From assembly GCF_020544405.1 (NCBI RefSeq), contig NZ_CP065410.1, forward strand, positions 3,906,001 through 3,970,000: 64,000 nt of DNA, given 5' to 3'. Below, one piece after another: positions 1 to 64,000 of this stretch. The notes under the pieces are model-generated. The model was not told the DNA's origin. It did not search any database and was given only the letters and a program-made list of their open reading frames with translations. This DNA is from Pseudomonas sp. IAC-BECa141 (GTDB taxonomy: Bacteria; Pseudomonadota; Gammaproteobacteria; Pseudomonadales; Pseudomonadaceae). Every line of letters starts with the position of its first letter. Positions within the stretch are counted from its first letter, which is position 1. Made by a program: the position numbers and the translations under genes.

Positions 1-1
1 G

Positions 2-538
2 GAAACCACCAAGGAACTGGCCGCCGGGCGTCTCGACTTTGCCGTGGATGCGCCGCTCAACACCGACCCGCAGGTACGCCACGTCAAGCTGATGGAAGAC
101 CGTTACGTCTGCGCGATGCGCAAAGGCCACCCGCTGGCGACCAAGGAAAAATTCACCCTCGACGATTACCTGTCGCTGACCCACATTCATATTTCCAGCC
201 GTCGCAGTGGCCTGGGTCATGTCGATCTGGCACTGGGCAAGATGGGCATTCAGCGCAAGATTGCCCTGCGCTCGCAGCATTACCTGATGGCGTCCCAGGT
301 GTTGCAGCAGACCGACATGGTGATGACCGTGCCGGAGCGTTTCGCCCGCCGCCATGACCTGCATGCGTTCAATCTGCCGGTCAACGATGTGCCGCCGGTT
401 GAAACCCATTTGTACTGGCATGAAAGCACCGATCAGGATCCGGCCAACCGCTGGATGCGCGAGCAGATGATCGAGTTGTGCCAGCAAGTGACGGCACATG
501 AGAAGAAGCTCGACAAGCTGCAGGCGCCCGCCACTTGA
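2..538 (+). CDS. LysR-family transcriptional regulator, C-terminal part (5' end outside the window)
   Basis: The open frame enters from the left edge and stops at 536-538. About 178 residues are visible. They correspond to the effector-binding domain of a LysR regulator of the NahR/LinR type: the early stretch ELAAGRLDFAVDAPL and the later run ending QTDMVMTVPERFARR are typical of that fold. The DNA-binding half is not in the window. The stop codon lies inside a 16-bp palindrome that looks like an operator for the next gene, liuR. The effector and target genes cannot be read from this fragment. Confidence 0.85.
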   Translation, partial: ETTKELAAGRLDFAVDAPLNTDPQVRHVKLMEDRYVCAMRKGHPLATKEKFTLDDYLSLTHIHISSRRSGLGHVDLALGKMGIQRKIALRSQHYLMASQVLQQTDMVMTVPERFARRHDLHAFNLPVNDVPPVETHLYWHESTDQDPANRWMREQMIELCQQVTAHEKKLDKLQAPAT

Positions 539-550
539 CGTAAACGTCAA
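535..550. promoter_or_regulatory. LiuR-type palindromic operator upstream of liuR
   Basis: TTGACGTAAACGTCAA is a near-perfect 16-bp palindrome ending 43 bp before the liuR start codon. It resembles the two palindromes between the ligase gene and liuA (4434-4449, 4477-4492). MerR-family LiuR is known to regulate branched-chain/leucine catabolism genes in Pseudomonas, so autoregulation of liuR from this site is the simple reading. Binding itself is inferred. Confidence 0.75.
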
Positions 551-593
551 CCTGCCATTAGCTTAGCGCCAAGCCCCTTCTTCGAGCGCTTTC

Positions 594-995
594 ATGAGCA
601 GCCAGACCTACAGCATTTCCGACCTCGCCCGCGAGCTGGACATCACCACCCGGGCGATCCGCTTCTATGAAGAACAAGGCCTGCTCAGCCCTGAGCGCCG
701 AGGCCAGGAACGCATCTACTCGCCGCGCGACAAGGTCAGCCTGAAGCTGATCCTGCGGGGCAAGCGCATCGGTTTTTCCCTGGCCGAGTGCCGCGAACTG
801 ATCGAGCTCTACGACCCGTCCAGCGGTAACACCAAACAACTCAACAGCATGCTGGCGAAAATCAGCGAACGCCGGGAACAGCTCGAGCAGCAATTGCTGG
901 ACATCGAACAGATGAAGCTGGAACTCGACACCGCCGAAGAACGCTGCGTGCAGGCGCTGGAGCAGACGCTCAAGAGTCAGCAAGTCGCGCAGTAA
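594..995 (+). CDS. liuR: LiuR, MerR-family regulator of leucine/isovalerate catabolism
   Basis: A 133-residue MerR-type regulator. The N-terminal winged helix-turn-helix (about residues 6-75) contains ISDLARELDITTRAIRFYEEQGLL-type sequence, followed by a long dimerisation coiled coil rich in Glu, Gln and Leu (about 80-125). No C-terminal metal-binding cysteine cluster is present, which fits a metabolite-sensing MerR protein. It stands before liuE and shares its presumed operator sequence with the liuA promoter region, so it is assigned as LiuR. In related bacteria LiuR represses the liu genes and responds to acyl-CoA intermediates; the ligand is not evident here. Confidence 0.88.
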   Translation: MSSQTYSISDLARELDITTRAIRFYEEQGLLSPERRGQERIYSPRDKVSLKLILRGKRIGFSLAECRELIELYDPSSGNTKQLNSMLAKISERREQLEQQLLDIEQMKLELDTAEERCVQALEQTLKSQQVAQ

Positions 996-1011
996 CAGCC
1001 ACACTTCATCT

Positions 1012-1105
1012 CCTGTGGAAGCGGGCTTGCTCGCGATGAGGCCGGAACATCCAGTATTGATGTTGACTGACCCAACGCCATCGCGAGCAGGCTCGCTCCC
1101 ACAGG
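1012..1105. repeat. REPIN: two inverted REP palindromes between liuR and liuE
   Basis: The left half begins TGTGGAAGCGGGCTTGCTCG and the right half is its near reverse complement, ending CTCGCTCCCACA, with about 45 bp between. This is the usual layout of a Pseudomonas REP doublet, which is mobilised by RAYT transposases encoded elsewhere. Sister copies occur at 26401-26473, 28584-28673 and 31250-31339. The element separates liuR from liuE and may form a hairpin in read-through transcripts. Confidence 0.85.
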
Positions 1106-1142
1106 GTTCTCGATACAGTCAGATAATGAGCAGGTTCAGCCC

Positions 1143-2042
1143 ATGTCCCTCCCCTCCAAAGTACGCCTGATCGAAGTCGGCCCCCGTGACGGTTTGCAGA
1201 ACGAAGCCCAGCCCATCAGCGTCGCCGACAAGGTGCAACTGGTCGACGCGCTGAGCGCCGCCGGCCTTGGCTATATCGAAGTCGGCAGTTTCGTCTCGCC
1301 CAAGTGGGTGCCGCAGATGGCCGGCTCCGCCGAGGTGTTCGCGCAGATCCAGCGCAAACCCGGCGTGACCTACGGCGCACTGGCGCCGAACCTGCGTGGT
1401 TTTGAAGATGCGCTGGCGGCGGGGGTCAAGGAAGTCGCGGTATTCGCTGCAGCGTCCGAAGCGTTCTCGCAACGCAACATCAATTGCTCGATCAGCGAAA
1501 GTCTGGCGCGGTTCGCGCCGATCATGGAATCGGCGAAACAGCACGGCGTTACCGTGCGCGGTTACGTGTCTTGCGTGCTCGGCTGCCCTTATGAGGGCGA
1601 GGTCGCGCCGGAACAAGTGGCCATGGTGGCCCGCGAGCTGTACGCGATGGGCTGCTACGAAGTGTCGCTGGGTGACACCATCGGCACCGGTACCGCAGGC
1701 GCCACCCGCCGGCTGTTCGAAGTAGTGTCGAAGCAGGTGCCGCGAGAGAAACTCGCCGGCCACTTCCACGATACCTACGGCCAGGCCATGGCCAATATCT
1801 ACGCCAGTCTGCTGGAAGGCATCGCGGTGTTCGACAGCTCGATCGCCGGCCTCGGCGGCTGCCCGTACGCCAAGGGCGCCAGCGGCAACGTTGCCACCGA
1901 AGACGTGGTGTATCTGCTCAACGGCCTGGGCATCGAGACCGGTATCGACTTCGACGCCTTGATTGCCGCCGGCCAACAGATCAGTGCCGTGCTGGGTCGC
2001 CCTACCGGTTCGCGCGTAGCCAAGGCCCGTAGCGCACAGTGA
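1143..2042 (+). CDS. liuE: Hydroxymethylglutaryl-CoA lyase (LiuE/MvaB)
   Basis: A 299-residue TIM-barrel enzyme of the HMG-CoA lyase family. It cleaves 3-hydroxy-3-methylglutaryl-CoA into acetyl-CoA and acetoacetate, the last step of leucine degradation. Visible signatures are EVGPRDGLQNE near the N-terminus (divalent metal and substrate binding), VSLGDTIGTGTAG in the middle, HFHDTYGQ (metal-binding histidines) and the active-site cysteine loop GLGGCPYAKGASGN. Length is normal for the bacterial enzyme. It follows liuR on the same strand but is separated from it by a REPIN, and from liuABCD by crcY and a divergent ligase gene. Confidence 0.95.
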   Translation: MSLPSKVRLIEVGPRDGLQNEAQPISVADKVQLVDALSAAGLGYIEVGSFVSPKWVPQMAGSAEVFAQIQRKPGVTYGALAPNLRGFEDALAAGVKEVAVFAAASEAFSQRNINCSISESLARFAPIMESAKQHGVTVRGYVSCVLGCPYEGEVAPEQVAMVARELYAMGCYEVSLGDTIGTGTAGATRRLFEVVSKQVPREKLAGHFHDTYGQAMANIYASLLEGIAVFDSSIAGLGGCPYAKGASGNVATEDVVYLLNGLGIETGIDFDALIAAGQQISAVLGRPTGSRVAKARSAQ

Positions 2043-2051
2043 GGGCGAAGG

Positions 2052-2092
2052 TGTTACCGCTGCGTCCGAAACGTGGGCATAGGCGAGTAACA
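2052..2092. promoter_or_regulatory. Candidate CbrB upstream activator site for crcY
   Basis: An inverted repeat of TGTTAC (2052-2057) and GTAACA (2087-2092), 29 bp apart, lies about 110-150 bp upstream of the sigma54 promoter of crcY. From memory, the half-sites recognised by the enhancer-binding protein CbrB have this sequence, although the described pairing has a shorter spacer. Position and sequence fit an enhancer; the assignment is inferred. Confidence 0.55.
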
Positions 2093-2173
2093 CGGAAACA
2101 AATTGTCTGGTTTTGCCTGAAGGAGAAATCCTTCAAAAAATTCAACTCCTTGATTTATAAGGTTTTTTAAAAG

Positions 2174-2190
2174 TTGGCACGGCTTCTGCT
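2174..2190 (+). promoter_or_regulatory. Sigma54 (-24/-12) promoter of crcY
   Basis: TTGGCACGGCTTCTGCT matches the RpoN consensus TTGGCACG-N4-TTGCW, with the invariant GG and GC exactly 10 nt apart. Transcription should begin about 12 nt downstream, near 2202, at the start of the A-rich RNA. Confidence 0.85.
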
Positions 2191-2201
2191 ATCTCTATGG
2201 C

Positions 2202-2577
2202 ATAACAAGAATAAAAAGCAGCAAACCAATAAAAATAAGACGTACCGACTCTGACATAACAAAAACAACACGGCAGAGACGCAGCTAACAGATTTTTTTG
2301 GAGAAGGTGTGCTTTTCAGGGTGTTCCTCGGAATGACCCGCAACCGGGCAGAGAACAATAAAACTACCTTAAGGTAGCTCCCGAATCGGTTGGATCGCCT
2401 GGCGAGAAAGCAGATCAGCGCTCAAAAAAATACGTTTGCTCTTGACCCCGGATGGGGGTCGCCAAAAACAGCGGTAAAGGGCCACGGTTGCCAAAAACAA
2501 CAACAGACCGCCCCTCAATAATAAAAAAGAGCACGCGACGACAAAATTAAAGGGGAGCTTCGGCTCCCCTTTGTGCT
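2202..2577 (+). ncRNA. crcY: CrcY small RNA (Hfq/Crc-sequestering catabolite-repression RNA)
   Basis: A non-coding, A-rich segment of about 375 nt with a sigma54 promoter in front and a strong terminator hairpin at 2551-2570. It carries at least six Hfq distal-face (CA/A-rich) motifs, including AACAAGAATAAAAAG (2204-2218), AACCAATAAAAATAAG (2224-2239), ATAACAAAAACAACA (2256-2270), GAACAATAAAAC (2353-2364), CCAAAAACAACAACAG (2491-2506) and CAATAATAAAAAAGAG (2516-2531). That is the signature of CrcZ/CrcY/CrcX RNAs, which titrate Hfq-Crc and relieve catabolite repression under CbrAB control. As I recall, P. putida crcY lies next to mvaB (liuE), as this copy does, so it is called crcY rather than crcZ. 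Ends are inferred from the promoter and terminator. Confidence 0.88.
2551..2575 (+). terminator. Terminator of crcY
   Basis: AGGGGAGC, TTCG tetraloop, GCTCCCCT, then TTGTGCTTT. The stem is eight GC-rich pairs closed by a UUCG loop. Confidence 0.85.
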
Positions 2578-2609
2578 TTCCACGATTCCTGTTTTCACCG
2601 CCGCCCCCT

Positions 2610-2637
2610 TGTGGGAGCGGGCTTGCTCGCTCCCACA
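2610..2637. repeat. Single REP palindrome
   Basis: TGTGGGAGCG, a short GC-rich loop, then CGCTCCCACA form a 10-bp perfect stem. Unlike the other REP sequences here it stands alone, and both its ends are the GTGGGAGCG arm. It lies between the convergent crcY and acyl-CoA ligase genes and could end transcripts from either side. Confidence 0.75.
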
Positions 2638-2648
2638 TTCGATCTTCG

Positions 2649-4346
2649 TCAGGCCTGCTTTTCTCGCAACTCCTCGATACTGATCTCGCGCATCCGGAAT
2701 TTCTGGATCTTGCCTGTTACCGTCATCGGAAACTCCTCCACAAACTTGAAGTAACGCGGCGTCTTGAAGTGGGCGATGCGTTCCTTGCACCACGCTTGCA
2801 GCTCTTGTTCGGTGGCGCTGTGGCCGGGATGGAATTTGATCCAGGCGACGATTTCCTCACCGTAACGCGAGCAGGGAATGCCGATCACCTGCACGTCCGC
2901 CACCGCCGGGTGGGTGAAGAAGAACTCTTCCAGTTCACGCGGGTAAATGTTTTCGCCACCACGGATGATCATGTCCTTATTACGACCGGCGATGCACACG
3001 TAACCCTCGTCGTTCATGCTCGCCAGATCGCCGGTGTGCATCCAGCCCGCCGCGTCGATGGCTTCGGCAGTCGCCTGCGGATTGTTCCAATAGCCGAGCA
3101 TCACGCTGTAGCCACGGGTGCACAGTTCGCCGATCGTGCCGCGTGGTACCGGGTTGCCGGCCTCGTCGATGATTTTGCTTTCGAGTTGCGGCTGGGTGCG
3201 GCCGACGGTGGTGACGCGCAGTTCCAGTTCATCGGATGGGCCGGTTTGCAGCGAGACCGGGCTGGTTTCGGTCATGCCGTAGGCGATCTGCACTTCGCTC
3301 ATGTGCATTTCGCTGATGACCCTGCGCATCACCTCGATCGGGCACGTGGCGCCGGCCATGATTCCGGTGCGCAGGGTCGACAGGTCGAACTCGGCGCGTT
3401 GCGGCTGATCGAGCATGGCGATGAACATGGTGGGTACGCCGTACAGCGCGGTGGCTTTTTCTTCGGCGACGGTGCTCAGGGTCAGCAGCGGATCGAAGGC
3501 GTCGTTGGGATAAATCATGGTGCTGCCGTGGGTGATGCAGCCGAGGTTGCCCATGACCATGCCGAAGCAGTGATACAGCGGCACCGGGATCACCAGGCGA
3601 TCAACAGCGGTCAGGCCAAGGCTTTCGCCGACCATGTAACCGTTGTTGAGGATGTTGTAGTGACTGAGGGTCGCGCCCTTGGGGAAACCGGTGGTGCCGG
3701 AGGTGTACTGAATATTGACGGGCTGATCGAAGTGCAGGCTGTCGCTGCGTTCACGCAATTGTTGCGCAGTGACACTGGCGGCCAGATCTGCCAGTTGCGA
3801 CCACGGAAGAAAACCCGAAGGCGGCTGTGGGTCGAGGCTGATCAGACCGCGCAGTTCCGGCAGCCGCTCACTGTGCAGCTCGCCGATGGATTGCTCGGCC
3901 AGTTCCGGCAGCAAGCCTTGCAACATGCCGTGATAGTTGGAGCTCTTGAACGCCCCGGCGCAGACCAGCCATTGGCAACCGGATTGCTTGAGCACGTATT
4001 CGAGTTCAGAGCTGCGGTAGGCCGGGTTGATGTTGACCAGGATCACACCGAGCTTCGCGGTGGCGAACTGTGTGATGCACCACTGCGCGCAGTTCGGCGC
4101 CCAGATGCCGAGCCGGTCACCGGCTTGCAAACCCAACGCCAGCAGGGCTCTGGCGTGAACATCCACCGCGTCGGCCAGTTGCCGCCAGGTGTAACGCAGC
4201 TGCTGATGGCGCACCACCAGCGCCTCGCCGTCCGGGTACTGCGCGACGGTTTCGTCGAACTTCTGCCCGATGGTCATCGCCAGCAAGGCTTTATCCTGGG
4301 AACCGCGGGTGTAGCTGCGCTGCGGGTTTGCACTGGGTTGATCCAT
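2649..4346 (-). CDS. AMP-binding acyl-CoA ligase
   Basis: A 565-residue member of the ANL superfamily (ATP + carboxylic acid + CoA to acyl-CoA + AMP + PPi). Visible motifs are the P-loop [11 protein letters not shown] (about 214-224), YGMTETSP (A5), GWMHTGDLA (A7), [14 protein letters not shown] (A8) and VTGKIQK with the A10 lysine near the C-terminus. The start at 4346 is preceded by AGGGG at good spacing; an in-frame start 20 codons upstream lacks one. It is divergent from liuABCD and shares the intergenic LiuR-type operators, so it probably activates a short branched acid such as isovalerate, or acetoacetate. Substrate is not determined by sequence. Confidence 0.88.
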
Positions 4347-4433
4347 GACGACCCCTATTGTCTTTATTAGTGGGTGTTGGAACGGAGCTACAGCAGCTCC
4401 GACCATTCAGAACTGGCTCTACTCTCGCTCAAG

Positions 4434-4449
4434 TTGACGTTAACGTAAA
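4434..4449. promoter_or_regulatory. LiuR-type operator 1 between ligase gene and liuA
   Basis: TTGACGTTAACGTAAA, centred on the perfect palindrome ACGTTAACGT, lies between the divergent ligase and liuA genes. It shares its core with the site before liuR. Confidence 0.8.
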
Positions 4450-4476
4450 GGGTGATTGACAGCCATTCGTCACAGG

Positions 4477-4492
4477 CTTACGTTAACGTAAA
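4477..4492. promoter_or_regulatory. LiuR-type operator 2 between ligase gene and liuA
   Basis: CTTACGTTAACGTAAA repeats the ACGTTAACGT core exactly 43 bp from operator 1. This is about four helical turns, so both sites face the same side of the DNA. It lies 55 bp before liuA. A paired operator serving both divergent units is the likely role. Confidence 0.8.
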
Positions 4493-4546
4493 GGTGAGAA
4501 CTGAAACGCCCTTCTCCCCACCCTACAAAAAGCCAAAAGGTGAACC

Positions 4547-5710
4547 ATGAGCTACCCATCCCTGAACTTTGCCCTCGGTGAAACCATCGACATGCTGCGC
4601 GATCAGGTTCAGTCCTTCGTCGCCAACGAGATCGCGCCGCGTGCCGCGCAGATCGACAGCGACAACCTGTTCCCGGCCGATTTGTGGCGCAAGTTCGGTG
4701 ACATGGGCCTGCTCGGCATCACCGTGCCGGAAGAATACGGCGGCGCTGGCCTGGGTTACCTGGCGCACGTCGTTGCGATGGAAGAAATCAGCCGTGGCTC
4801 GGCTTCGGTGGCGTTGTCCTACGGCGCCCACTCCAATCTCTGCGTCAACCAGATCAACCGCAACGGCAACCACGAACAGAAAGCCAAATACCTGCCAAAA
4901 CTGATCAGCGGCGAACACGTCGGCGCACTCGCCATGAGCGAGCCAAACGCCGGTTCCGACGTGGTCTCGATGAAACTGCGCGCCGATAAACGTGGCGACC
5001 GTTTCGTGCTCAACGGCAGCAAGACCTGGATCACCAACGGCCCCGACGCCAACACCTACGTGATCTACGCCAAGACCGACCTGGAAAAGGGCCCCCACGG
5101 CATCACCGCCTTCATCGTCGAACGCGACTGGAAAGGCTTCAGCCGCAGCAACAAGTTCGACAAGCTCGGCATGCGCGGCTCCAACACTTGCGAGCTGTTT
5201 TTCGACGACGTCGAAGTGCCTGAAGAAAACATCCTCGGCGTACTCAACGGCGGCATAAAAGTGCTGATGAGCGGCCTCGATTACGAGCGCGTCGTGCTGT
5301 CCGGTGGCCCGACCGGCATCATGCAGTCGTGCATGGATCTGATCGTGCCGTACATCCATGACCGCAAGCAGTTCGGCCAGAGCATCGGCGAATTCCAGCT
5401 GATCCAGGGCAAAGTCGCCGACATGTACACCCAGCTCAACGCCAGCCGCGCCTATCTCTACGCCGTGGCTCAGGCCTGCGAGCGCAACGAAACCACACGC
5501 AAGGACGCCGCTGGTGTGATCCTCTACACCGCCGAACGCGCCACGCAAATGGCCCTCGACGCGATCCAGATTCTCGGCGGTAACGGTTACATCAACGAAT
5601 TCCCGGCCGGCCGCCTGCTGCGTGACGCCAAGCTGTACGAAATCGGCGCCGGTACCAGTGAGATCCGTCGCATGCTGATCGGTCGCGAACTGTTCAACGA
5701 AACCCGCTAA
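4547..5710 (+). CDS. liuA: Isovaleryl-CoA dehydrogenase (LiuA)
   Basis: A 387-residue FAD acyl-CoA dehydrogenase that oxidises isovaleryl-CoA to 3-methylcrotonyl-CoA in leucine catabolism. The family signatures [16 protein letters not shown] (FAD/substrate binding) and [21 protein letters not shown] near the C-terminus are present. [14 protein letters not shown] carries the glutamate at the position used as catalytic base in isovaleryl-CoA dehydrogenases (Glu254 in the human enzyme), which separates it from medium- and short-chain family members. It is the first gene of a tight liuABCD operon and has AAGGTG as ribosome site. Confidence 0.95.
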
Positions 5711-5722
5711 ACGGAGCTGTCC

Positions 5723-7330
5723 ATGGCCATCCTGCATACCCAGCTCAACCCTCGTTCAGCGGAGTTCGCCGCCAACAGCGCGGCGATGCTCGAACAGGTC
5801 GACGCCCTGCACACTCTGCTCGCTCAAGTGGCTCAGGGCGGCGGCGCGAAAGCTCAGGAACGTCACACCTCGCGCGGCAAGCTGCTGCCCCGTGAGCGGA
5901 TCAACCGCTTGCTCGATCCGGGCTCGCCGTTTCTGGAAATCAGCCAGTTGGCCGCCCACGCCGTTTATGGCGAAGACGTGCCAGCCGCTGGCGTGATTGC
6001 CGGGATCGGTCGTGTGGAAGGCGTCGAATGCATGATTGTCGCCAACGACGCGACGGTGAAAGGTGGCTCGTACTACCCGCTGACCGTGAAGAAACACCTG
6101 CGCGCCCAGACCATCGCCCAGCAAAACCGCCTGCCGTGCATTTATCTGGTGGATTCGGGTGGCGCCAACCTGCCGCGTCAGGACGAAGTGTTCCCGGATC
6201 GCGAACACTTCGGGCGGATCTTCTTCAACCAGGCCAACATGAGCGCCATGGGCATTCCGCAGATTGCCGTGGTCATGGGTTCCTGCACCGCCGGCGGCGC
6301 TTATGTACCGGCGATGGCCGACGAAGCGATCATGGTGCGCAATCAGGCGACGATTTTCCTCGCCGGCCCGCCCTTGGTGAAAGCCGCGACCGGTGAAGTG
6401 GTCAGCGCCGAAGACCTCGGCGGGGCCGACGTGCACTGCAAGACGTCCGGGGTCGCCGACCATTACGCGGAAAGCGATGAGCACGCCCTCGCCCTCGCCC
6501 GGCGCAGCGTCGCCAACCTCAACTGGCGCAAGCTCGGCGAAGTGCAGCAGCGCACGCCGATTGCGCCGCTGTACGCCAGCGATGAGTTGTACGGGGTGGT
6601 TTCGGCGGACGCCAAGCAGCCGTTCGATGTGCGCGAAGTGATCGCGCGACTGGTCGACGGCTCGGTGTTCGATGAATTCAAAGCCTTGTTCGGCACCACG
6701 CTGGTGTGCGGTTTCGCCCACCTGCACGGCTACCCGATCGCGATCCTCGCCAACAACGGCATCCTGTTCGCCGAAGCCGCGCAAAAAGGCGCGCACTTCA
6801 TTGAACTGGCCTGCCAACGCGGCATTCCGTTGCTGTTCCTGCAGAACATCACCGGCTTCATGGTCGGTCAGAAATACGAGGCCGGTGGCATCGCCAAACA
6901 CGGCGCCAAACTGGTGACCGCCGTGGCATGCGCCAAGGTGCCGAAATTCACCGTGATCATCGGTGGCAGCTTCGGTGCCGGTAACTACGGCATGTGCGGG
7001 CGGGCCTATGATCCGCGTTTCCTGTGGATGTGGCCGAACGCGCGGATCGGCGTGATGGGCGCCGAACAGGCGGCCGGCGTGCTGGTTCAGGTCAAGCGCG
7101 AGCAGGCCGAACGCAGCGGTCAGGCGTTCAGTGCCGAGCAGGAAAGCGAGATCAAGCAGCCGATTCTCGACCAATACGAAGAGCAGGGTCACCCCTACTA
7201 TTCCAGCGCGCGGCTGTGGGACGACGGCGTCATCGACCCGGCGCAGACCCGCGATGTGCTGGCCCTGGCCTTGTCCGCGTCGTTGAACGCGCCTATCGAA
7301 CCGAGCCGCTTCGGCGTGTTCCGGATGTGA
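5723..7330 (+). CDS. liuB: 3-Methylcrotonyl-CoA carboxylase, carboxyltransferase (beta) subunit (LiuB)
   Basis: A 535-residue carboxyltransferase of the propionyl/methylcrotonyl-CoA carboxylase beta family. It transfers carboxyl from biotin on LiuD to 3-methylcrotonyl-CoA. The N-terminal half contains [18 protein letters not shown] and [14 protein letters not shown] (acyl-CoA oxyanion site). The C-terminal half contains [25 protein letters not shown] sequence and [17 protein letters not shown], the second crotonase-like domain. It starts 12 bp after liuA and is followed 13 bp later by liuC, so it is part of the same transcript. Confidence 0.95.
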
Positions 7331-7343
7331 TCGGGAGAACCTC

Positions 7344-8159
7344 ATGAGCGACTTCAACACCCTCGAATTGCACAGCGATCCACGGGGTTTCGCGACCCTG
7401 TGGCTGAGCCGCGAAGAAAAGAACAACGCGTTCAACGCCGAGATGATTCGCGAACTGATCCTGGCGCTGGACAAGGTCGCCAGCGACGCCAGCCTGCGCT
7501 TTCTGCTGGTACGCGGACGCGGCAAACATTTCAGCGCTGGTGCCGATCTGGCCTGGATGCAGCAATCGGCCGAACTCGATTACCACACCAACCTCGACGA
7601 CGCCCGGGAACTGGCGGAGCTGATGTACAACCTCGCCAAACTGAAAATCCCGACCGTGGCCGTGGTGCAAGGCGCGGCGTTCGGCGGTGCATTGGGTCTG
7701 ATCAGTTGCTGCGACATGGCGATTGGCGCCGATGACGCGCAGTTCTGCCTGTCGGAAGTGCGCATCGGTCTTGCGCCAGCGGTGATCAGCCCGTTCGTGG
7801 TGCAAGCCATCGGCGAACGCGCGGCGCGGCGTTATGCGCTGACGGCCGAACGTTTCGGCGGGCAGCGGGCGCGGGAAATCGGTTTGTTGTCCGAGAGTTA
7901 TCCAGCGAATGAGTTTGAACAGAGCGTCGAGCAATGGATCGACAACCTGCTGCTCAACAGCCCCGCCGCCATGCGCGCCAGCAAGGATTTGCTGCGGGAA
8001 GTCGGCAACGGCGCGCTGACTCCGGCCCTGCGCCGCTACACCGAAAACGCCATCGCCCGCATCCGCGTCAGCCCAGAGGGACAGGAAGGTCTGCGGGCCT
8101 TTTTGCAGAAACGTCCACCGAGCTGGCAAGCCGCAACCACCACCAAGGAGCCGCGTTGA
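7344..8159 (+). CDS. liuC: Methylglutaconyl-CoA hydratase (LiuC)
   Basis: A 271-residue enoyl-CoA hydratase/isomerase-family enzyme. It hydrates 3-methylglutaconyl-CoA to HMG-CoA, which LiuE then cleaves. The oxyanion-hole segments RGRGKHFSAGADLAWM and VQGAAFGGALGLISCCDMAI are intact, and SEVRIGLAPAVISPFV follows. The stop codon overlaps the liuD start (ATGA at 8157-8161), which indicates translational coupling. Confidence 0.93.
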   Translation: MSDFNTLELHSDPRGFATLWLSREEKNNAFNAEMIRELILALDKVASDASLRFLLVRGRGKHFSAGADLAWMQQSAELDYHTNLDDARELAELMYNLAKLKIPTVAVVQGAAFGGALGLISCCDMAIGADDAQFCLSEVRIGLAPAVISPFVVQAIGERAARRYALTAERFGGQRAREIGLLSESYPANEFEQSVEQWIDNLLLNSPAAMRASKDLLREVGNGALTPALRRYTENAIARIRVSPEGQEGLRAFLQKRPPSWQAATTTKEPR

Positions 8160-10108
8160 TGAGCGCACCTGTTCTCACCACCCTGCTGGTGGCCAACCGT
8201 GGCGAAATCGCTTGCCGGGTCATGCGCACCGCCAAGTCGCTGGGCCTGACCACCGTTGCCGTGCACAGCGCCACCGACCGGGAAGCGCGACACAGCCGTG
8301 AAGCGGACATCCGTGTTGATCTGGGCGGCAGCAAAGCGGCCGACAGTTACCTGCAAATCGACAAACTGATCGCGGCGGCAAAGGCCAGCGGCGCTCAGGC
8401 GATTCATCCGGGTTACGGCTTTCTTTCAGAAAACGCCGGGTTTGCCCGCGCCATTGAAGCGGCCGGCCTGATCTTCCTCGGCCCGCCCGCCTCGGCCATC
8501 GACGCGATGGGCAGCAAATCCGCCGCAAAAGCGTTGATGGAAACCGCCGGCGTGCCGCTGGTGCCGGGTTATCACGGCGAAGCCCAGGATCTGGACACTT
8601 TCCGCGATGCATGCGAACGCATCGGCTACCCGGTGCTGCTCAAGGCCACGGCCGGCGGTGGCGGCAAGGGCATGAAGGTCGTTGAAGACGTCAGCCAACT
8701 GGCTGAAGCGCTGGCATCGGCTCAGCGTGAAGCGAAGTCGTCGTTCGGCGACTCGCGGATGCTGGTGGAGAAATACCTGCTCAAGCCGCGTCACGTGGAA
8801 ATCCAGGTGTTTGCCGATCAGCATGGCAATTGCCTGTACCTGAACGAGCGCGACTGCTCGATTCAGCGTCGGCACCAGAAAGTCGTCGAAGAAGCGCCGG
8901 CTCCAGGCCTGAGTCCAGAACTTCGTCAGGCGATGGGCGAAGCCGCTGTGCGTTCAGCGCAGGCCATCGGTTACGTCGGCGCCGGCACCGTGGAGTTTTT
9001 GCTGGACGCTCGCGGCGAATTCTTCTTCATGGAGATGAACACACGGTTGCAGGTCGAACACCCAGTCACTGAAGCCATCACCGGGCTCGATCTGGTGGCC
9101 TGGCAAATTCGCGTCGCCCGTGGCGAAGCGTTGCCGATCACTCAGGATCAAGTGCCGCTGAACGGGCATGCGATTGAGGTTCGGTTGTATGCGGAAGATC
9201 CGTCGAATGATTTTCTGCCGGCGACCGGGCGTCTGGATCTGTATCGCGAATCCACCGCCGGGCCGGGGCGCCGTGTGGACAGCGGCGTTGAGGAAGGCGA
9301 TGAGGTTTCGCCGTTCTATGACCCGATGCTTGGCAAGCTGATCGCCTGGGGCGAGGATCGTGAGCAGGCACGCTTGCGACTGCTGAGCATGCTCGATGAG
9401 TTTGCGATTGGCGGGTTGAAAACCAACATCAACTTCCTGCGACGGATCATCGGTCATCCGGCGTTTGCGGCGGCGGAGCTGGATACCGGGTTTATTCCGC
9501 GCTATCAGGAACAGTTGCTGCCAGCGCCCGCTGCGCTGAGTAATGAGTTCTGGGATGCGGCGGCGCAGGCTTTTGCGCAGAGTTTGCCGGGGATGGCTCG
9601 GGCAGATGATCCGGCTTCGCCCTGGGCGCTTCACAGTGGTTTGCGCGCCGGTTTGCCTCGTGAAATCACTCTGCATTTGAGCTGCGAGGGGCAGGATCGA
9701 GCGCTGACGCTCGGTGCTGGCGGCAAAGCAAAACTGATCGGCGAGCAATTGGTGGTCGAGCACGATGGACTGCGTCGACAGCTGCGGGCGATTCGTCGTG
9801 GAGAAGTTCTGTATCTGCAATGGGACGGCGAGCTGCGACGCGTTGAAACGTACGACCCGATCAGCGCTGTCGAAGCCAGTCACAGCCATCAGGGCGGTCT
9901 GACCGCGCCGATGAACGGCAGCATTGTGCGGGTGCTGGTGGAGGCCGGGCAATCGGTTGAAGCCGGTGCGCAATTGGTGGTGCTTGAGGCGATGAAGATG
10001 GAGCACAGCATTCGCGCGCCCCACGCCGGTGTGATCAAGTCACTGTATTGCCAGGAAGGTGAAATGGTCAGCGAAGGCAGTGCACTGGTCGAGCTGGAAG
10101 AAGCTTGA
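8159..10108 (+). CDS. liuD: 3-Methylcrotonyl-CoA carboxylase, biotin-carrying (alpha) subunit (LiuD)
   Basis: A 649-residue protein with biotin carboxylase, BT and biotin carrier domains in one chain. The N-terminal TLLVANRGEIACRV, the ATP-grasp loop KATAGGGGKGMK, and EMNTRLQVEHPVTE are biotin carboxylase signatures. The C-terminal VLEAMKMEHSI contains the biotinylated lysine. It carboxylates its own biotin with ATP and bicarbonate and delivers it to LiuB. The start chosen is the ATG overlapping the liuC stop; the frame stays open further upstream but no better start exists. It closes the liuABCD operon. Confidence 0.95.
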   Translation: MSAPVLTTLLVANRGEIACRVMRTAKSLGLTTVAVHSATDREARHSREADIRVDLGGSKAADSYLQIDKLIAAAKASGAQAIHPGYGFLSENAGFARAIEAAGLIFLGPPASAIDAMGSKSAAKALMETAGVPLVPGYHGEAQDLDTFRDACERIGYPVLLKATAGGGGKGMKVVEDVSQLAEALASAQREAKSSFGDSRMLVEKYLLKPRHVEIQVFADQHGNCLYLNERDCSIQRRHQKVVEEAPAPGLSPELRQAMGEAAVRSAQAIGYVGAGTVEFLLDARGEFFFMEMNTRLQVEHPVTEAITGLDLVAWQIRVARGEALPITQDQVPLNGHAIEVRLYAEDPSNDFLPATGRLDLYRESTAGPGRRVDSGVEEGDEVSPFYDPMLGKLIAWGEDREQARLRLLSMLDEFAIGGLKTNINFLRRIIGHPAFAAAELDTGFIPRYQEQLLPAPAALSNEFWDAAAQAFAQSLPGMARADDPASPWALHSGLRAGLPREITLHLSCEGQDRALTLGAGGKAKLIGEQLVVEHDGLRRQLRAIRRGEVLYLQWDGELRRVETYDPISAVEASHSHQGGLTAPMNGSIVRVLVEAGQSVEAGAQLVVLEAMKMEHSIRAPHAGVIKSLYCQEGEMVSEGSALVELEEA

Positions 10109-10114
10109 AAGGTG

Positions 10115-10144
10115 GATCGATCCTACGCTTGGCGAGGATCGATC
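10115..10144. terminator. Hairpin between convergent liuD and repressor genes
   Basis: GATCGATCCT and AGGATCGATC form a perfect 10-bp stem around a 10-nt loop just after liuD. No clear T-run follows on either strand, so termination is likely but not certain. Confidence 0.55.
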
Positions 10145-10147
10145 TGA

Positions 10148-10804
10148 CTAGTATTTGGCGGTTGCCTGAACCACGACACCGATGATTCGGCACTCGTCGG
10201 TCAACAAGGCTTTCGGCCAGGTCGGATTGAGCGGCACCAGGTAACGCTGGCCGCCCTCTTCGATCAGTTTGCGGAAAATCGCCTCGTCGCTGTCCGGCCA
10301 CTGGGCGATTACCAATTTCCCGGGCTCGGCTTCCAGTGCCGGATCCACCAGAATCATCATTCCCTCGCCGATGCTCTGCCCGGTGGGCGCCGTCATCGCG
10401 TTACCCGTCACCGTGAGCCAGAACGCCGGGCCGCGGGCGTGGTAATCCGTCAGTACGAAACGTCGCTTGTCCTTGGCACTCGAATACGCTGGCTGGCTCT
10501 CACGGGCCTCGACCGGCGAATTCCACTCGCTGACCGGATAGCGAAAGTAAGGGTTGTACTTCTGCGCAAGGGGCATTTCGTCGTCCGCATCGACCTGCGG
10601 TTCACGAATCACCACCGCGACCTCGAGATACTCCATGCCCAGCGCTTTCAGCACGCGGTTCATCTGCGTGATGCCGGGCTCGCGGCGCTTGTTCAGCCAA
10701 TGGCCGATACCGCCCTGAGACATGCCGACGCGCTCGCCGAGTTCGACTTGAGTGACGTTGAGTTCACTCATTTTGGCCTTGACCAACTCAATCCATTTAT
10801 CCAT
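10148..10804 (-). CDS. CI/PrtR-like repressor with S24 (LexA-type) self-cleavage domain
   Basis: A 218-residue two-domain regulator. The N-terminal XRE helix-turn-helix (about 10-65) includes TQVELGERVGMSQGGIGHWLNKRREPG. The C-terminal S24 domain carries TVTGNAMTAP (the serine position of S24 peptidases is replaced: the usual pattern is GDSM and here it is GNAM), MILVDP and KLVIAQ with the lysine position. Pyocin repressor PrtR has the same layout. A start 10 residues upstream (10834) is possible; neither start has a strong ribosome site. No prophage or bacteriocin genes adjoin. The divergent spacer holds inverted repeats that look like its operators, so it probably controls itself and the gene at 10934. 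Confidence 0.82.
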   Translation of the reverse strand: MDKWIELVKAKMSELNVTQVELGERVGMSQGGIGHWLNKRREPGITQMNRVLKALGMEYLEVAVVIREPQVDADDEMPLAQKYNPYFRYPVSEWNSPVEARESQPAYSSAKDKRRFVLTDYHARGPAFWLTVTGNAMTAPTGQSIGEGMMILVDPALEAEPGKLVIAQWPDSDEAIFRKLIEEGGQRYLVPLNPTWPKALLTDECRIIGVVVQATAKY

Positions 10805-10850
10805 GTGCGGCACCATACGTGGACGCCTGCGGCCGGCAAAACACATATTG

Positions 10851-10889
10851 TAGTATTTAAATTCTGGTCACAAATACTGATAGTACTAT
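10851..10889. promoter_or_regulatory. Candidate operators for the CI/PrtR-like repressor
   Basis: TAGTATTT (10851-10858) and AAATACTG (10872-10879) form an inverted pair. The perfect palindrome ATAGTACTAT (10880-10889) adjoins it. All share the TAGTA core and lie in the spacer between the divergent genes, overlapping the likely promoters. Confidence 0.6.
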
Positions 10890-10933
10890 TCTTAAGTCAC
10901 GGATTTGAATCGACCAAGGAGTGACCTTTCACC

Positions 10934-11272
10934 ATGACCATCACCAGCAAAGACTTGCCCGATCTGCAAATGGACACCACCTTCACCTCCCCGCAAGGGT
11001 GCGCCGCTGCGCAACGGGCGTTGGACTATTACTTGAAACCAGCTGTGTCAGAACCGGAAGTGGACGAGCGTTTTTTCGGTGTGAACAGCAACCTGAGTGG
11101 CGAAGAATCCCTGGTCCACGCTTCCGATCTGCTGCGATGTGCAGCGGCTACCGCGTTCAAGGCGGCGGACGGCTTGCAGGGCGTGAGTCGGGATCTGGCT
11201 TTTTCAGTCGTGCACATGGTGGACATGGCGCGGGCGATGGTTGATCACTCGCTCGATGGCGCGGTTCGCTGA
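10934..11272 (+). CDS. Small DUF6124/DUF3077-like protein
   Basis: A 112-residue protein of a family common in Pseudomonas and without known function. The N-terminal AAQRALDYYLKP and the central EESLVHASDLLRCAAATAF, followed by SFSVVHMVDMARAMVDHSL-type sequence, are the recurring features. It is predicted to be helical and soluble, with no signal peptide. A strong AAGGAGTGA ribosome site precedes the ATG. It is divergent from the CI/PrtR-like repressor and shares its operator region, which suggests control by that repressor. Confidence 0.75.
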   Translation: MTITSKDLPDLQMDTTFTSPQGCAAAQRALDYYLKPAVSEPEVDERFFGVNSNLSGEESLVHASDLLRCAAATAFKAADGLQGVSRDLAFSVVHMVDMARAMVDHSLDGAVR

Positions 11273-11327
11273 AGACGGGAGTTCGGACGGAAGGAAAAGA
11301 ATTTTCCAATCGCGCAGATAAAAACAT

Positions 11328-11360
11328 TTGACTTGCAAATGATAATGATTACTATTGCAA
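11328..11360 (+). promoter_or_regulatory. Fur-regulated promoter of prrF
   Basis: TTGACT (11328-11333) and TACTAT (11350-11355) form a sigma70 promoter with a 16-bp spacer. GCAAATGATAATGATTACTA, within the spacer and -10 region, is a good Fur-box match (GATAATGATAATCATTATC). Iron-bound Fur would cover the promoter. Confidence 0.85.
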
Positions 11361-11362
11361 GC

Positions 11363-11474
11363 AACTGGTCGCGAGATCAGTCGATGGACCAGAGACCTTA
11401 GGTCGGTCTTCTGGACTATCTCCTCATCAGGCTAATCACGGTTTTTGACCCGGCTTTTTGCCGGGTCTTTTTTT
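11363..11474 (+). ncRNA. prrF: PrrF iron-responsive small RNA
   Basis: About 112 nt from AACTGGTCGCGAGATCAG to the T-run of a rho-independent terminator (GACCCGGC, loop, GCCGGGTC, TTTTTTT at 11447-11474). The central segment CTGGACTATCTCCTCATCAGG is the conserved antisense core of Pseudomonas PrrF RNAs, which repress iron-using proteins such as SodB and TCA enzymes when iron is scarce. Only one copy is present; fluorescent pseudomonads usually carry two unlinked copies, so I do not assign number 1 or 2. The stretch 11475-11751 after it holds no gene that I can support. Confidence 0.9.
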
Positions 11475-11751
11475 GCCAGTTTTCTGGCTTATGGCTTCAG
11501 GCTAATGAAGTCTTTGGGTGCTGCAAATTCGATGGCGCGGATAATATCAAAAGAATATTGCTTGGCAAGCGGACCCCGGCCACATTGGGGCTAAGTAATG
11601 CCAATCAGCACTTGAGAATCAATCGCACAGTCACTAAGCTGCATCCGCGTCATGGAGGACGCCCCCCCGCCACACCCCGCAATTTCCCTCGGTTTCACCC
11701 CTGTCTTGCGTGTAAAGTAGCCGCCATAAAAATCATATTCAGGAACCGATT

Positions 11752-12903
11752 ATGACCGTGGCCAAATCCTCGTTCGACATCAGCGCAAACTTCGACAGCG
11801 GCAACATCCAAGTCATCGACATCAGCAATCCGCTCAACCCGGTTCTGGCAATTCGGCCAGATACCCGCAGCGCCCATTTCCAGTGGTTCCACTTCAAGGC
11901 CAGCGGCCTGCACGTCCATCAGGAACACTGGTTTCGCCTGGTCAACGCCAGCCAGTCTTCCTACAACAAAGCCTGGACCGGCTATCAGGCGGTCGCTTCC
12001 TACGACCACGTCAACTGGTTCCGTATTCCTACCCAATTCGAAGGCGACAGCCTGCGCTTCTGCCTCGAAGCCGAGCAGACCCACGCCTGGTTCGCCTACT
12101 TCGAACCTTACAGCCGTGGCCGTCACGACTGGCTGATCGAACAAGCGCTGACCAAGGCCGGCACCGAACTGCTGGCCACCGGCAAAAGCGTCGAGGGCCG
12201 CGACATCCAGCTGCTACGCAAAGGCACTGGCGCCGAAGGTCGCCGCAAGATCTGGATCATCGCCCAGCAGCATCCGGGCGAGCACATGGCCGAGTGGTTC
12301 ATGGAAGGCGTGATCGAACGCCTGGAACATCATGACGATCCGGTACTGAACAAACTGCTGGCCAGCGCCGATCTGTACCTGGTCCCGAACATGAACCCGG
12401 ACGGCGCCTTCCACGGCCACCTGCGCACCAACGCCATGGGCCAGGACCTGAACCGCGCCTGGCAGAACGCCAGTCAGGAAATCAGCCCGGAAGTATTTTT
12501 CGTACAGCAGCAGATGGAAAAGTACGGCGTCGATCTGTTCCTCGACGTACACGGTGACGAAGAAATCCCCCACGTGTTCACCGCCGGCTGCGAGGGCAAT
12601 CCGGGCTACACCCCGCGCCTGGAGAAGCTTGAAGAGCACTTTCGCAGTCACCTGAAACACACCACCAAAGACTTCCAGACCAAGTACGGCTATACCCGCG
12701 ACGAACCGGGCCAGGCCAACATGACCCTGGCCTGCAACAGCGTCGGCCAGAAATTCGACTGCCTGTCGCTGACTCTGGAAATGCCGTTCAAGGATCACGA
12801 CGACGCGCCGAACCCGATCACCGGCTGGTCGGGCAAACGCTCGAAGCAACTGGGCAAAGACGTGCTGACCACCATCGCCGACATGGTCGACACCCTGCGC
12901 TGA
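11752..12903 (+). CDS. M14-family zinc carboxypeptidase (cytosolic carboxypeptidase-like)
   Basis: A 383-residue protein with the two-part layout of bacterial cytosolic carboxypeptidase-like enzymes. A beta-rich N-terminal domain (about 1-130) contains FQWFHFKASGL, followed by an M14 domain. Zinc ligands are visible as QQHPGEHMAEWF (His and Glu) and FLDVHGDEEIPHVF (second His); NPDGAFHGHLRTNAMGQDLNRAW is the substrate-binding loop with Asn-Arg. LTLEMPFKDH supplies the catalytic glutamate near the C-terminus. No signal peptide is seen, so it is cytoplasmic. The substrate is unknown; eukaryotic relatives trim tubulin glutamate. Confidence 0.88.
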   Translation: MTVAKSSFDISANFDSGNIQVIDISNPLNPVLAIRPDTRSAHFQWFHFKASGLHVHQEHWFRLVNASQSSYNKAWTGYQAVASYDHVNWFRIPTQFEGDSLRFCLEAEQTHAWFAYFEPYSRGRHDWLIEQALTKAGTELLATGKSVEGRDIQLLRKGTGAEGRRKIWIIAQQHPGEHMAEWFMEGVIERLEHHDDPVLNKLLASADLYLVPNMNPDGAFHGHLRTNAMGQDLNRAWQNASQEISPEVFFVQQQMEKYGVDLFLDVHGDEEIPHVFTAGCEGNPGYTPRLEKLEEHFRSHLKHTTKDFQTKYGYTRDEPGQANMTLACNSVGQKFDCLSLTLEMPFKDHDDAPNPITGWSGKRSKQLGKDVLTTIADMVDTLR

Positions 12904-12928
12904 TCCCTCCCCGTTTTTCACTTCACGA

Positions 12929-12957
12929 AAGATCGCAGCCTGTCTGCGATCTTTTTT
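12929..12957 (+). terminator. Terminator after the M14 carboxypeptidase gene
   Basis: AAGATCGCAG, five-base loop, CTGCGATC followed by TTTTTTT. Confidence 0.85.
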
Positions 12958-13049
12958 TGTGCCGTCTTTTACCCAATCAGGTTGCAAATCAAAACTGGAT
13001 TACCTACCGTCAATCAAGTTTCAACTTGAAACCTGAAAGGATCCGGGAC

Positions 13050-14258
13050 ATGAAAACTGCAACACTCGATAACGCTGTCGTACTGCTTTTCGCCATCGCT
13101 TGCAGCCTCGCAGTGGGCAACGTGTATTACGGCCAGCCGCTGCTGGATGCGATGGCCGACGCCTTCGGTCTGACGCCGGGCAGCATCGGCGTCGTCATGA
13201 CCTTGACTCAGATCGGTTATGGACTCGGTCTGTTATTGCTCGTGCCCCTCGGCGATCTGCTCAATCGGCGGCGGCTGATCGTCACGCAAACGCTGTTGTC
13301 CGCCGCAGCCTTGCTGATGATTGCTCTGGCCCCGAACAGCGCGTGGCTGCTGATCGGCGTCACCCTGACCGGTCTGCTTGCGGTGGTCACCCAGGTGCTG
13401 GTCGCCTACGCCGCAACCCTTGCCGTCCCCGCGCAACGCGGAAAGGTTGTCGGCGTGATCACCAGCGGCATCGTCGTCGGCATTCTGCTCGCGCGCACGG
13501 TAGCGGGCGGCATGGCTGATCTGGCCGGCTGGCGTTCGATCTATCTGTTGTCGGCGGGATTGACGCTGGTGATGGCCGCGCTGCTGTTTCGGGTATTGCC
13601 CAAGGATGAAGAAGCACGACCGGACACGCATTACGTGGCACTGATCACTTCAGTGTTCACTCTGTTTCGTGAGGAGCCGGTGCTGCGCCGACGAGCAATC
13701 CTGGCGCTGCTCACCTTCGCCAGCGCCATGGTGCTGTGGACGCCGATGGTGTTGCCGCTGTCCGCCCCGCCGTTGTCGCTTTCCCACAGCGAAATCGGAT
13801 TGTTCGGACTCGCCGGCGCGGCAGGCGCACTCGCCGCCGCCAGAGCCGGTCACCTGGCGGATCGAGGATGGGGACAGTGGGTGAGCGGTCTGTCGCTGCT
13901 GTTGATGCTGGGCTCGTGGCTGCCGATCGCACTCACCCAAACTTCGTTGTGGGCGCTGCTGCTTGGCGTCATCACCCTGGATCTGGGCTTGCAGGCCGTG
14001 CACGTCGCCAGTCAGAGCATGATCTACAGCGTCCGCCCGGAGGCGCAAAGCCGACTGACTGCCGGCTACATGCTGTTTTACTCCATTGGCAGCGCCTTGG
14101 GCTCGATCGCCTCGACGGCCATGTACGCCTGGGCAGGATGGCCGGGCGTCTGCTGGCTGGGTGCCGCAATCAACATGGTCGCGTTGCTTTATTGGTGGCG
14201 ATCACTGGCCGGACAGAAACGTGGCGAGGCTGTTTGCGCCCTCGCCACGTCGGACTGA
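13050..14258 (+). CDS. MFS transporter
   Basis: A 402-residue major-facilitator protein with about 12 hydrophobic helices. The N-terminal region ends in GNVYYGQPLLDAMADAFG, and the loop after helix 2 reads PLGDLLNRRRLI, a form of the MFS D-R/K-R/K motif. The ATG at 13050 has GAAAGGA 10 bp upstream; the open frame extends further but without a ribosome site. The family resembles YdeR/YnfM-like efflux carriers. The substrate cannot be named. It converges with the cytochrome b561 gene. Confidence 0.85.
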   Translation: MKTATLDNAVVLLFAIACSLAVGNVYYGQPLLDAMADAFGLTPGSIGVVMTLTQIGYGLGLLLLVPLGDLLNRRRLIVTQTLLSAAALLMIALAPNSAWLLIGVTLTGLLAVVTQVLVAYAATLAVPAQRGKVVGVITSGIVVGILLARTVAGGMADLAGWRSIYLLSAGLTLVMAALLFRVLPKDEEARPDTHYVALITSVFTLFREEPVLRRRAILALLTFASAMVLWTPMVLPLSAPPLSLSHSEIGLFGLAGAAGALAAARAGHLADRGWGQWVSGLSLLLMLGSWLPIALTQTSLWALLLGVITLDLGLQAVHVASQSMIYSVRPEAQSRLTAGYMLFYSIGSALGSIASTAMYAWAGWPGVCWLGAAINMVALLYWWRSLAGQKRGEAVCALATSD

Positions 14259-14263
14259 CACAA

Positions 14264-14809
14264 TCAACCGCGATTGCGTCCCCGCAGCATGCTGTCGAGC
14301 ACTTCGTCGCGGCGCACCCAGCCATGAAACAGCGCCGCCGCCAGATGCAGCAGCACGGTCAGGAACAACAAATACGCCAGATACCCGTGAGCCTTGCGCA
14401 GCAACGCAAACACCTGCGCATCCGCCGGCACGATCGACGGCAATTGCAGGGACGCGCCGAGCATCACCGGATCCCCCGCCGCGCTGATCATCGCCCAGCC
14501 CAGCAGCGGCAACACCAGCATCAGCGCGTACAGCAACAGATGAGAGGCCTTGGCCGCCAGCACTTGCCAGCCCGGCAGATCCGCTGGCAGCGGCGGCTGG
14601 CGGGTGCCCAGCCGTACAAGAATGCGCACGATCACCAGCAACAGAATCGCGATGCCCAGCGGCTTGTGCAGATTGATCAGCCATTCATGCCGCGCCGACA
14701 CCGAGGTCACCATGCCGGCACCGATGAACAACATCGCGATGATCATCAACGCCATCAGCCAGTGCAGCAACCGCGCCAGCGGATTGAAATGAGTCGGTTG
14801 CGTGCTCAT
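14264..14809 (-). CDS. Cytochrome b561 partner of the catalase-like peroxidase
   Basis: A 181-residue four-helix membrane cytochrome of the bacterial b561 family. Histidines in helix positions suitable for two b hemes are visible in ARLLHWLMAL, INLHKPLG, SHLLLYALML and VLLHLAAALFHGW. Its start overlaps the stop of the peroxidase gene (ATGA), so the two are translated together. It could pass electrons from ubiquinol to the periplasmic peroxidase domain; this pairing is an inference from coupling. It lies in the unit driven by the ECF-type promoter at 15943-15969. Confidence 0.88.
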   Translation of the reverse strand: MSTQPTHFNPLARLLHWLMALMIIAMLFIGAGMVTSVSARHEWLINLHKPLGIAILLLVIVRILVRLGTRQPPLPADLPGWQVLAAKASHLLLYALMLVLPLLGWAMISAAGDPVMLGASLQLPSIVPADAQVFALLRKAHGYLAYLLFLTVLLHLAAALFHGWVRRDEVLDSMLRGRNRG

Positions 14810-15900
14810 GGGCGAGCCTCCTTTTTGCCGGTCGGCAGTTGGCTGACTTCGCTGGTGCGACGCAGGTAGGAATCGGCGTAACCGGCCGAGCGCGCGGCCA
14901 GCAACGGATCGTCGGAACCCTGAATGCCGGCCGGCAGCACCAGCGGATCGTAGTTGATGTCACGGCATTCACCGCTGAGCTGCGGCTGGGTCTTTTCCAG
15001 TACCAGAGTGCCGGCGTTCAACACTTTGCGGCCGGCGGGCCAGGTTTTGCTCGCGTCGTTCACCGGATCGTCGGCGTTGGCCAAGGTGATGTTCAACTGA
15101 AAGCGCAGCGGCCCTTCGGCCAGGCGTTGCACCAGGTCCTTCTCAAGGAAGTCGCTTCCTTCAGGCGCAGTCGCACCGGCAGCATCCTGGGCCAGAGGCG
15201 TCATGCTCCAGCGCACCGCCTGCTTCTTGCCGCTGGCATCCACCAGATAAAACGCGTTGATGCTGTTGTAGGTTTCCGTCGCGTAACTGGCCGACGGTCT
15301 GGCGGTTTTTATCCAGGTCAGAAACGGCACGGTTTCCGTGTGTGCGGCAAAAAATGCCGGCACCTTGGCCGGATCCGGCTTGCCCGTGGCGGGATCCGGC
15401 GATTGCGCCTGCTGCAACTGATAGAACGCCTCGGGCGTACCGACCGGGAATACCGGCATGCTGTTCATCCCGGTGCGCCACTGCTGGCCGTTGGCCTGAG
15501 TGAAACGCAGCGCCAGACTGCGGATCGGTACGGCGCTGTCCGGTGCGTACGGATTGCCGGCCGGTAACGCAAAGCGCCCGACCACCGGGGTGCGCGGCTC
15601 GTTGAACACTTGCGCGACCGAATACGAGCGAGCCTCACCGCTGCTCTCGAAGTAGCCGATCACGCAAACACCTTTGGCGTGATTGCGGCGAAAGCCGGGA
15701 TGCACGCCGTTGTTCTTTTCCAGCACATCGACCAACGCTTTCGGCGTCAGTCGTTGTGGGTCAAATGAACCATGAACGTAGGCAAACGCCCCGGCCAGGG
15801 CTGCGACCACCACGGCGATTCCGCCAAGCCGCAACACCAGGCTCGCGGCACTCAGTGGCGGGTGTTGTGGCCCGCCGGGCGATGAGCTGCGATCAACCAT
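14806..15900 (-). CDS. Membrane-anchored catalase-family peroxidase (SrpA-like)
   Basis: A 364-residue protein with a single N-terminal membrane anchor (about 19-42) followed by a mini-catalase fold. FRRNHAKGVCVIGYF carries the distal histidine, and RSAGYADSYLRR near the C-terminus carries the heme-ligand tyrosine. It is shorter than ordinary catalases (about 480 residues or more) and belongs to the catalase-related peroxidases such as SrpA. The domain should lie in the periplasm. The start at 15900 has GGAG eight bases upstream; an upstream in-frame start would overlap the promoter. It is co-transcribed with cytochrome b561. Confidence 0.88.
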   Translation of the reverse strand: MVDRSSSPGGPQHPPLSAASLVLRLGGIAVVVAALAGAFAYVHGSFDPQRLTPKALVDVLEKNNGVHPGFRRNHAKGVCVIGYFESSGEARSYSVAQVFNEPRTPVVGRFALPAGNPYAPDSAVPIRSLALRFTQANGQQWRTGMNSMPVFPVGTPEAFYQLQQAQSPDPATGKPDPAKVPAFFAAHTETVPFLTWIKTARPSASYATETYNSINAFYLVDASGKKQAVRWSMTPLAQDAAGATAPEGSDFLEKDLVQRLAEGPLRFQLNITLANADDPVNDASKTWPAGRKVLNAGTLVLEKTQPQLSGECRDINYDPLVLPAGIQGSDDPLLAARSAGYADSYLRRTSEVSQLPTGKKEARP

Positions 15901-15942
15901 GAAGCACTCCAGGGCCATCGGCCACAAGTAGGAAGAATCAGC

Positions 15943-15969
15943 AAGACGCACGCCATCGGGATTTATTCC
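15943..15969 (-). promoter_or_regulatory. ECF-type promoter of the peroxidase/b561 unit
   Basis: Read on the minus strand: GGAATAA (-35), 14 nt, CGTCTT (-10). The divergent sigma gene has the same two elements with the same spacer. This identity strongly suggests recognition by the same ECF sigma factor. Confidence 0.85.
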
Positions 15970-15997
15970 ACGGTCCGGTATTTATTTTTCAGAACGT

Positions 15998-16024
15998 GGA
16001 ATAACCTCCAATGCCGGACGTCTT
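15998..16024 (+). promoter_or_regulatory. ECF-type autoregulatory promoter of the sigma/anti-sigma operon
   Basis: GGAATAA (15998-16004), 14 nt, CGTCTT (16019-16024), 33 bp before the sigma-factor start codon. It is a mirror of the promoter for the peroxidase unit. Confidence 0.85.
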
Positions 16025-16057
16025 CCTAGTCCACAGCGTAGTGACTAGTAGAACTTC

Positions 16058-16564
16058 ATGAGCGAATTCGACGAACAACTGAGAGAAATCATTCCCAGAT
16101 TGCGGCGCTTTGCCGTGTCGTTGACCCGCAACGGCAGCAGCGCCGACGATCTGGTACAGGCCAGCCTGGAGCGGGCGCTGTCGAGTTGGGGCGACAAACG
16201 CGCCGACGGCGATCTGCGCGCCTGGCTGTTTTCGATCCTGTACCGGCAGTTCCTCGATGCGCATCGGCGTTCGCGGCGGTATGCGCGGATGCTCGAGTTC
16301 TTCACCGGCCGCGATGACGCCGAGCCCTCGGTGGAACGCACCGTCATTGCCCAATCGACCTTGCAGGTCTTCGACCGACTGCCCACCGAACAGCGCGCGC
16401 TGCTGTTGATGGTGTCGGTGGAAGGCCTGACTTATAAGGAGGTCGCCGAGATTCTCGACGTCCCCACCGGCACCGTGATGTCGCGCCTGTCCCGTGCTCG
16501 CCAGGCCCTGCGCCAGCTCAGCGACGGGGAAATCAGCAGCCCTTCCTTGCGGATACTCAAATGA
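16058..16564 (+). CDS. ECF sigma factor controlling the peroxidase/b561 unit
   Basis: A 168-residue group 4 sigma factor. Region 2 (about 10-75) contains SADDLVQASLERAL and DLRAWLFSILYRQFLDAHRR. Region 4 (about 100-155) contains LPTEQRALLLMVSVEGLTYKE followed by VAEILDVPTGTVMSRLSRAR. Its stop overlaps the start of the downstream anti-sigma gene (ATGA, 16561-16564). Matched promoters in front of this gene and the divergent peroxidase gene show the likely regulon. It does not match AlgU, SigX or iron-starvation sigmas in context. Confidence 0.92.
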   Translation: MSEFDEQLREIIPRLRRFAVSLTRNGSSADDLVQASLERALSSWGDKRADGDLRAWLFSILYRQFLDAHRRSRRYARMLEFFTGRDDAEPSVERTVIAQSTLQVFDRLPTEQRALLLMVSVEGLTYKEVAEILDVPTGTVMSRLSRARQALRQLSDGEISSPSLRILK

Positions 16565-17313
16565 TCAGTCTGCCTCCCAACGAACGTGACCTGCACGCCT
16601 ACGTCGACCACCAGCTCAGCGAGGCCGACCGACATGTGCTGGAAACCTGGCTCGCCAGCCATCCGGACGAAGCGGCGCAGGTTCGTGCCTGGCAACAGGA
16701 TGCCCAGCACCTGCGCGCTGCCCTCGGCGGTGCCTTGCAACAACCGGCCAATCCGAACCTCGATCCGTCGCTGATCCGTCAGCGACTCAAGCGCCAGTCG
16801 CGCCGCCAATGGGCCAGCGCGGCGGTGCTGCTGATTGCCGTCAGCCTCGGCGGTGTCGGTGGCTGGAAAGCTCGGGACATGACCGTGTTTCATCCCCCGG
16901 CACCGATGACGGACGCCTTGCAGGCCTACCGTTTGATCGCCCAGCAAGGGCTTCTGCCGGCGGACTACAAGGTCAACGGCGACGGCGACATCCAGCGCTG
17001 GCTCGACCGTTACTTCACTCAGGCCAATCGCCTGCCGGACCTGACATCGGCTGGATTTACACCGGTCAGCGGTCGTCTGCTGAGCACCGATGAAGGCCCG
17101 GCGGCGATGGTGATGTATGAAGACCAGAGCGGGCACAAGGTCAGTTTCTACGTGCGTCCACCAGGACCGAAAAATACCTTTCTGCCCCGGGGCAGCCGCC
17201 AGGACGGAGATCTGCAGGCCGAGTACTGGTCCGGCAAGGGCTACAACTACGCGATGGTCAGCCCGACTGACACACCTGCAGCGAAAATGCTCAAGCAATC
17301 CGTAAGCTTCTAG
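16561..17313 (+). CDS. Transmembrane anti-sigma factor
   Basis: A 250-residue protein translationally coupled to the ECF sigma gene. The N-terminal cytoplasmic part (1-75) has NERDLHAYVDHQLSEADR, the pattern of anti-sigma ZAS domains but without the HxxxCxxC cysteines. One membrane helix follows (about 82-98, ASAAVLLIAVSLGGVGG). The C-terminal 150 residues are periplasmic, with a conserved-looking VSGRLLSTDEGPAAMVMYED region. Absence of redox cysteines suggests that release of the sigma factor is triggered in the periplasm or by another signal rather than by direct thiol oxidation. Confidence 0.88.
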   Translation: MISLPPNERDLHAYVDHQLSEADRHVLETWLASHPDEAAQVRAWQQDAQHLRAALGGALQQPANPNLDPSLIRQRLKRQSRRQWASAAVLLIAVSLGGVGGWKARDMTVFHPPAPMTDALQAYRLIAQQGLLPADYKVNGDGDIQRWLDRYFTQANRLPDLTSAGFTPVSGRLLSTDEGPAAMVMYEDQSGHKVSFYVRPPGPKNTFLPRGSRQDGDLQAEYWSGKGYNYAMVSPTDTPAAKMLKQSVSF

Positions 17314-17572
17314 CCGGGTCAGAACCCCACATCCAGCACCACATTGTCCAGGCAGGTTCCAGCGGGCGGTGTGGTCTGGTCGGTGTGGATTCTCGCGTTG
17401 TCATTGCGCATTCTGCCCGTCGTTCAGTCCCACGGTGCAGGCACTGCCCTCTACACGCCGCAGCTTGCTCCCCGGAAAAACGATAAAGCGCAGTGGATGC
17501 AAAACTACCCGTCTGGTTAAACTACGCCGCCGCGCTCGGGGGAGCCGGCCCGATGATGACGGAGTGATTGCA

Positions 17573-18706
17573 GTGCCCGCCCGACCGCCCGAACGTTCGC
17601 GTCTGACCCAGCGCTGGTCAGCCTTGCGCCATCTCTTCGGCAAACGCTCCGTTACAAACGCGGGCCAGTGCGCTGCCAGCGCGCAATCGATGCGTGACTA
17701 TTTCCGGCAAAAGGCCCACGGCCAGGGCTACACCCTCAGCCACAGCCAGCAACGGGTCATCGATTGCATGGCGCAGCAGGCCGGCCTGATGTTTGGCACG
17801 CCTGCGCGAACCCCGCGCAGCCTGTATCTGCACGGAGCCGTCGGGCGAGGCAAGAGCTGGTTGCTGGACGGATTCTTCCAGGCATTGCCGATTCAGCAAA
17901 AACGCCGTCTGCATTTCCATGGATTCTTCGCCCAACTGCATCAAGGCATGTTCGAGCACCGCGACCGCGACGACGCCCTCGCCGTCACCCTCGATGCGCT
18001 GCTGATGGACTGTCGGGTGCTGTGTTTCGATGAATTTCATGTGCATGACATCGGCGATGCGATGCTCATCACCCGATTGTTCAAGGCGTTGTTCAAGCGC
18101 GGGATCCTGTTGCTGGTGACCTCCAATTACCCGCCCGAAGGCTTGTTGCCCAACCCGCTGTATCACGCGCGCTTCAAACCGGTGATCGACCTGATCAACG
18201 CGCGCATGCAGGTCATGGAAGTCGGCGGCCCGCACGATTACCGCAGCCAGGCGCGCCGGCATGAGCATCAGGTGTTCACCCAGGGCCATTACGTCTGGCC
18301 GGCCAGTCCGGCGCAGCGCCTCGCCTTGAACCTGCCGCCACTCGACGCCACACCGTTGCCGCTGGCGGTCGGCAGCCGGCACTTGCAGGCGCGGTTGTGC
18401 GAAGGCCGGCGCGTCGGTTTTACCTTCAACGACCTCTGCGAACAGCCCACGGCCGTGATGGATTATCTGGAACTGTGCCGACGCTTCGACCATTGGATCA
18501 TCGATGAACTGCCGGAGCTGGGCGAATGCTCGATCGCCGCCCAGCAGCGATTCATCAACCTGATCGACGTGCTCTACGATCAGGACAAACACCTGACCCT
18601 GCTCGGCCAACGCCCGTTGCACGAAAGCCTCGGCGGTCAGGCGATCGATCTGTCCCGCACCCGCAGCCGACTCGGGCAATTGCGCGAAGTGCACGAACCG
18701 GGCTGA
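17573..18706 (+). CDS. zapE: ZapE/AFG1-family ATPase
   Basis: A 377-residue ATPase of the AFG1/ZapE family, linked in E. coli to division-ring stability under stress. Walker A LHGAVGRGKSWL (about 87-98) and Walker B CFDEFHVHDIGDAM (about 151-164) are intact, and LLVTSNYPPEGLLPNPLYHARF gives the sensor region. The start is a GTG at 17573 with GGAG eight bases upstream; a nearby GTG at 17564 overlaps this ribosome site. Pseudomonas genomes usually carry a second zapE copy near the cell-envelope genes; this one stands alone, so the role in division is less certain. Confidence 0.85.
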   Translation: MPARPPERSRLTQRWSALRHLFGKRSVTNAGQCAASAQSMRDYFRQKAHGQGYTLSHSQQRVIDCMAQQAGLMFGTPARTPRSLYLHGAVGRGKSWLLDGFFQALPIQQKRRLHFHGFFAQLHQGMFEHRDRDDALAVTLDALLMDCRVLCFDEFHVHDIGDAMLITRLFKALFKRGILLLVTSNYPPEGLLPNPLYHARFKPVIDLINARMQVMEVGGPHDYRSQARRHEHQVFTQGHYVWPASPAQRLALNLPPLDATPLPLAVGSRHLQARLCEGRRVGFTFNDLCEQPTAVMDYLELCRRFDHWIIDELPELGECSIAAQQRFINLIDVLYDQDKHLTLLGQRPLHESLGGQAIDLSRTRSRLGQLREVHEPG

Positions 18707-18767
18707 TTTGCCGTTATCATGCGGCCCATTTCCGGCGCTCTGCGCCTTCTCGATAGCGATCCTGCTC

Positions 18768-20081
18768 ATGCACACCCTTGCACAACTGCGCGCCGGCGAA
18801 CTGTCGGGCATCACCCGGCTGGACCTGGCCGAAGGCCTGACTGAATTTCCGCCGGAGATTTTCAACCTGGCCGAAACGCTGGAAGTGCTCAACCTCAGCG
18901 GCAATGCCCTGAGCAGCCTGCCGGATGACTTGCACCGTCTGACGCACCTGCGCGTGCTGTTCTGCTCCGACAATCAGTTCACGCAATTGCCGGCGTGTCT
19001 GGGCCAGTGCCAGGCGCTGACGATGATCGGTTTCAAGGCCAACCGGATCACTCAAGTGCCCGGCGCGGCGCTGCCGCCGAACCTGCGCTGGCTGATCCTC
19101 ACCGACAACGCCATCGAAACCCTGCCCACGGAACTGGGCGAGCGCCCGTTGCTGCAAAAACTCATGCTCGCCGGCAATCGGTTGCGCGCCCTGCCGCCGT
19201 CACTGAGCCAGTGCCATCGGCTGGAGCTGATCCGCATCGCCGCCAACCAGCTGACCGAACTGCCGCAATGGCTGCTGACCCTGCCGAGCCTGACCTGGCT
19301 GGCCTACGCCGGTAATCCGCTGGAAACCGAAGCCGATGCCGCCGCCCTCGATGCCGCGCCCCTGATCGACTGGTCGGCGCTGCAGCTGGAGCAACGGCTG
19401 GGCGAAGGCGCTTCCGGAGTCATTTACCGGGCGCAGTGGCAACCTGCCGATCAGGCGGCCGCGCCCGTGGCAGTCAAGTTGTACAAGGGTGAAATGACCA
19501 GTGACGGTTCGCCGCTGCATGAAATGAACGCGTGCATCACCGCCGGGCTGCACCCGAACCTGATCCGCGTCGAAGGTCGCATCGACCGGCATCCCGATGG
19601 CCAGCAAGGCCTGGTGATGCAGTTGATCGATCCGAGCTTCCGCAATTTGGCCGGGCTGCCGAGCCTGGCATCCTGTTCACGGGATGTGTATGCCGACGAT
19701 TGCCGCTTCAGCGCCGACGTTGCCCTGCGCATTGCCCGGGGCATCGCCTCGGTCGCCGGGCATCTGCACGGTCACGGCATCACCCATGGCGATCTCTACG
19801 GACACAACATTCTGTTGAACGATCAGGGCGACTGTCTGCTGGGGGACTTTGGTGCGGCATCGTTCCACGCCACGGCGGACACGCCTGAAACCCGCGCGCT
19901 GCAACGCCTTGAAGTGCGGGCGTTCGGGATTTTGCTGGGGGAATTGCTGGCGCGCATCGACTCGGGGTTGAGCGATGAACAGCGTCAGGTGCTGGAAGCC
20001 CTGGAACAGCGCTGCTGTCAGCCGGATGTACTGGCGCGGCCGGGGTTTGGCGAGATCAGCCTGGCGTTGCAAGACGCCTGA
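18768..20081 (+). CDS. Leucine-rich-repeat protein kinase
   Basis: A 437-residue fusion. Residues about 15-185 form seven or eight LRR units (for example LEVLNLSGNALSSLPDDL and LQKLMLAGNRLRALPPSL). Residues about 205-430 form a eukaryotic-like kinase: glycine loop LGEGASGVIY (211-220), VAVKLYK with Lys237, catalytic HGDLYGHNIL with Asp342, and metal-binding DFG (360-362). The catalytic loop has HGDLYGHN in place of HRDLKxxN, so the lysine typical of Ser/Thr kinases is absent. No signal peptide or membrane helix is seen. The start gives the best agreement with the LRR boundary; the ribosome site is weak. Substrate unknown. Confidence 0.88.
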   Translation: MHTLAQLRAGELSGITRLDLAEGLTEFPPEIFNLAETLEVLNLSGNALSSLPDDLHRLTHLRVLFCSDNQFTQLPACLGQCQALTMIGFKANRITQVPGAALPPNLRWLILTDNAIETLPTELGERPLLQKLMLAGNRLRALPPSLSQCHRLELIRIAANQLTELPQWLLTLPSLTWLAYAGNPLETEADAAALDAAPLIDWSALQLEQRLGEGASGVIYRAQWQPADQAAAPVAVKLYKGEMTSDGSPLHEMNACITAGLHPNLIRVEGRIDRHPDGQQGLVMQLIDPSFRNLAGLPSLASCSRDVYADDCRFSADVALRIARGIASVAGHLHGHGITHGDLYGHNILLNDQGDCLLGDFGAASFHATADTPETRALQRLEVRAFGILLGELLARIDSGLSDEQRQVLEALEQRCCQPDVLARPGFGEISLALQDA

Positions 20082-20083
20082 AA

Positions 20084-20111
20084 AAAATCGCAGCCCGAGG
20101 GCTGCGATTTT
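20084..20111. terminator. Bidirectional terminator between LRR-kinase and yebC
   Basis: AAAATCGCAGCCC, GAG, GGCTGCGATTTT; A- and T-runs on both flanks serve both convergent genes. Confidence 0.85.
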
Positions 20112-20119
20112 CTGGTGTG

Positions 20120-20824
20120 TCAGCCGGCGAGACCAACGAACATGTCTTGCACGTCGTCATGGTTGTCCAGGCCTTCCAGGAATGCCTCGACTTCTGCCAT
20201 CTGCTCGGCGCTCAGGCCGCTGACCGGGTTCTTCGGCTGGTAGCCCAGTTTGGCCGACAGCACGGTGAAGCCTTGTTCCGGCAGGGCTTTCTGCACGGCA
20301 TCGAGGTCGGTCGGGTCGGTCAGGAACAGGGTCGCGCCCTCTTCGCCCGGCTCGAAATCCTGGGCGCCGGCTTCGATCGCGGCCATTTCCGGATCCGCAT
20401 CCGGGGTGTCCGGCGACGCTTCGATCATGCCGACATGGTTGAAGTCCCACGCAACGGAACCGGAAGCACCCAGTTGGCCCTTGCGGAACGCCACGCGAAT
20501 TTCCGCCACGGTACGGTTGATGTTGTCGGTCACGCACTCGACGATCAGCGGCACCTGATGCGGTGCGAAACCTTCGTAAGTCACGCGATGGTACTGAACG
20601 GTTTCACCCAGCAGGCCAGCACCCTTTTTGATGGCGCGATCCAGGGTTTCCTTGGGCATCGAGGCTTTCTTGGCCTGTTCGACCACCAGACGCAGGTGTG
20701 CGTTGGTGGCGGTATCGGCACCGTTACGCGCAGCAATGGTGATTTCCTTCACCAGTTTGCCGAAGATCTTGCCCTTGGCGTTGGCTGCCGCTTCTTTGTG
20801 TTTAACCTTCCACTGTGCGCCCAT
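20120..20824 (-). CDS. YebC/PmpR-family transcriptional regulator
   Basis: A 234-residue YebC/TACO1-family protein starting [21 protein letters not shown], with [34 protein letters not shown] in the first domain. P. aeruginosa PmpR of this family represses quorum sensing at the pqsR promoter; other members bind ribosomes and ease poly-proline stalling. This copy is not next to ruvC and has only partial resemblance to the canonical YebC N-terminus (usually MAGHSKW), so it is probably the second paralogue. Which activity it has cannot be read from sequence. Confidence 0.88.
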
Positions 20825-21044
20825 TACTCACTCTCTTGATCTGTGGCGCCGAGACATCTATTGGCCGACGCATGGCGCCAAGTTTATACGGCCTAAAGTC
20901 GGCAATCGACCAAAAATTCCGATGCGCATCGACATCTTCTACACGCCTTGTAGGGCGATTCTGAAAAACCGGTTTGCCACGTCCATTCAACGTCGTGTTT
21001 TCGTACCCTCTGTGGCCCGTATCGCCTGAACAGAGCCCGCTCGA

Positions 21045-22451
21045 ATGCTCAATGACAAGGAAAGTCCGTTTTCGCTGACCCTGGCCGAGGGCGGGATAAA
21101 CCTGCCGGTCCTGCGCTTCAGCGGTCATGAAGCGCTGAATCAGCCCTATCGGTTCGAGATCGAAGTCATGGGCCTGGCGCCCGCCTGGTCCCCCGGCACG
21201 CTGCTGCATCAGGCGGCATTTCTGCACCTGGATGATGACCACGGAATTCACGGCATCATTCAAAGTGCCAGCTGCGAATACCGCGCAACACACCGGATCG
21301 CCTACCAACTGGTGCTGATGCCGTATCTGCAGGCGCTGGAGCAACACCCTGTTCGCCGGGTCTTCACGCAACTGAACGTGCCCGCCATCCTTGAACAACT
21401 GCTCAGCGAACATCACCTGCCCGCCGACAGCTATCGGATCGAGATGACTGTCGGCCACTACCCGCCGCGCCCGTTCTGCATTCAATACGAAGAAACCGAT
21501 CTGGCCTTTTTGCAACGGCTTTGCGAAGAGGAAGGCATCCACTATCACTTCGAACATCAGCCGGACGGCCACGTGGTGGTGTTCGCCGATGACAGCCTGA
21601 GCCTGCCGCAGCAACCGACAGCGATTCCTTTCAACACGCAGATCGATGCGCCAGCAACCGGCCTCAGCAGCCTGTTCCAGCGCCATGAGGCGGTGCTGCC
21701 TCAGATTCCTGCCGGAGTGCGTGAGCGAGGGTATTCGATTGCGGGCCAGGACGCTGCCAATCACACGCTGGGCAGTGCCATCGCCCCTCCGGGATTTCTG
21801 CCGACTGCGCAACGTCACGCGGCCCAGCGCAGTCGTCGCCTGCTGGAACGCCAACGCTGCAGGTCACGCTCGATCCACGGCCGCAGCGATTGCCCGCGAC
21901 TGCTCAGCGGGCGTCTGGTGCAAGTCATGGAGCACCCGGTAAACGCGTTCAACGAGCAATGGTTGATCACCGACTTGCGTCATCAAGGCCAGCAACCTTC
22001 CATTCTCGATCCCGTTCAGACGGTTCGCCGTTATCACAACGACTTTACGGCGCTGCCCTGGTCGACCCCGTTTCGCCCGCCGCCGAAACAACCGCGCCCT
22101 GCAATTCCGGGGTATCAGTCGGCGCAGGTACTCGGCGTGCCGGGGCAACCGGCGCAAGTGGACGATCAGGGGCGGATCGCCGTCCGGTTATGGCCCGATC
22201 ATGCGAATGCCAGCGCCAGCGAAGGGCTGTGGTTGGCGGTGGTCATGCCCCATGCCGGCAGCGGCCTGCCTCGGGAAAATCTGCCCTGCGCCGGCAGCGA
22301 GGTCTGGGTGAGTTTTCTCGACAGCGATCCCGACCGGCCGATCCTCTGCCTCGACGCCTGCCGCCCGCGAACGTCGCAGCCCACGGAAACCGAGCCTGAC
22401 GACGACTTATTGCTCGACTGGCTGCTCAACCGCTACGCCCCGCCCCGTTGA
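21045..22451 (+). CDS. Short orphan VgrG-like spike protein (type VI secretion)
   Basis: A 468-residue protein with the gp27-like domain of VgrG (about 1-340, including QYEETDLAFLQRLCEEEGIHYHFEH) and a gp5 OB-fold (about 370-440, QAQVDDQGRIAVRLWPDH and GSEVWVSFLDSDPDRPI). Most VgrG proteins have 600-800 residues because a triple-stranded beta-helix needle follows the OB-fold; here only about 25 acidic and basic residues follow, so that needle is lacking. No PAAR, adaptor, effector or other T6SS gene adjoins. It may be a degraded spike, a chassis that pairs with other VgrGs, or part of another contractile system. Confidence 0.8.
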   Translation: MLNDKESPFSLTLAEGGINLPVLRFSGHEALNQPYRFEIEVMGLAPAWSPGTLLHQAAFLHLDDDHGIHGIIQSASCEYRATHRIAYQLVLMPYLQALEQHPVRRVFTQLNVPAILEQLLSEHHLPADSYRIEMTVGHYPPRPFCIQYEETDLAFLQRLCEEEGIHYHFEHQPDGHVVVFADDSLSLPQQPTAIPFNTQIDAPATGLSSLFQRHEAVLPQIPAGVRERGYSIAGQDAANHTLGSAIAPPGFLPTAQRHAAQRSRRLLERQRCRSRSIHGRSDCPRLLSGRLVQVMEHPVNAFNEQWLITDLRHQGQQPSILDPVQTVRRYHNDFTALPWSTPFRPPPKQPRPAIPGYQSAQVLGVPGQPAQVDDQGRIAVRLWPDHANASASEGLWLAVVMPHAGSGLPRENLPCAGSEVWVSFLDSDPDRPILCLDACRPRTSQPTETEPDDDLLLDWLLNRYAPPR

Positions 22452-22454
22452 CCA

Positions 22455-23846
22455 TCAACCTTTGTCAGCCTTGCCCGCCGCAGCAGCAAATTTCGCCAGA
22501 CGCACATCAAGGTGCCCGGGCCGCCGACCGTGATCCTCGGCGCGCTCCTTGCGGCGAATGGCGTTGCGCACCATCAGCGAGCCGAGGTAGCGAATCGGTT
22601 CCGGCGGGAAGTAACCCAGCGGCCCGTTGACCAGCGGTGAACGCGTCCATGGGTTGTCGAGGCCTTGCACGAGCGAAGCGAGAATCTGCCCGCCCATGTG
22701 GCACGGTCCGACACCGCTGCCGGAATAACCGAAACCGTAGAACACGTTGCCGCCGGCACTCATCTGGCCGAAGAACGGCAGGCCGGTGACTGACCGATCC
22801 GATGGGCCATTCCAGGTTGCGTCGATCTTCACATCGGCAAAAGCCGGGAAGAAATCGTCGAGGCTGCGCTTGAGCAATCCGGCGTAAGGTGATGGCTGGT
22901 CGAATACCGGCAGCATCCGCCCGCCGTAAGCGAAGGTATTGCCGCCCTTGCCGAGCATGATCCGGCCGTCCGGGGTGTTGTGGTAGTAGTGCACGAAAAT
23001 CCGCGAATCAAGCACGGTCACGCCGCTGGTCAAACCGATTTCCTGCAACAGATCCGGACGCGGTTCGGTGACCAGCATGTCACTGGAAACGATCGCCACA
23101 CTGCGCTCGAACTGCGGGAAAGCGCGGGCCAGCCACGCGTTCATCGCCAGTACCACGCGGTCGGCGGTCACGCAGCCGTTCGCCGTATGAAGGCGCGCCG
23201 GACGGCCTTCCTCCAGCCCGGTCATCGCCGTGCCTTCATGAATCCGCACGCCCAGTTGCAACGCCACCCGGCGCAAGCCACGTACCAGTTTGCCCGGCTG
23301 CACGCTGGCGGCGGCTGGCGAAAACCAGCCTTCCAGGTGTTTTTCCGAACCGGCCATGCGCTGCACATCAGCCACCGGACGCTGGGTAAACGAGTTGATG
23401 CCGTTGCGCTCCAGCGCCGCAATCACCGCATCGGTGGAGCCGCATTGCGCGCGGTTGGTGGCGGTGTAAAGCGTGCCATCGAGACGGTAATCCGCATCGA
23501 CGCCGTACTGCTCGCAGAACTCGCCGATGGCGTGGATGCTGCGCTCCGATTCCTTGACCAGCCGCACCGCCTCTTCGACGCCGAACAGCCGCTCAAGGGT
23601 GAAATACTTCGCCGACCACGACAGCGCACAACCGCCATTGCGCCCACTGGCGCCGGCGCCGCAGATGTCGGCTTCGATCAGCAACACATCGAGTTCGGGG
23701 TTCTGCTGCTTGAGCATGATTGCTGTCCACAACCCGGTGTAACCGCCGCCGACGATGCACACGTCGGTGCGCACATCGCCTTGCAGCGGCGCGCAAGGTT
23801 CGGACGTGTCGAGTTGCAAAGCCTGCTCCAGCCAAAACGGTCTCAT
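22455..23846 (-). CDS. FAD-dependent oxidoreductase of the aminoethylphosphonate locus
   Basis: A 463-residue DAO-family flavoenzyme. The N-terminal VCIVGGGYTGLWTAIMLKQ is the dinucleotide-binding fold and GRNGGCALSWSAKY the second FAD contact. The family covers amino-acid and methylated-amine oxidases (glycine oxidase, sarcosine oxidase, PuuB). The ATG at 23846 has GGAG upstream. It sits with a GlpT-like carrier, two LysR regulators, phnW and phnX. FAD enzymes of this type recur in phosphonate loci, and one group has been reported to oxidise N-methyl aminoethylphosphonate to phosphonoacetaldehyde. I infer a similar feeder role; the substrate is unproven. Confidence 0.8.
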   Translation of the reverse strand: MRPFWLEQALQLDTSEPCAPLQGDVRTDVCIVGGGYTGLWTAIMLKQQNPELDVLLIEADICGAGASGRNGGCALSWSAKYFTLERLFGVEEAVRLVKESERSIHAIGEFCEQYGVDADYRLDGTLYTATNRAQCGSTDAVIAALERNGINSFTQRPVADVQRMAGSEKHLEGWFSPAAASVQPGKLVRGLRRVALQLGVRIHEGTAMTGLEEGRPARLHTANGCVTADRVVLAMNAWLARAFPQFERSVAIVSSDMLVTEPRPDLLQEIGLTSGVTVLDSRIFVHYYHNTPDGRIMLGKGGNTFAYGGRMLPVFDQPSPYAGLLKRSLDDFFPAFADVKIDATWNGPSDRSVTGLPFFGQMSAGGNVFYGFGYSGSGVGPCHMGGQILASLVQGLDNPWTRSPLVNGPLGYFPPEPIRYLGSLMVRNAIRRKERAEDHGRRPGHLDVRLAKFAAAAGKADKG

Positions 23847-23918
23847 GGGAGTTCTCCAGTCAGTCGGCCACGGCACAGCCTGCCGCGAATGGCGCAGCAG
23901 GCCGCGAGGCAGGTTTAT

Positions 23919-25244
23919 TCAGTTACGCAGGGGTTTGATGGTCAGGGCCCGATTGGGCACCGAAGCACGGGGTTCCATGACGCCGACCGGGCGACTGTTC
24001 CAGTGCGGAATCAGCACCAGCGCCGAGAACAGCGCGCAACCGGCGAACACGATGAACACCGTCACCGAGTCGAAGTATCCCGGCAGCAAACCACCGAGCA
24101 CCGCACCGACCGAGCCGCAGCCGTTGACGAATCCGGCCGCCGTGGCGCCGGCCTTGGCCTTGCCGAAATCGATGGCGGCCGCGCCGCTGATCATCGAGTC
24201 CGGGCCATACAGGGTCAGGCCCATCACGAACAACAATGCCACCACCAGCATGACGCTGCCGGTGTGCAAGGCGCCCATGAACAACGCGAGGGTCACGGTC
24301 AGCGCCAGCAGGCTCAACACGCAGGCCGGCATGCGTCGGGCTCCGAACAGTTTGTCTGAAGCCAGGCCGATCATGATCGGGCCCAGCAGGCCGGCCAGTT
24401 CAAACGCGGTGGGGATGATCGCCGCGCCGACCTTGCCGACCGAAGGCATCTGTTCGAACACGATCACCGGGCCCCACAGCAGAATCGCGTAACGCGCCGG
24501 TTTCAACAGAAAATACGCCAGCCCCAGCACCAGCACCGTGCGGTTGCGCAGGATTTCCTTGAGCGGTTCCCAGACGCTGAGTTTGCTGTTGGCTTCGGCT
24601 TCCTCGGCGCTGATGACCGGCTCCGGCTCCACGGCGGGCAAGCCGACATCTTCCGGTTTGTTGCGCTGAAAGATGAAGAACAGCACCGCCACCAACGCGA
24701 CCACCGCCGCACTGGAAATGAACGCCGCGTGCCAGGTACCGACCAGTGTGTAAGCCCACCAACCGGCGAACGGTGACGCCACCAGGCCGCCAAACGCGTA
24801 GCAGGAACTCCATAACCCAAGCACCCGCCCGCGCTGTTCGGCGGGGAAGAAACTGCCGAGGTTCTTGCACAATCCCGACCATCCGGTGGACTGCGCCAGC
24901 CCCTGAATCAGCATGCAGGTCGCGAAGATCGGCAAGGTCGCGAAGCTGCCCATCACCAGCGCCGCAGCGGCGGAAATCAGCAAGCCGCCGAGGACCACGA
25001 CCCGTGGACCAAAGCGGTCGGCGAGCATGCCCCAGGTGAACTGACCGATGGCGTAAGCCGCCAGATAAATCGCGTCGAGGTTGGCCATCGCCATTTTGTC
25101 GAGCATGAAGGTGGGGTCTTCTGCGATGCCCAGTTTGGCCACCGAAAAGGCTTTGCGGGTGAAATAGAACGCGGCGTAAGCGAGCCAGGTGACAGCGAAG
25201 ATCTGCATGCGCCAACGCGCAAGGGTGCCGATGTGCTTGTTCAT
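23919..25244 (-). CDS. OPA/GlpT-like MFS transporter, probable phosphonate permease
   Basis: A 441-residue MFS protein of the organophosphate:phosphate antiporter type. WLAYAAFYFTRKAFSVAK in helix 1 corresponds to the YxxYxxxR motif of GlpT and UhpT, which binds phosphate groups, and GMLADRFGPRVVV is the signature loop after helix 2. The start at 25244 is preceded by GAGG at a long spacing; an open frame continues 25 codons upstream. It lies between the FAD oxidoreductase and a divergent LysR gene, so uptake of 2-aminoethylphosphonate or a methylated form is the likely role. Confidence 0.82.
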   Translation of the reverse strand: MNKHIGTLARWRMQIFAVTWLAYAAFYFTRKAFSVAKLGIAEDPTFMLDKMAMANLDAIYLAAYAIGQFTWGMLADRFGPRVVVLGGLLISAAAALVMGSFATLPIFATCMLIQGLAQSTGWSGLCKNLGSFFPAEQRGRVLGLWSSCYAFGGLVASPFAGWWAYTLVGTWHAAFISSAAVVALVAVLFFIFQRNKPEDVGLPAVEPEPVISAEEAEANSKLSVWEPLKEILRNRTVLVLGLAYFLLKPARYAILLWGPVIVFEQMPSVGKVGAAIIPTAFELAGLLGPIMIGLASDKLFGARRMPACVLSLLALTVTLALFMGALHTGSVMLVVALLFVMGLTLYGPDSMISGAAAIDFGKAKAGATAAGFVNGCGSVGAVLGGLLPGYFDSVTVFIVFAGCALFSALVLIPHWNSRPVGVMEPRASVPNRALTIKPLRN

Positions 25245-25513
25245 TGTGGTTCTGACCTCAGGGTGTGAGTGTGCCGGCAGAATCGTTAAGTAAACGCCTG
25301 TGTTTTTATTGTTGAGCACTGCGATATCACCCCGTCCCTTCGGCGATACCGGTCAGATGAGTCCTGCTGTTGCACGCACAGGCTCATGGCCAGCGTCGCT
25401 GCCCGACCGGGCAGTCAGCGTTGGCGTGAGCGGATCAAAGCAATTACTGTTTAATAAATAAAATCGATTTATCGTATTTCACACATAAGCTCAGCTTGTT
25501 ACTGGAGTCAGAA

Positions 25514-26386
25514 ATGTCGGTTTCACACGCACAGCTCAAAGCCTTTCACGCGGTCGCCGTGCACGGAAGCTTCACCAAAGCCGCCGAGCGGCTTTATCTG
25601 ACGCAACCGGCGATTTCCGACCAGGTGCGCAAACTCGAAGAACGTTTCGGTGTGTTGCTGTTCCATCGCAACAAACGCTCGGTCCGTTTGACGGATCTGG
25701 GCGAACGCCTGCTGGCGATCACCCAGCGTCTGTTCGTGGTCGAGGCCGAAGCCCAGGAGCTGCTGCAGGAATCCCAGGCCTTGCAGACCGGCAGCCTGAT
25801 TCTGGCGGTGGATGCGCCGGTACACGTGTTGCCGCAGATTGCCCGGTTCTGCGAACGCTACCCGGGGATCAGCGTGAAGATCGAGACTGGCAATACCGAT
25901 GAATCGCTGTTTCGGCTGTTCAACTATCAGGCTGATCTGGCGTTGCTTGGGCGCGATGTCAGCGATGAACGTCTGCTGTGCGTGCCGCTGCGCAATGATC
26001 CGATGGTGGCGTTTGTCTCGCGTCATCATCCGTGGGCCGAGCGCGAGTCGATCTGCCTGGCAGACCTGGATGACACGCCGCTGGTACTGCGCGAACACGG
26101 TTCAGTGACTCGCCAGACCCTGGAAGAAGAAATGGCCCGCGCCGGTTTCCGCATTCGCCCGGCGATCCAGGTCGAAGGCCGGGAAGCGGCGCGGGAAGCG
26201 GTGGTCGTGGGGATTGGCGTGGGCGTGGTGTCGGCGGCAGAGTTTGGTGCGGACTCACGGGTTTGCGCGCTGCCGATCACCGACTGCACCCGGCGCTTGA
26301 CCGAAACACTGGTGTGCCTGCGCGAGCAGAGTTCGCGGCGGGTGGTGGCGACGTTTCTCGAGATGGTTCGCGAAAGCCTTGCGTAG
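25514..26386 (+). CDS. LysR-family regulator, divergent from the phosphonate transporter
   Basis: A 290-residue LysR protein with an N-terminal helix-turn-helix (AVHGSFTKAAERLYLTQPAISDQVRKLEERFG) and a C-terminal effector domain. CTGGAG lies 7-12 bases before the ATG. It is divergent from the GlpT-like carrier gene and is about as close to the second LysR (26491-27351) in the helix-turn-helix as paralogues are. Both belong to the group linked to phosphonate (AEP) catabolism in Pseudomonas. It probably controls the carrier and FAD oxidoreductase. Confidence 0.85.
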   Translation: MSVSHAQLKAFHAVAVHGSFTKAAERLYLTQPAISDQVRKLEERFGVLLFHRNKRSVRLTDLGERLLAITQRLFVVEAEAQELLQESQALQTGSLILAVDAPVHVLPQIARFCERYPGISVKIETGNTDESLFRLFNYQADLALLGRDVSDERLLCVPLRNDPMVAFVSRHHPWAERESICLADLDDTPLVLREHGSVTRQTLEEEMARAGFRIRPAIQVEGREAAREAVVVGIGVGVVSAAEFGADSRVCALPITDCTRRLTETLVCLREQSSRRVVATFLEMVRESLA

Positions 26387-26400
26387 TCAGTTCCGGCCCC

Positions 26401-26473
26401 TTCCCGAGCAAGCTCGGTCCCACACTGGAGCCGCGGCGTGCACAAACCCTGTGGGAGCGAGCTTGCTCGCGAA
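26401..26473. repeat. REPIN between the two LysR genes
   Basis: Left REP ends AGCTCGGTCCCACA (26401-26424) and right REP begins TGTGGGAGCGAGCTTGCTCG (26450-26473). The loop of about 25 bp is the shortest among the doublets in this window. It separates two convergent regulators and may end both transcripts. Confidence 0.8.
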
Positions 26474-26490
26474 TGGCCGCGATACGGTTA

Positions 26491-27351
26491 TCAGTTGGGA
26501 GCCAATCCGAAAAACGCCTGAATCAACCGCAACTCCCGCCGCCGCTCCACGCAGCCGAGCATGTGCCGGTTCACCAGCCCCTCTCCCGCAATGGGAATCG
26601 CGACGACACGGGGGTCATGGCTGACCTCCACCGATGACACCACCCCGACCCCCAACTCAGCTGCCACCGCTTCAGTAACCGCCTCGCGACTGTCCAGTTC
26701 CAGCAACACCCGTGGGCTGACCGACGCTTGCGCACAGGCCTGATCAAACGTGCGCCGGGTAATCGAACTCGGCTCGCGCAAGACCATGATCACCTGATCC
26801 AGCTCCTTGAGCCTGACCTCACCGCTGCGAGCCGCCCACGGATGCCCCGCCGGCACCAGCGCGCAGATCCGCGATTCGCTCAGCGCTTGCAGGTGCAGCC
26901 CCTTGCGCGATTCGACTTCGGTCAGCACCGCCACATCAGCATGCTCGGACAACAACGCTGCCAACGTTTCCTGAGCATTGCCCAATCGCAGATTCACCGT
27001 GATCCCCGGATAGCGTGCCCGCAGGCTCGCGAGCATCGGCATAACCATGTGCGGGCCGTCCGCCGCGACCTCAAGACGTCCGGTCAGCAACTGCCGATTG
27101 GCCTCGAGCAACGCCTGCGCCTCTTCGGCCATGCCGAACATCGCCCGGGTGATCGCTGCCAGTTTGGTGCCCTCCTCCGTCAGCTCGACCCGGCGCGCCG
27201 TCCGTCGCAACAGCGTGATCTGGTAATGCTCCTCCAGCGCCTTGATGTGCCCGGTGACCGCCGGCTGGCTGATGAACAACCGCGCAGCCGCACGGGTAAA
27301 GCTGCCTTCCCGGGCCACGGCGTCGAAGGCGCGGAGCTGGAACAGGTTCAT
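26491..27351 (-). CDS. LysR-family regulator divergent from phnW (AEP catabolism)
   Basis: A 286-residue LysR protein: helix-turn-helix AVAREGSFTRAAARLFISQPAVTGHIKALEEHY, then an effector-binding domain containing AADGPHMVMPMLASLRARYPGI. It is divergently transcribed from phnW with about 110 bp between, the arrangement of the AEP-responsive regulators of phnWX in Pseudomonas and related bacteria. It probably activates phnW-phnX with aminoethylphosphonate or a product as inducer. Confidence 0.87.
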   Translation of the reverse strand: MNLFQLRAFDAVAREGSFTRAAARLFISQPAVTGHIKALEEHYQITLLRRTARRVELTEEGTKLAAITRAMFGMAEEAQALLEANRQLLTGRLEVAADGPHMVMPMLASLRARYPGITVNLRLGNAQETLAALLSEHADVAVLTEVESRKGLHLQALSESRICALVPAGHPWAARSGEVRLKELDQVIMVLREPSSITRRTFDQACAQASVSPRVLLELDSREAVTEAVAAELGVGVVSSVEVSHDPRVVAIPIAGEGLVNRHMLGCVERRRELRLIQAFFGLAPN

Positions 27352-27464
27352 GAATAACCCTCACTGATGGCTGGCATAACAACAAACAATTTGATTGATG
27401 ATCCGCCGAATTGCAACGTAGGCCCCGTAGCTTCATCCCACAGCGCTATCGCGAGGACACACGA

Positions 27465-28574
27465 ATGAGTACTGCCGCACCCATCCTGCTCACTCCCGGC
27501 CCGTTGACCACCTCGGCCCGCACCCGTCAGTCGATGCTGGTCGACTGGGGTTCATGGGATGACCGCTTCAACCAATTGACCGCCAGCCTGTGCGAGCAAC
27601 TGCTGGCCATCATCAACGGCGCCGCCACTCACCACTGCGTACCGTTGCAGGGCAGCGGCACCTTCGCCGTCGAAGCCGCGATCGGCACCCTCGTCCCCCG
27701 CGACGGCAAGGTGCTGGTGCTGATCAACGGTGCTTACGGCAAGCGTCTGGCGAAAATCTGCGAAGTGCTCGGCCGCCCGTTCAGCACCTTTGAAACCGCT
27801 GAAGACGAACCGACCACCGCCGCCGACGTCGACCGCCTGCTGCGCGCCGACAGCGACATCACCCACGTCGCGCTGATCCACTGCGAAACCAGCACCGGCA
27901 TTCTCAATCCACTGCCGGAAATCGCTCAGGTCGTCGAACAGCACGGCAAACGCCTGATCATCGATGCCATGAGTTCCTTCGGCGCGTTGCCGGTGGATGC
28001 GCAAAAAGTCCCGTTCGATGCGCTGATCGCCGCCTCCGGCAAATGCCTGGAAGGCGTGCCGGGCATGGGTTTCGTGTTTGCTCGCAAAGAATCGTTGGCC
28101 GCAGCCGCCGACAACTCGCATTCGTTGGCGATGGATTTGTTCGACCAGCACAGCTACATGAAAAAGACCGGCCAGTGGCGCTTCACCCCGCCGACCCACG
28201 TGGTCGCGGCGCTGCACGAAGCCCTGCTGCAATACAACGAAGAAGGCGGCCTGCCGGCGCGGCATGCGCGTTACGCCGCCAACTGCCAGGCGCTGATGGA
28301 AGAGATGGGCAAGCTCGGCTTGCGCAGTTTCCTGCCCTCCGCGATCCAGGCGCCGATCATTGCGACCTTCCACGCACCGAAAGATCCGCGCTACCAGTTC
28401 AAGGACTTCTACGAACGGGTCAAGGCCAAGGGCTACATCCTCTATCCCGGCAAGTTGACCCAGGTCGAAACCTTCCGCGTCGGCTGCATCGGCCACGTCA
28501 CCCCGGCGCAGATGCGCGAAGCCGTCGCAGCGGTGGGTGAAGTGCTGCGCGAGATGGAAGTGCTCGATATTTAA
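27465..28574 (+). CDS. phnW: 2-Aminoethylphosphonate:pyruvate transaminase (PhnW)
   Basis: A 369-residue class V aminotransferase. It converts 2-aminoethylphosphonate and pyruvate to phosphonoacetaldehyde and alanine. [17 protein letters not shown] at the N-terminus and the PLP-lysine motif [16 protein letters not shown] (Lys193) are diagnostic, and [12 protein letters not shown] is the cofactor-binding loop. The start at 27465 has GAGGA nine bases upstream. Its product is the substrate of PhnX encoded 145 bp downstream, with a REPIN between. Confidence 0.95.
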
Positions 28575-28583
28575 GCCACCCAC

Positions 28584-28673
28584 TGTGGGAGCGAGCTTGC
28601 TCGCGAATGCGGTCACACATTCAACCTAGATGCCAACTGGCACGACGCCTTCGCGAGCAAGCTCGCTCCCACA
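28584..28673. repeat. REPIN inside the phnW-phnX unit
   Basis: TGTGGGAGCGAGCTTGCTCG (from 28584) and its inverted copy (ending CTCGCTCCCACA at 28673) flank about 45 bp. The element sits in the only spacer of the phnWX operon, where it may stabilise the phnW part of the transcript or reduce phnX expression. Confidence 0.85.
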
Positions 28674-28719
28674 AGATCACCATATTTTCGAATTGCGTGT
28701 TATCACAGGAATCTTTGCC

Positions 28720-29547
28720 ATGAACTACAACAACCCAACCCAGCTGCAAGCCGCCATCCTCGACTGGGCCGGCACCGTCGTCGATTTCGGTTCTTTCGCC
28801 CCGACCCAGATCTTCGTCGAAGCCTTCGCCGAGTTCGACGTCCAGGTCTCCATCGAAGAAGCTCGAGGCCCGATGGGCATGGGCAAGTGGGATCACATCC
28901 GCACCCTGTGCGATCAGCCGCAGGTTGCCGAGCGCTATCGCAAGGCATTCGGCCGCACTCCGACCGACGATGACGTGACTGCAATCTATAACCGCTTCAT
29001 GCCGCTGCAGATCGAGAAAATCGCCGAGCATTCAGCGCTGATTCCCGGCGCACTGGAGACCATCGCCAACCTGCGTCAGCAAGGGATCAAGATCGGTTCC
29101 TGCTCCGGTTATCCGAAGCAGGTGATGGACAAGGTCGTGGCACTCGCCGCCACCAACGGCTACATCGCCGACCACGTCGTGGCCACCGACGAAGTGCCGA
29201 ACGGCCGCCCATGGCCTGCACAAGCACTGGCCAACGTGATTGCGCTGGGCATCGACGATGTCGCCGCCTGCGTGAAGATCGACGACACCGTGCCGGGCAT
29301 TCTCGAAGGCCGTCGCGCCGGCATGTGGACCGTGGCACTGATCTGCTCCGGCAACGCCCTGGGCCTGGATTACGAAGGCTTTCGCGCACTGGGCAGCGAT
29401 GCGCTGGCCAGCGAACGCAAGCGCATTCACGCGCTGTTCGAAGGCTCGCGCCCGCACTACATGATCGACACCATCAGCGATCTGCCGGAAGTGATCACCG
29501 ACATCAACAAACGCCTGGCCAACGGCGAGATGCCGCAAAGCAGCTGA
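28720..29547 (+). CDS. phnX: Phosphonoacetaldehyde hydrolase (phosphonatase, PhnX)
   Basis: A 275-residue HAD-superfamily enzyme that hydrolyses phosphonoacetaldehyde to acetaldehyde and phosphate. [15 protein letters not shown] holds the nucleophilic aspartate (Asp15), and [11 protein letters not shown] holds the Schiff-base lysine (about Lys56) unique to phosphonatases. [13 protein letters not shown] and [20 protein letters not shown] are HAD motifs II and III/IV. Together with PhnW it provides the C-P bond-cleaving route for aminoethylphosphonate. A strong terminator follows. Confidence 0.95.
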
Positions 29548-29569
29548 TTGCGGCGGCTGCGGCAAAAAA

Positions 29570-29603
29570 AACGCCGGTGTCTGCCCGACACTGGCGTTTT
29601 TTT
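29570..29603 (+). terminator. Terminator of phnX
   Basis: AACGCCGGTGT, loop, ACACTGGCGTT followed by a run of Ts. Confidence 0.85.
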
Positions 29604-29735
29604 TGGGCAAACCCCTGATTTCGCGCAATGAAAGCGTTTTTAGGCGCGGGCAATTCGGCCAAAGCGGATTACAGTTAAGGCATGCCGTCGCTCAAGAACG
29701 GCACGTTTCGACCCTGATCCGTGAGGAAATACCGT

Positions 29736-30290
29736 ATGCCGTGGACAAGTTCAGAATCACGCTACAGCACCGTGTCAGTCCTGTTGCACTGGTTGATGCT
29801 GGTGCTGTTGGTGCTGGTTTACGCCAGCATGGAATTGCGTGGCATCTTCCCCAAGGGCAGTGGTGGCCGCTCGCTGATCCGCGAGGTGCACTACATGCTG
29901 GGCCTGACAGTGTTCGTGCTGGTGTGGTTTCGCCTGCTGGCACGCAGCATCGGCCCGGCGCCGAAGATCTTCCCCGCTTCACCGCTGTGGCAGACCGCGC
30001 TCGCCCGACTGATGCACTGGGCGCTGTACCTGTTCATGATCGCCATGCCGATCCTCGGCTGGCTGATCACCAGCGCCGAGGGCCATCAAGTGATGTTCTA
30101 CGGTTTCGACCTGCCGTTGCTGGTGCAAGAAGACAAAGCCTTTGCCAAGCAGGTTGAACAATGGCACGTACTGATCGGCAATATCGGCTATTGGCTGATC
30201 GGCCTGCATGCATTGGCGGGGCTGTATCACCATTACGTGGTGGGCGATAACACGCTGCTGCGGATGATGCCCAAGCGCAATCAGGGCTAG
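29736..30290 (+). CDS. Cytochrome b561
   Basis: A 184-residue four-helix b-type cytochrome. Heme-ligand histidines are placed in VLLHWLMLVL, REVHYMLGL, RLMHWALYLF and LHALAGLYHHYV. The ATG at 29736 has GAGGAAA nine bases upstream, better than the GTG five codons earlier. It is a paralogue of the b561 at 14264-14809 but stands alone. It probably oxidises ubiquinol or shuttles electrons to a periplasmic partner encoded elsewhere. Confidence 0.85.
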   Translation: MPWTSSESRYSTVSVLLHWLMLVLLVLVYASMELRGIFPKGSGGRSLIREVHYMLGLTVFVLVWFRLLARSIGPAPKIFPASPLWQTALARLMHWALYLFMIAMPILGWLITSAEGHQVMFYGFDLPLLVQEDKAFAKQVEQWHVLIGNIGYWLIGLHALAGLYHHYVVGDNTLLRMMPKRNQG

Positions 30291-31195
30291 CCATCAAATC
30301 CACGCCGGCCCTGCAAACCGCCGGTGTGGACAAAAATCAAGCGTGAACCCCGGGCAAAGCGGCCAGATTCGATCTGTTGTTTGAGCGCCAGCAAGGCTTT
30401 CCCGGTGTACAGCGGTTCGAGGGGAATGCCGCTGGCCTGTTCGGTTTGCGCGATGAATTCAAGCAGCGCCGGATCGACCTTGGCGAAACCACCACGGCTG
30501 GCGTCGATCAGCTCGTAGCCTCCGGCCTCACCCACGATCGCCTCGACATTGGCCGCGACGCAGTGATCGTCGGGCACAGCCATTGCGCCATACACCGCAT
30601 GTTGTCCTGCCTCGGCCAAAACCAATCCCGCGAGCGTGGTGCCCGTGCCACAGGCCAGCCACCAACCCTGATAGTCGTTCCAGCCGAGCTTGCCGAGTTG
30701 CGCATTGACTTGATCCTTCAATGACGCACAACCCTGTGCTCCCGGCAAACCGCCGCCACCCTCAGGCACCGGATGCAGTGTCGGATATTGCTCTCGCCAC
30801 GGCTGCCAGAACCCCGGCTCATGCCGCGCCCGATAACCGCCAAACCCGAGCCAGTGCAGTTGCATGCCGAAATCCTGCAAATCCCTGACCGTCGGCGTGT
30901 CCTGCGCATGCCCGCGCAACAGCCCGACCGTCGTGAATCCCAGGCGTTTGCCCGCAGCCGCCAGTGCATGCAGATGATTGGAGTGCGCGCCGCCCAGGCT
31001 GATGATGCCTTCGGCGCCCGCGCGATCGGCGGCTTTGAGATGTTCGACGAGTTTGAACCACTTGTTGCCGCTGATCAGCGGATCGATCCTGTCCAGACGC
31101 AAGATCGCGACTTCAATGCCGGCGGCAGTGAGCCAGTCCAGATGAAAGGGATCGAGGGGGGCTTGAGGGAGCCAGTCTGCGGGGGGAAGAAGCAT
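30287..31195 (-). CDS. D-cysteine desulfhydrase / ACC deaminase-like PLP enzyme
   Basis: A 302-residue fold-type II PLP enzyme. The cofactor lysine lies in LISGNKWFKL, and SLGGAHSNHLHALAAAGKRLG provides the phosphate-binding loop; CGTGTTLAGLVLAEAG is the glycine loop near PLP. These features are shared by D-cysteine desulfhydrase (to pyruvate, H2S and ammonia) and ACC deaminase. True ACC deaminases are longer (about 338 residues), so the desulfhydrase reading is preferred. Its stop overlaps that of the convergent b561 gene by four bases. Confidence 0.8.
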   Translation of the reverse strand: MLLPPADWLPQAPLDPFHLDWLTAAGIEVAILRLDRIDPLISGNKWFKLVEHLKAADRAGAEGIISLGGAHSNHLHALAAAGKRLGFTTVGLLRGHAQDTPTVRDLQDFGMQLHWLGFGGYRARHEPGFWQPWREQYPTLHPVPEGGGGLPGAQGCASLKDQVNAQLGKLGWNDYQGWWLACGTGTTLAGLVLAEAGQHAVYGAMAVPDDHCVAANVEAIVGEAGGYELIDASRGGFAKVDPALLEFIAQTEQASGIPLEPLYTGKALLALKQQIESGRFARGSRLIFVHTGGLQGRRGFDG

Positions 31196-31249
31196 GGGTG
31201 ACTTTTCATTCTGGACAGAGCCAGCATTCTAGTCGCTCAAAGGACGCCA

Positions 31250-31339
31250 TCGCGAGCAAGCTCGCTCCCACAAGGTTCTGCTGAGCTCACAACATCTGTG
31301 AACGACGCAAAACCTGTGGGAGCGAGCTTGCTCGCGATG
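31250..31339. repeat. REPIN between the PLP enzyme gene and fadH
   Basis: Inverted REP copies at 31250-31273 and 31316-31339. The outer ends read GCGAGCAAGCTCGC in this copy, so the orientation of the two arms is opposite to that at 28584-28673. Confidence 0.85.
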
Positions 31340-31369
31340 GTCGTTGGCACGCTGGACCTGATTGCAGCG

Positions 31370-33430
<2,061 letters not shown>

Positions 33431-33614
33431 TCACGGAAAATGCGGGAGCTCTGCGTCCCCCGTCAGTCATGGTCGACAGATTAGGAGTCGCATCGCTGTC
33501 ACTCAATGACCGTAACTGACAAGTTATTGATCCAAATGCGCAGCGCCCCTTGGCAAGCCGGAGCTGGCGCCCTACCCTGTCCGCACACCCTGTACCCGGC
33601 TGTTGTTGGATTTC

Positions 33615-34745
33615 ATGCGCAAACTTCTGTACCTGACTTTTTCCATGGCGCTCATCGCCGCGCTCACCTTCTACGCCATGTGGGCGGCTGACCGCCCGGC
33701 CGGTCATTACCTGTCGGACCTGCGGATCAAACTCGCGGTCGATCAGGGCACCCCGGCCGACCGCGGCAATCTGCTGGGCATCCAGCCCGAACTGTTCCCC
33801 ACCGACTACCAAAGCCCCGAACGTCTGCACCGCAAGCTCGCCGCCTATTTGCAGCAGGCTCAGGATCAGGGGCTGTTGAATGAAAAAACCGTGGTCATCC
33901 TGCCGGAGCATGTCGGCACCTGGCTGATGATCAGCGGCGAGAAAGACGAGCTGTACCAGGCCGCCACCCTCGCCGAAGCGATGAACTGGCTGGCGGCGAG
34001 CAACCCGGTGCAATTTGCTCGCGCCTGGCTCACCGCCAAGGGCAGCAAACGTCTGGATGACGCGCACCTGCGCATGAAGTCCCGGGACATGGCCAAGGAC
34101 TATCAAGCGCTGTTCGGTGGGTTGGCGAAGGAATTCCGGATCACACTGGTGGCCGGCTCGATCGTGTTGCCCGAGCCGAACATCATCGAAGGCAGGCTCA
34201 AGGCCGGTAGTGGCGCGCTGTACAACAGCACCGTAGTCTTTGGCCGTGACGGCGCCCCGCTCGGCCAGCCTCAGCGGCAGATGCGTCCGGTCTTCGATCA
34301 GGACGAAGCACCCAGCACCCGCGAGGCTTCACGGATCAATGTGGTCGACACTCCGGCCGGACGCCTTGGCGTGCTGATCGGCAAGGACAGTTGGTATCCG
34401 GACAACTACCGCAAACTCGACGAACAAGGCGCGCAGCTGATCGCAGTGCCTGCGGTTGTCGTCGGTCATGGCGTCTGGGATCAACCGTGGAAAGGCTACA
34501 AAGGCTTGAGCGTGCCGGGCTCGGTCAGCCTGAAACCGGGAGCGATCAGCGAAGGCCAGGCCTGGCACCAGTTGACCCTGACCGCGCAACCGTCGGCCAG
34601 CAAGGCGCTGGCCGGCATGAGTGTGTTTCTGCGCGGGCAGTTCTGGGACAAACCGAGTTCCGGGCAAAGCTTCCTCAACAGTAACGGCCAGCAGTTCGCT
34701 GACAGCGAAGCTCGTGGCGCGCGCCTGCTGAACCTCTGGCTGTAA
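33615..34745 (+). CDS. Nitrilase-fold membrane protein lacking catalytic residues (pseudoenzyme)
   Basis: A 376-residue protein with an N-terminal membrane anchor (about 4-24) and a carbon-nitrogen hydrolase fold. Glu98 in VILPEHVGTW fits the catalytic glutamate. The motif that should be ICYDxxxPE reads LIGKDSWYPD (about 254-263), so the nucleophilic cysteine is glycine; the region where the catalytic lysine is expected reads PQRQMRPVF and lacks lysine. Two of three catalytic residues are thus missing in an otherwise intact frame. It starts 206 bp from the divergent fadH and ends 3 bp before the AraC gene, and may be co-transcribed with it. A binding or sensory role is possible. Confidence 0.78.
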   Translation: MRKLLYLTFSMALIAALTFYAMWAADRPAGHYLSDLRIKLAVDQGTPADRGNLLGIQPELFPTDYQSPERLHRKLAAYLQQAQDQGLLNEKTVVILPEHVGTWLMISGEKDELYQAATLAEAMNWLAASNPVQFARAWLTAKGSKRLDDAHLRMKSRDMAKDYQALFGGLAKEFRITLVAGSIVLPEPNIIEGRLKAGSGALYNSTVVFGRDGAPLGQPQRQMRPVFDQDEAPSTREASRINVVDTPAGRLGVLIGKDSWYPDNYRKLDEQGAQLIAVPAVVVGHGVWDQPWKGYKGLSVPGSVSLKPGAISEGQAWHQLTLTAQPSASKALAGMSVFLRGQFWDKPSSGQSFLNSNGQQFADSEARGARLLNLWL

Positions 34746-34748
34746 ACC

Positions 34749-35789
34749 ATGAAACCGCTGCCGATGCGTCTCGGGGATCTGTCGGTGGGCTTCGTCCACA
34801 GCCTGGCCGATGCCGTGCGCAGCCATGGCGTCGATCCGTTGCCATTGCTCCAACAGTACGGCCTGGATGCCGCACGACTGGCCGAAGCCGGGGCGCGTCT
34901 GTCGATCCCGCGCTACATGCGTCTGGGGCATGGCGCGATCCAGCTGACCGGCGATCCGGCACTGGGTTTGCGCATGGGCGGGCTCAGTCGCTTGAGTCAG
35001 GCAGGGCTGGCCGGCGTGACCGCGGCGCAGGCCCCGACGGTACGCGAAGCCGCTCGTTGTCTGACTCGCTTCGAACCCTTGTACGGCTCCAACTATCGCG
35101 GTCAGTCGAGTTTCCACGAGGACGCCAGTGGTGCATGGCTGCGGTTCTACTCGATCAGCCCGTACAACGCCTACAACCGCTTTGTGGTGGATTCGATCAT
35201 TGCCGGCTGGCTGCATCAGTTGTCCAGCGTCAGCCCCGAGCCCCTGCGCGCCGAACGGATCGAAATCGAATTCGACAGCCCGGATTACCGCGACGCTTAT
35301 ACGGTGCTCGGCGAATGCCCGATCCAGTTCGGCGCCGAACACAATCAACTGCGCCTGAGCCTCACCAGCCTGGCCCAACGCAACCCGGAGCATTGCCCCA
35401 GCACCTGGAAACATCTGCTCGGTTTGTGTGAACGGGAACTGGAGCAATTGACCCGCACCCGCAGCCTGCGTGAGCGCATCACGCAATTGCTCGGGCCGTT
35501 GCTCAATGGCGGCCGGGAACCGGATCTGGAAGAAGTGGCGGCACGCCTGAAGCTGCCGACCTGGACGTTACGGCGAAAGCTGGCCGAGGAAGGCACGCAG
35601 TTTCGCGCGATCCTCAATGACACCCGCCGTGATCTGGCGATGACCTACATCCGCGACACCGAACTGGCATTCGGTGAAATCGCCTACCTGCTGGGGTTTG
35701 CTTCGGCCGAAGCTTTCCAGCGCGCCTTCAAGCGCTGGAACGGCCAGACACCGGGCGAATTTCGCCGCAGTCACCGCAAGACAGGCTGA
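34749..35789 (+). CDS. AraC-family regulator with arabinose-binding-like N-domain
   Basis: A 346-residue protein in the OruR/ArgR-like group of Pseudomonas AraC regulators. The N-terminal domain (about 20-220) includes SHGVDPLPLLQQYGLD and LRMGGLSRLSQAG. The C-terminal HTH pair (about 250-340) contains LEEVAARLKLPTWTLRRKLAEEG and FGEIAYLLGFASAEAFQRAFKRWNGQTPGEFRR. It begins 3 bp after the nitrilase-like gene, which suggests one transcript and a linked function. Confidence 0.88.
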   Translation: MKPLPMRLGDLSVGFVHSLADAVRSHGVDPLPLLQQYGLDAARLAEAGARLSIPRYMRLGHGAIQLTGDPALGLRMGGLSRLSQAGLAGVTAAQAPTVREAARCLTRFEPLYGSNYRGQSSFHEDASGAWLRFYSISPYNAYNRFVVDSIIAGWLHQLSSVSPEPLRAERIEIEFDSPDYRDAYTVLGECPIQFGAEHNQLRLSLTSLAQRNPEHCPSTWKHLLGLCERELEQLTRTRSLRERITQLLGPLLNGGREPDLEEVAARLKLPTWTLRRKLAEEGTQFRAILNDTRRDLAMTYIRDTELAFGEIAYLLGFASAEAFQRAFKRWNGQTPGEFRRSHRKTG

Positions 35790-35793
35790 CGCC

Positions 35794-35880
35794 TCACAGC
35801 TCGGTGGCGTCTTCCGCAGGCTCGGGTGAATCCAGCTCAAAGGCCTGGAATTCGAGCAGTTCTTCTTGATAGTCATCCAT
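35794..35880 (-). CDS. 28-residue acidic small ORF
   Basis: A short frame starting MDDYQEELLEFQAF and ending DATEL, 28 residues with ten or more acidic residues. AGGGGGATT lies at the expected spacing before the ATG on the minus strand, much better than average for a chance ORF. It lies between the AraC gene and the DUF2242 lipoprotein gene. It is below the size limit of most gene callers. Function unknown. The stretch from here to 36110 shows nothing else that I can support. Confidence 0.6.
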   Translation of the reverse strand: MDDYQEELLEFQAFELDSPEPAEDATEL

Positions 35881-36070
35881 TGCGTAATCCCCCTACCTGC
35901 TTGCTTGAAATGGCCTGGAACAAATGACCAGTGCCTCGAGCATAAAGTGCCCGTGTGAAGGAAAAATGAAACGCGTCCTTCATGAAATAAACGTAGCAGG
36001 CGGTCAGGAATTTATCGCGGGAATTTTTTCGACGGGACTGGCAGGAAGAAGCTCAAGGGAGACAACAAAA

Positions 36071-36104
36071 CGCCACGCGTCCGACAGAGGTCGGAGACGT
36101 GGCG
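36071..36104 (-). terminator. Hairpin terminator downstream of the DUF2242 lipoprotein gene
   Basis: CGCCACG and CGTGGCG close an outer stem, with TCCGAC and GTCGGA as the inner stem. It directly follows the minus-strand stop codon; the T-run after it is short. Confidence 0.65.
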
Positions 36105-36110
36105 TAAAGT

Positions 36111-36980
36111 TCACTGCCCGGAGGCAGGCATGGCTGGAATCGGCTCGGAGGGCGGCGGCATGTCCGTCGGGTTGGCCGGAGGGGTGATGGTTTGCGTCGC
36201 GGGCGCAGGTTCGGCAACCGGTGCCGGGGTGATCGGCGCGGCTTCGGCCGGCGGTGCTACCGGCTCGGAACTGGCCGGGGTTGCCTCCGCAGGCGTTGGC
36301 GCCGGTGCCGCAGCGGGCTCGGCCGCCGGTGCTGGGGCCGGGGCCGGGGCCGGTTCAGCCGCAGGGGTTGGAGCCAATGGAGCTGGCGTCGCTTTGGCTT
36401 CCGGGACGCCCAGGTCGGTCTTCGGTTTTTCGGTGATGTGCGCAGCCTTCTTTGCGTCAGCCGGCAGGAACAGCTCGACCAACGTGAAGAAGCGCTCGTA
36501 GAACTTCTGCGACGACACCGTTTCGCTGGCGACCTTGACCATCGAGTCGTCAGACGAGCCGATCGGCATCGAGACCGAGCCCAGCACGCCGACACCGAGG
36601 CTGGCCGAGTTGTTGGTCTTCTTCAGCGCGTAGCGGTCCTGCAGGGCGTTGGCGAACACGGTGGCGTGATGGCCGGCGCTGCCATCATCGGCGCACACCA
36701 CGTTGAAGCTGATCTCCAGATGGGTTTCGCCGGTCTGCTGAAAGCTCTTGTGCCCGCTGACCAGTTTCGGGTCATTGCTGGTAATGATGTAGCCCTGGCT
36801 GAGCAACGCTCGGCGGGCCGCTTCGCAACTGGCGGTGTCGGTCACCGGGTAATTGCGCGAAAAGGTGCCGGAGTCGTCGAAATTCTCATGCTCGTAGATA
36901 GGCTTGTCCTTGGAACAGCCGGCAGCGGCGGTCAGCAACAACGCCAACCCGATGAAACGCACGGGAATAGAATTCAACAT
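36111..36980 (-). CDS. DUF2242 lipoprotein with Pro/Ala-rich C-terminus
   Basis: A 289-residue predicted lipoprotein. The signal sequence ends in LLTAAAGCSKDK, a lipobox with Cys22, and the next residues avoid Asp at +2, so outer-membrane sorting is expected. Residues about 30-190 form a folded DUF2242 domain (SCEAARRALLSQGYIITSNDPKLVSGHKSF). The last 95 residues are a low-complexity Pro/Ala repeat that may span the cell wall. No function is established for the family. It is transcribed alone. Confidence 0.8.
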   Translation of the reverse strand: MLNSIPVRFIGLALLLTAAAGCSKDKPIYEHENFDDSGTFSRNYPVTDTASCEAARRALLSQGYIITSNDPKLVSGHKSFQQTGETHLEISFNVVCADDGSAGHHATVFANALQDRYALKKTNNSASLGVGVLGSVSMPIGSSDDSMVKVASETVSSQKFYERFFTLVELFLPADAKKAAHITEKPKTDLGVPEAKATPAPLAPTPAAEPAPAPAPAPAAEPAAAPAPTPAEATPASSEPVAPPAEAAPITPAPVAEPAPATQTITPPANPTDMPPPSEPIPAMPASGQ

Positions 36981-37072
36981 TGAACATCCTGAGGGAAAAC
37001 GGTCCGGGCCGTATTGTGCAACAGATCGCTGCCCCGCGGCGTATGGATTAGTGTCTTAAAACAGTTACAACT

Positions 37073-37195
37073 CTATCGACCTTCAATCGCAGGAAAAAGT
37101 CGCGCTGATAAATGATCGACGAACACGCGCAATTTGGCGGTTGCATCCCGGCTTGATCGCCACAGGGCCCAGACCGCGGCAGAAACAGCGCGCAT
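37073..37195 (-). pseudogene. Remnant of a LysR regulator, C-terminal 40 codons
   Basis: The frame reads 40 residues containing AVWALWRSSRDATAKLRVFVDHLSARLFP, which is the standard C-terminal end of LysR proteins (a Pro-Ser-Arg type turn followed by KLRVFVDFL). The rest of the gene is missing: immediately upstream on this strand is the ppiD terminator. A deletion probably fused ppiD's end to the stub. No start or ribosome site belongs to it. The remaining spacer (36981-37072) shows nothing. Confidence 0.7.
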
Positions 37196-37222
37196 AAAAA
37201 AACCCCGGATTTTCATCCGGGG
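37196..37222 (-). terminator. Terminator of ppiD
   Basis: On the minus strand CCCCGGAT, GAAA, ATCCGGGG, then TTTTTTT. Confidence 0.88.
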
Positions 37223-37248
37223 CTCGGGTCTTGCGGCTCAGCCAGGCA

Positions 37249-39120
37249 TCAGAAACGCTTGATGTCGGCTTCGCTTTCCAGCTGTTTGCGGTACGCCGCG
37301 AAGTCTTGCTGGCCTACACGCGATGCGAGGAAGCGACGGTATTGCGCTTTCTCTTCATCGGTCGGAGCCGCTGCTTCGTTCACGCCGTTCAGACGCACGA
37401 TGGTCAGGCTGCCATCCGCCAGCGTCACGCTGGTGAAGGTCGGCTTGTCCTTGGCGGACGGTTTCGGCATGCGGAACAACGCTTGCAGCACCGCCGGATC
37501 AACGCCTTCCTGAGCGCGGTTCGCCGCTTCAGTGACCTTCCAGTTCTGACCGTCCACCGCCTTGTCCAGCGGCGTCTTGCCATCACGCAGACTGGCGATC
37601 AGTTGCTCCGCCTTGGTCTTGGCAGCCGCGCTGGCGTGCTCTTTGGTCAACTGGGTGCGAATGGCAGCGGCTACGCTTTCCAGCGGCAATTGAGCAGGCT
37701 TCAGATGCTCCTTGGCACGCAGCACGATCACGGTTTCCGGATCCAGCTCAATGGCAGTGCTGTTGGCACCCTCTTCCAGCACTTCGGTGCTGAACGCGGC
37801 GGTCACGACGGCACGGTTGGCTGTAACGCCTTCTCCACCTTCACGGCCGAACGGCTTGGAGGTGTGCACGGTCAGTTTCAGCTCCTGCGCTGGCTGGGCC
37901 AGGTCGGATGCTTCGAACGAAGAGTCTTCCAGTTGCTTGGTCGCCTCGACGAAACGCTGCTCCACTTGCTGGGTTTTCAGCTCGCGGGTCAGCTTGTCTT
38001 TCAGGCTGGCCAGGGTCGGCACTTCAGGCGCCTCGACACCCAGCAGCTTGATCAGGTGGTAACCGAAGTCGGTGCGAACCGGCTCGGAAACCTGATCCTT
38101 GTTCAGCGAGTACAGGGCTTTCTCGAAGGCTGGATCGTAAACGCCAGGACCGGCATAACCGAGGTCACCACCGTTGTTGGCCGAACCCGGATCCTGCGAG
38201 AACTCCTTGGCCAGCGCTTCGAATTTCTCGCCCTTGGCCAGACGCGCCTGGATTTCTTCGATCTTCGCCTTGGCCTGAGCTTCGGTGGTCTTGTCGTTGA
38301 CTTCGATCAGAATGTGCGCCGCACGACGCTGTTCCGACAGGTTGGCGATCTCTTTCTGATACGCCGCCTGCAGGTCTTCGTCCTTGACGGTGACCTGATC
38401 GAAGAACGAAGCCTTTTTCAGCTCCAGATAATCGATGACCACTTGATCCGGGGTCATGAATTCCTTGGCGTGCTCGTCGTAGTAAGCCTTGACCTCGTCA
38501 TCGGTCAGCTTCACGGCCGAAGGATCAGCCTTGATGTTCAACGTGGCGAAATCGCGGGTCTGTTTTTCCAGACGGGCGAAGGCCAGCACTTGAGCGTCGG
38601 TCACGAAACCGCTGCCCGCCACACCGGCGCGCAACTGGCCGATCAGCATTTCCTGAGCCAGCATCTGGCGGAACTGCATGCGGGTGTAGCCCAGTTGACG
38701 GATCACCTGATCGAAACGGTCGGAGCTGAACTTGCCGTCGACCTGGAATTCAGGCGTCTGCAGGATCACTTGATCCAGGGCCGCTTCGGAGAAAGCGAAT
38801 TTCGATTGTTCCGCGCCTTGCAGCAGCAGCTTGCGATCGATCAAACCCTTGAGGGCTGATTCGCGCAGCATTTTTTCGTCCAGCAAGGAGGCGTCGAAGT
38901 CCTTGCCCAGTTGTTGCATCAGCTGACGGCGTTGCATATCCACCGCCTGGCTCAGCTCGTTCTGGCTGATTTCTTCACCGTTGACCTTGGCCGCCTCATT
39001 CTTGTGAGTCGTGGCCTGGAAAATGGCGTCGAAACCGGTCAGAGCCATCAGTGCAACGATGACTCCGATAATGGTCTTGGCAATCCAGCCTTGTGAATTG
39101 TCCCTGATATTCTGCAGCAT
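37249..39120 (-). CDS. ppiD: PpiD, periplasmic membrane-anchored chaperone/peptidyl-prolyl isomerase
   Basis: A 623-residue SurA-like chaperone. One N-terminal membrane helix (about 15-35, TIIGVIVALMALTGFDAIF) anchors it, and a SurA N-domain follows. The parvulin domain spans about 262-360 (RRAAHILIEV, LAKEFSQDPGSANNGGDLGYAGPGVYDPAFEKALYSL divided over two strands, DFGYHLIKLLG). It helps outer-membrane protein transit near the Sec translocon. It lies downstream of hupB and the tRNA-Asp-like gene, the usual Pseudomonas order. Confidence 0.95.
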   Translation of the reverse strand: MLQNIRDNSQGWIAKTIIGVIVALMALTGFDAIFQATTHKNEAAKVNGEEISQNELSQAVDMQRRQLMQQLGKDFDASLLDEKMLRESALKGLIDRKLLLQGAEQSKFAFSEAALDQVILQTPEFQVDGKFSSDRFDQVIRQLGYTRMQFRQMLAQEMLIGQLRAGVAGSGFVTDAQVLAFARLEKQTRDFATLNIKADPSAVKLTDDEVKAYYDEHAKEFMTPDQVVIDYLELKKASFFDQVTVKDEDLQAAYQKEIANLSEQRRAAHILIEVNDKTTEAQAKAKIEEIQARLAKGEKFEALAKEFSQDPGSANNGGDLGYAGPGVYDPAFEKALYSLNKDQVSEPVRTDFGYHLIKLLGVEAPEVPTLASLKDKLTRELKTQQVEQRFVEATKQLEDSSFEASDLAQPAQELKLTVHTSKPFGREGGEGVTANRAVVTAAFSTEVLEEGANSTAIELDPETVIVLRAKEHLKPAQLPLESVAAAIRTQLTKEHASAAAKTKAEQLIASLRDGKTPLDKAVDGQNWKVTEAANRAQEGVDPAVLQALFRMPKPSAKDKPTFTSVTLADGSLTIVRLNGVNEAAAPTDEEKAQYRRFLASRVGQQDFAAYRKQLESEADIKRF

Positions 39121-39189
39121 GCGTCCCCCAGAAACGGTTGAACTTCAAATTAGGCAACCGTGGAGCGTGGGTAGAATCCGGATAGAAGA

Positions 39190-39213
39190 AAGGCGCATCC
39201 GAGGATGCGCCTT
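39190..39213 (-). terminator. Terminator after the tRNA-Asp-like gene
   Basis: AAGGCGCATCC, two-base centre, GGATGCGCCTT; on the minus strand it is followed by TTCTTCT. It begins 9 bp after the CCA end of the tRNA-like gene. Confidence 0.8.
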
Positions 39214-39221
39214 CTCGTAAC

Positions 39222-39297
39222 TGGCGGAGCGGACAGGGCTCGAACCCTCGATCCCGGTGTGACAGGCGGCTATTCCAACCGCCTGCTCTACCGCTCC
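39222..39297 (-). tRNA. tRNA-Asp(GUC)-like gene with degenerate stems
   Basis: Seventy-six nt with a perfect acceptor stem (GGAGCGG/CCGCTCC), encoded GCCA end, and an anticodon loop CTGTCAC identical to that of tRNA-Asp. The internal arms are damaged: the D stem would pair GAGC with GAAT, the anticodon stem GCCGC with ACCGG, and the T arm is one base short if the loop is kept at seven. Instead, CAGGCGG (D-loop side) pairs over seven bases with CCGCCTG next to the anticodon, an alternative hairpin. It lies between hupB and ppiD and has its own terminator. It may be a pseudo-tRNA, a repurposed RNA or a read error. Confidence 0.6.
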
Positions 39298-39350
39298 GCT
39301 GCCAAGTCAGGCATGACCCCGACCCGGATGGGTAAAAACCTGAATCAAAC

Positions 39351-39623
39351 TTAGTTGACGGCTTCTTTCAGGGCTTTACCGGCTTTGAAACCTGGCTTCT
39401 TGGCTGCCGCGATTTCCAGAGTCTTGCCGGTCTGTGGGTTACGACCGATGCGAGCTGGACGATCAGTCACGGAGAAAGTACCGAAGCCAACCAGAACAAC
39501 GGAGTCGCCAGCCTTGAGAGCGCCAGTGACGGATTCGATTACAGCGTCCAGCGCACGGCCAGCAGCAGCTTTCGGGATATCAGCGGATGCAGCGATAGCA
39601 TCAATCAGTTCCGACTTGTTCAC
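39351..39623 (-). CDS. hupB: HU beta nucleoid protein
   Basis: A 90-residue HU/IHF-family DNA-binding protein. [26 protein letters not shown] opens the helical dimer core. The DNA-contact arm includes [26 protein letters not shown] with the proline that intercalates in minor grooves. It is placed directly after lon in transcription order and has its own sigma70 promoter (39719-39747). Confidence 0.96.
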
Positions 39624-39718
39624 TCTAAGTCCCCTTATATCTATTTTGAGATGATTCTAAGTTTTTTGGTGAAAGCAAAAACGAGTGCTGAATGGCCTAC
39701 AGACACTTAAGAGCCGCT

Positions 39719-39747
39719 TTATAACAAGGGCTCTAAAAAGCTGTCAA
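39719..39747 (-). promoter_or_regulatory. Sigma70 promoter of hupB
   Basis: On the minus strand TTGACA (39742-39747), 17 bp, TTATAA (39719-39724). It lies in the lon-hupB spacer about 95 bp before the hupB start. Confidence 0.8.
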
Positions 39748-39771
39748 GGAAGCCCCCCAGGCAAAAGCGTA

Positions 39772-42168
39772 TTAATGCGTGCTAATTCTTTCCTTAGAGT
39801 CAGACTCACGTTTTTCATCCTTGGCAACTATCTCCGGAGCCACATCCGGCAAGGGCTCCGGCGCGTATTGCAGCGCAATTTGCAGGACCTCGTCAATCCA
39901 TTTAACTGGTTTGATCTGCAGATCCTGCTTGATATTGTCAGGAATCTCCTTCAGATCGCGCACGTTCTCTTCCGGAATAATCACTGTCTTGATTCCGCCA
40001 CGGTGAGCGGCCAGCAGTTTTTCTTTCAAACCGCCGATGGCGAGAACTTGACCACGCAGGGTGATCTCGCCGGTCATGGCGACATCCGCTCGCACAGGAA
40101 TACCCGTCAAAGCCGACACCAGCGCAGTACACATGCCTACACCGGCGCTCGGGCCGTCTTTCGGCGTAGCGCCTTCCGGCATGTGAATGTGAGTGTCGCG
40201 CTTCTCGTGGAAGTCCAGAGGAATGCCCAGGCTCTTGGCACGGCTGCGCACCACGGTCTGGGCCGCAGTGATCGATTCGACCATTACGTCACCCAGCGAA
40301 CCGGTCTTGATCAGTTGACCTTTACCCGGCACCACAGCCGCTTCGATGGTCAGCAGTTCGCCACCCACCTGAGTCCAGGCCAGGCCGGTCACTTGACCGA
40401 TCTGATCCTGCTGCTCGGCCAGACCGTAGCGGAACTTGCGGACACCGAGGAAATGCTCCAGCAAGTCAGCTGTCACTTTTACCGAGAAGCGTTTTTCCAG
40501 CGCGTGCTCTTTGACCGCCTTGCGGCAAACCTTGGCAATCTGCCGCTCGAGGCCACGCACACCGGCTTCGCGGGTGTAATAACGGATGATGTCGCGGATC
40601 GCTTCTTCGTCGAATTCCAGCTCGCCCTTCTTCATGCCGTTGGCTGCAATCTGCTTTGGCGAGAGGTACTTGACCGCAATGTTGATCTTCTCGTCTTCGG
40701 TGTAACCCGGCAGGCGGATCACTTCCATCCGGTCCAGCAGCGCTGGCGGGATGTTCATCGAGTTCGAGGTGCACAGGAACATCACGTCCGAAAGGTCGTA
40801 ATCGACTTCCAGATAGTGGTCGTTGAAGTTGTGGTTCTGTTCCGGATCGAGCACCTCAAGCAGCGCCGACGCCGGGTCGCCACGCATGTCGCTGCCCATT
40901 TTGTCGATTTCATCGAGCAGGAACAGCGGGTTGCGCACACCCACTTTTGTCATCTTTTGAATCAATCTTCCTGGCATCGAACCGATATAAGTCCGACGGT
41001 GACCACGGATTTCCGCTTCGTCACGCACACCACCGAGAGCCATGCGCACGAATTTGCGGTTGGTGGCATGAGCGATCGACTCCGCCAGCGAGGTTTTACC
41101 CACGCCTGGAGGACCGACCAGGCACAACACCGGGCCGCGAATTTTCTTCACGCGTTTTTGCACGGCGAGGTATTCAAGGATGCGTTCCTTGACCTCTTCG
41201 AGGCCGTAGTGATCGGCGTCGAGAATGTCTTCGGCACGGGCCAGGTCCAGACGCACCTTGCTCTGAGCCTTCCAAGGCACCTGAACCAGCCAGTCGATGT
41301 AGGAGCGCACCACGGTGGCTTCAGCAGACATCGGCGACATCTGCTTGAGCTTGTTCAGCTCGGCAGTGGCCTTGGCCAGGGCATCTTTCGGCAGACCGGC
41401 AGCATCAATACGCTTTTTCAGGTCTTCGATTTCGTTGTGGCCTTCGTCGCTGTCGCCGAGCTCTTTCTGAATGGCCTTCATCTGCTCGTTCAGGTAGTAC
41501 TCGCGCTGACTGCGCTCCATTTGCTTTTTGACGCGGCCACGAATGCGTTTTTCGACTTGCAGCAGGTCGATCTCGGCGTCCAGCAGGGCCAGAACGTGCT
41601 CAACCCGGGCCGACAAATCGATGATTTCGAGGATTTCCTGCTTCTGCTCGATCTTCAGTGCCATATGCGCGGCCATGGTGTCTACCAGGCGGCCAGGCTC
41701 GTCGATGCTGTTGAGCGACGACAGGACTTCAGCCGGGACCTTCTTGCCCAGCTGCACGTATTGTTCGAACTGCGACAGCAGGCTGCGCACGAACACTTCG
41801 GACTCACGCTCGGCGGCGTCGACTTCGTCGATCAACGAGACTTCGGCACGACAGTGGCCATCGACTTCGCTGAAGCGCTCGACAGCGCCACGTTGCTCGC
41901 CTTCGACCAGAACCTTGACGGTGCCGTCCGGCAGCTTCAGCAGTTGCAGAACTGTGGCGATGGTACCTACGCGATAGAGAGCTTCTTCACCGGGATCGTC
42001 GTCAGCCGGGTTTCTCTGGGCCAGCAGCAGGATCTGCTTGTCGCCCGTCATCGCGGCCTCGAGGGCTTCGATGGATTTCTCGCGCCCCACGAACAGCGGG
42101 ATAACCATGTGCGGATACACAACGACATCACGCAATGGCAGGAGAGGCAATTCGATGGTGGTCTTCAT
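39772..42168 (-). CDS. lon: Lon ATP-dependent protease
   Basis: A 798-residue LonA protease that degrades misfolded and regulatory proteins. The N-terminal substrate domain (about 1-300) begins with [22 protein letters not shown]. The AAA+ module has Walker [15 protein letters not shown] and Walker [13 protein letters not shown]. The C-terminal Ser-Lys protease has [19 protein letters not shown] with the catalytic serine. Length and order (clpX-lon-hupB) match E. coli and Pseudomonas. A sigma32-type promoter precedes it. Confidence 0.97.
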
Positions 42169-42226
42169 GATTTCGCCTCTACGGCGGCCATATGGCCGTA
42201 ATCAGATGGAATTGAACTTGAAACCA

Positions 42227-42255
42227 AGATGGGGGCTGACTTGAAAAAAAACAAG
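42227..42255 (-). promoter_or_regulatory. Heat-shock (sigma32) promoter of lon
   Basis: On the minus strand CTTGTTT (42249-42255), 14 bp, CCCCATCT (42227-42234). The -10 fits CCCCATNT exactly and the -35 fits CTTGAAA in five of seven positions. It is 59 bp before the lon start codon. Confidence 0.75.
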
Positions 42256-42282
42256 CGTAAAGGGGGTGTAAAAAACGACATA

Positions 42283-42306
42283 AAAAAAAGAGGCCCGAAG
42301 GCCCCT
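42283..42306 (-). terminator. Terminator of clpX
   Basis: On the minus strand GGGGCC, TTCG, GGCCTC, then TTTTTTTT. Confidence 0.88.
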
Positions 42307-42330
42307 TCTTTGTTCCGGCAGACCGGACGC

Positions 42331-43614
42331 TTACGCGTCCGGTGCAGCCTTGGCAGCCGGCTCACTGTTTTCGTAGATATACAGTGGTTTGGACTTGCCT
42401 TCGATCACGCTTTCATCGATCACGACTTTGCTCACCTCGGACTGCGAGGGGATTTCATACATCGTGTCGAGCAGTACACCTTCGAGAATCGAACGCAGGC
42501 CACGGGCACCGGTTTTACGTTCCAGGGCACGTTTGGCAACTGCTTTCAGCGCGTCGGAACGGAATTCCAGATCCACGCCTTCCATCTCGAACAGCTTGGC
42601 ATACTGTTTGGTCAGGGCATTTTTCGGCTCGGTGAGGATCTGCATCAAAGCAGCCTCATCCAGCTCGTCCAGCGTCGCCAGGACCGGCAGACGACCGACG
42701 AATTCCGGGATCAGACCGAACTTGACCAGATCGTCAGGCTCGACTTCACGCAGGGACTCGCCCACCTTCTTGCCTTCTTCCTTGCTGCGCACTTCTGCGT
42801 TGAAACCGATGCCACCCTTTGTAGAACGGTTCTGAATGACCTTCTCCAGACCGGAGAATGCGCCACCGCAGATGAACAGGATGTTGCGGGTATCAACCTG
42901 AAGGAATTCCTGCTGCGGATGCTTGCGGCCACCTTGCGGCGGAACCGAAGCGACCGTGCCTTCGATCAGTTTGAGCAAGGCCTGCTGCACGCCTTCACCG
43001 GAAACGTCCCGGGTGATCGACGGGTTGTCGGACTTGCGCGAAATCTTGTCGATTTCGTCGATGTAGACAATGCCCATCTGGGCTTTCTCTACGTCGTAAT
43101 CGCACTTCTGCAGCAGCTTCTGAATGATGTTCTCGACGTCTTCACCCACGTAACCCGCCTCGGTGAGGGTGGTTGCGTCGGCGATGGTGAACGGAACGTT
43201 CAGCAAGCGGGCCAGGGTTTCGGCCAGCAGGGTTTTACCGGAGCCGGTCGGGCCGATCAGCAGGATGTTGCTCTTGCCGAGTTCGACGTCGTCAGCCTTT
43301 TTGTCACGCTGGTTCAGACGCTTGTAGTGGTTGTACACCGCTACTGCCAGAACCTTCTTGGCACGCTCCTGACCAATTACATACTGATCAAGGATGCCGC
43401 TGATTTCTTTAGGCGAAGGCAATTTATGCGCGCTGCTTTCGGCCTGTGCTTCCTGCACCTCCTCGCGGATGATGTCATTGCACAGGTCGACGCACTCGTC
43501 GCAGATAAAGACCGAGGGGCCGGCAATCAATTTGCGCACTTCATGCTGGCTTTTGCCACAGAAGGAGCAATAGAGCAGCTTGCCGTTGTCCTCGCCGTTG
43601 CGGGTGTCAGTCAT
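42331..43614 (-). CDS. clpX: ClpX, ATPase subunit of ClpXP protease
   Basis: A 427-residue AAA+ unfoldase. The N-terminal zinc domain shows [14 protein letters not shown] and CDECVDLC. Walker [16 protein letters not shown] and Walker [11 protein letters not shown] are intact, and the ClpP-binding IGF-type loop is present as [10 protein letters not shown]. The start at 43614 agrees with the family's MTDTRNGE N-terminus. It is the gene after clpP in the same direction. Confidence 0.97.
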
Positions 43615-43727
43615 TCGTTCGATCCAAATCCGATAGGCTTGCAACACAAGATGAAGGCTATTGCGGGCTTTTTCAAGCCCGCCGCTGATCAGACGCGCCG
43701 ACCAAGCCTATTTTGAGCTGCTTGTTT

Positions 43728-44362
43728 TTAAGCTGGGCGCTGGTTGATCACTTCGTCGATCAGACCGTATTCCTTCGCAGCTTCTGCACTCATGAAGTTG
43801 TCGCGGTTGGTGTCGCGCTCGATTTCTTCAAGCGTACGGCCGCTGTGCTTGGCCATCAGCGTGTTGAGACGCTCGCGAATGAAGAGGATTTCCTTGGCAT
43901 GGATTTCAATGTCCGATGCCTGGCCCTGGAAACCGCCCAGTGGCTGGTGAATCATCACGCGCGAGTTAGGCAGGCAGAAACGCTTGCCAGGTGCACCGGC
44001 CGTCAGCAGGAACGCGCCCATGCTGCACGCCTGACCGATACAGGTAGTCGATACGTTTGGCTTGATGAACTGCATGGTGTCGTAGATCGACATGCCCGCT
44101 GTCACCGAACCGCCCGGGAGTTGATATAAAGATGGATGTCCTTGTCCGGGTTTTCCGCTTCAAGGAACAGCAATTGCGCGCAAATCAGGTTGGCCATGTA
44201 GTCCTCTACAGGGCCCACCAGAAAGATTACTCGCTCCTTGAGAAGACGCGAGTAGATGTCATAGGCGCGCTCGCCACGAGCAGATTGCTCGACAACCATC
44301 GGGACCAGGCCGCCGGCGGCCTGGATATCAGAGTTCTGCTGAATATAGGAATTACGGAACAT
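43728..44362 (-). pseudogene. clpP: ClpP protease subunit, frameshifted by one base
   Basis: The two reading frames 44362-44102 and 44105-43728 together make one full ClpP of 211 residues. The first ends ...HLYINS, then goes out of frame; the second resumes at [12 protein letters not shown]. Restoring one G in the + strand run at 44116-44118 (GGG to GGGG) gives the expected [12 protein letters not shown]. The catalytic Ser (GQACSMGAF), His (VMIHQPLGG) and Asp region are intact. As ClpP is conserved and next to intact clpX, a sequence error is more likely than loss. If real, ClpXP would depend on another clpP copy. Confidence 0.9.
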
Positions 44363-44402
44363 GCTCTGCAGTCACTCCCAAATAGTCATGTCTTGAATAC
44401 GC

Positions 44403-44428
44403 ATAAGCCAGCTCGAAGGCTGGCTTAT
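44403..44428 (-). terminator. Hairpin downstream of tig
   Basis: ATAAGCCAGC, short loop, GCTGGCTTAT lies in the tig-clpP spacer. It lacks a clear T-run and may allow partial read-through into clpP. Confidence 0.65.
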
Positions 44429-44454
44429 GGTGTGTGCTTCTAACGCAAAAACAA

Positions 44455-45765
44455 TCAGTCGGCTTTTGGAGCTTCTACCGGCTTGACCGCTTCTTCGTAA
44501 GAGACCGCTTTGTCGGTCACGCTAGCTTTCTGCAGAACAGTATCCACAACTTGTTCTTCCAGCACAACCGAACGGACTTCGTTCAGTTGCTGCTCGTTCT
44601 TGTAGTACCAGGACACGACCTGCTCAGGCTCCTGGTAAGCCGAAGCCATTTCCTGAATCATTTCGCGAACGCGGGCTTCGTCTGGCTTCAGCTCGAACTG
44701 CTTGACCACTTCAGCCACGATCAGACCCAGTACAACGCGACGCTTGGCTTGTTCTTCGAACAGCTCGGCAGGCAGTTGGTCAGGCTTGATGTTGCCACCG
44801 AACTGCTGAACAGCCTGCACGCGCAGACGGTCAACTTCGTTGGACAACAGAGCCTTGGGCACCTCGATCGGGTTGGTGGCCAGCAGACCGTCCATTACCT
44901 GATTCTTGACCTTGGATTTGATCGCCTGACGCAGTTCACGCTCCATGTTCTTGCGAACTTCGGAGCGGAAACCGTCGATGCCGCTTTCCTTGATACCGAA
45001 TTGAGCGAAGAACTCTTCGTTCAGCTCTGGCAGTTTTGGCTCGGAAACGGTGTTGACAGTCACGGTGAACTCGGCGGTTTTGCCAGCCAGGTCCAGGTTC
45101 TGATAGTCCTCTGGGAAGGTCAGGTTCAGAACGCGCTCTTCACCGGCCTTGGCGCCAACGAGGCCTTCCTCGAAGCCAGGGATCATGCGACCGGAACCCA
45201 GCACCAGCTGAGTGCCCTTGGCGGAACCGCCAGCGAACACTTCGCCGTCGACCTTGCCAACGAAATCGATGTTCAGTTGGTCTTCGTTCTGGGCAGCACG
45301 CTCAGCCACTTCGAAACGGGTGTTCTGCTTGCGCAGGATGTCCAGCATCTTGTCCAGATCGGCGTCAGCCACTTCAGCGCTCAGACGCTCAACGTTGATG
45401 CTTTCGAAACCGGCAACGGTGAACTCAGGGAAAACTTCGAATACGGCTACGTATTCCAGGTCCTTGCCAGCTTCGAGCGACTTTGGCTCGATCGACGGCG
45501 AACCGGCCGGATTCAGCTTCTGCTCGACCACAGCTTCGTAGAAGGAGGACTGGATCACGTCACCGATCGCTTCCTGGCGCGCATCAGCACCGAAGCGGCG
45601 CTTGATTTCGCTCATTGGCACTTTGCCTGGACGGAAGCCAGCAATCTTGGCCTTCTGGGCAGTCTGCTGCAGACGCTTGTTGACCTGAGTCTCGATGCGC
45701 TCAGCCGGCACGGTGATGCTCATGCGGCGCTCAAGAGCAGTAGTATTTTCAACAGAAACTTGCAT
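44455..45765 (-). CDS. tig: Trigger factor
   Basis: A 436-residue ribosome-bound chaperone and prolyl isomerase. The N-terminal ribosome-binding domain contains [17 protein letters not shown], the trigger-factor signature. The FKBP-type PPIase domain (about 160-240) and a helical C-terminal substrate cradle follow. The start at 45765 (MQVSVENT) has GAGGAA upstream. Together with clpP and clpX it forms the standard tig-clpP-clpX order. Confidence 0.97.
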
Positions 45766-45826
45766 GGATATTCCTCGTTGCACAGACGTTAGCCGGCCGT
45801 TTCCGACCCAAGAATCAAGGGCAAGC

Positions 45827-45855
45827 ATTCTAGTAGGTCAAACTCAAGAAGTCAC
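45827..45855 (-). promoter_or_regulatory. Candidate promoter of tig
   Basis: On the minus strand GTGACT (45850-45855), 17 bp, TAGAAT (45827-45832), about 60 bp before the start codon. The rest of the spacer up to the tRNA terminator (45856-46124) shows only a weak palindrome near 45964-45988 and no gene that I can support. Confidence 0.5.
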
Positions 45856-46124
45856 CCTACTGAAAACGGGTAAAAAACAGCAGGCCATTTGAAGGCGGGG
45901 ACAAACGGTTGCACCTCGCCCTGTTAGCAAATACAGCCAATTCAAGCCAGGGCTCTGCACCAACCTCTTCTATATATAGAGGCGGTTGAATCATCTCCCT
46001 GACAGCCGACCGCGCAAGCATGGTCGGCAGGCAGCGCGCATCATCGAGCAACATTAATACGACGAAGCACCCTGCCCTGCGACCCGAAACCTGCAGCCGC
46101 GAAAATCCGAAACCGTAAAACAAA

Positions 46125-46156
46125 AAAGGCGCCAGACTGTTAAATCTGGCGCCTTT
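46125..46156 (-). terminator. Terminator of the tRNA cluster
   Basis: AAAGGCGCCAGA, eight-base loop, TCTGGCGCCTTT, 7 bp after the last tRNA-His; on the minus strand a T-rich tail follows. A near-identical hairpin lies at 46420-46451. Confidence 0.85.
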
Positions 46157-46163
46157 CGGAATA

Positions 46164-46240
46164 TGGGGTGGACGATGGGGATCGAACCCACGACAACGGG
46201 AGTCACAATCCCGTGCTCTACCAACTGAGCTACGCCCACC
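46164..46240 (-). tRNA. tRNA-His(GUG), copy 2
   Basis: Seventy-seven nt with GTAGCTCAGTTGGTAGAGC D arm, anticodon GTG in ATTGTGA, and encoded CCA. The extra 5' G (position -1) that marks tRNA-His is present opposite C73. It is identical to the copy at 46459-46535 and ends the cluster. Confidence 0.96.
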
Positions 46241-46315
46241 ATATTGCGTGCCAAAGAAGCCAAACAACTTCTTTGTAAAACTTCATCCGGCCAACGGCAT
46301 GAATGAAGCTTTGAT

Positions 46316-46400
46316 TGGTGCGGATGAAGAGACTCGAACTCTTACGCCTCGCGGCGCTGGAACCTAAATCCAGTGTGTCTACCAATTCCACCACATCCGC
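46316..46400 (-). tRNA. tRNA-Leu(UAG)
   Basis: Eighty-five nt with a long variable arm (GCGCCGCGAGGCGT). Anticodon TAG lies in ATTTAGGT; acceptor GCGGATG/CATCCGC and encoded CCA are intact. It lies between the two tRNA-His copies. Confidence 0.96.
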
Positions 46401-46419
46401 GGATGAAGCTTTTTAAAGC

Positions 46420-46451
46420 AAAGGCGCCAGACTGTTACATCTGGCGCCTTT
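46420..46451 (-). repeat. Duplicated hairpin between tRNA-His copy 1 and tRNA-Leu
   Basis: AAAGGCGCCAGA and TCTGGCGCCTTT around an eight-base loop, differing by one base from the terminator at 46125-46156 and placed the same 7 bp after a tRNA-His. It may act as attenuator or processing site within the cluster. Confidence 0.8.
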
Positions 46452-46458
46452 CGAAATA

Positions 46459-46535
46459 TGGGGTGGACGATGGGGATCGAACCCACGACAACGGGAGTCA
46501 CAATCCCGTGCTCTACCAACTGAGCTACGCCCACC
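46459..46535 (-). tRNA. tRNA-His(GUG), copy 1
   Basis: Identical to copy 2 across 77 nt, including the -1 G and the CCA end. Its downstream flank, including the hairpin, is also repeated, so the two copies arose by a segmental duplication around tRNA-Leu. Confidence 0.96.
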
Positions 46536-46566
46536 ATATCGCGCTACTTGTGCCAATGCTGCCTAA

Positions 46567-46643
46567 TGGCGCACCCGGCAGGACTCGAACCTGCGACCAT
46601 CCGCTTAGAAGGCGGATGCTCTATCCAGCTGAGCTACGGGCGC
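46567..46643 (-). tRNA. tRNA-Arg(UCU)
   Basis: Seventy-seven nt with acceptor GCGCCCG/CGGGTGC, anticodon TCT in CTTCTAA, T arm CAGGTTCGAGTCCTG and encoded CCA. It is the first gene of the Arg-His-Leu-His cluster. Confidence 0.96.
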
Positions 46644-46757
46644 CTTGTTAGCTGTACCCTTGGAGGACTACAAACTAAGTGCTTTCCAGTCATTCGAAAC
46701 CGTAATTTCGTTCGACCTTCTTAACCAGTGCTAGGCTGTGCCCGACAAGTGCGACGA

Positions 46758-46786
46758 ATAGTATAGAGCGACCCGAAGGTCGTCAA
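46758..46786 (-). promoter_or_regulatory. Promoter of the tRNA cluster
   Basis: On the minus strand TTGACG (46781-46786), 17 bp, TACTAT (46758-46763), followed by the GC-rich stretch TCGTCGCAC. A GC-rich discriminator is typical of stable-RNA promoters under stringent control. The rest of the 270-bp spacer up to folD shows only a possible -35 (TTGACA, 46861-46866). Confidence 0.72.
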
Positions 46787-46915
46787 ATCCTTTTTAAAAA
46801 AATTCATTTAATTAAAGGGCTTAGGGGAATTTGCTGACCAAGCGCCTTTGCCCTCACCGTTTGACATGCGAGAATGCGTTCTCTTTTTTCCCCTCTCGAT
46901 GGTTAATCACGCGCA

Positions 46916-47770
46916 ATGACTGCACAACTAATCGACGGCAAATCGATCGCCGCCAGCCTGCGCCAGCAGATCGCCCAACGGGTTGCCGAACGTCGCCAGC
47001 AAGGTCTGCGCACGCCAGGCCTCGCGGTGATCCTGGTTGGCAGCGATCCTGCCTCTCAGGTTTATGTCTCGCACAAGCGTAAAGACTGTGAAGAGGTCGG
47101 CTTCCTCTCTCAAGCCTACGACCTGCCTTCCGAAACCACTCAAGAAGCGCTGACCGATCTGATCGATCGACTGAACGATGACCCGGCAATCGACGGCGTT
47201 CTGCTTCAACTCCCTCTGCCAGAGCACCTGGACGCTTCCAAACTGCTGGAGCGCATCCGCCCGGACAAGGATGTCGACGGTTTCCATCCTTATAACGTCG
47301 GCCGCCTGGCCCAGCGCATTCCGCTCCTGCGCCCGTGCACCCCGAAGGGCATCATGACCCTGCTGGAAAGCACCGGCGCCGATCTGTACGGGATGGACGC
47401 CGTTGTTGTTGGCGCGTCCAACATCGTCGGTCGCCCGATGGCGATGGAACTGTTGCTGGCCGGTTGCACCGTGACCGTCACCCACCGCTTCACCAAGGAT
47501 CTGGCCGGCCACGTCGGCCGCGCCGATCTGGTGGTCGTGGCCGCCGGCAAGCCGGGTCTGGTCAAGGGCGAGTGGATCAAGGAAGGCGCGATCGTCATCG
47601 ACGTCGGCATCAACCGTCAGGAAGACGGCAAACTGGTCGGTGATGTCGTGTACGAAACCGCCCTGCCGCGCGCAGGCTGGATCACCCCGGTACCGGGCGG
47701 CGTCGGTCCGATGACCCGCGCCTGCCTGCTGGAAAATACCCTCTACGCAGCAGAAACCCTGCACGCCTGA
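46916..47770 (+). CDS. folD: FolD, methylenetetrahydrofolate dehydrogenase/cyclohydrolase
   Basis: A 284-residue bifunctional enzyme interconverting methylene-, methenyl- and formyl-tetrahydrofolate with [18 protein letters not shown] carries the catalytic lysine; [14 protein letters not shown] and the NADP loop [16 protein letters not shown] are family signatures, and [18 protein letters not shown] closes the C-terminus. It is transcribed alone and followed by a terminator. Confidence 0.97.
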
Positions 47771-47792
47771 GTCGTGTTTTCAGCTTGCCTGT

Positions 47793-47816
47793 AACCCCGC
47801 CTCGTGCGGGGTTTTT
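47793..47816 (+). terminator. Terminator of folD
   Basis: ACCCCGC, CTCGT, GCGGGGT then TTTT. Confidence 0.85.
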
Positions 47817-47999
47817 CATGCCCTCGAAAAAACCTTTACCGTTCGCCGGAAACCCCTATTTTTACAGGGCTTTTCACGACTTTTTCATGCGCCTCAAACA
47901 ACCATCGACAGTTCTTCAGCCATACTCCTAAAATGCGTCGTTTTTACGACACAGGCCGTTACAAATTACGGCATTTCCAACCTTCATGAGTTCGCCCGC

Positions 48000-48938
48000 G
48001 TGAATATTCGCCTGTCCATCCTGAGCCTGGTTTTTGCATTTTCAGGCACGCTCCTCACGCCAACGGTCAACGCCGCCGAAACCACCGCTGCCCCTCGAGA
48101 CGCTTCGCAGTTGAAAATTGCCTCCGGCAGCGCCCTGCTGATGGATCTGCAGACCAACAAAGTCATTTATTCCAGCAACCCGGACGTGGTGGTGCCCATC
48201 GCTTCCGTGAGCAAGTTGATGACTGGCCTGGTAGTGGTCGAAGCGCACCAGAACATGGACGAATGGATTGACGTTGACATCAGCCATACACCTGAAATGA
48301 AAGGTGTGTTTTCTCGCGTCAAACTGCGAAGCGAACTGCCCCGCCGAGAGATGTTACTGATTGCCCTGATGTCCTCGGAAAACCGCGCCGCCGCTAGCCT
48401 GGCTCACCACTATCCGGGCGGTTACGCGGCATTCATCGCAGCGATGAACGCCAAGGCCAAGGCGCTGGGCATGACCAGCACGCACTTTGTGGAACCCACC
48501 GGTCTCTCGGAGCGCAACGTCTCCACCGCCCGCGACCTGAGCAAGTTGCTGGTAGCCGCGCACAAACAGCCGCTTCTGATCGAGCTGACCACCACCAAGG
48601 AAAAGACCGTCTCGTTCCGCAAACCCAATTACACCCTGGGTTTCCGTAACACCGATCACTTGGTCAACAAGGCCGACTGGGATATCCGCATCACCAAGAC
48701 CGGTTTCACCAACCCCGCCGGTCATTGCCTGGTGCTGGTGACCCGCATGGCCAACCGTCCCGTCGCGCTGGTGATTCTCGACGCGTTCGGCAAATACACT
48801 CACTTCGCCGATGCCAGCCGCATCCGCAGCTGGGTGGAAACCGGCAAGAGCGCCAACGTCCCGGCCGTGGCCCAGCAATACAAGGCTGACAAGAACCTCA
48901 AGAGTCGCCAGAGCGGCGTGATCGAAGCCTCAAAGTAA
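48000..48938 (+). CDS. pbpG: D-alanyl-D-alanine endopeptidase (PBP7/PbpG)
   Basis: A 312-residue penicillin-binding peptidase that cuts cross-links in peptidoglycan. A signal peptide is followed by the three active-site motifs: SVSK (SxxK), SSEN (SxN) and KTG in RITKTGFTN. The start is a GTG at 48000; the ribosome site is poor, but the signal peptide beginning just after it supports this start. Length and motif order match PBP7 rather than the carboxypeptidase DacA (about 400 residues). A strong bidirectional hairpin follows. Confidence 0.92.
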
Positions 48939-48950
48939 TCCGCCCCCATG

Positions 48951-48979
48951 AAAAAGCCCCGAATCGTCGGGGCTTTTTC
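48951..48979. terminator. Bidirectional terminator between pbpG and small acidic genes
   Basis: AAAAAGCCCC, eight-base loop, GGGGCTTTTT. Confidence 0.88.
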
Positions 48980-48989
48980 ATTCATGCAC

Positions 48990-49196
48990 TCAGTCGTTGG
49001 GCAACGGCATCTTGTCGTCATCGGGAATGCCGTCACCGGCGCTCGGGTCGCGCGAATGCTCTGGCGTGACCACTGCCGGACGCGCCAACGGATCGCGTAG
49101 AGGGCTGTCCGGATCCAGCACCGGATCAACCTCCGGCTCAGGTGTGGCAGGCACACTGTCAGGTTTGTGGTCGTCGAAACTCGAATCGGTACTCAT
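48990..49196 (-). CDS. Small acidic Pro/Asp-rich protein A
   Basis: A 68-residue, acidic, proline-rich and probably unstructured protein (for example EPEVDPVLDPDSPLRDPLARP). The ATG at 49196 has GAGGTG five bases upstream. It begins 12 bp after the stop of the similar protein B gene, so the pair is co-transcribed, and both are the same length (68 residues). Both share DPDSP and a DPL-type motif, which suggests an ancient tandem duplication. Function unknown. Confidence 0.72.
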   Translation of the reverse strand: MSTDSSFDDHKPDSVPATPEPEVDPVLDPDSPLRDPLARPAVVTPEHSRDPSAGDGIPDDDKMPLPND

Positions 49197-49208
49197 ACGC
49201 ACCTCGCT

Positions 49209-49415
49209 TCAAGGCTTGAGATCAGCCAAGGGATCGTAAGGCTTGGCCGGACGCTTGGGATCATCGCCCGGCTGCACATCCTTCGGCGCCTTTGCAGGGC
49301 CGATGGGATCGACTTGCGGATCGTCCAGATCCGGCGAGTCCGGATCGAAGCCCAGATCGTCGCCATTGCCATGCTCGGAAGAATGCGGACCGCTGGGTGA
49401 ATTTGGAATTGCCAT
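49209..49415 (-). CDS. Small acidic Pro/Asp-rich protein B
   Basis: A 68-residue acidic protein starting MAIPNSPSGPHSSEHG and containing DPDSPDLDDPQVDPIGPAK. AGGAGG lies at ideal distance before the ATG at 49415. It precedes protein A on the same strand, 12 bp apart. Composition (many Pro, Asp, Gly; almost no hydrophobic residues) points to a disordered protein. I know of no assigned function. Confidence 0.75.
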   Translation of the reverse strand: MAIPNSPSGPHSSEHGNGDDLGFDPDSPDLDDPQVDPIGPAKAPKDVQPGDDPKRPAKPYDPLADLKP

Positions 49416-49508
49416 GCTCGCCTCCTGATACTGGCCCGTAAAACACGGGACGCTACAGTTCAGAAGCACATGCTCCGCCAGGGTGCCCGACAGGCGACGA
49501 ACGGAGCC

Positions 49509-50180
49509 TCAATGCGCTGCCAGTGCCTTCCTTGCCTGCGCCGCTTCCCGTTCCTGCCCGGCCTGAGCCAGCGCGTCGGCGGCCTTGAGCCAGCGCTGCT
49601 GATCGACCGCTGCCGGAATCTGCGTCGGTTTCTGGATCAACACTGCCCAGCCGCCGGATTTTTCGAGAGCCGACTCGAACGAACTGAAGCTCATCAATTC
49701 ACGGCGATTCATCCCCGCGCGCAGCAGCACCTTCTGCTTCAGACGGTCGTAGCCCGACAGGATCGCGTAACGCGGCTCGGCCCAAAACGCCGAACCCTCG
49801 CTGAAACGCACCATCACCGGATACCCGGCCGCCACCTGAGTCAGCAGCGCCGGCAGATTGCTGTCCAGCGGATACACGACCATGCCGTATTCACGCGCCA
49901 GGCTCTGCAGATTCTGTTGCAACTTGTCCTCAGCGCCCGGTAAGTGCAGCGGCTTTTCCAGCAGACCCGGCGTGATCACGATGCCCTGCTGCGACAGCAG
50001 ACTGGCCAGCACCTGCGGCCCGCTTTGATAGGCCTCGCCACGATAGAAGGTGCCGCTGAGTTCGACCCGCTCCGGCAGGCGCTTGACCTCCGGCGCCACA
50101 CTGCCCGCACACCCCACCAAAGCTGTCACGCAACCGGCCACCAGCAGCGCCGCGCGAATCCGGGAAAATAGCTGCACCAT
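49509..50180 (-). CDS. C39-peptidase-fold lipoprotein lacking the catalytic cysteine
   Basis: A 223-residue predicted lipoprotein (lipobox TALVGC). The domain resembles C39 papain-like peptidases, but the motif usually QCGPAxLA reads QSGPQVLA (Ser53 in place of Cys), and the later HYxxV...GYD motif reads RYAILSGYD, with Arg for His. It is therefore probably not a protease. The C-terminal part (about 180-223) has a TPR-like helical segment ending AQAGQEREAAQARKALAAH. The start at 50180 suits an AGAGAG site. Similar genes in Pseudomonas are annotated as C39-family; function unknown. Confidence 0.75.
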   Translation of the reverse strand: MVQLFSRIRAALLVAGCVTALVGCAGSVAPEVKRLPERVELSGTFYRGEAYQSGPQVLASLLSQQGIVITPGLLEKPLHLPGAEDKLQQNLQSLAREYGMVVYPLDSNLPALLTQVAAGYPVMVRFSEGSAFWAEPRYAILSGYDRLKQKVLLRAGMNRRELMSFSSFESALEKSGGWAVLIQKPTQIPAAVDQQRWLKAADALAQAGQEREAAQARKALAAH

Positions 50181-50410
50181 CGTCACTCTCTTGATCAGTT
50201 ACCGGTCATCGTGTTCCGGCTTGGTCGAGGATCATAGGACGGCGCCACGCTGCGGTATAGCCCAAAGCGACAGATCCATCGGCTGTATAGAGCGAACTGA
50301 TTGGTCACCACCGACCTTTGGTCAATAGCTTGAAACACACCAGCGACTAGACTGTCACTCAGATAAGAGCCAAAGAGCGAGCGCCCGACGCAGGGCAAGA
50401 GGAGGCACAG

Positions 50411-50578
50411 ATGAGCCTGACCATGACCATCGTAATGCTGATTGCCGGCTGGCTGGCCGTTGCGGCCGCCATGCTGTGGGGCGTGTTGCGGATTTCCCGC
50501 CGCCATCACCACCCGGTACAACCTGCACCGACCAGGAAGATCGAGAAACACAACGCCCGTCACGCCACCGCGCACTGA
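50411..50578 (+). CDS. 55-residue single-span membrane protein
   Basis: A short frame with GGAGGCAC immediately before the ATG (good ribosome site). Residues about 5-28 (MTIVMLIAGWLAVAAAMLWGV) are one membrane helix, followed by a basic tail rich in His, Arg and Lys (ISRRHHHP). It sits between the C39-like gene (divergent, 230 bp away) and a bidirectional terminator. It is too short for many gene finders. Function unknown. Confidence 0.7.
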   Translation: MSLTMTIVMLIAGWLAVAAAMLWGVLRISRRHHHPVQPAPTRKIEKHNARHATAH

Positions 50579-50601
50579 TTTTCTGTAGCCGACACAAACA
50601 A

Positions 50602-50639
50602 AAAGGCCGCCTGGACTCTCGCGAGTTCAGGCGGCCTTT
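50602..50639. terminator. Bidirectional terminator between the small membrane protein gene and terC
   Basis: AAAGGCCGCCTG, 14-base loop, CAGGCGGCCTTT. Confidence 0.88.
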
Positions 50640-50652
50640 GGTTTTCCAGCAA

Positions 50653-51402
50653 TTACGCTTCGGCAGTCAATTTCTTCTGCTTGGCGCGGCGCGACATCAT
50701 GTTCAGCACTTCAATCGCAGCCGAGAACGCCATGGCGGCATACACATAACCTTTCGGTACGTGGGCGCCGAAGCCTTCGGCGATCAGCGTCATGCCGATC
50801 ATGATCAGGAAGCCCAGAGCCAGCATCACCACCGTCGGGTTGTCGTTGATGAACTTGGCCAGCGGATCAGCTGCAAACAGCATCACCAGCACTGAAACCA
50901 CCACCGCAATCACCATGATCGGCAAGTGTTCGGTCATGCCGACAGCGGTAATGATGCTGTCGATCGAGAACACCATGTCCAGCATCAGGATCTGCCCGAT
51001 CGCGGCGGCGAAGCCCAGAGTCACCGTCGAGGTGGCGCTCTTCGGATCTTCCGGCGCAGGATCCATGCTGTGATGGATCTCGGTCGTCGCTTTCCACACC
51101 AGGAACAGACCACCGGCGATCAGGATCATGTCCTTCCAGGAGAACGCCTGGCCCAGGATCTCGATGACCGGCTCGGTCAACTGGACGATGAAGGCGATGG
51201 TGCTCAACAGCGCCAGTCGCATGATCAGCGCCATGCCGATGCCCAGGCGACGAGCCTTCTGCCGGTACTGCTCGGGCAGCTTGTTGGTCAGGATCGAGAT
51301 AAAGATCAGGTTATCGATGCCGAGCACGATTTCCATCACCACCAGTGTGGCCAAGGCAATCCAGGCCGTCGGGCTGGAAGCGAGTTCTAACAGGTATTCC
51401 AT
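50653..51402 (-). CDS. TerC-family integral membrane protein
   Basis: A 249-residue protein with about seven membrane helices of the TerC/Alx family. Typical acidic membrane motifs are [24 protein letters not shown] and [18 protein letters not shown], whose aspartates probably bind metal. Members export manganese or aid metal loading of secreted enzymes; tellurite resistance gave the name but is not implied. Transcribed alone or with the small lipoprotein gene. Confidence 0.88.
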
Positions 51403-51431
51403 GGGTCAGTCCTGACTCTGTGTAAGACGGT

Positions 51432-51671
51432 TTAGATTTCCTGGGAGGACGATTCGGATTTTTCTTCGTCGTCTTTCGGTTCTTTCTTGCTGATCAGATT
51501 GCCGGTGGCATCGCTGAGTGCCTCTTCGGCGGCTTTATGCGTGTCGTCGATGGCTTGTTTCGCCGCCTCGGCCGCCTGCCCCATCAGTTGCTGGGCGCTC
51601 TTTTCGGCCTGGTCGCAACCGGCCAGTACCAGTAAAGACGCGAACAGTAACGCTGTAGTTTTTAGTTTCAT
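51432..51671 (-). CDS. Small Ala-rich lipoprotein
   Basis: A 79-residue predicted lipoprotein (LLVLAGCDQ, Cys19; Asp at +2 suggests inner-membrane retention). The mature part is a helical Ala/Glu/Lys-rich coil (AEAAKQAIDDTHKAAEEAL) ending in an acidic tail. It is 29 bp upstream of terC on the same strand, so co-expression is likely. Function unknown. Confidence 0.8.
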   Translation of the reverse strand: MKLKTTALLFASLLVLAGCDQAEKSAQQLMGQAAEAAKQAIDDTHKAAEEALSDATGNLISKKEPKDDEEKSESSSQEI

Positions 51672-51817
51672 GATGCCTCCCTCGATAGAACAGACAGCGC
51701 CATACAGACCGGCCGTCGATGGCTGGGCATTCTAGGGAGACAAACACTTCAGGAAAATTCGTATTTTTAGCGGCTATACTTCGATTTATACGAACTGTAT
51801 TTGACGGACCGAATCCC

Positions 51818-52716
51818 ATGCTCAATTACCGACAACTGCATTACTTCTGGGTGGTGGCCAAGACCGGCAGCATCGTGCGCGCCTGCGAGCAACTGAACCT
51901 GACGCCGCAAACCATCAGCGGGCAGATATCCCTGCTTGAACAGACCTACGGCATCGAGTTGTTTCAACGGGTCGGCCGGCAGCTCGAGCTGACCGAAGCC
52001 GGGCGTCAGGCCCTGCCTTACGCCGAACAGATGTTCCAGCTCGGTGGCGAACTGGAACTGATGCTGCGCGCCCAGCCCAACGAACAGCAGATTCTGTTCC
52101 GGGTCGGCGTGGCGGACGTGGTGCCCAAATCCATCGTCTATCGCCTGATCGCGCCGACCATGGAATTGAGCGAACCGCTGCGCATCACCTGCCGCGAAGA
52201 CAAACTCGAGCGCCTGCTGGCGGATCTGGCGATCCAGCGCCTGGACCTGGTGATCTCCGACAGCCCCATGCCCTCGCACCTGGACATCAAGGGCTACAGT
52301 CAGAAACTCGGGAATGCGGGATCAGTTTTTTCGCCACCGCCGAACTGGCAGCGCAATACGGTCAGGATTTCCCGCGCAGTCTGCACGGCGCGCCGCTGTT
52401 GATCCCCGGCGCGGAAACAGTAGTGCGCAGCCGTTTGCAGCGCTGGTTCGCCGAGCAGCAGATTCAGCCAAGGATTGTCGGGGAATTCGATGACAGCGCC
52501 TTGATGCAGGCGTTTGGTCAGTCCGGCAGCGGGATTTTCATCGGCCCGAGCGTGATTGCCGATGAGGTGAAGCGCCAGTACGGCGTCGAGTTGATCGGCC
52601 AGACCGATGCGGTGAGCGAGTCGTTCTACGCGATCTCGGTGGAGCGCAAGGTCAAGCACCCCGGCATCAAAGCGATTACCGAAGGTGCCCGACGCGAACT
52701 GTTTACAGCGTTTTAA
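51818..52716 (+). pseudogene. nhaR: NhaR-like LysR regulator, frameshifted by one base
   Basis: The helix-turn-helix (GSIVRACEQLNLTPQTISGQISLLEQTYG) and the first 165 residues match NhaR, the LysR-type activator linked to the sodium/proton antiporter NhaA. After GYSQKLG the frame is lost; one extra G in the run 52310-52312 (GGG to GGGG) restores GECGISFFATAELAAQYG and a 299-residue protein through to the stop at 52716, close to E. coli NhaR. The rest shows no other damage, so an error in sequence or a very recent mutation is likely. No nhaA adjoins. It converges with an MFS gene by a 4-bp overlap. Confidence 0.87.
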
Positions 52717-53873
52717 GCCGGCGCGCAGACGTCGCGCGGCTTGAGCACCATCAGCACCATGGCGAGGAAAATCGACAGCAGAATGAATCCGGCAGCGGCA
52801 AAGCCCACAAAACCCAGACCAGCGCTGTCGATCACTCGACCGCCAATGATCGCGCCCAGACCGATCCCGAGGTTGGCCCCGGCAATGTTCAGCGACGCGG
52901 CGAAGGCCGGCGCTTCCGGTGCCGCTTTCATCAAACGCACGTGGCTGACCAGAAACAGGGCCGCCTGGGTCACGCCCCAGATGCCCATCGCCGCCGCCAG
53001 ACCCAGCGACGAATTGATGTTCGGCACCAGCGCCACCATCCCCGGGATCATGAACGCACAGAACATCACCGAAGCCATCAGCGGATGGCGATCCACCGCA
53101 CGACCGCCCAGCGAGTTACCGATCAAGCCAACCGCACCAAAGCCCATCAGGCACCAGCCGACCACGGTGCCATTGAAGCCGGCCAGACGCTCAAGGATAT
53201 CCGCCAGATAGGTGTAGGCGGTGAACATGCCGCTGAACACCAGAATCGACAACAGCACATGGCCCAGCATCAGTGGGCTGCGCAGTATCTTGAACTGGGA
53301 AGCGAAGCTGACCTGATGCTGGTGCAGGCTGGTTTTCGGCAGATAGACAAACAGCAGCAACGCCTTGGCGAACGCGATCACCGCCAGAATGGCGAACGCA
53401 CTGCGCCAGCCGAACGCATCGGAAATCAGCGTGCCGACCGGAATCCCGAACACGGTGGCGCAGACGATGCCGAAGCCGATCTTGGCGATCGCGCGACCGG
53501 CGAAGTCCGGGCCGACGATATCCACCGCCGTTTCACTGGCCAACGCCCAGAACACCGGCAGCCCCAGCGCCGGGATCAGCCGGGCAATGGCCATGACCCA
53601 GATGTTCGGCGCCAGCGCCGCAACGGTATTGGCCAGCCCAAACATGATCAGAATGGTGATGAACAGTTTGCGGCGCTCGAAGCGGGCGAAATATGCCGTC
53701 AAGAAAGGACCGAACATGGCCACGGTGAAAGCGAATAGAGTCACCAGCAACCCGGCCTGCGGGATGGTGACGGCCAGGTCGCGGGCAATCGCCGGCAGCA
53801 GGCCGACAATGACGAACTCCGTCGTCAGCACCGTGAATCCGGCGGCGGACAACAGAAGGATGGGCAACAGCAT
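52713..53873 (-). CDS. MFS drug/sugar efflux-type transporter
   Basis: A 386-residue DHA1-type MFS protein with 12 predicted helices. TEFVIVGLLPAIARDL in the first helix loop and the helix 5 region LGLPVFWALASETAVDIVGPDFAGRAIAK are typical of AraJ/YdeA-like carriers. The start at 53873 has GGAG six bases upstream; the open frame goes further without a ribosome site. The substrate is not determined. Confidence 0.83.
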   Translation of the reverse strand: MLLPILLLSAAGFTVLTTEFVIVGLLPAIARDLAVTIPQAGLLVTLFAFTVAMFGPFLTAYFARFERRKLFITILIMFGLANTVAALAPNIWVMAIARLIPALGLPVFWALASETAVDIVGPDFAGRAIAKIGFGIVCATVFGIPVGTLISDAFGWRSAFAILAVIAFAKALLLFVYLPKTSLHQHQVSFASQFKILRSPLMLGHVLLSILVFSGMFTAYTYLADILERLAGFNGTVVGWCLMGFGAVGLIGNSLGGRAVDRHPLMASVMFCAFMIPGMVALVPNINSSLGLAAAMGIWGVTQAALFLVSHVRLMKAAPEAPAFAASLNIAGANLGIGLGAIIGGRVIDSAGLGFVGFAAAGFILLSIFLAMVLMVLKPRDVCAPA

Positions 53874-54209
53874 GAGGAACTCCAGCAAAACGACGACACC
53901 AGCGCTGACCCGAAGGCCCGCTGGCAGAATTTGAAAATAAGGATGCGCAATCTTAACAGAGTGTTTCCCGAGTGACTTGCACAAACCTGTCTAAGTTGCA
54001 GAGGGTTCCGGTGGCAGATCGTCACATGCCTGAAGGAATCGGACGACGCTGTGATAAAGTCCGCGCCCTGCGAAACGTACACCCTGTTCAACCACCCGTT
54101 TAACGGCGTGGCTGGCGCGTCAGTCCTTTTGGTTCGTGTCTGTGGCCTGCCCCGATTCAACGCCCGGATTGCGCAACCTTGCACCCTATAAAAAACAGAG
54201 ATGCCGTTC

Positions 54210-55442
54210 ATGACCGCTTCATCCCCTTCTCTATTGCAACGTCTTAAAAGCCTCAGCCTGGTGACCCAGATCCTGATCGGCCTGATTGCCGGCATCGCGC
54301 TCGCGCTGTTCGCGCCGGAAGCGGCCAAAGCCACGGCCTTCATCGGCAAGGTGTTCGTCTCGGCGTTGAAGGCCGTGGCACCGATCCTGGTGTTCGTGCT
54401 GGTCATGGCCTCGATCGCCAACCACAAGCACGGCCAGGAAACCCACATCCGGCCGATTCTGTTCCTGTATCTACTGGGCACCTTTGCGGCCGCCGTGGTC
54501 GCGGTGATTGCCAGCATGATGTTCCCGTCGCATCTGGTGCTGTCCACCGACAACATCGCGGTGAGCGCGCCGGGCGGCATCAGTGAAGTGCTGCAAAGCC
54601 TTTTGCTGAGCGTGGTCGATAACCCGGTGAGCGCACTGATGAACGCCAACTTCATCGGCATTCTGGCCTGGGCCATCGGCATGGGCGTGGCGATTCGGCA
54701 CGCCGGTGACACCACCCGCGAAGTGCTGGGGGATCTGTCCAACGGCGTGACGGTGATTGTTCGGGTGGTCATCCGTTTCGCACCGCTGGGTATTTTTGGC
54801 CTGGTGGCATCGACCCTGGCCACCTCCGGGTTTGGAGCATTGATCGGTTATGCGCATCTGCTGGCAGTGCTGCTCGGCTGCATGCTGTTCGTGGCGCTGG
54901 TGATGAATCCGATGATCGTGTTCTGGAAGCTGCGTCGCAACCCTTACCCACTGACACTCCAGTGCCTGCGCGAAAGCGGCATCACCGCATTCTTCACCCG
55001 CAGCTCGGCGGCGAACATTCCGGTCAACCTGGAACTGAGCAAGCGCCTGGGTCTGCATGAAGACACCTACTCGGTATCGATCCCGCTCGGCGCCACCATC
55101 AACATGGCCGGCGCGGCGATCACCATCACCGTGCTGTCCCTCGCTGCCGTGCACACCCTGGGCATCGCCGTGGACATCCCGACCGCGATCCTGCTCAGCG
55201 TCGTCGCCGCAATCTGCGCCTGTGGCGCCTCGGGCGTGGCCGGGGGCTCGCTGCTGCTGATTCCGCTGGCGTGCAGCCTGTTTGGCATCCCGAGCGAAAT
55301 CGCCATGCAGGTGGTGGCAGTCGGCTTCATCATCGGCGTGCTGCAGGATTCCGCCGAGACAGCACTGAACTCCTCCACCGACGTACTGTTCACCGCTGCC
55401 GCTTGCTTGGGCGAAGAACAGAAAGCCCAGCGCCCGGCGTAA
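54210..55442 (+). CDS. sstT: SstT serine/threonine:sodium symporter
   Basis: A 410-residue dicarboxylate/amino-acid:cation symporter family protein. Helical-hairpin signatures are visible as [21 protein letters not shown] and [23 protein letters not shown]; the first holds the SSAAN motif typical of SstT. An ATG three codons upstream (54201) directly adjoins the ribosome site, so 54210 is preferred. Length matches E. coli SstT (414). Confidence 0.92.
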
Positions 55443-55456
55443 AAACCCGGCGCAAC

Positions 55457-55494
55457 AAAAAGCCCGCCAAGGCGTAAACCTTGGCGGGCTTTTT
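55457..55494. terminator. Bidirectional terminator between sstT and the DUF1993 gene
   Basis: AAAAAGCCCGCCAAGG, six-base loop, CCTTGGCGGGCTTTTT. Confidence 0.9.
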
Positions 55495-55507
55495 GTTGCA
55501 GAGCGTT

Positions 55508-56017
55508 TTAGAACGCGCCCATGTAATCGCGCTTGCCCACTTCCACACCGTTGTGACGCAGCAGCGCGTAGGTGGTGGTGACGTGGAAGAAGAACTGCGG
55601 CAGACCGTAGCTCAGCAGGTAAGCCTGGCCACTGAAGCGCTTCTCTTTCGGGGTGCCCGGACGGGTCACGATCTCGATGCCTTCCTTGCCATTGATCTGC
55701 TCTGGCTTGATCTCGCCGATGAAGGCCAGAACCTTGGCGATCAGCGCTTGCAGCTCGGCGAAGGTGGTTTCGGTGTCGTCATATTTCGGGATTTCGATTT
55801 CGGCCAGACGCGAGGACACGCCTTTGGCGAAGTCCACGGCGATCTGCACCTGACGTACCAGCGGAAACATGTCCGGGTACAGACGCGCTTGCAGGAAGGC
55901 GTTCGGATCGATGTTTTTCTCGGTGGCGTGGGCTTCAGCCTTTTTCAGCACATCGCTCACGGCGTTGAGCATTTGTTGGAAAACCGGAACGGATGCGGCG
56001 TACAGGGAAATGGTCAT
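55508..56017 (-). CDS. DUF1993 family protein
   Basis: A 169-residue soluble helical protein of the DUF1993 family, related to DinB-like four-helix bundles. ASVPVFQQMLNAVSDVLKKAE begins the first helix and YGLPQFFFHVTTTYALLRHNGVEVGKRDYMG closes the last, including the His-rich pattern near a possible metal site. Function is not known. It is a monocistronic gene. Confidence 0.85.
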   Translation of the reverse strand: MTISLYAASVPVFQQMLNAVSDVLKKAEAHATEKNIDPNAFLQARLYPDMFPLVRQVQIAVDFAKGVSSRLAEIEIPKYDDTETTFAELQALIAKVLAFIGEIKPEQINGKEGIEIVTRPGTPKEKRFSGQAYLLSYGLPQFFFHVTTTYALLRHNGVEVGKRDYMGAF

Positions 56018-56143
56018 GGCAGTCTCACGTGGTGGCTGGGTGAATCGTGGGGGCGATTATAGCCATGCTCGCATGGCGGCGCGGCTTGTCTTTTATCCAG
56101 CAAGGATTAGGCTAGGCGCCTTCGACTGCAGAGGGAACGCGCG

Positions 56144-56794
56144 ATGACCACAGAATTTGAAACCCGCTCCGACGAACCACGGCTCAACGCCACGGAAATC
56201 CGCATTCTGGGCTCGTTGATCGAGAAACAGGCCACCAGCCCGGAAACCTACCCGTTGACCCTCAACGCGCTGGTACTGGCCTGCAACCAGAAAACCAGCC
56301 GGGAACCGGTGATGAACCTGACCCAGGGCCAGGTCGGCCAAAGCCTGCGCGCCCTCGAAAGCCGCGGTTTCGCCAAACTGGTGATGGGCAGCCGCGCCGA
56401 CCGCTGGGAGCACAAGGTCGACAAGGCGCTGGAACTGGTGCCGGCGCAATTGATCCTGACCGGCTTGATGTTCCTGCGCGGCCCGCAGACGGTCAACGAA
56501 CTGCTGACCCGCAGCGGTCGCATGCATGAATTCGAAGACACCGAACAAGTGGTGCATCAGCTGGAACGCCTGATCGCCCGGGAGCTGGCGGTGCTGATTC
56601 CGCGCCAGGCCGGCCAACGAGAAGATCGCTACACCCACGCACTGGGCGATCCGGCGGACATCGAGGCGATTATCGCGGCCCGGCAGAATCCGAGCGAACG
56701 TGGGGCTGCCAGCGGTGTGTCAGTGGAGCGAATCGAAGAACTGGAAGCGCGGATTGCGGCGCTGGAAGAACGTCTGGCCCGCCTCGAAGAATAA
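56144..56794 (+). CDS. yceH: YceH/DUF480 family protein
   Basis: A 216-residue DUF480 protein with two tandem winged-helix domains (residues about 15-180): [37 protein letters not shown] is split by the family pattern, and [25 protein letters not shown] marks the second. A C-terminal coiled coil ([19 protein letters not shown]) follows. Conserved in gammaproteobacteria, no firm function; the E. coli gene lies near murJ. Here it overlaps no neighbour. Confidence 0.88.
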
Positions 56795-56810
56795 GCACAC
56801 CGGGGCGGCG

Positions 56811-57329
56811 TTATTCGCCGTCCCAGTAATCCACCCCGTCCGCTTGCCGCGCCACCGCGACAAATCCCGAGGCATTGCCTTCGGCATCGACGTTGAAGTT
56901 ATCCATTACCGCGTATTTGTTCGAATCCGGGTACTCGCAGATTTCCGGTTGCTGCTGGGTACTGACCGCGAGATAGCGCAGTTCCGCAGCACTGGTATTA
57001 ATGATCTGATGCGCGGCTTCCGGGCCGCCCGGCGGGCAGGCGATCACGTCCCCGGCGCGAATCGGGAAACGTTCGGCGCCCAGGCGCACTTCCCCCTCCC
57101 CGGCCACCACGTAAAACATTTCCTCATTCACACGATGACTGTGAAACGGGCTGCCGCGCATGCCCGGCGGCAGCGCATACAGTCGATAACCGAGTTTCTG
57201 CGCGCCCAGTTGCTGGCCGATCCGGGCCAGACGCTGCTGATAACGCCCGGCGGTTTCGCCTTCGGGAGACAGGGCTTCGGGCAGCGGTTCGAGTTCGACA
57301 TCATTCAGGTTGAGAATCGGCGGATGCAT
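56811..57329 (-). CDS. Cupin-domain protein
   Basis: A 172-residue single cupin. The metal-site motif is in GSPFHSHRVNEEMFYVVAGEGEVRLG (H-x-H-x-E pattern, cupin motif 1) and CPPGGPEAAHQIINTS (motif 2 His). The ATG at 57329 has GAGG six bases upstream. Acts probably as a metal-dependent isomerase, dioxygenase or ligand-binding protein; the substrate is unknown. Confidence 0.8.
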   Translation of the reverse strand: MHPPILNLNDVELEPLPEALSPEGETAGRYQQRLARIGQQLGAQKLGYRLYALPPGMRGSPFHSHRVNEEMFYVVAGEGEVRLGAERFPIRAGDVIACPPGGPEAAHQIINTSAAELRYLAVSTQQQPEICEYPDSNKYAVMDNFNVDAEGNASGFVAVARQADGVDYWDGE

Positions 57330-57427
57330 GCAAACCTCGGCTTTTTGTGATGGGCAAGTCTGCGCCTGCTGATCCGGCAGTATAGGCAACGGCAAATCCG
57401 GGCGGATTTACCGTTGAACAGGCTTCA

Positions 57428-58246
57428 TCAACTGCGCGCGAACGCCACCGCTGCATCGAACTGCTCGACCGTCGGCCGCACGCCGGTGTACAGCACGAAC
57501 TGCTCCAGCGCCTGGATCGCGATCACTTCCAGCCCGGTGATCACCTTTTTACCTTCGGCACGGCCACGCACGATCAGCGGGGTTTCCGAGGGAATCGCCA
57601 CTACATCGAACACAGTGTCTGCAGACTTGATCACATCCACGTCAAAAGAAAGCTGACCCGCCTCCGGGCCGCCGTCCATGCCCAACGGGGTGACGTTGAC
57701 CAGCATCTGCGGATGCTCGTCGCCCAGTTCTGCCTGCCAGCGATAGCCCAGGGAATCCGCCAGCGCCCGACCGGCGCGCTCGTTGCGGGCCACGATCAAA
57801 CCGTTTTTGTAACCGCCATCGCGCAAGGCACTGGCCACAGCCTTGGCCATGCCGCCGCTACCGCGAAGGGCGAACGTCGTGTCCATCGGCACCGCGTGGG
57901 TTTCCAGCAATTGAGCAATGGCGATGTAATCGGTGTTGTAGGCCTTCAGATGGCCGTTGGTGTTGACGATGGTATTGATCGACTGGATCGCTGCCGCCGA
58001 GGCATCCAGTTCATCGACCAACGCAATGCTCGCTTCCTTGAACGGCATCGACACGCCGCAACCGCGAATCCCCAGCGCTCGAATTCCGCCGACCGCACCC
58101 GGCAGGTCCTGACTGCTGAACGCCTTGTAGTAGAAATTCAGCCCCAGTTGTTCATACAAATGGTTATGAAACCGCAGACCGAAATTCCCGGGACGCCCAG
58201 ACAGGGACATGCACAGTTGGGTGTCTTTGTTGGGGTTCATCTGCAT
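57428..58246 (-). CDS. Shikimate dehydrogenase-like protein (AroE paralogue)
   Basis: A 272-residue protein of the shikimate 5-dehydrogenase fold. LCMSLSGRPGNFGLRFHNHLYEQLGL and GCGVSMPFKEASIALVDELD (with the catalytic Lys) are aligned with AroE, and the NADP loop is RGSGGMAKAVASALRDGG. The usual SxS and NTD motifs are partly kept (NTDYI). Several differences from housekeeping AroE indicate the AroE2/YdiB/quinate-type or SdhL branch. The start at 58246 has AGGAG upstream. Role not certain. Confidence 0.8.
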   Translation of the reverse strand: MQMNPNKDTQLCMSLSGRPGNFGLRFHNHLYEQLGLNFYYKAFSSQDLPGAVGGIRALGIRGCGVSMPFKEASIALVDELDASAAAIQSINTIVNTNGHLKAYNTDYIAIAQLLETHAVPMDTTFALRGSGGMAKAVASALRDGGYKNGLIVARNERAGRALADSLGYRWQAELGDEHPQMLVNVTPLGMDGGPEAGQLSFDVDVIKSADTVFDVVAIPSETPLIVRGRAEGKKVITGLEVIAIQALEQFVLYTGVRPTVEQFDAAVAFARS

Positions 58247-58500
58247 GGGAGGCTCCTTCGAATGCACTTTCGGATGGACGGGATTAGCCAGACCATCGGG
58301 TTCTGAACGATCATAAGGCGGTCTGTTCCGGGCATCACAGCCGATGCCGGAAATCCGGTAAACAAACCGGTACAGACCTTACACAAAATTTACCTAGCGG
58401 CCGTGCTGTTTTTCAAAATGTTGCTGTCTTAGAAGTATCCCCGCGCCATCCCGAGCCTGTTGCAGACTCGGACGCCGGGTCGAAGAACCGAGGAATTATC

Positions 58501-58851
58501 ATGATTCGTAAACTCCCCATCGTGGCCTTGTTGATTGGTGCATTCGCGATCACGGGTCAGGCAGAAGCCCACGGCGGTGGCTGGCAGGGCCCGGCGGTAT
58601 TTGGTGCGATCGTCGGCTCGGCCATCATCGGCTCGGCGCTCATCAACCAGGATCGGCCGGTGTACGTCCAACAGCCTGTTTACGCTCAACCGGCACCGGT
58701 CTACGTGCAGCAACCGCCGCCACCGGTCTACTATCAGCCGGCCCCGGTTTATGTGCAGCAACCGGTCTACGTCCAACCGGCCCCGGTGTATTACGGTCCG
58801 CCGCGTGGTTACTACGGTCGGCCACACTACTACGGTGGTCCGCGTTGGTAA
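58501..58851 (+). CDS. Secreted Pro/Tyr/Gln-rich repeat protein with glycine-zipper segment
   Basis: A 116-residue protein with a signal peptide (about 1-23, ending GQAEAHG). A glycine-zipper-like helix (VFGAIVGSAIIGSALI) follows, then low-complexity VYVQQP/VYxQPAP repeats and a Gly/Tyr C-terminus (YYGPPRGYYGRPHYYGG). Such proteins are common in Pseudomonas and are probably exported or outer-membrane linked. A terminator follows directly. Confidence 0.75.
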   Translation: MIRKLPIVALLIGAFAITGQAEAHGGGWQGPAVFGAIVGSAIIGSALINQDRPVYVQQPVYAQPAPVYVQQPPPPVYYQPAPVYVQQPVYVQPAPVYYGPPRGYYGRPHYYGGPRW

Positions 58852-58860
58852 CCGGTACAC

Positions 58861-58888
58861 AAGGCCCCGCTTGATAGCGGGGCTTTTT
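58861..58888 (+). terminator. Terminator of the repeat-protein gene
   Basis: AAGGCCCCGC, six-base loop, GCGGGGC then TTTTT. Confidence 0.85.
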
Positions 58889-59094
58889 ATTGCCTCCGGG
58901 AAAGCTGACCGTCCGTCGGCCAAGGTCTGAAAAAATTTCGCCAAGGTCGTTGTGGGGACAGTTTGAACCGCTAAAGTCGGCATGATGGACTCGACCGTAA
59001 GGGGCAAAACACAACGGTCATCTATTTGTCATGACGGAACTGCACTCTGAATCCGTCCGCATACAACAGGTTGATAACAACAAGGACGACTTGA

Positions 59095-59289
59095 ATGCCT
59101 ACACAGAATCCTCACCGTATCGTCGGCTTATGCACTTCGAGCAAGGTCTACAACACCCTGACCGAACTCAAGCACCTGGAAGGCCACCGCACGGCGAAAT
59201 TTCTCTCGCTGCTGGCGGAAAACCTGGTCCGCAAGGGCTTTATCAACGAACACGAGATCATGCACATGCTCGATCAAGTGGTGGATTGA
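59095..59289 (+). CDS. Small helical protein of unknown function
   Basis: A 64-residue, mostly helical protein starting MPTQNPHRIVGLCTSSKVYN and ending MLDQVVD. AAGGA is eight bases upstream of the ATG. It carries a balanced mix of charged and hydrophobic residues, has no signal peptide, and is followed 102 bp later by another small gene on the same strand. I do not recognise its family. Confidence 0.65.
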   Translation: MPTQNPHRIVGLCTSSKVYNTLTELKHLEGHRTAKFLSLLAENLVRKGFINEHEIMHMLDQVVD

Positions 59290-59391
59290 GCAAGCCCTCA
59301 CTGGCATCAATGACCACTATCGAAAGCGTTGATTGTCCCTGAAACGGCCAATTCCCTAAGGTAGCTCCACAGATTGATGGAGGTACTTTTC

Positions 59392-59574
59392 ATGGCTCAG
59401 GTTCAAATCATGTCCGTTATCGGTAGCGCCGTTCCCGCATCGCTCAGAGAGTTGGGCCTGCTCGCCTGCTGGTATCTGGTGCGCGACGGCGAGCCCGTCA
59501 GCGGCCCGCTCACGTCCTTGCCAGCGGCGCAGGCGCTGTCGCAACAACTGCTCAACGACCCGTTCAAGGCTTAA
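59392..59574 (+). CDS. Small protein of unknown function
   Basis: A 60-residue protein (MAQVQIMSVIGSAVPASLRE at the start) with WYLVRDGEPVSGPLTSLPAAQAL in the middle, a pattern resembling short GYF/DUF-like display domains found in Pseudomonas. GGAGG is nine bases before the ATG. Its stop overlaps that of the convergent AI-2E permease gene by four bases. Function unknown. Confidence 0.65.
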   Translation: MAQVQIMSVIGSAVPASLRELGLLACWYLVRDGEPVSGPLTSLPAAQALSQQLLNDPFKA

Positions 59575-60632
59575 GGCAACTGCACTTTTGGTCTGGTTTC
59601 GATGAACAGCGCCCAACTCGACATGAACAATGCAGCGATCAGCGGCCCGATCACGAAACCATTGAGGCCAAAGACCGCCATTCCGCCCAACGTCGAAATC
59701 AGGATCATGTAGTCCGGCATCCGGGTATCCTTGCCCACCAGGATCGGGCGCAGCAGGTTATCCACCAGACCGATCACGAACACCCCGAACAATCCCAGCA
59801 CCACGCCCTGCCAGATCATCCCGCTGAGCAGGAAGTAAACGGCCACCGGCGCCCAGACGATCCCCGCACCCACTGCCGGCAACAGCGACAGAAATGCCAT
59901 CAGCACCGCCCAGAGCAACGCACTGGGAATGTCGAGAAACCAGAATATCGCCCCGCCCAAAGCCCCTTGAGTAATCGCGACCACGAGGTTGCCCTTTACC
60001 GTCGCGCGCACCACACGGTTGAACTTCAGCTGCAAACGACGCTTGTGATGTTCTTCCAGCGGTATCGCCGTGCGCACCTTGCGCGCCAGATCGGCACCAT
60101 CGCGCAGAAAGAAAAACAACAGGTACAGCATGATGAAGAAACTCACCACGAACTCGAAAGTGCCCTGGCCGAAACTGAATGCCTGAGTTGCCAGTACCTG
60201 GCTGCCCTGCATCGAAGCCTTGACGATCTTCTCGCGCAAGGCATTGAGTTCGCCCAATCCGAAGCGGTCGAGAAGGTGCTGAAAGTACGGCGGCAGACTG
60301 TGCTTGAACTGCGCCAGATACGCGCCGATATCGAGCTTGCCGCTTTCGATGTTGTCGTAGAGCGTCGCCCCTTCCTGCACCAGCAGTACGCCGATGACGA
60401 TCACCGGCAGGATCGCGATCACCAGGCAGATGCTCAAAGTACACAGCGACGTCAGGTTGCGTTGCCAGCCGAATTTCAATTGCAACCGGCGTTGCATCGG
60501 CGCAAACAGGATGCCAAGTATCACCGCCCAGAACACCGCGCCGTAGAACGGCAACAGGATCCAGATAAAGGCGACCGTCACCAGCAATAGCAGCACGGTG
60601 AGGGATTTGAATTGCAGACTCTTTTGGTTCAT
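59571..60632 (-). CDS. AI-2E family (PerM) membrane transporter
   Basis: A 353-residue protein with seven or eight membrane helices of the AI-2E/PerM family. LLPFYGAVFWAVILGILFAPMQ at the N-terminus, a periplasmic or cytoplasmic central domain, and LSLLPAVGAGIVWAPVAVYFLLSG are characteristic. Members transport autoinducer-2 or, in other cases, Na+ in exchange for protons; Pseudomonas does not make AI-2 by LuxS as a rule, so export of AI-2 should not be assumed. Confidence 0.85.
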   Translation of the reverse strand: MNQKSLQFKSLTVLLLLVTVAFIWILLPFYGAVFWAVILGILFAPMQRRLQLKFGWQRNLTSLCTLSICLVIAILPVIVIGVLLVQEGATLYDNIESGKLDIGAYLAQFKHSLPPYFQHLLDRFGLGELNALREKIVKASMQGSQVLATQAFSFGQGTFEFVVSFFIMLYLLFFFLRDGADLARKVRTAIPLEEHHKRRLQLKFNRVVRATVKGNLVVAITQGALGGAIFWFLDIPSALLWAVLMAFLSLLPAVGAGIVWAPVAVYFLLSGMIWQGVVLGLFGVFVIGLVDNLLRPILVGKDTRMPDYMILISTLGGMAVFGLNGFVIGPLIAALFMSSWALFIETRPKVQLP

Positions 60633-60788
60633 GTCCGGTCCAGGTCAGTCAGGCGCCACCCGCGCCCGTCCCGTTTAGTCAACCAGCGTCGGCGCGAGTG
60701 CCCTGTTTCTTCATGGAGCATAGATCCAGATCAATAAACCCTCGGTGCAACTGCTCTACCCTGCCGCGCTTTTGCGACCGACGCCGCC

Positions 60789-62117
60789 ATGACGACCTCT
60801 TTCACCCCCGAACTGCTCGCCCCCGCCGGCACCCTGAAAACCATGCGTTACGCCTTCGCCTATGGGGCTGATGCGGTGTATGCCGGCCAGCCGCGCTACA
60901 GCCTGCGGGTGCGCAACAACGAGTTCGATCACGCCAATCTGGCGCTCGGCATTCGCGAAGCCCAGACCCAGGGCAAACGCTTCTACGTGGTGGTCAATAT
61001 CGCGCCTCACAACGCCAAACTGAAGACCTTCCTCAAGGATCTGGCGCCAGTGATCGAGATGGCGCCGGACGCGCTGATCATGTCCGACCCCGGCCTGATC
61101 ATGCTGGTGCGCCGACACTTTCCGCAGATGCCGATCCACCTGTCGGTGCAGGCCAACACGGTGAACTGGGCGAGCGTCGAGTTCTGGCAGCAACAGGGGC
61201 TGAGCCGGATCATCCTGTCCCGTGAACTGTCGCTGGAAGAGATCGGCGAAATCCGCGAACAGGTGCCGGGCATGGAGCTGGAAGTGTTCGTGCACGGCGC
61301 ACTGTGCATGGCCTATTCCGGCCGCTGCCTGCTCTCGGGCTACATGAACAAGCGTGACGCCAATCAGGGCACCTGCACCAACGCCTGCCGCTGGAAATAT
61401 TCGGCGCAGGAAGCCACGGAAAACCAGCTCGGCGAAATCGTGCAGACCTTCGAACCGCAACCGACCCTCGGCCTCGGCGCCCCCACCGATCAGGTGTTCC
61501 TGTTGCAGGAAGCCAACCGCCCCGGCGAGCTGATGCCGACATTCGAAGACGAGCACGGCACCTACATCATGAACGCCAAGGACCTGCGCGCGGTGCAGCA
61601 CGTCGAGCGCCTGACCCGCATGGGCGTGCACTCACTGAAGATCGAAGGCCGGACCAAATCGCACTTCTATTGCGCACGCACCACCCAGGTCTATCGCCGG
61701 GCCATCGACGACGCGGTGGCCGGCCGCGAGTTCGACCGCAGCCTGATGACCGATCTTGAATCCCTCGCCCAGCGCGGCTACACCGAAGGTTTCCTGCGCC
61801 GCCATGTGCATGACGAATACCAGAACTACCAGAACGGCAGCTCAGTGTCGGAGCGTCAGCAGTTTGTCGGCGAACTGACCGGCGAGCGCCGGGATCGTCT
61901 GGCCGAGGTCAAAGTGAAGAACCGCTTTGCACTGGGTGATCACCTGGAACTGATGACACCCAAGGGCAATTTCCATTTTGATCTGCATGAGTTGCAGAAC
62001 CTCAAAGGCGAAACCATCGACGTAGCCCCGGGGGATGGGCACACCGTTTATCTGCCGATTCCGGATGCGGTGGATCTGCGCTTCGGCTTGTTGATGCGCG
62101 ATCTCGGCGCTGTTTAG
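60789..62117 (+). CDS. trhP: TrhP/YegQ U32-family tRNA hydroxylation protein
   Basis: A 442-residue peptidase-U32-family protein. ELLAPAGTLKTMRYAFAYGADAVYAGQP begins the barrel, and GALCMAYSGRCLLSGYMNKRDANQGTCTNACRW contains the conserved cysteines that may bind a cluster. In E. coli YegQ (TrhP) helps hydroxylate uridine 34 of tRNA to 5-hydroxyuridine with prephenate as source. Length matches YegQ (453). Confidence 0.88.
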   Translation: MTTSFTPELLAPAGTLKTMRYAFAYGADAVYAGQPRYSLRVRNNEFDHANLALGIREAQTQGKRFYVVVNIAPHNAKLKTFLKDLAPVIEMAPDALIMSDPGLIMLVRRHFPQMPIHLSVQANTVNWASVEFWQQQGLSRIILSRELSLEEIGEIREQVPGMELEVFVHGALCMAYSGRCLLSGYMNKRDANQGTCTNACRWKYSAQEATENQLGEIVQTFEPQPTLGLGAPTDQVFLLQEANRPGELMPTFEDEHGTYIMNAKDLRAVQHVERLTRMGVHSLKIEGRTKSHFYCARTTQVYRRAIDDAVAGREFDRSLMTDLESLAQRGYTEGFLRRHVHDEYQNYQNGSSVSERQQFVGELTGERRDRLAEVKVKNRFALGDHLELMTPKGNFHFDLHELQNLKGETIDVAPGDGHTVYLPIPDAVDLRFGLLMRDLGAV

Positions 62118-62140
62118 ACGCAGCTATCGAACCGGCGACT

Positions 62141-62878
62141 TCAATTCGTGGCTGAAAACCGATCACGACTGTTGGTCAGGTGCAGCCACATCGCCGCGCG
62201 CGCCGCGTCGGGGTCCTGACGCTTGATCGCGTTGAGGATCGCTTCATGTTCGAGATTCGCCAGTTGCCCGAGCTTGCTCAAATCCACCGCCCCTCGCTCG
62301 GCCGCATTGACCCGAGTGCGCGGGATCATCGCGCTGCCCAGATGCTGCATGATTTCGGTGAAGCAGACATTGCCGGTGGCTTCGGCAATCAACAAGTGGA
62401 AGCGCCGATCGGCCTCGACGCAACTGTCGTTGTTGGCCAATAGACGCTGGTAGTCGTCCAGCGCCTGACGCATCTGCAACAGTTGCTGCTCGGAACGACG
62501 CTGCGCGGCCAGTGCTGCTGCTTGCGTCTCCAGCCCCATGCGCAATTCAAGAATACTGCGCACCCCCAGCGCGGTGTCGACGTTCAGCCGCAACCCCTGC
62601 TCCGGCACGCGTTCGATCACGAAGGTGCCGATGCCGTGCCGCGTCTCCACCAACCCCGACGCCTGCAATTTGGAAATCGCCTCACGCACCACGGTGCGGC
62701 TGACGCCGTACTCCTGAACGATCGAGTTTTCCGACGGCAACTTGTCACCGGGCAGCATCTGGCCGAGCAGGATGCTCTGGGTCAGTTTCTCCACCAGGTC
62801 ATGGGCCAGGTTGTGGGCGCGCTTGCGGGCGGGGGCGTCGAGGTCTTCTTGCATGGTCGGATCCGGTGAACGGGGCAT
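62141..62878 (-). CDS. GntR/FadR-family (FCD) regulator divergent from an MFS gene
   Basis: A 245-residue regulator with an N-terminal winged HTH (LPSENSIVQEYGVSRTVVREAISKLQASGLV) and C-terminal FCD domain with metal/ligand histidines (FHLLIAEATGN, LEHEAILNAI). The spacer to the divergent MFS transporter gene holds four TTGTNNNAC(A)A-type sites that match FCD-type operators. It probably represses the transporter until a sugar acid or similar ligand is present. A downstream start (62854) is possible. Confidence 0.85.
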   Translation of the reverse strand: MPRSPDPTMQEDLDAPARKRAHNLAHDLVEKLTQSILLGQMLPGDKLPSENSIVQEYGVSRTVVREAISKLQASGLVETRHGIGTFVIERVPEQGLRLNVDTALGVRSILELRMGLETQAAALAAQRRSEQQLLQMRQALDDYQRLLANNDSCVEADRRFHLLIAEATGNVCFTEIMQHLGSAMIPRTRVNAAERGAVDLSKLGQLANLEHEAILNAIKRQDPDAARAAMWLHLTNSRDRFSATN

Positions 62879-62905
62879 TCCGATCGTAGCACTGCAGACG
62901 ATGAC

Positions 62906-63159
62906 TTGTATGAGCTCCTATGACTTCAAGCGCTCAACTTGTATGACAACAACCATTTTTCGTTTAAGAACTTTCAATACCTTCACGCCATCACTCCACA
63001 TTTACTGGGCTGGCACTCCACAGTTCAACCCCGCAACCACCCTTTAAAGCCCAATAAATACGGCACTTCGAATCCAGAAAAGCATAAAAAACCTTCGCCG
63101 TAGATAAATTTGATTGAGCGCCCCCACTTGTAGGACAAAAAAACGCAGTTGTATGATGT
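62906..63159. promoter_or_regulatory. FCD-type operator cluster in the divergent spacer
   Basis: TTGTATGACAA (62939-62949) and TTGTAGGACAA (63128-63138) are perfect TTGT-N3-ACAA palindromes. TTGTATGAGCT (62906-62916) and TTGTATGATGT (63149-63159) are half sites. FadR-subfamily GntR regulators bind TNGTNNNACNA, which both palindromes match. The 342-bp spacer 62879-63220 is A+T-rich and contains no ORF that I can support. Confidence 0.7.
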
Positions 63160-63220
63160 CTATCAACAACGCAACATCCAGCCAAACCCCGCATAAAAAT
63201 AACGAGTGGGAGAAAACCAA

Positions 63221-64000
63221 GTGAAATCATCCATTGCCGGGATGAACGAGGGCGCCAATTCCGCGCTGTCCTCCGCCATTGCCAAAGTCAAACGCCACGT
63301 CCTGCCGCTGTTCGTCATCATGTTCATCGTCAATTACATTGACCGGGTGAACATCGGCTTCGTCCGCACCCACATGGAACACGACCTCGGCATCGGTGCC
63401 GCGGCCTATGGTTTCGGTGCCGGTCTGTTCTTCATCGGTTACGCGCTGTTCGAAGTCCCTTCCAACATGCTGCTGCAAAAGGTCGGCGCACGAATCTGGC
63501 TGACCCGCATCATGCTCACCTGGGGCCTGGTGGCCGCCGGCATGGCGTTCATCCAGAACGAAACCCACTTCTACATCCTGCGATTTCTGCTCGGCGTGGC
63601 CGAGGCCGGATTCTTTCCCGGAGTGATCTACTACTTCACTCGTTGGTTGCCGGGAGCCGAGCGCGGCAAGGCAATTGCGATTTTCTTGAGCGGTTCGGCG
63701 GTGGCCTCGCTGATTTCCGGCCCGTTGTCCGGCTTGCTGTTACAGATCGAAGGTCTGGGCATGCACGGCTGGCAGTGGATGTACTTCATTGAGGGGATGT
63801 TCTCGGTCTGCCTGTGCGTCTTCGTGTGGTTCTGGCTCGACGCCAAACCCCACGACGCCAAGTGGCTGACCCGCGCCGAACAGGACGCCCTGGTCAAGGC
63901 CATCGACGATGAACAGAAGGCCCGCGAAGCCGCGACGCCAATCCGGCCGTCGCTGGGCAAACTGCTCAAGGATCGCCAGATCATCCTGTTCTGCCTGATC
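63221..64000 (+). CDS. MFS anion:cation symporter, N-terminal 260 residues (runs off the window)
   Basis: An open frame from the GTG at 63221 (GGGAG 8-12 bases upstream) to the window end. NYIDRVNIGF in helix 1, GYALFEVPSNMLLQKVGAR and the helix-4 region LRFLLGVAEAGFFPGVIYYFTRW are signatures of the ACS family (glucarate, galactonate, phthalate, allantoate and tartrate carriers). The C-terminal half is not visible. The divergent FCD regulator and its operator sites indicate inducible uptake of an organic acid. Exact substrate unknown. Confidence 0.88.
   Translation, partial: MKSSIAGMNEGANSALSSAIAKVKRHVLPLFVIMFIVNYIDRVNIGFVRTHMEHDLGIGAAAYGFGAGLFFIGYALFEVPSNMLLQKVGARIWLTRIMLTWGLVAAGMAFIQNETHFYILRFLLGVAEAGFFPGVIYYFTRWLPGAERGKAIAIFLSGSAVASLISGPLSGLLLQIEGLGMHGWQWMYFIEGMFSVCLCVFVWFWLDAKPHDAKWLTRAEQDALVKAIDDEQKAREAATPIRPSLGKLLKDRQIILFCLI

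Follow-up and report, generated by a model that had tools for sequence, protein, structure and literature searches.

A divergent ECF sigma factor module in Pseudomonas with matching promoters before its own operon and before a predicted membrane peroxidase-cytochrome b561 operon

PrtI and PrtR of P. fluorescens are a studied pair of an ECF sigma factor and its transmembrane partner. They act in temperature-dependent protease regulation, and the available part of PMC2194791 draws no link from them to a peroxidase. In the same text, Menard et al. class the Burkholderia sigma factor EcfB as PrtI-like and close to PrtI, and report no protease gene near it. For the ECF26 group, with RpoE1, RpoE3, RpoE4 and RpoE6 of S. 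meliloti, the accessible sections of PMC6180224 describe a -35 GGAATA and -10 GT promoter consensus, anti-sigma factors built from an N-terminal domain, a membrane span and a periplasmic domain, mostly small regulons and lipoprotein or serine protease genes as widely conserved neighbours. Among these sigma factors, RpoE1 and RpoE4 react to sulfite compounds and switch on an operon for sulfite oxidation, unlike the module described here (PMC6180224, in part). The excerpts of four further papers deal with an ECF26 promoter switch only (PMC10880074), with five P. syringae ECF sigma factors, where no mention of the present module was found (PMC3597554), and with other genes (PMC4373377, PMC8195247).

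On the enzyme side, the best solved relative of the peroxidase, by sequence as well as by fold, is a 33 kDa catalase-related protein of M. avium subsp. paratuberculosis (3e4w/3e4y), and the cytochrome b561 belongs to the family of E. coli CybB (5oc0), with which it shares the conserved histidines. A similar idea of electron delivery has been put forward for BcnA/LcoA, in which a membrane b561 is proposed to supply a protein in the periplasm that stops lipid oxidation; this protein is a lipocalin rather than a heme peroxidase, and no ECF sigma factor appears in the part of the description at hand (PMC9113575).

The locus analyzed here lies in a window of 64,000 nucleotides from Pseudomonas sp. 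IAC-BECa141 and consists of two divergent operons (Table 1). ORF and family checks of the window showed that the coordinates and gene calls of a preliminary description were correct. In each operon the two genes overlap by 4 nt, the b561 start codon with the peroxidase stop and the anti-sigma start codon with the sigma stop. The peroxidase starts at the ATG at 15900; the mechanical ORF begins earlier, at GTG 15951, but this codon sits inside the promoter spacer, just 5' of the -10 element, and is thus upstream of any transcript. An anti-phage role was considered and dropped, as PADLOC returned no match for the peroxidase or the anti-sigma factor.

Table 1. Features of the divergent module (positions in the window).
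Feature	Position	Strand	Evidence
Cytochrome b561 (PF01292, prokaryotic type)	14264..14809	-	PF01292 E 2e-33
Catalase-family peroxidase	14806..15900	-	PF00199 E 2e-30; predicted N-terminal membrane helix 18-40
Promoter, peroxidase-b561 operon, GGAATAA-N14-CGTCTT	15943..15969 (reads 15969-15943)	-	motif match
Promoter, sigma-anti-sigma operon, GGAATAA-N14-CGTCTT	15998..16024	+	motif match
ECF sigma factor (PrtI-like lineage; ECF26-type promoter)	16058..16564	+	Sigma70_r4_2 E 6e-17
Membrane-spanning anti-sigma factor, zero Cys	16561..17313	+	weak NCBIfam 'antisigma' match

Both module promoters carry the GGAATA / GT of ECF26, and they resemble the RpoE1-dependent promoter as given in the available text (GGAATAA...GTGTCTT). 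A pattern scan confirmed the first observation made on this locus, namely that the two divergent units share one promoter sequence: the exact motif occurs twice in the window, with identical elements and spacing, and in 0 of 100 dinucleotide shuffles of the window. No third copy was found in the 6.22 Mb genome, even with spacers of N13-15, and a broad regulon carrying the exact motif can be dismissed for this genome. A looser form of the motif gave 25 genomic matches, 23 of them outside the module, and 18 of these 23 fall within mechanical ORFs of more than 200 codons; the others (L144, L146, L158, L162 and L167) do not.

We scored relatives with GGAAT-N15-17-CGT[CT]. From 110 same-genus loci (L033-L142), 10 without an adjacent sigma gene and 7 remote catalase relatives were set aside, leaving 93 divergent loci. 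The sigma-side promoter was kept in 93/93, the peroxidase-side promoter in 91/93 and both in 91/93, as compared to means of 0.38, 0.56 and 0.005 loci, respectively, in 200 shuffles. The shuffles of window and loci, together with the restriction to two genomic copies, exclude a chance match. Across all loci, the peroxidase-side motif was missing despite a sigma gene in L124, L131, L178 and L293. A divergent sigma gene is present in 11 of the 28 loci L168-L195, and all of these except L178 (10/11) carry the peroxidase-side motif; in L175 a remote sigma gene lies upstream, its own start being beyond the stretch read. Where the two operons have come apart the motif persists: it precedes the peroxidase in all 10 same-genus loci without an adjacent sigma gene; in one of these, G201, sigma and peroxidase are on different contigs and it precedes each of them. 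The motif also stands before the peroxidase of a Pantoea operon with the sigma gene downstream, and before the sigma gene in a Methylobacterium locus and two further loci with the sigma gene upstream. In these sequences the position of the motif tracks gene order.

The motif is also tied to the presence of the sigma factor. Among 79 named loci, it precedes the peroxidase in 23/24 with the same sigma class vs 0/33 without an ECF sigma gene within 3 kb (Fisher test, p 5e-15). Of 149 same-genus genomes, 105 have both genes, 3 the sigma gene alone and none the orthologous peroxidase alone; the rest have only a remote catalase relative (3) or neither gene (38). Given the promoters conserved on both sides, the 10/10 separated loci and the 23/24 vs 0/33 contrast, comparison indicates that a single ECF sigma factor very probably drives both its own operon and the peroxidase-b561 operon, as the preliminary description had proposed on the promoter pair. 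We consider it highly implausible that another sigma factor reads these promoters and that the neighbourhood is accidental: the genome does encode a paralogue (43% identity over 132 residues), yet no such motif lies upstream of it in the 7.5 kb examined, and both the co-occurrence of sigma and peroxidase and the loci lacking a nearby ECF sigma gene argue against this possibility.

How far the sigma factor acts beyond the module is a separate matter. The motif is not spread before unrelated genes in the own genome, but such a confinement did not hold throughout the relatives, since four related genomes have an extra copy before another gene. In G085 and G068 this copy precedes a hydrolase-like gene by 89-90 nt; in G063 and G168, which possess the sigma gene but lack the peroxidase, it lies upstream of a beta-propeller gene. 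The motif with N13-15 spacers matched in 57 of 144 related genomes, and because a reversed control also gave scattered matches, a copy outside the module carries no weight on its own. The extra copies, together with the closeness of the Burkholderia orthologue to PrtI, could be taken to mean that the sigma factor chiefly controls temperature-dependent secreted enzymes in the manner of PrtI, with the peroxidase operon as one local target among several. We regard this as improbable in view of the two copies of the full motif in the own genome, the location of most looser matches within long ORFs and the lack of a protease gene beside the Burkholderia sigma factor.

The sigma factor has regions 2 and 4 only and is adjoined by a membrane anti-sigma factor, the arrangement of an ECF sigma factor with its cognate transmembrane anti-sigma factor. 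Over 165 residues it shares 61% identity with the EcfB/BCAL3478 orthologue of B. cenocepacia, and over 155 residues 40% with a sigma factor of S. meliloti pSymA, which is probably RpoE6. It belongs to the PrtI-like lineage, a placement made through the published class of its EcfB orthologue (PMC2194791, in part). The lipoprotein or serine protease neighbour that is common, though not universal, in ECF26 is absent, the neighbours being the peroxidase and b561. The anti-sigma factor scored 32 bits against the NCBIfam 'antisigma' cut-off of 100 and matched no Pfam profile; a 78% identical relative carries the source name PrtR. Like the ECF26 anti-sigma factors it has an N-terminal domain, a membrane span and a periplasmic domain, the latter possibly RseB-like. 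It contains neither cysteine nor HxxxCxxC, and among 104 relatives, 95 have no cysteine, 9 have one at scattered places and none has the motif. Zinc or thiol sensing of the ChrR/RsrA type is thereby out, in line with the earlier view that direct thiol sensing was unlikely; the membrane-spanning architecture likewise favours the periplasmic signal expected at that time.

The peroxidase carries the residue set of heme catalases and peroxidases, a distal His and a proximal Tyr with an Arg four residues earlier. His74, Arg337 and Tyr341 are conserved in 142/142 aligned relatives (including 7 remote ones and, twice, the G191 locus as L090 and L171), and the distal Asn146 in 130/142, so that the heme assumed from the outset is predicted in these relatives. 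Cys79 and Cys312 are each present in 139/142. The M. avium protein has Leu and Gly at these places and Gln at that of Asn146, and it aligns from its own residue 11, which leaves no room for an anchor. The structure model has a pLDDT of 70.3, with low values near the active site, and does not show reliably whether the two cysteines meet, which leaves a Cys79-Cys312 disulfide as only a guess; the net charges flanking the anchor do not decide its orientation. The leading fold matches include chanoclavine synthase, and 9 same-genus genomes have extra genes between sigma and peroxidase, encoding a membrane protein (9/9), a crotonase (7/9) and an AMP-binding enzyme (seen in 8, G011 being left out). 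Such findings would suit an oxygenating or biosynthetic heme enzyme, like some catalase relatives, in a module that makes or modifies a compound. To us this reading appears quite improbable, as 93/103 orthologous loci have no such genes there, the peroxidase still has a promoter of its own downstream of them where they occur, and the H2O2 induction of the Burkholderia copy (PMC2830190, in part) fits a defence function.

The b561 gene adjoins the peroxidase gene in 136/142 loci and in 68/79 named loci. In the remaining 11/79, a catalase-like relative without a detected b561 stands beside other ECF sigma genes, showing that members of the wider family do not always form this pair. Fusions of the b561 domain were absent among the 120 listed of 3521 homologues. 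His16, His48 and Arg13/62/66 are conserved in 136/136 aligned b561 relatives and His90/141/155/162 in 135/136 (G191 locus counted twice). The two enzymes could share their regulation and work in parallel, with b561 as a CybB-like superoxide oxidase that passes electrons to quinone and the peroxidase removing peroxides on its own with another donor. CybB, a superoxide:quinone oxidoreductase (PMC11869295, in part), is the only solved b561 relative found by sequence. Its antenna (R30, R35, R38, R108, K134) is mostly missing here, however: in an alignment read by eye only K134 has a basic counterpart, R138 (128/136 relatives), whereas the four arginines align with V34, A39, E42 and A111. With one of five positions basic, the antenna gives no identification as a superoxide oxidase, and the NCBIfam CybB profile scores 66 bits against a cut-off of 170. 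We hold the parallel arrangement to be unlikely. R40, close to the antenna places, is conserved in 121/136 relatives.

B. cenocepacia NCTC13227 has an orthologous module (sigma 61%, peroxidase 62%, b561 59%, anti-sigma 46% identical) that shares the divergent layout, with promoters on both sides. Both ecfB primers published for J2315, in the text at hand, match the NCTC13227 sigma gene exactly, identifying BCAL3478/BCAL3477 as the orthologous module copy. Both genes were induced 60 min after H2O2, BCAL3477 and BCAL3478 being up 23.1- and 16.6-fold, and showed no significant change after 5 min of NaOCl; the authors considered the late H2O2 response indirect, with BCAL3477 not directly neutralising exogenous H2O2 (PMC2830190, in part). 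The missing NaOCl response and the late H2O2 response, read as indirect, speak against a sensor that simply detects peroxide or hypochlorite. Excerpts of other studies repeat the induction of BCAL3478 (PMC11139773, PMC5295037) and list BCAL3477 as slightly down (-1.5) under baicalin (PMC5749847). In B. cenocepacia, the ORFs at three further loose motif matches (L332, L335 and L336) contained no recognisable lipocalin/b561 or chloroperoxidase gene. The preliminary description knew of no characterised example in Pseudomonas, a statement that is partly wrong: the module recurs in many bacteria, its sigma lineage is already described as PrtI-like (PMC2194791) and its copy in another genus has H2O2 induction data in print (PMC2830190). 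The promoters, the b561 partner and the sigma dependence are absent from the available parts of these two accounts, and the joint role of the two enzymes is still a prediction.

Building on what comparison supports for the promoters, their sigma link, the enzyme pairing, the heme residues and the absence of cysteine, we think it rather probable that the module is a closed stress circuit in which peroxidase and b561 act as a quinol-fed pair. In the unstressed cell, the transmembrane anti-sigma factor would hold the sigma factor. We infer that the periplasmic domain senses, without thiol chemistry, a signal on the outer side of the inner membrane and that sensing releases the sigma factor. Free sigma would transcribe its own operon, giving positive feedback and new anti-sigma factor, and, via the matching divergent promoter, the operon of the membrane-anchored catalase-fold heme peroxidase and b561. 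The two proteins most likely work as a pair: b561 would take electrons from quinol in the membrane and hand them to the peroxidase for the reduction of peroxides at the periplasmic face. Its substrates would probably include organic or lipid peroxides, or further late oxidation products, to no lesser extent than H2O2. More tentatively, a catalase-fold peroxidase fed by quinol through a dedicated b561 may stand under an anti-sigma factor that unites the roles of RseA and RseB in a single chain and, without cysteine, responds to an oxidised lipid or another late oxidation product.

A widespread sigma lineage, so far filed as PrtI-like, gains a well-defined predicted target, a two-protein membrane peroxidase unit, and the late rise that BCAL3477 and BCAL3478 have in common after H2O2, left open in print, would have a simple reason. 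The cysteine-free sensor makes the identity of the sensed signal directly testable. If true, the route from quinol via b561 to a catalase-fold heme would be a new way of reducing peroxides at the membrane.

The module comprises two divergent units, in each of which the downstream gene, encoding cytochrome b561 or the anti-sigma factor, overlaps by 4 nt the upstream gene for the catalase-like peroxidase or the ECF sigma factor, respectively. For the anti-sigma factor, a Pfam search gave no match. The zinc-carboxypeptidase-like gene close to the module is found near it also in three other fetched loci (L081, L243, L245).

Genes of the divergent module and a nearby gene in the window
Gene	Position	Strand	Family evidence
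Zinc-carboxypeptidase-like	11752-12903		named by eye
Cytochrome b561	14264-14809	minus	Pfam-confirmed
Catalase-like peroxidase	14806-15900	minus	Pfam-confirmed
ECF sigma factor	16058-16564	plus	Pfam-confirmed
Anti-sigma factor	16561-17313	plus	sub-threshold NCBIfam anti-sigma match only

The preliminary description had reported a matching GGAATAA-N14-CGTCTT promoter on both units, which was confirmed by two copies in the window compared to none in 100 shuffles. The genome-wide search it called for returned only these two copies in 6.22 Mb, and no third one appeared with N13-15 allowed. The looser form GGAATA-N14-16-CGTC gave 25 matches in the same genome vs 10 with a reversed control, and 18 of the 23 matches beyond the module fall within mechanically defined ORFs of >200 codons. 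The genome also encodes a paralogue of the ECF sigma, 43% identical over 132 residues (G000:C1:3192110, L206 and L237), followed by an anti-sigma-like gene and lacking a GGAAT promoter of the module type before it.

Names borne by close homologues point to Pseudomonas as the genus. Across 149 genomes of the genus, peroxidase matches were obtained in 108, three of which (G032, G170, G198) hold remote relatives only, and the sigma factor (E up to 1e-45) was present in 108. Sigma and peroxidase occurred together in 105 genomes; 3 had the sigma without the peroxidase, none had an orthologous peroxidase without the sigma, and 38 had neither. Among 110 fetched loci, 93 had the divergent layout within 500 nt. 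Here, GGAAT-N15-17-CGT[CT] stood on the sigma side in 93/93 and on the peroxidase side in 91/93, with shuffled-region means of 0.38, 0.56 and, for both sides, 0.005. By comparison across loci, it is nearly certain that the module's ECF sigma would drive both units, as had been proposed. In sequences of usable length anchored on GGAAT-N16-CGTC, the base following GGAAT, which the pattern does not require, was A in all 93 sigma-side and all 65 peroxidase-side cases, while much of the spacer was variable.

The motif was also followed through rearranged loci. Nine genomes have extra genes separating sigma from peroxidase (L042/L238, L058/L246, L064, L078, L081, L082, L086/L247, L094, L099), and in G201 the peroxidase operon and sigma lie on different contigs; the peroxidase-side motif is kept in all ten separated loci. 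The inserted genes encode a membrane protein unmatched in Pfam but, by eye, resembling a ferric reductase (9/9 genomes), an AMP-binding enzyme (8/8 genomes looked at, G011 not being among them) and a crotonase (7/9). In Pantoea, all four genes are co-directional with the motif ahead of the peroxidase; in Methylobacterium and two further loci, sigma comes first, directly preceded by the motif. G085 has lost the peroxidase, retaining the sigma promoter and a 37-residue remnant resembling the b561 end, and G063 and G168 likewise carry sigma without peroxidase. Of note, G085 and G068 (L244 257, L248 2844 (+)) have a third motif copy 89-90 nt ahead of an alpha/beta-hydrolase-like gene, named by eye, with an apparent signal peptide. 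In L241 (3223, +) and L242 (9316, -), where the sigma has no peroxidase gene with it, motif copies at a distance of 3-4 kb from the sigma gene stand upstream of a beta-propeller gene, also with an apparent signal peptide.

In a wider sampling of the phylum, 37 of 398 genomes had the peroxidase (E up to 1e-45). A divergent sigma was present in 11 of the 28 loci read (L168-L195), 10 of them having the peroxidase-side motif. Scanning named genomes with a Caballeronia relative as query yielded 79 loci, which share peptide words with the query and are not a random sample. This sigma class was divergent within 400 nt in 24, with the motif towards the peroxidase in 23 and towards sigma in 23, L293 having neither. 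Other ECF sigmas occurred in 22 of the 79 loci, one with a motif match, and the motif was found in none of the 33 named loci without an ECF sigma within 3 kb. Because the set of 24 takes in Salinicola, Lysobacter antibioticus and Sorangium cellulosum, the spread of the module suggests transfer or great age. Separately, the catalase-like gene in L136, L137 and L138 is a second and more distant one, accompanied by a different ECF sigma and by an anti-sigma-like gene but not by b561, and Burkholderiaceae loci (L273-L282, L290) show yet another ECF/peroxidase pairing.

The peroxidase conserves the catalase heme residues and has a predicted membrane helix at 18-40. Additional Cys 79 and 312 are present in 139/142 sequences; in the remaining three, all remote relatives, b561 is missing as well, whereas three other relatives without b561 do have the cysteines. 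The b561 gene adjoins the peroxidase in 136/142 loci and in 68/79 named loci. The histidines of b561 are conserved, but four of the five residues reported to make up the superoxide antenna of the E. coli superoxide oxidase CybB are missing, and we infer that a docked peroxidase could take the place of the antenna. A catalase-fold peroxidase fed by quinol, the boldest interpretation compatible with these data, would be a plausible enzyme mechanism.

The sigma lineage is already known: Menard et al. 2007 count the B. cenocepacia sigma EcfB among PrtI-like factors. Both of their ecfB primers match the sigma gene at the locus fetched from B. cenocepacia NCTC13227, where the four genes and the two motifs are all present. 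In a biofilm study (PMC2830190), H2O2 induced the peroxidase orthologue BCAL3477 1.7-, 6.5- and 23.1-fold at 15, 30 and 60 min, and the sigma orthologue BCAL3478 not significantly, 5.5- and 16.6-fold; 5 min of NaOCl changed neither significantly. Its authors point out that the two genes, which are divergent neighbours, behave alike; they do not decide on the role of the sigma and consider the catalase to be triggered indirectly. Given these fold changes, co-expression of sigma and catalase is already published in Burkholderia. In the accessible open-licence literature, we found no paper joining promoters, b561 and sigma dependence; ECF classification papers may list the context. In S. meliloti, the ECF26 target SMc01022 is described as a member of the YceJ family that spans the membrane four times (PMC6180224), so a link between ECF26-like sigmas and b561-type proteins may exist more than once.
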